DNA from: an uncultured cyanobacterium
GTDB taxonomy: Bacteria; Cyanobacteriota; Cyanobacteriia; PCC-6307; Cyanobiaceae
Length of the DNA: 11,098 nucleotides
Assembly: GCA_903928835.1 (NCBI GenBank)
Contig: CAIYSK010000106.1
Coordinates: 1-11,098, forward strand
Reading direction: 5' to 3'
A program made the translations under genes and the position numbers. The notes beneath the pieces are model-generated. The model did not search any database and was not told the DNA's origin. It worked only from the letters and a program-made list of their open reading frames with translations. Shown here one piece after another: positions 1 through 11,098 of the stretch. Within the stretch, counting starts at the first letter, position 1. Every line of letters begins with the position of its first letter.

Positions 1-2
1 AG

Positions 3-710
3 GTTTTATTCAGCATTGGCACGGTCCTCTTCCTGGGGATCCTGATCCTGCTGGTGTACAGCCTGGTGGCCTTCCGCCGCCGCCCGGGCGATGTCAGCGA
101 CGGATTGGCCCTGGAAGGCAACCTGCCCCTTGAAATCGTCTGGACAGCCATACCAGCGGTTGTGGTGTTGTTTGTTGGCCTTTACAGCTACGACATCTAC
201 GAGCGCATGGGTGGCATGGCCCCCATGCATGACCACAGCGCCATGCTGGCCATGGCCTCGGAATCCAGCGGCATTAGCTCGAATGCCGCCACTCCAGCAA
301 AAATCTGGGCGGGCATTGGCGTGGGTGCTGATGCCAGCAGTGGCGCGGCAGCTGCCCTGCCGGTTGATGTGACGGCAATGCAATTTGCCTTCATCTTTCA
401 CTACCCCAACGCCGATATCACCAGCGGCGAGCTGCATGTGCCGGTGGGTCAACCCGTGGAACTCCATATGGAAGCCCGCGATGTGATCCACGCCTTCTGG
501 GTACCCCAGTTCCGGCTCAAGCAAGACGTCATTCCTGGCCAACCCACCGTGCTCTCTTTTACGGCCACGCGGGCCGGCACCTATCCCATTGTCTGCGCGG
601 AGCTGTGCGGCCCCTATCACGGGGGGATGCGCTCCAACGTGGTGGTGCATGAACCCGAGGCCTACGAAAGCTGGCTCGCCAAAAACACCCCAGCCCCTAC
701 CACCACCTAA
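3..710 (+). CDS. ctaC: Cytochrome c oxidase subunit II (CuA subunit), 5'-truncated by the window edge
   Basis: Subunit II of the aa3-type terminal oxidase takes electrons from cytochrome c or plastocyanin-like donors at its CuA centre and passes them to subunit I. The reading frame is open from base 3, so 235 residues are visible and the signal peptide and true start lie upstream. Two membrane helices are visible: one at the very start (about 6-68) and one at about 132-190, with the conserved LEIVWTAIPA entry. The C-terminal cupredoxin domain has a full CuA ligand set: His in VIHAFWVP (489-491), Cys-x3-Cys in CAELC (594-608), His (618-620) and Met (627-629), within CAELCGPYHGGM. After helix 2 comes a Met/His-rich stretch and then an Ala/Ser-rich linker. 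The stop is 7 bases before ctaD. A GTG at 54 lies inside helix 1 and is not a plausible start. Very sure. Confidence 0.96.
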   Translation, partial: VLFSIGTVLFLGILILLVYSLVAFRRRPGDVSDGLALEGNLPLEIVWTAIPAVVVLFVGLYSYDIYERMGGMAPMHDHSAMLAMASESSGISSNAATPAKIWAGIGVGADASSGAAAALPVDVTAMQFAFIFHYPNADITSGELHVPVGQPVELHMEARDVIHAFWVPQFRLKQDVIPGQPTVLSFTATRAGTYPIVCAELCGPYHGGMRSNVVVHEPEAYESWLAKNTPAPTTT

Positions 711-717
711 GAGCCCC

Positions 718-2379
718 ATGACCCTCGCCACCCCATCGGAGCTCGCCCAACCCCTCCCAGGCAATCTCCAGCCCCAGGGCTGGCTGCGCTACTTCAGCTT
801 CAGCCTGGACCACAAGGTGATTGGCATCCAATACCTTGTCTGCGGCTTCATTTTCTATTTGATCGGTGGGGCACTCGCTGGCGTGATTCGCACCGAATTG
901 GCCAGTCCCATGGCCGATTTCGTGAGCCGCGAGACCTACAACGAAGTGCTGACCCTGCACGGGACAGTAATGATTTTCCTGTGGATTGTGCCCGTCGTGA
1001 ATGGGGGATTTGGCAATTATCTGATTCCCTTCTATGTGGGGGCCCGCGACATGGCCTACCCTCGCCTCAATGCCGTGGCCTTTTGGCTGATTCCGCCAGC
1101 CGGCATCTTGCTGATCAGCAGCTATTTCCTAGCTGGTGCTGCCGCCCAATCCGGCTGGACCGCCTATCCCCCCTTGAGCCTCACCACACCAGCCGCTGGC
1201 CAGGTGGTGTGGATTTTGAGCGTGTTACTGCTCGGCGGAAGCTCCATTTTTGGCGGCATCAACTTCATCGCCACCATCCTGAAATTACGGCGGCCAGGGC
1301 TTGGCCTGATGCAAATGCCGATGTACTGCTGGGCCATGCTTGGCACCAGCATCCTGGTGGTGCTCTCAACTCCTGTGCTGGCCGGCACCCTGATCATGTT
1401 GAGCTTCGACATCATTGCCCATACGGGATTTTTCAATCCGGCACTCGGCGGCAATGTGGTGGTCTATCAACACCTTTTTTGGTTCTAGTCCCATCCGGCT
1501 GTTTACATCATGGTGCTACCAGCCTTTGGCCTGGTGAGTGAAATCCTGCCGGTTCATGCCCGCAAGCCCCTGTTTGGGTACGTGACCATGGTGTATTCGA
1601 TCATGGCCATCGTTTTCCTGGGCTTGATTGTGTGGGCCCACCACATGTTTACCAGCGGCACCCCGCCCTGGATGCGCCTGTTCTTCACAATCGCCACCTC
1701 CTTCATTGCCGTGCCAACCGGCATCAAATTCTTCAATTGGCTCGCCACCCTCTGGGGAGGGAAGATCGCCCTCAATTCAGCGATGCTGTTCGCCTGTGCC
1801 TTCATCGTCAACTTCGTGTTTGGCGGCATCACTGGCGTTGCCCTCGCCCAGGTTCCCTTCGACATCCACGTTCACGACACCTACTTTGTGGTGGGCCATT
1901 TCCACTACATCGTCTACGGAGGAACCGTGTTTGTGGTCTTCGCATCCCTCTATCACTGGTATCCAAAATTCACGGGGCGCCTACTTAATGAAGACCTGGG
2001 CAAGCTCCACTTTCTGCTCACTTTCATTGGCTTCAACCTCTGCTTTGCACCCCAACATTGGCTTGGTCTTAATGGCATGCCCAGGCGCGTGGCGGAGTAC
2101 GACCCCAGCTTCACCACCTTGAATCAAGTCAGCAGCGTGGGGGCCCTGTTGATGGCGATTAGCACCGTCCCCCTGTTGATCAACGTGGTTTTGACAGCCT
2201 TCAAGGGGGAGATCGCCGGCGACAACCCCTGGAATGCCCTCACCCCCGAATGGCTCACCTCTTCGCCTCCCCCGGTGGAGAACTGGCTTGGGGAAGCACC
2301 CTTGGTGACAGAGCCCTATGGCTACGGCCACACCCCAGACAACGAGTCCTCGAGCTCATCCGTGAAGCAGGTCGCCTAG
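718..2379 (+). pseudogene. ctaD: Cytochrome c oxidase subunit I, interrupted by one in-frame TAG
   Basis: Subunit I carries heme a and the heme a3-CuB site where O2 is reduced. The ATG at 718 gives 553 codons in one frame, broken only by TAG at codon 257 (1486-1488). Conserved positions on both sides are intact: heme a ligand H81 (LHGT), D111 of the D-channel entrance (DMAYPR), CuB ligands H259 and H308-H309 (WAHHMF), the cross-linked Tyr Y263 (HPAVY), the K-channel Lys (VPTGIK), and GHFHY with the remaining heme ligands. The motif S-H-P-A-V-Y without the helix VI Glu is that of A2-type oxidases, which use a Tyr-Ser pair there; the TAG occupies that Tyr. The upstream part alone would lack the CuB site. 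The second part has an ATG at 1510 without an obvious ribosome binding site. The real terminator (also TAG) is 2 bases before ctaE. It could be a true null allele, a sequencing or assembly error, or read through; family identity is certain. Confidence 0.93.
1486..1488 (+). other. In-frame amber codon at the helix VI Tyr of ctaD
   Basis: The frame reads HLFWF, TAG, SHPAVY. Cyanobacterial subunit I normally has HLFWFYSHPAVY, so TAG stands where a Tyr codon (TAC or TAT) is expected, one base change away. The frame is continuous before and after, so this is a nonsense substitution and not a frameshift. TAG is used as an ordinary terminator by at least five other genes or gene ends here (2377-2379, 6619-6621, and on the - strand 6634-6636, 7679-7681, 8819-8821). 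A general reassignment of TAG is therefore not supported. Confidence 0.95.
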
Positions 2380-2381
2380 TC

Positions 2382-3032
2382 ATGACAAGCCTCTCCAATC
2401 TCGCCGATAGCGACCTCACCAACAACAACCCCCATCCAAAAGACGCTGCCCAAAGCGAACTCGCCCCCGAGGGCCAAGGGGTCCACGAGGTTCATGGTGA
2501 CTTCCGCCTATTTGGCCTTGCCACTTTCCTGGTGGCCGATGGCATGACCTTCGCCGGGTTCTTTGCCGCCTACCTCACCTTTCGGGCCGTTAATCCCCTG
2601 CCCGAGGGCAGCAGCTACGAGCTGGAGCTGCTGCTACCCACGATCAACACAGTGATTCTCGTTGTCAGTTCGCTCACCTTTCACCAGGCAGGCAAAGCGT
2701 GCCGGGCCAACCAGCTCGCCAAGGCCCGCACCTGGCTGATGGTGACCGGCGGCCTGGGAGTGGCCTTTTTGGCCAGTCAAATGGTGGAGTACTTCTCGCT
2801 TCCTTTTGGACTAACCGACAACCTTTTTGCGAGCACCTTTTATGCCCTCACCGGTTTTCACGGGCTCCACGTAACCCTGGGGGTAATTTGCATTGCGATC
2901 GTAACCCTGCAAACCCGCTCAAACGGACGCATCACCGCCAAGGATCATTTTGGCCTTGAGGCGGCTGAACTTTATTGGCATTTCGTAGACGGCATCTGGG
3001 TTGTGCTCTATGGAATTCTTTATCTGCTTTGA
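2382..3032 (+). CDS. ctaE: Cytochrome c oxidase subunit III
   Basis: Subunit III is the metal-free membrane subunit that stabilises subunit I and supports proton uptake in aa3 oxidases. The product is 216 residues, the short five-helix bacterial form. After a polar 38-residue N-terminus come FRLFGLATFLVADGMTFAGF (helix 1, with Asp where many homologues have Glu), TFHQAGKACR, a helix at LMVTGGLGVAFLASQMVEY, FYALTGFHGLHVTLG (the conserved G-F-H-G-x-H-V signature), and the closing ELYWHFVDGIWVVLYGILYL, which is diagnostic of COX3. The ATG at 2382 was chosen because it follows the ctaD stop by 2 bases; the frame opens further upstream inside ctaD without family similarity. The tight spacing suggests translational coupling to ctaD, so the nonsense codon there may reduce its expression. 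Confidence 0.96.
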   Translation: MTSLSNLADSDLTNNNPHPKDAAQSELAPEGQGVHEVHGDFRLFGLATFLVADGMTFAGFFAAYLTFRAVNPLPEGSSYELELLLPTINTVILVVSSLTFHQAGKACRANQLAKARTWLMVTGGLGVAFLASQMVEYFSLPFGLTDNLFASTFYALTGFHGLHVTLGVICIAIVTLQTRSNGRITAKDHFGLEAAELYWHFVDGIWVVLYGILYLL

Positions 3033-3052
3033 GGGCTTGAAGCCAAGGCCCT
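3032..3052 (+). terminator. Possible hairpin directly after ctaE
   Basis: AGGGCTTG pairs with CAAGGCCCT across an AAGC loop, giving an 8-bp stem with one bulged base that begins at the last base of the ctaE stop codon. No run of T follows, so it does not qualify as a classical intrinsic terminator. It may be an mRNA 3'-end or partial-termination structure between ctaE and the cyAbrB gene, or chance in GC-rich DNA. Confidence 0.25.
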
Positions 3053-3103
3053 TGCATCTAGTGATCGGCAAAGGGCACAATCCGAACAACTCCTCCTGGA
3101 GAC

Positions 3104-3484
3104 ATGCTCGAAGGCCAGGCTCTACTCGATCGCGCCCGCTCGCTCAGCAACCGGCCGGAAGATCAAATTGCCCGCGCCTGCGGGTATGTCGGCCCGAGTG
3201 GCCGGGTGTTGAAAAAAAGTTTTTACAAGGCCCTAGTGGCTGCCAAGGGTTATTGCCTTCCCTCCAGTTCTTCTGGCAGCGGCGGGCCAAAAGGTCGGCA
3301 AGCTGATTTCCGCACCCGGGTCCATGGCAATGGCAACCTGCTGATTGGCCACGCCTACACCAAGCGCATGGGCCTCGAGCCTGGGATGGAATTCAAAATT
3401 GAACTCCATCAGGAAACCGGCTCGATTTGGTTGATGCCCTTAGACAACTGCTCCGCCGCAGACAATGGCGCAGCCGAAGGCTGA
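3104..3484 (+). CDS. cyAbrB-type transcriptional regulator (cyanobacterial AbrB-like)
   Basis: This 126-residue protein matches the cyanobacterial AbrB-like family, small DNA-binding regulators linked in other cyanobacteria to carbon/nitrogen balance and redox genes. The N-terminal half has the family pattern L-x-G-x-x-LL (2-8), ARACGYV (24-29) and FYKALVAAKGY (40-50). The C-terminal AbrB-like half runs FRTRVHGNGNLLIGHAYTKRMGLEPGMEFKIEL (about 69-101). A Ser/Gly-rich linker (54-66) separates them, and the last 12 residues are non-conserved. It starts 71 bases after ctaE on the same strand and could be co-transcribed with the oxidase. GGAG lies only 2 bases before the ATG, closer than usual, but no better start fits the family. 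It converges on the HdeD-like gene with 4 bases between. Targets cannot be read from sequence. Family assignment is good. Confidence 0.85.
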   Translation: MLEGQALLDRARSLSNRPEDQIARACGYVGPSGRVLKKSFYKALVAAKGYCLPSSSSGSGGPKGRQADFRTRVHGNGNLLIGHAYTKRMGLEPGMEFKIELHQETGSIWLMPLDNCSAADNGAAEG

Positions 3485-3488
3485 GAGA

Positions 3489-4064
3489 TCAATCTTCGGG
3501 GTGAAAACTTGCGCTGAAGCTCAGCAGGTCGATGCCGCTGAACAGAAAGCTGATCCCCACCAAAATGCCGAGCACGCTCAACAAGCTGGCGGCTGGCAGG
3601 CTGAGGATCAGGCCGCCCAGGATCAGGGTGATCAGGCCGTTGAGGAGTCCCCAACCCCAGCCACTGATCTCTCGGTGGGCCAGGGAAACCACCGAGGCCA
3701 CCGCCCCCTCCACCAAAAAGACAATGCCGATCGCCAAGCTGAGCGATGCCACAGGCAGCACCACCCCCGCAGGGCCAGCTCCCAACTGGTGAATCATTGA
3801 CACACCTGCCACCACAAACACGGTGGACACCACCAGGCGCCAGAAGGTGAGCCAACGGCTGAGCTGTTTAGCCCGCATCAGGTTGTTGATCCAGCCCACG
3901 ATGCCGCCCACCAGAAAGGCCACCGCCACCACCGTGGTCACCCAAACCGAGGCCATGATCGGGAAAACCAGGGCCAGCACCCCCAGAACAAGCATCAAAA
4001 CCCCTTCAAACCGGGTGAAGGCACGCAAGGTGCCGGAATTGGGATTCCAGAAGCTGGTGGTCAT
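3489..4064 (-). CDS. DUF308/HdeD family integral membrane protein
   Basis: The 191-residue product is predicted to span the membrane six times (roughly 20-38, 42-60, 76-92, 101-128, 136-155, 159-181), in three hairpins separated by short basic loops such as NNLMRAKQLSR and AHREISGWGWG. The layout and the repeated G-x-x-x-L-x(n)-P-x-x-S/A pattern (LMLVLGVLALVFPIMAS, LITLILGGLILSLPAAS) match the DUF308/HdeD family. E. coli HdeD is linked to acid resistance at high cell density; the role in cyanobacteria is unknown and I do not transfer it. The ATG at 4064 was preferred because the frame extending to 4175 runs back into ribE with unrelated, Pro-rich residues. It begins 37 bases after ribE ends and may be its second cistron. 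Confidence 0.8.
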   Translation of the reverse strand: MTTSFWNPNSGTLRAFTRFEGVLMLVLGVLALVFPIMASVWVTTVVAVAFLVGGIVGWINNLMRAKQLSRWLTFWRLVVSTVFVVAGVSMIHQLGAGPAGVVLPVASLSLAIGIVFLVEGAVASVVSLAHREISGWGWGLLNGLITLILGGLILSLPAASLLSVLGILVGISFLFSGIDLLSFSASFHPED

Positions 4065-4101
4065 CGGGCCCGTACCTGGGAAGGGATTGATCAATTGAAA
4101 C

Positions 4102-4803
4102 TTAGGCACCCCAGCCGTGGTCGGCCAGCCATTGGGCATCCATGCTGGCCGCGGCTTGCGGCCCACCAGAGGCACCGGCGGCAGCCCCCTTGGCGACCAA
4201 GAGCGTTTCTGTGTACTTGGCCAGCAAATCGGCCTCCAGGTTGACCAGGGAACCGGGACGCAGGTGCTGCAGGGTGGTGGCGCCCCAGGTGTGGGGGATC
4301 ACGGCGATCCAGAAACAACCGCCTCCGGGTTCACAACCCGCCACCGTAAGGCTGATGCCATCGACAGCAACGCTGGCCTTGTCGCAGATGAAGCGGCCAT
4401 AGGCCCGATCCCGCCATTGCAGTTCCAGCCGCCAGGAGCCCGCCACCTGGGTGATGGACTTCACCTCACCCAGGCCATCGACGTGGCCACTCACCAAGTG
4501 GCCCCCAAGTCGATCTGCCAGGCGAAGGGCAGGCTCGAGATTCACCCAGCCCCGGCCCTCGGCCTTGGCCAAAAGCGTTGTGCGGCCAAGGGTTTCAGGG
4601 CTCATATCGGCCCGGAAGCCGTCCCCCAGCCGTTCCGCCACCGTGAGGCAGACCCCATCGACAGCCACGCTGTCGCCGAGGGTCAAATCCGCAGGTAGCC
4701 AGCCGGCTTCACCCTCGCCGGGGGGGGGCGCCGTCCAGCGCAGCCTCACACCCTGGGGGGAGCGCTCGATCACGCCGATGGACTGGACCAATCCCGTGAA
4801 CAT
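4102..4803 (-). CDS. ribE: Riboflavin synthase, alpha subunit
   Basis: Catalyses dismutation of two 6,7-dimethyl-8-ribityllumazine molecules to riboflavin and the pyrimidinedione, the last step of riboflavin biosynthesis in the cytosol. The 233-residue product begins with the invariant MFTGLV and has two lumazine-binding barrels. Barrel 1 (about 1-100) shows SVAVDGVCLTV (45-55), MSPETLGRTTL (67-77) and NLEPALRLADRLGGH (88-102). Barrel 2 (about 103-200) shows VSGHVDG, ASVAVDGISLTV (143-154), IPHTWGATTL (169-178) and NLEADLLAKYTETLL. The Ala/Gly-rich tail from about 206 is a lineage-variable extension. The ATG at 4803 is preceded by AGGGGA at 5 bases. An unusual run of nine C on the coding strand (4720-4728) encodes Pro residues in the first barrel without disturbing the frame. 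It is divergent from the nuclease-domain gene. Length and motifs are normal for the family. Confidence 0.96.
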   Translation of the reverse strand: MFTGLVQSIGVIERSPQGVRLRWTAPPPGEGEAGWLPADLTLGDSVAVDGVCLTVAERLGDGFRADMSPETLGRTTLLAKAEGRGWVNLEPALRLADRLGGHLVSGHVDGLGEVKSITQVAGSWRLELQWRDRAYGRFICDKASVAVDGISLTVAGCEPGGGCFWIAVIPHTWGATTLQHLRPGSLVNLEADLLAKYTETLLVAKGAAAGASGGPQAAASMDAQWLADHGWGA

Positions 4804-4853
4804 CCGCTTCCCCTGCGAGATGGTCATAATCGGGCAAAGGGCAGCGCCCGGCC
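4804..4853. promoter_or_regulatory. Short divergent intergenic region between ribE and the BFN-domain gene
   Basis: Only 50 bases separate the two divergent starts, so both promoters must lie here or reach into the opposite gene. A -10-like CATAAT occurs at 4825-4830 on the + strand, 23 bases before the ATG at 4854. I see no matching -35 element at the usual spacing, and no inverted repeat that would suggest an operator or an FMN riboswitch, which would not fit in this space. The ribE ribosome binding site (AGGGGA on the - strand) lies within it. Confidence 0.3.
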
Positions 4854-5435
4854 ATGGTCGAAATGCAAGTTGCCGGTATTGCCCTCGATGCGGCCAGTCG
4901 CAGCCCCATTGTGTTGCTGCGCGACCCATCCGGCCGGCGCCAGGTGCCGATCTGGATCGACCAGGCCCAGGCCCAAAACATCCTGGCGGGACTCAATGCC
5001 GACCCCCCGCCGCGGCCCCTGAGCCATGACTTGATGGTGGCATTGCTGAAGGCCGGAGGCCTTCAGTTGGATCGCGTGATCATCCATGCGATCGAATCGA
5101 GCACGTTCCAGGCCGTGCTGAAGCTGAGCCCCTCAGGACCAAAGGACGAAACCGTCCCCGGGCAACCCAACACCCCAAGCATCGAACTCGATGCCCGCCC
5201 CAGTGATGGCATCGCCCTTGCCCTGCGCACGGGCAGTCCAATTTGGATGCTCGAAGAGGTGGTAGCCGATGCCTCCATTCCAGTGGATGCCGAAGCCGAT
5301 GCCGACGAGCAGGCCAACTTCCGGCGATTTCTCGATCAAACCAGCCCCGCGGATTTGGTGCGCCACCTGACCAAGGCCAAGCCCGAGGCCGATAGAGCCC
5401 CTGACCATGGCGAAGCCAGCCCTGGCGACCACTGA
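4854..5435 (+). CDS. Bifunctional nuclease (BFN, DUF151) domain protein
   Basis: The 193-residue protein carries the DUF151/bifunctional nuclease domain, described in plants as having RNase and DNase activity; the role in cyanobacteria is not established. The domain spans about residues 1-147: a beta-rich start (VEMQVAGIALDAASRSPIVLL), the RRQVPIWIDQAQAQNI segment (29-43), SHDLMVALLKAGG (57-69), a strand pair around VIIHAIESSTFQAVLKL, and the hallmark ELDARPSDGIALALRTGSPIW (111-131). The acidic stretch DAEADADEQ follows, then a helical tail (NFRRFLDQTSPADLVRHL) and a polar end. Its ATG is 50 bases from the divergent ribE. The last 29 bases overlap the aldo/keto reductase in another frame, suggesting coupled translation. 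An internal Met at residue 4 is an equally possible start. Confidence 0.88.
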   Translation: MVEMQVAGIALDAASRSPIVLLRDPSGRRQVPIWIDQAQAQNILAGLNADPPPRPLSHDLMVALLKAGGLQLDRVIIHAIESSTFQAVLKLSPSGPKDETVPGQPNTPSIELDARPSDGIALALRTGSPIWMLEEVVADASIPVDAEADADEQANFRRFLDQTSPADLVRHLTKAKPEADRAPDHGEASPGDH

Positions 5436-6621
5436 TCCGGTCAGTCCAACGGTCGTCTGGCCCAGGCGACCGTTTGGCCGCGGGCCGGCGGTGTCGCTTT
5501 TCACTTTGGGCACCATGCGGGCTATCAACAGCCCAGCCCAAATGGAGGCCGTGCTGCGCGCAGCCCTTGGAGCAGGCATCAACCACCTGGAAACGGCCCC
5601 GGCCTACGGCCCCGCCGAAAGCTTCCTATCAGCCGCCCTCAGCCAGCTCCACGAGGAGGGCGCCGCCCCAGCGGGGGGCTGGCTGATCACCAGCAAGCTC
5701 CTGCCCGGCGGCGATCTGGCCAGCGGGCAACGGGCCCTGGGCGCAATCCTGGAGCGGCTTGGCGTCCAGCAGCTCACCTCCCTAGCCATCCATGGCCTCA
5801 ACCTGGAAGAGCACCTTGCCTGGGCCGTTCAGGGCCCAGGTGCCGACCTGCTGCAGTGGGCCCAAGCCGAAGGCCTGGTGGGCCAAGTGGGCTTCTCGAG
5901 CCACGGCAGCCCAGGGCTGATCGAGGCCGCCCTGGACAGTGGCATCTTTCAGTTCTGCAGCCTCCACATCCATCTGTTTGATCAAACCCGATTGGCCATC
6001 GCCCGCCAGGCCCTGGCCGATGGCATCGGCGTGATGGCCATCTCGCCAGCCGACAAAGGCGGCCGGCTCTACGACCCACCGGCGGAGCTGATCGCCGACT
6101 GCCAGCCCTTTGAGCCCCTGGAACTGGCCTACCGCTTCCTGCTGGATGCGGGCATCTCCACCCTCACCCTGGGGGCAGCCCAGCCGGGCGATTTGGCCTG
6201 GGCCCGGCGGCTGGCGCCCCCCACCAGCGAGCCCAGCCAGTCCAACCCAGCCAACCCCGAAGCGATGGGCGCCACGGTGGCTGCCGCAGTTGAAAGCCTG
6301 GCGGCAGCTGGAGCAGGACGGCTGGGCAACGGGCGCTGCGGCCAGTGCCGCGCCTGCCTGCCCTGCCCTGCGGAGGTGCCAATTCCCGAGCTGCTGCGGC
6401 TGCGAAACCTGGCCGTGGGCCATGGCATGGAGGCCTTTGCTGGCGAGCGCTACAACCTGATTGGCCGGGCAGGCCACTGGTGGGAAAGCCTCAATGCCGA
6501 CGCCTGCCAGCGCTGCGGCGCCTGCCTACCCCGCTGCCCCCATGGGCTGGCGATTCCAGATCTCTTAGCCGACACCCACCGCAGGCTGGCCGCCGCCCCC
6601 AGGCGCCGGCTCTGGGGCTAG
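5407..6621 (+). CDS. Aldo/keto reductase with C-terminal double 4Fe-4S motifs
   Basis: The 404-residue protein joins an NADPH-type aldo/keto reductase barrel (about 20-275) to a ferredoxin-like tail. Barrel landmarks are PFGRGPAVSLFTLGTM (22-37), INHLETAPAYG (58-68), LITSK (93-97), LAIHG (126-130), VGQVGFSSHG (158-167) and AISPADKGGRLY (211-222). Aligned to the usual Asp-Tyr-Lys-His tetrad, Tyr67, Lys97 and His129 are present but Glu62 replaces Asp. The tail has two Cys clusters: C311-x2-C314-x2-C317-x2-C320-P and C367-x2-C370-x2-C373-x3-C377-P, as expected for two [4Fe-4S] clusters. Such proteins are annotated as aldo/keto reductases or iron-sulfur oxidoreductases; the substrate is unknown. 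The start overlaps the nuclease-domain gene by 29 bases, and the TAG stop is 12 bases from the converging lipoprotein gene. Family sure, function open. Confidence 0.9.
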   Translation: MAKPALATTDPVSPTVVWPRRPFGRGPAVSLFTLGTMRAINSPAQMEAVLRAALGAGINHLETAPAYGPAESFLSAALSQLHEEGAAPAGGWLITSKLLPGGDLASGQRALGAILERLGVQQLTSLAIHGLNLEEHLAWAVQGPGADLLQWAQAEGLVGQVGFSSHGSPGLIEAALDSGIFQFCSLHIHLFDQTRLAIARQALADGIGVMAISPADKGGRLYDPPAELIADCQPFEPLELAYRFLLDAGISTLTLGAAQPGDLAWARRLAPPTSEPSQSNPANPEAMGATVAAAVESLAAAGAGRLGNGRCGQCRACLPCPAEVPIPELLRLRNLAVGHGMEAFAGERYNLIGRAGHWWESLNADACQRCGACLPRCPHGLAIPDLLADTHRRLAAAPRRRLWG

Positions 6622-6633
6622 GGCTGGGGCTGG

Positions 6634-7668
6634 CTAGGGAGCTGCGGCATCCCAAAGGGTTTGCAGCGCCAGCCGCGCCTCGGGGGCGAATGGGGGCAAG
6701 CTCCAGCAGCGCTCGAGCACCCCATCGCTGGGCAGCAGCAACTGGGCCACAGGCTCGGGGAAGCCCCGCAGCACTGGCTCGATCACCGCGCGCGGCAGGG
6801 GCGGCACCCAGCCTTTGAGCAGCAGGCCTTCCAGCAGGGATCGGTCCCAGAGCTTCTGGATCCAGGCCGCCGGTAGGGGTGCCCCTGATCCGGCTGAGGA
6901 TCCAGCGACTGATCCGCTCACCCCAGGCGCTGGCTGCAACAACAGTTGCCAGGTAAGCGGTGCTCCAGTGGCGGGAAGCACCACCTGGAGGCGCTGATCC
7001 CTTCGCAACAGGGGGATGACCCGCTGCAACGGGGTGACCAGGGCCTGGGCTTCACCACTGAGCAAAAGGTTTAAACCATCCCGTTCGTCGTAGGCAAGGG
7101 CCTGGCGCCGCAGGGCCATCAGGGGCTCGAGGCCATTGCCCAGCAGGGCCATCGCCACCCGCGGGCTCGAGGGCAGCACCAGCTGGCCCTTGAGGCTGGG
7201 ATCCAGCAGAAGCTCCCATCCCTCCGCCCGCCGCTGGGCCAGGTCGGGACGGTTGCGCAACACCAAAACCCAGGGCGAAAAGGCCCAGGGAAACGCCAAG
7301 GCCGGCGAACCCTCGGGCGCAAATAACCGGCTCACCGGCCCGGCCCAGGGCGCCAGTCGTCGCAGCTCAGCTTCCACACCAATCGGCTGGAGGTGCTGGC
7401 GGGGCAGGGCAGAAGCCCAGCCATCGGAGAGGGCCCAGAGCGCCGCCTTGCTGCGGGCGACGGCCTCGGGATCGCCCAACCAGCTGGCCTGCCAGCCCGC
7501 TGGCAGTTGCTGGCTCCAGGCCTGGGGGAACTGGCCCTCCACCGCCGCCAAGAGCTGGTTCTTATCCCGATTACAACCTGCCAGAAGCCCAGGCGCCGCC
7601 ACCGCGGCCCCGGAGATCAGGCCAAGCCGCAGCAACTGACGGCGGGAGAGCGCTTCACCAAAACCCAT
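6634..7668 (-). CDS. Tat-signal lipoprotein, solute-binding protein of polyamine-binding (PotD-like) type
   Basis: The 344-residue product starts with a twin-arginine signal (SRRQLLR, residues 8-14), a hydrophobic stretch, and a lipobox LLAGC with Cys32. It is therefore likely exported folded and lipid-anchored outside the cytoplasmic membrane. The rest resembles extracellular solute-binding proteins of the spermidine/putrescine class: FPWAFSPWVLVLRNRPDLAQ, WELLLDPSLKGQLVLPSSPR (the W-x-x-L-x-D-P-x-L-K-G signature), LNLLLSGEAQALVTPLQ, and the C-terminal WVPPLPRAVIEPVLRGFPE. A Gly/Ser-rich low-complexity insertion (GSVAGSSAGSG) interrupts the second lobe. No permease or ATPase gene is present here, so the ligand and partner transporter are unknown. 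The ATG at 7668 was chosen because it directly precedes the Tat motif; the frame runs upstream into the CobT-like gene, from whose stop it is separated by 10 bases. Confidence 0.8.
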   Translation of the reverse strand: MGFGEALSRRQLLRLGLISGAAVAAPGLLAGCNRDKNQLLAAVEGQFPQAWSQQLPAGWQASWLGDPEAVARSKAALWALSDGWASALPRQHLQPIGVEAELRRLAPWAGPVSRLFAPEGSPALAFPWAFSPWVLVLRNRPDLAQRRAEGWELLLDPSLKGQLVLPSSPRVAMALLGNGLEPLMALRRQALAYDERDGLNLLLSGEAQALVTPLQRVIPLLRRDQRLQVVLPATGAPLTWQLLLQPAPGVSGSVAGSSAGSGAPLPAAWIQKLWDRSLLEGLLLKGWVPPLPRAVIEPVLRGFPEPVAQLLLPSDGVLERCWSLPPFAPEARLALQTLWDAAAP

Positions 7669-7678
7669 GGGCCCGACC

Positions 7679-8812
7679 CTAGGCTCCGAGCCACTGCGAA
7701 CACAGGGCGTCGCAGGCGGAAGCCAGCGCCTGGGGGGAGTGGCCGCAGCGCTCCCAAAGCAGCGCCAATCCGCCCGCCCCCACACCCTCCTTCACGTAAC
7801 CCCGTTCGTAATCCCGCAGGGCCTGACTGCGGCAATCGGAAAAGCGCAGGCCGGCCACCTGGGGCACAAGGGGCTGCTCGAGCCCCCAGCGCCCGGCAAT
7901 CCGCTCCAGCAGCAGGGCAAGATTGCTGCCCCTGTCTTGGGCCACCCAAGCGGTGGTTGCCACCTGCACCAGGTCCAACAGCGCCGGCCGCCCCTGGGCA
8001 GGGGCGATCGCCAGGGCCAACGCCAACACCGCCGCCATCTGACTTCCCCCGGCCAAGAGCACCGGTACCCCCTGGGCCGCAGCCCCGAGCACCAAGCCCG
8101 CCGCCAGGGGCTGCATCGGGTCCCCCACCGCAGCAACCACAGCCAAGGGATCCCAGGCTGGATTCGTGCTCTGCCCCCGCTTTGGGTTCACCCTGGCAAG
8201 CCCCTGGTCAACCAGGGCCGCCTTCAGCCCATGGGCAGGATGGCGCAGGCTGCCGCTCACCAAGCCCTGGGCCCTAACGCCCAAGCCTTCGAGAACAGCC
8301 AGGGCCGTGGTGGTGCCGCCCGGCACGCATTCCGCCACCACCAACGGACTCGGCGACAAGCCTCCAGCACCAGCAGGCCTTCCCAACCGTTCTCCCCAGC
8401 GCAGGCCCCGGGCCAGCAGCGCCTGCACCCGCCCTAGGTCCATGGCGATCCCACTGCTCAAGCAGCGTGCTGGAGCGCTGCCCTCCAGGGCAGGCAGGCG
8501 CAGGTGGGGGATGGCCGGCGCCACCGGGCAACCCAGATCCACCACCTGGGTGTGGGCCAACAGGCCCAAATCCCTTAGCACAACATGGCTGATCAAGGCC
8601 GGAGTCACCCCCGCCGGCAGGGGCGGCAGGCCATGGGCCCGCTGAGCCAAGGGGCCCAAAAGCAGGAGCTCCGCATCGGCAGCGGCGGTTTGACGGCGGG
8701 ATAGGGGGCTAGCGCCAGCTGCAGAGATGCCCTCCACCGACGCCGTTTCGGTGGCAGCGAGCAGCAGCAGGATGCGGCTCGTCGGCCAGGGAGGGGAGCC
8801 TGGAGCCTGCAT
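7679..8812 (-). CDS. CobT-like nicotinate-nucleotide phosphoribosyltransferase homologue (TIGR00303/UPF0284 type)
   Basis: The 377-residue protein resembles the archaeal/cyanobacterial branch related to CobT, the enzyme that activates the lower base of cobamides with nicotinate mononucleotide. Visible family features are an N-terminal LLLAATETASVEGISAAG, VVDLGCPVAPAIPHLRL (90-106), the LVVAECVPGGTTTALAVLEGLG segment (157-178) with the phosphate-binding-like PGGTTTA, HPAHGLKAALVDQGL (191-205), DPLAVVAAVGDPMQPLAAGLVLGA (221-244), GVPVLLAGGSQMAAVLALA (248-266), and RGYVKEGVGAGG (337-348). Marine picocyanobacteria make pseudocobalamin with adenine as lower base, so the true substrate here is uncertain. 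It starts 6 bases after the DUF2232 gene and ends 10 bases before the Tat lipoprotein gene, consistent with one operon. It ends in TAG. The family is recognised from motifs only; enzymatic role is inference. Confidence 0.8.
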   Translation of the reverse strand: MQAPGSPPWPTSRILLLLAATETASVEGISAAGASPLSRRQTAAADAELLLLGPLAQRAHGLPPLPAGVTPALISHVVLRDLGLLAHTQVVDLGCPVAPAIPHLRLPALEGSAPARCLSSGIAMDLGRVQALLARGLRWGERLGRPAGAGGLSPSPLVVAECVPGGTTTALAVLEGLGVRAQGLVSGSLRHPAHGLKAALVDQGLARVNPKRGQSTNPAWDPLAVVAAVGDPMQPLAAGLVLGAAAQGVPVLLAGGSQMAAVLALALAIAPAQGRPALLDLVQVATTAWVAQDRGSNLALLLERIAGRWGLEQPLVPQVAGLRFSDCRSQALRDYERGYVKEGVGAGGLALLWERCGHSPQALASACDALCSQWLGA

Positions 8813-8818
8813 GGATCG

Positions 8819-9466
8819 CTAGAGCGGATCCATCGCCACCACCACCCGCAGCAACTCGGGAGGTTCGGGAATCGGCGACTTCAGCCTGGGGAAAATCCAA
8901 TAGGCCACGGCGTGCATGGCCAGCACCACAACAACGTTTTGGAACAGCACCAAAACCAAGGCCAGCAGCTGAACCTGGGCCAAATCCACGGCCCCGCTAT
9001 GGCCGATCAAGGAGGCCAGTTTCTCCATCAAGCCCGCCGCCGCACTGGTGATCACCACCCAGAGGTTTTGGCCCACCAGCACCGACAGCACCGCCACCCG
9101 CACCAGGAAACCCACCGCGCCAATCAGGCTGCCCAGCCCCCAGCTCCACCACCAGCTGGCGCCCCGCCTCCAACACCACCCCATCCAGAGGGCAAGGGCG
9201 CCATAGGGGAACAGCACCAGCAGGCCCCGGATCGGGCCCATCAGCGCCAGCAGGAGCAGGGCCGTCACCACCACCCCCTCCACCGCGCAGCGCCAGCCGT
9301 GGCGCAACTGGAGCAGGGCGAGGGGCAGGGGCAGGGCCAGCCGAAACAACGGACTGCCCACGGGCAGGTAATAAAGGGCGATCCACAGCAAGGCTGTGGC
9401 AGCAGCGAGGTACGCCGTATCCATCAGCTGCCTGGCCTGGCGGTGGCTTAGGGGATGGCGGGTCAT
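8819..9466 (-). CDS. DUF2232 integral membrane protein
   Basis: The 215-residue product is strongly hydrophobic, with about five to six membrane segments (AYLAAATALLWIALYYLPV, LFRLALPLPLALLQLRHG, AVEGVVVTALLLLALMGPI, GLLVLFPYGALALWMGW, a central helix after WWWSWGLGSLIG, and VQLLALVLVLFQNVVVVLAMHA). This matches DUF2232, whose S-component-like fold has suggested a transport-related role, but no substrate is known. The region PVGSPLFRLALPLPLALLQLRHGWR is typical of cyanobacterial members. Its ATG shares one base with the stop of the preceding lipoprotein gene (TGATG on the - strand), pointing to translational coupling. It lies 6 bases before the CobT-like gene. A second Met at residue 15 is an alternative start, but the one-base overlap favours the first. 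Confidence 0.8.
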   Translation of the reverse strand: MTRHPLSHRQARQLMDTAYLAAATALLWIALYYLPVGSPLFRLALPLPLALLQLRHGWRCAVEGVVVTALLLLALMGPIRGLLVLFPYGALALWMGWCWRRGASWWWSWGLGSLIGAVGFLVRVAVLSVLVGQNLWVVITSAAAGLMEKLASLIGHSGAVDLAQVQLLALVLVLFQNVVVVLAMHAVAYWIFPRLKSPIPEPPELLRVVVAMDPL

Positions 9467-9954
9467 CAGCGCGGCTGGGGGGCCGGGGTGACGCTGGGAT
9501 TAGCGCCCTGGCCCTGGCTGCCATTGCGCACCCGCTCAATCGTTTCCACTTCAAAGGACACACCAGCGGCGCGCAGGGCCTTGGTCACGACCTCGGCGGG
9601 GGCGGAAGGATCCGCCGCGGGCAATTTGATCGTCACCCGGTAGGGCGCCGGAGCCAGGGTGACCGGAGCCGGCAAGGGTTTGGCTTCCGGAGCCTTGGCC
9701 GTGGAAGCCGCCACCTTGGCGAGTTTCGCCGGATCGCTGGTTTTAGCTAGGTCAGCCGTTTTCGCTAAATCAGTCGTTTTGGCTGCATCGGGGCCCAGGG
9801 CCGGATCGGGCTTGGTGGCCGTTGCTCGCCCGGCGGGGGCACCAGCCCCAGGCGGGCTGGAGAAACTGCGGGAGAGTTGGTCGCCAAAGGGCGTGCCACT
9901 GCAACCGCCCAGCAGCAGAACCCCAGCAAGGCCCACCAGGGTTCGGCGCGCCAT
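9466..9954 (-). CDS. Small lipoprotein with a tandem hexapeptide repeat linker
   Basis: The 162-residue product has a short signal peptide (MARRTLVGLAGVLLLGGCS) whose LLGGC lipobox places the lipidated Cys at residue 18. A low-complexity, Ala/Lys/Pro-rich stretch (about 35-100) follows, including four successive six-residue units DAAKTT, DLAKTA, DLAKTS and DPAKLA. A compact C-terminal segment (about 104-145, PYRVTIKLPAADPSAPAEVVTKALRAAGVSFEVETIERV) looks like a small alpha/beta fold. I do not recognise a named family. The architecture suggests a membrane-anchored domain on a flexible tether, facing periplasm or lumen. Both ends overlap neighbours by one base (TGATG), with topA upstream and the DUF2232 gene downstream, so it is expressed with them. 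Two Pro-rich ends flank the folded part. Confidence 0.72.
   Translation of the reverse strand: MARRTLVGLAGVLLLGGCSGTPFGDQLSRSFSSPPGAGAPAGRATATKPDPALGPDAAKTTDLAKTADLAKTSDPAKLAKVAASTAKAPEAKPLPAPVTLAPAPYRVTIKLPAADPSAPAEVVTKALRAAGVSFEVETIERVRNGSQGQGANPSVTPAPQPR
9722..9793 (-). repeat. Degenerate tandem repeat, 18-base unit, about 4 copies
   Basis: Four successive 18-base units can be lined up on the + strand (starting at 9722, 9740, 9758 and 9776), each with a central TTT(T)-x-GCT/GCC core. They encode the hexapeptide repeats D-x-A-K-x-x in the linker of the lipoprotein. The copies differ at several bases, so the repeat is old or under protein-level constraint. It is visibly richer in A/T than its surroundings. 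Confidence 0.7.
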
Positions 9955-11098
9955 CAGCGATCCGCGGCCTTGATCACCCGCACGGCGCTGGCCCGCAGGC
10001 GGCCCGTTTTGGTGGTGGCTGGTGGTTTTTTAGCCGCGGGCTTAGCGGCTGCCTTGGTGGTGGCTGCCTTAGTCGCAGCTGGCTTGGTCGCGGCCTTGGC
10101 AGTGGTTTTCTTGGCTGCGCTGCCCGAGGCCTTGCGCCCCTTGGTTCCCTTGCCAGTGGCGGCCTTCGCTGCCAGCAGTTCCACCGCCTGCTCCAGGGTG
10201 ATGGTGTCGGCGGTACTGCCTTCTGGCAGGGAGGCATTCACCTTGCCCTGCTTCACATAGAGGCCATAGGGGCCGTCGAACAACTGCACGGCCTCATCGC
10301 CGCCCTCGGGCGTGCCGAGATCCTTCAGAGCCGTCCGGCCGCCCCGACCTTTTTTGGGGGTGGCCAGCAGCTCGACGGCCCGGCTTAAGCCAATCGAGAG
10401 CACCTCGTCTTCCGCCTTGATCGAACGGTAATCCTTTTCCCCCTTGCCCTTGTCGTGCACCACATAGGGCCCAAAGCGGCCAAGACCGGCCTGCACCTTG
10501 CCGCCATCGGGATGCTCACCCAAATGGCGGGGCAACCGCAGCAGGCCGAGGGCATCGTCCAGGGTGAGGGATTCCGGGCTGACCCCCTTAGGCAAGGAGG
10601 TGCGCTTCGGTTTGGGGATCTCATCACTCACCTGCCCCCGCTGGAGGTAGGGGCCGTACTGGCCAAACAGGAGATAGATCTGCTCGCCAGTTTCCGGGTC
10701 TTCGCCGATCGATTCAGGGCCATCGGCCTTTTGCTTGAGGATCAGCTCAGCCTTCTCGGCGTCGAGGTCGGCAGGGGTGATCTCCTGGGGGAGGGTGGCC
10801 TTGAGCAGTTCTTCGGTGCCATCCTCCGCCACCCGCTTGGTTTCCAGATAGGCCCCAAACCGGCCGATGCGCACCACACAGGGCAGCCCCTCCAGGACCA
10901 CCGTGCGCGACACCCCCGGATCAATGTCGCCTTCCCGCTGCTGGACCAGGGTCTCCAGACCCTGGTCACCCTTGAAGAACTGGGTGAGGTAGGGCAGCCA
11001 CTCTTCCTTGCCAGTGGAGATGTCGTCGAGGCTGTTCTCCATCTTCGCGGTGAAGCTGGTATCCACCAGTTCGGGGAAGTGCTCCTCCAGCAGGGCCG
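9954..11098 (-). CDS. topA: DNA topoisomerase I, C-terminal part (gene enters from the right edge)
   Basis: Topoisomerase I relaxes negative supercoils through a transient 5'-phosphotyrosine break. The frame is open from 11096 to the TGA at 9954-9956, giving 380 residues; the Toprim domain and active-site Tyr lie outside the window. The visible part begins at the end of the catalytic core (ALLEEHFPELVDTSFTAKME) and continues with C-terminal repeats: GRFGAYLETKR, FGQYGPYLQRGQ, GRFGPYVVHDKGKGEKDYRSIK and DGPYGLYVKQGK. These are the Cys-free repeats with the G-x-(F/Y)-G-x-Y core seen in many bacterial and cyanobacterial TopA proteins. The last 75 or so residues form a Lys/Ala/Thr/Pro-rich, histone H1-like tail that probably binds DNA electrostatically. 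The stop overlaps the lipoprotein ATG by one base (TGATG). GTG at 11066 is inside the gene and is not its start. Identity is sure. Confidence 0.95.
   Translation of the reverse strand, partial: ALLEEHFPELVDTSFTAKMENSLDDISTGKEEWLPYLTQFFKGDQGLETLVQQREGDIDPGVSRTVVLEGLPCVVRIGRFGAYLETKRVAEDGTEELLKATLPQEITPADLDAEKAELILKQKADGPESIGEDPETGEQIYLLFGQYGPYLQRGQVSDEIPKPKRTSLPKGVSPESLTLDDALGLLRLPRHLGEHPDGGKVQAGLGRFGPYVVHDKGKGEKDYRSIKAEDEVLSIGLSRAVELLATPKKGRGGRTALKDLGTPEGGDEAVQLFDGPYGLYVKQGKVNASLPEGSTADTITLEQAVELLAAKAATGKGTKGRKASGSAAKKTTAKAATKPAATKAATTKAAAKPAAKKPPATTKTGRLRASAVRVIKAADR

Follow-up and report, generated by a model that had tools for sequence, protein, structure and literature searches.

A TAG codon at the helix VI tyrosine of ctaD in a draft picocyanobacterial genome, with consensus error as the favoured explanation

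The ctaD gene analysed here, which encodes subunit I of cytochrome c oxidase, is interrupted in frame by a single TAG where its relatives carry a tyrosine, and the question that it raises is whether this stop belongs to the cell or to the record. A first-pass annotation had proposed, in decreasing order of likelihood, a sequencing or assembly error, a recent nonsense mutation or strain variant, and readthrough or suppression; this order was kept after the tests described below. We favour, with moderate confidence, the first of these, that is, a consensus error (of sequencing or assembly) in a draft of low continuity, with the wrong base in the record and not in the cell.

The window, by which we mean the whole stretch of 11,098 nucleotides, corresponds to positions 1-11098 of contig C106 of a draft genome that totals 1,929,092 bases over 421 contigs, with a completeness of 86% and a contamination of 3%. 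Among the best 80 of 594 stretches, the named relative nearest in sequence is Synechococcus sp. 8F6 (L031), with 92% amino acid identity over codons 1-541, which places the organism among the picocyanobacteria. We infer that it comes from a freshwater habitat.

The ctaD gene and its interrupted frame

Matches to COX1, COX2 and COX3 were found once each in the whole assembly, all of them inside the window (Table 1), and a gap of only two bases separates the terminal stop of ctaD from the ATG of ctaE. An AbrB-like regulator gene lies immediately 3' of ctaE.

Table 1. Features of the window, with positions counted from its first base
Feature	Position	Strand	Remarks
ctaC, subunit II	3..710	+	PF00116, PF02790; truncated 5' at the contig end; rest of the frame open
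ctaD, cytochrome c oxidase subunit I	718..2379	+	PF00115; one internal stop; terminal stop also TAG
N-terminal part of ctaD before the stop	718..1485	+	256 codons; without the CuB/heme a3 part
In-frame TAG, ctaD codon 257	1486..1488	+	Tyr in 15/15 other same-genus genomes
Longest ATG/GTG/TTG frame past the stop	1510..2379	+	289 aa, begins at codon 265
ctaE, subunit III	2382..3032	+	PF00510; open; start chosen by the analyst
AbrB-like regulator gene	3104..3484	+	PF14250
Open reading frame	6634..7785	-	383 aa; lipoprotein-like N-terminus (LLAGC)

The ctaD gene runs from the ATG at 718-720 to the TAG at 2377-2379 and has 554 codons counting the terminal stop. When the internal TAG is read as X, a single open frame of 553 residues is obtained, which matches positions 2-436 of the 436 of PF00115 with 529 bits. 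Around codon 257 the translation reads QHLFWF, stop, SHPAVYIMV, and the frame is open on either side. The claim of the first-pass annotation that a TAG breaks an otherwise in-frame gene of 553 codons is therefore confirmed, both flanks being in frame and the PF00115 match being full length. Moreover, with a clear synonymous-substitution signature on each side, the nonsense codon goes beyond chance frame noise. The TAG differs from the helix VI Tyr codon by one base, the third. A random base change would yield as much: of the 4,968 single substitutions that the other 552 codons of ctaD can undergo, 146 also create stops, 44 of them at Tyr codons.

Residues His81, His259, His308, His309, His394, His396 and Lys337 are each matched by an identical residue in three solved COX1 chains, so the earlier statement that the metal ligands are conserved holds in all three alignments. 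We take His81 to be the low-spin heme histidine, His259 a CuB ligand and Tyr263 the cross-linked tyrosine. With the exception of His81, all the aligned His ligands and the K-channel Lys337 fall 3' of the stop.

The gene resembles A2-type subunit I (cyanobacterial ctaD/coxA) in its full-length PF00115 match, in the ctaC-ctaD-ctaE order and in the SHPAVY motif of helix VI, and its closest matches are cyanobacterial ctaD genes; it differs in the literal TAG standing where the Tyr of YSHPAVY belongs. Of the A2 signature YS-HPxV, the record keeps SHPAV and has the TAG in place of the tyrosine. The assignment of ctaD to this family rests on its relatives, the predicted product as written being truncated. 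Passages of PMC3084760 state that a tyrosine takes the place of the D-channel glutamate in A2 enzymes and that A2 is the only form of the A type in cyanobacteria; a cross-linked Tyr of helix VI is also described in them. The first-pass reading of an A2-type enzyme, with Tyr instead of the D-channel Glu, agrees with these passages.

Codon 257 among relatives and the age of the change

Codon 257 could be aligned in 110 loci, that is, the copy under study and 109 others, partly drawn from the best 80 of 594 stretches. The 109 other loci showed Tyr in 90 cases, Phe in 19 and a stop in none, although the 110 loci are not all independent organisms, as some named and other records may be the same genomes. 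The Phe was found in FGHPEVY-type oxidases in 19 out of 19 cases. The genus comparison comprised 16 genomes including the source genome, and all the 15 others have Tyr at this codon. Among them, the three nearest (G008, G002 and G009, with 93-94% DNA identity) have an intact ctaD. The tyrosine that the first-pass annotation expected, and proposed to look for in the ctaD of close relatives, was thus borne out by both comparisons. The occurrence of Tyr or Phe in relatives, together with the A2 tyrosine that replaces the D-channel glutamate according to passages of PMC3084760, indicates that the site is functionally important.

A search by protein sequence for this species in further metagenomes (90% clusters; 8,000 candidates scored) gave no match above 88% identity among the 120 listed of 7,943. 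Among the papers listed for cyanobacterial oxidases, for nonsense ctaD in cyanobacteria and for premature stops in metagenome-assembled genomes, none was on point.

The family alignment consisted of 32 sequences over codons 1-540 (gap-free columns), with 351 invariant amino acid columns. At otherwise invariant columns, the source genome carries one private change, which is the stop. As for the other 31 sequences, 20 have no such change and 11 have 1-16; L014 and L016 together account for 24 of these 38 changes. When only the four closest sequences are compared, the source genome has 50 private nucleotides and the other three 25-32; the stop-making change is the single T>G among these 50.

In codons 258-540, the private changes number 16 synonymous and 3 nonsynonymous, against the ~51 nonsynonymous ones expected without selection, given 3.19 nonsynonymous opportunities per synonymous one. 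Three changes where ~51 were expected means that no decay took place; the half after the stop is still under strong purifying selection. A long-standing pseudogene was rejected, as no relaxed selection was seen in codons 258-540; the same counts uphold the earlier argument, drawn from the intact flanks, against an old pseudogene. Judging from this pattern, the stop is either very recent or absent from the cell. Any neutral drift since the stop covers at most ~15% of the source branch (Poisson upper limit).

Use of TAG, quality of the draft and other oxidases

TAG is a working stop in the source genome. Among 96 sampled ORFs that have a coding-like counterpart in G002, 33 end in TAG (the two ctaD pieces included), 44 in TGA and 19 in TAA, and release factor RF1 (prfA) is present and uninterrupted (472 bits). 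A genome-wide reassignment of amber was rejected in view of this regular use of TAG at gene ends and of the presence of RF1. Pyrrolysine finds no support either, PylS having no match in the 86% complete genome. The search for amber-suppressor tRNAs that the first-pass annotation had suggested returned none: among the 25 tRNA genes found by ARAGORN, an incomplete set in an 86% complete genome, no CTA anticodon was present. The tRNA-Tyr is also missing from these 25, which are fewer than a full set, so that a suppressor tRNA could be missing from the list. The CCT anticodon occurs in two tRNA-Arg genes (L113 and L114, on contigs C15 and C360) of this draft, whose estimated contamination is 3%. 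The 100 bases that begin at the stop showed no better folding than shuffled sequences (z = -0.34), which gives no sign of a readthrough-like structure 3' of the codon. On this evidence, recoding is not supported.

The quality of the consensus was assessed on contigs C1-C40 of the 421 plus the window, a sample of 183,047 bases (~9% of the genome) picked by contig number except for the window, and compared against 1,524,688 bases of G002. Alignments were taken as coding-like when the third-position share of differences exceeded 0.5, and those at or below 0.5 were excluded as probable wrong-frame ORFs. The 383-aa ORF of the window had no Pfam match at E 0.001, yet it had a coding-like match in G002. 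When ORFs of G002 were compared with the source genome, 124 alignments were obtained, of which 95 were coding-like (30,593 codons). Nine stops were found in these 95: that of ctaD, one 23 residues ahead of a C-terminus, and seven in the N-terminal 67 residues of ORFs that had been called from the farthest start. The stop at residue 67 of 289 precedes a transaldolase domain (76-284) and therefore probably lies before the real start. A threshold case that was left out has a TAG at residue 47 of 170, upstream of a Cpn10 domain (78-169). The reverse comparison gave 97 alignments, 30,953 codons and seven stops in G002, all in the first 48 or last 5 residues. Four gene pairs aligned as two pieces; three of them were read as upstream out-of-frame extensions ahead of real starts, and in the fourth (L279_13260 against L190) the piece with the stop was not coding-like.

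Besides that of ctaD, no further clear mid-gene stop was found in ~30,000 sampled codons. An error-ridden assembly was rejected on this sample, in which ctaD holds the only clear mid-gene nonsense codon, but zero in ~30,000 codons still permits ~60 such errors genome-wide (95% limit).

As for other terminal oxidases, the 16 genomes of the genus, source included, gave no match to cytochrome bd subunit I, and the 86% complete source assembly contained no second COX1. A second COX1 is present in G002 and G008, and in G009 as two pieces. The region that holds it in G002 (L275:12536-15732) has no counterpart in the source assembly, where matches restart at the first base of contig C66 (G000:C66); about 10 kb of the G002 query is unmatched except for the second COX1 cross-matching ctaD (40 of 71 candidates scored). 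A second copy in the source organism may thus fall into a gap of the assembly or not exist.

Broken COX1 records were found in 2 of the 40 comparison genomes besides the source, namely G030 and G009. In G030, one COX1 (L024, G030:C29:102861-104189) is frameshifted over a local stretch and contains a TGA, and another (G030:C16:200605-201946) appears as two overlapping pieces with a TGA; in G009, the second COX1 (G009:C98:4013-5352) appears as two adjacent pieces in different frames. These could be errors or real damage alike. The frame changes in the records of G030 and G009, whereas in the source ctaD just one codon differs in kind.

Origin of the stop and its meaning

Several lines of evidence lead us to favour an error of the consensus. 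The sequence shows an isolated TAG, private to this genome, in a gene that is undamaged elsewhere and stays under constraint, and TAG serves here as a normal stop. Consensus errors, or single-base nonsense differences, in drafts are likewise isolated and private, with the gene otherwise undamaged. The lack of a stop in the other scored loci, the constant Tyr of the same-genus genomes and the private T>G argue for an error, as do the lack of decay after the stop and the open frames of ctaC (except for its cut 5' end) and ctaE. The draft itself, fragmented and incomplete, and the broken COX1 records of two other drafts point in the same direction. If so, the cell would have Tyr at codon 257 like its relatives, and its ctaC-ctaD-ctaE operon would encode an A2-type aa3 cytochrome c oxidase of the ordinary kind. 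Against an error stands the fact that the rest of the sampled assembly is clean, and the damage in G009 and G030 could be real.

A real nonsense mutation of very recent origin, which has become fixed or frequent in the strain or population that was sampled and abolishes the aa3 oxidase, is a serious contender, to which we give somewhat less than an even chance. Under it, the ribosome would halt after codon 256, the product would lack the CuB/heme a3 site, and the cells would depend on another oxidase or on light. Some weight for a real allele comes from the clean sample, which indicates that the consensus is generally good. Additionally, the ratio of 3 to 16 private changes still allows an origin of the stop within about the last 15% of the branch, and a second COX1 like that of G002 and G008 (the G009 copy being in two pieces) could compensate for the loss. 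These points have to be set against the strong purifying selection on ctaD in the source lineage, the absence of a stop from every other scored locus, and the lack of both cytochrome bd subunit I and a second COX1, which would make the loss costly unless a second COX1 lies in the assembly gap. We find it very improbable that the amber is decoded as an amino acid by readthrough or suppression, giving a full-length subunit I. The downstream half is conserved as though still translated and the short tRNA list could miss a suppressor, but a recent change or an error accounts equally well for the conserved half, no CTA-anticodon tRNA or PylS was matched, RF1 is intact, the folding of the 100 bases is unremarkable, and TAG terminates ctaD itself and about a third of the sampled ORFs. 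Less probable still, in our estimate, would be a real amber at which a low, perhaps regulated, readthrough by an unrecovered suppressor tRNA sets the level of the aa3 oxidase. Least credible of all is a split oxidase, in which termination at 1486 would be followed by re-initiation at the ATG at 1510 to yield two assembling polypeptides. This ATG lies 21 bases past the stop and opens 289 codons, but the second piece starts past His259 and Tyr263 of SHPAVY, so that neither fragment holds a complete active site, and a stop at codon 257 is again missing from the 109 other loci; a split enzyme was rejected on account of where the second piece begins.

If the TAG is a consensus error, as we favour, a lone disabled codon in one draft genome is no evidence of gene loss, and under either this or a real nonsense allele no new mechanism is required. 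If the stop is real, a natural picocyanobacterial population would have lost the terminal oxidase that is its main, and possibly its only, means of reducing oxygen, and this would have a bearing on how much these cells depend on dark respiration.
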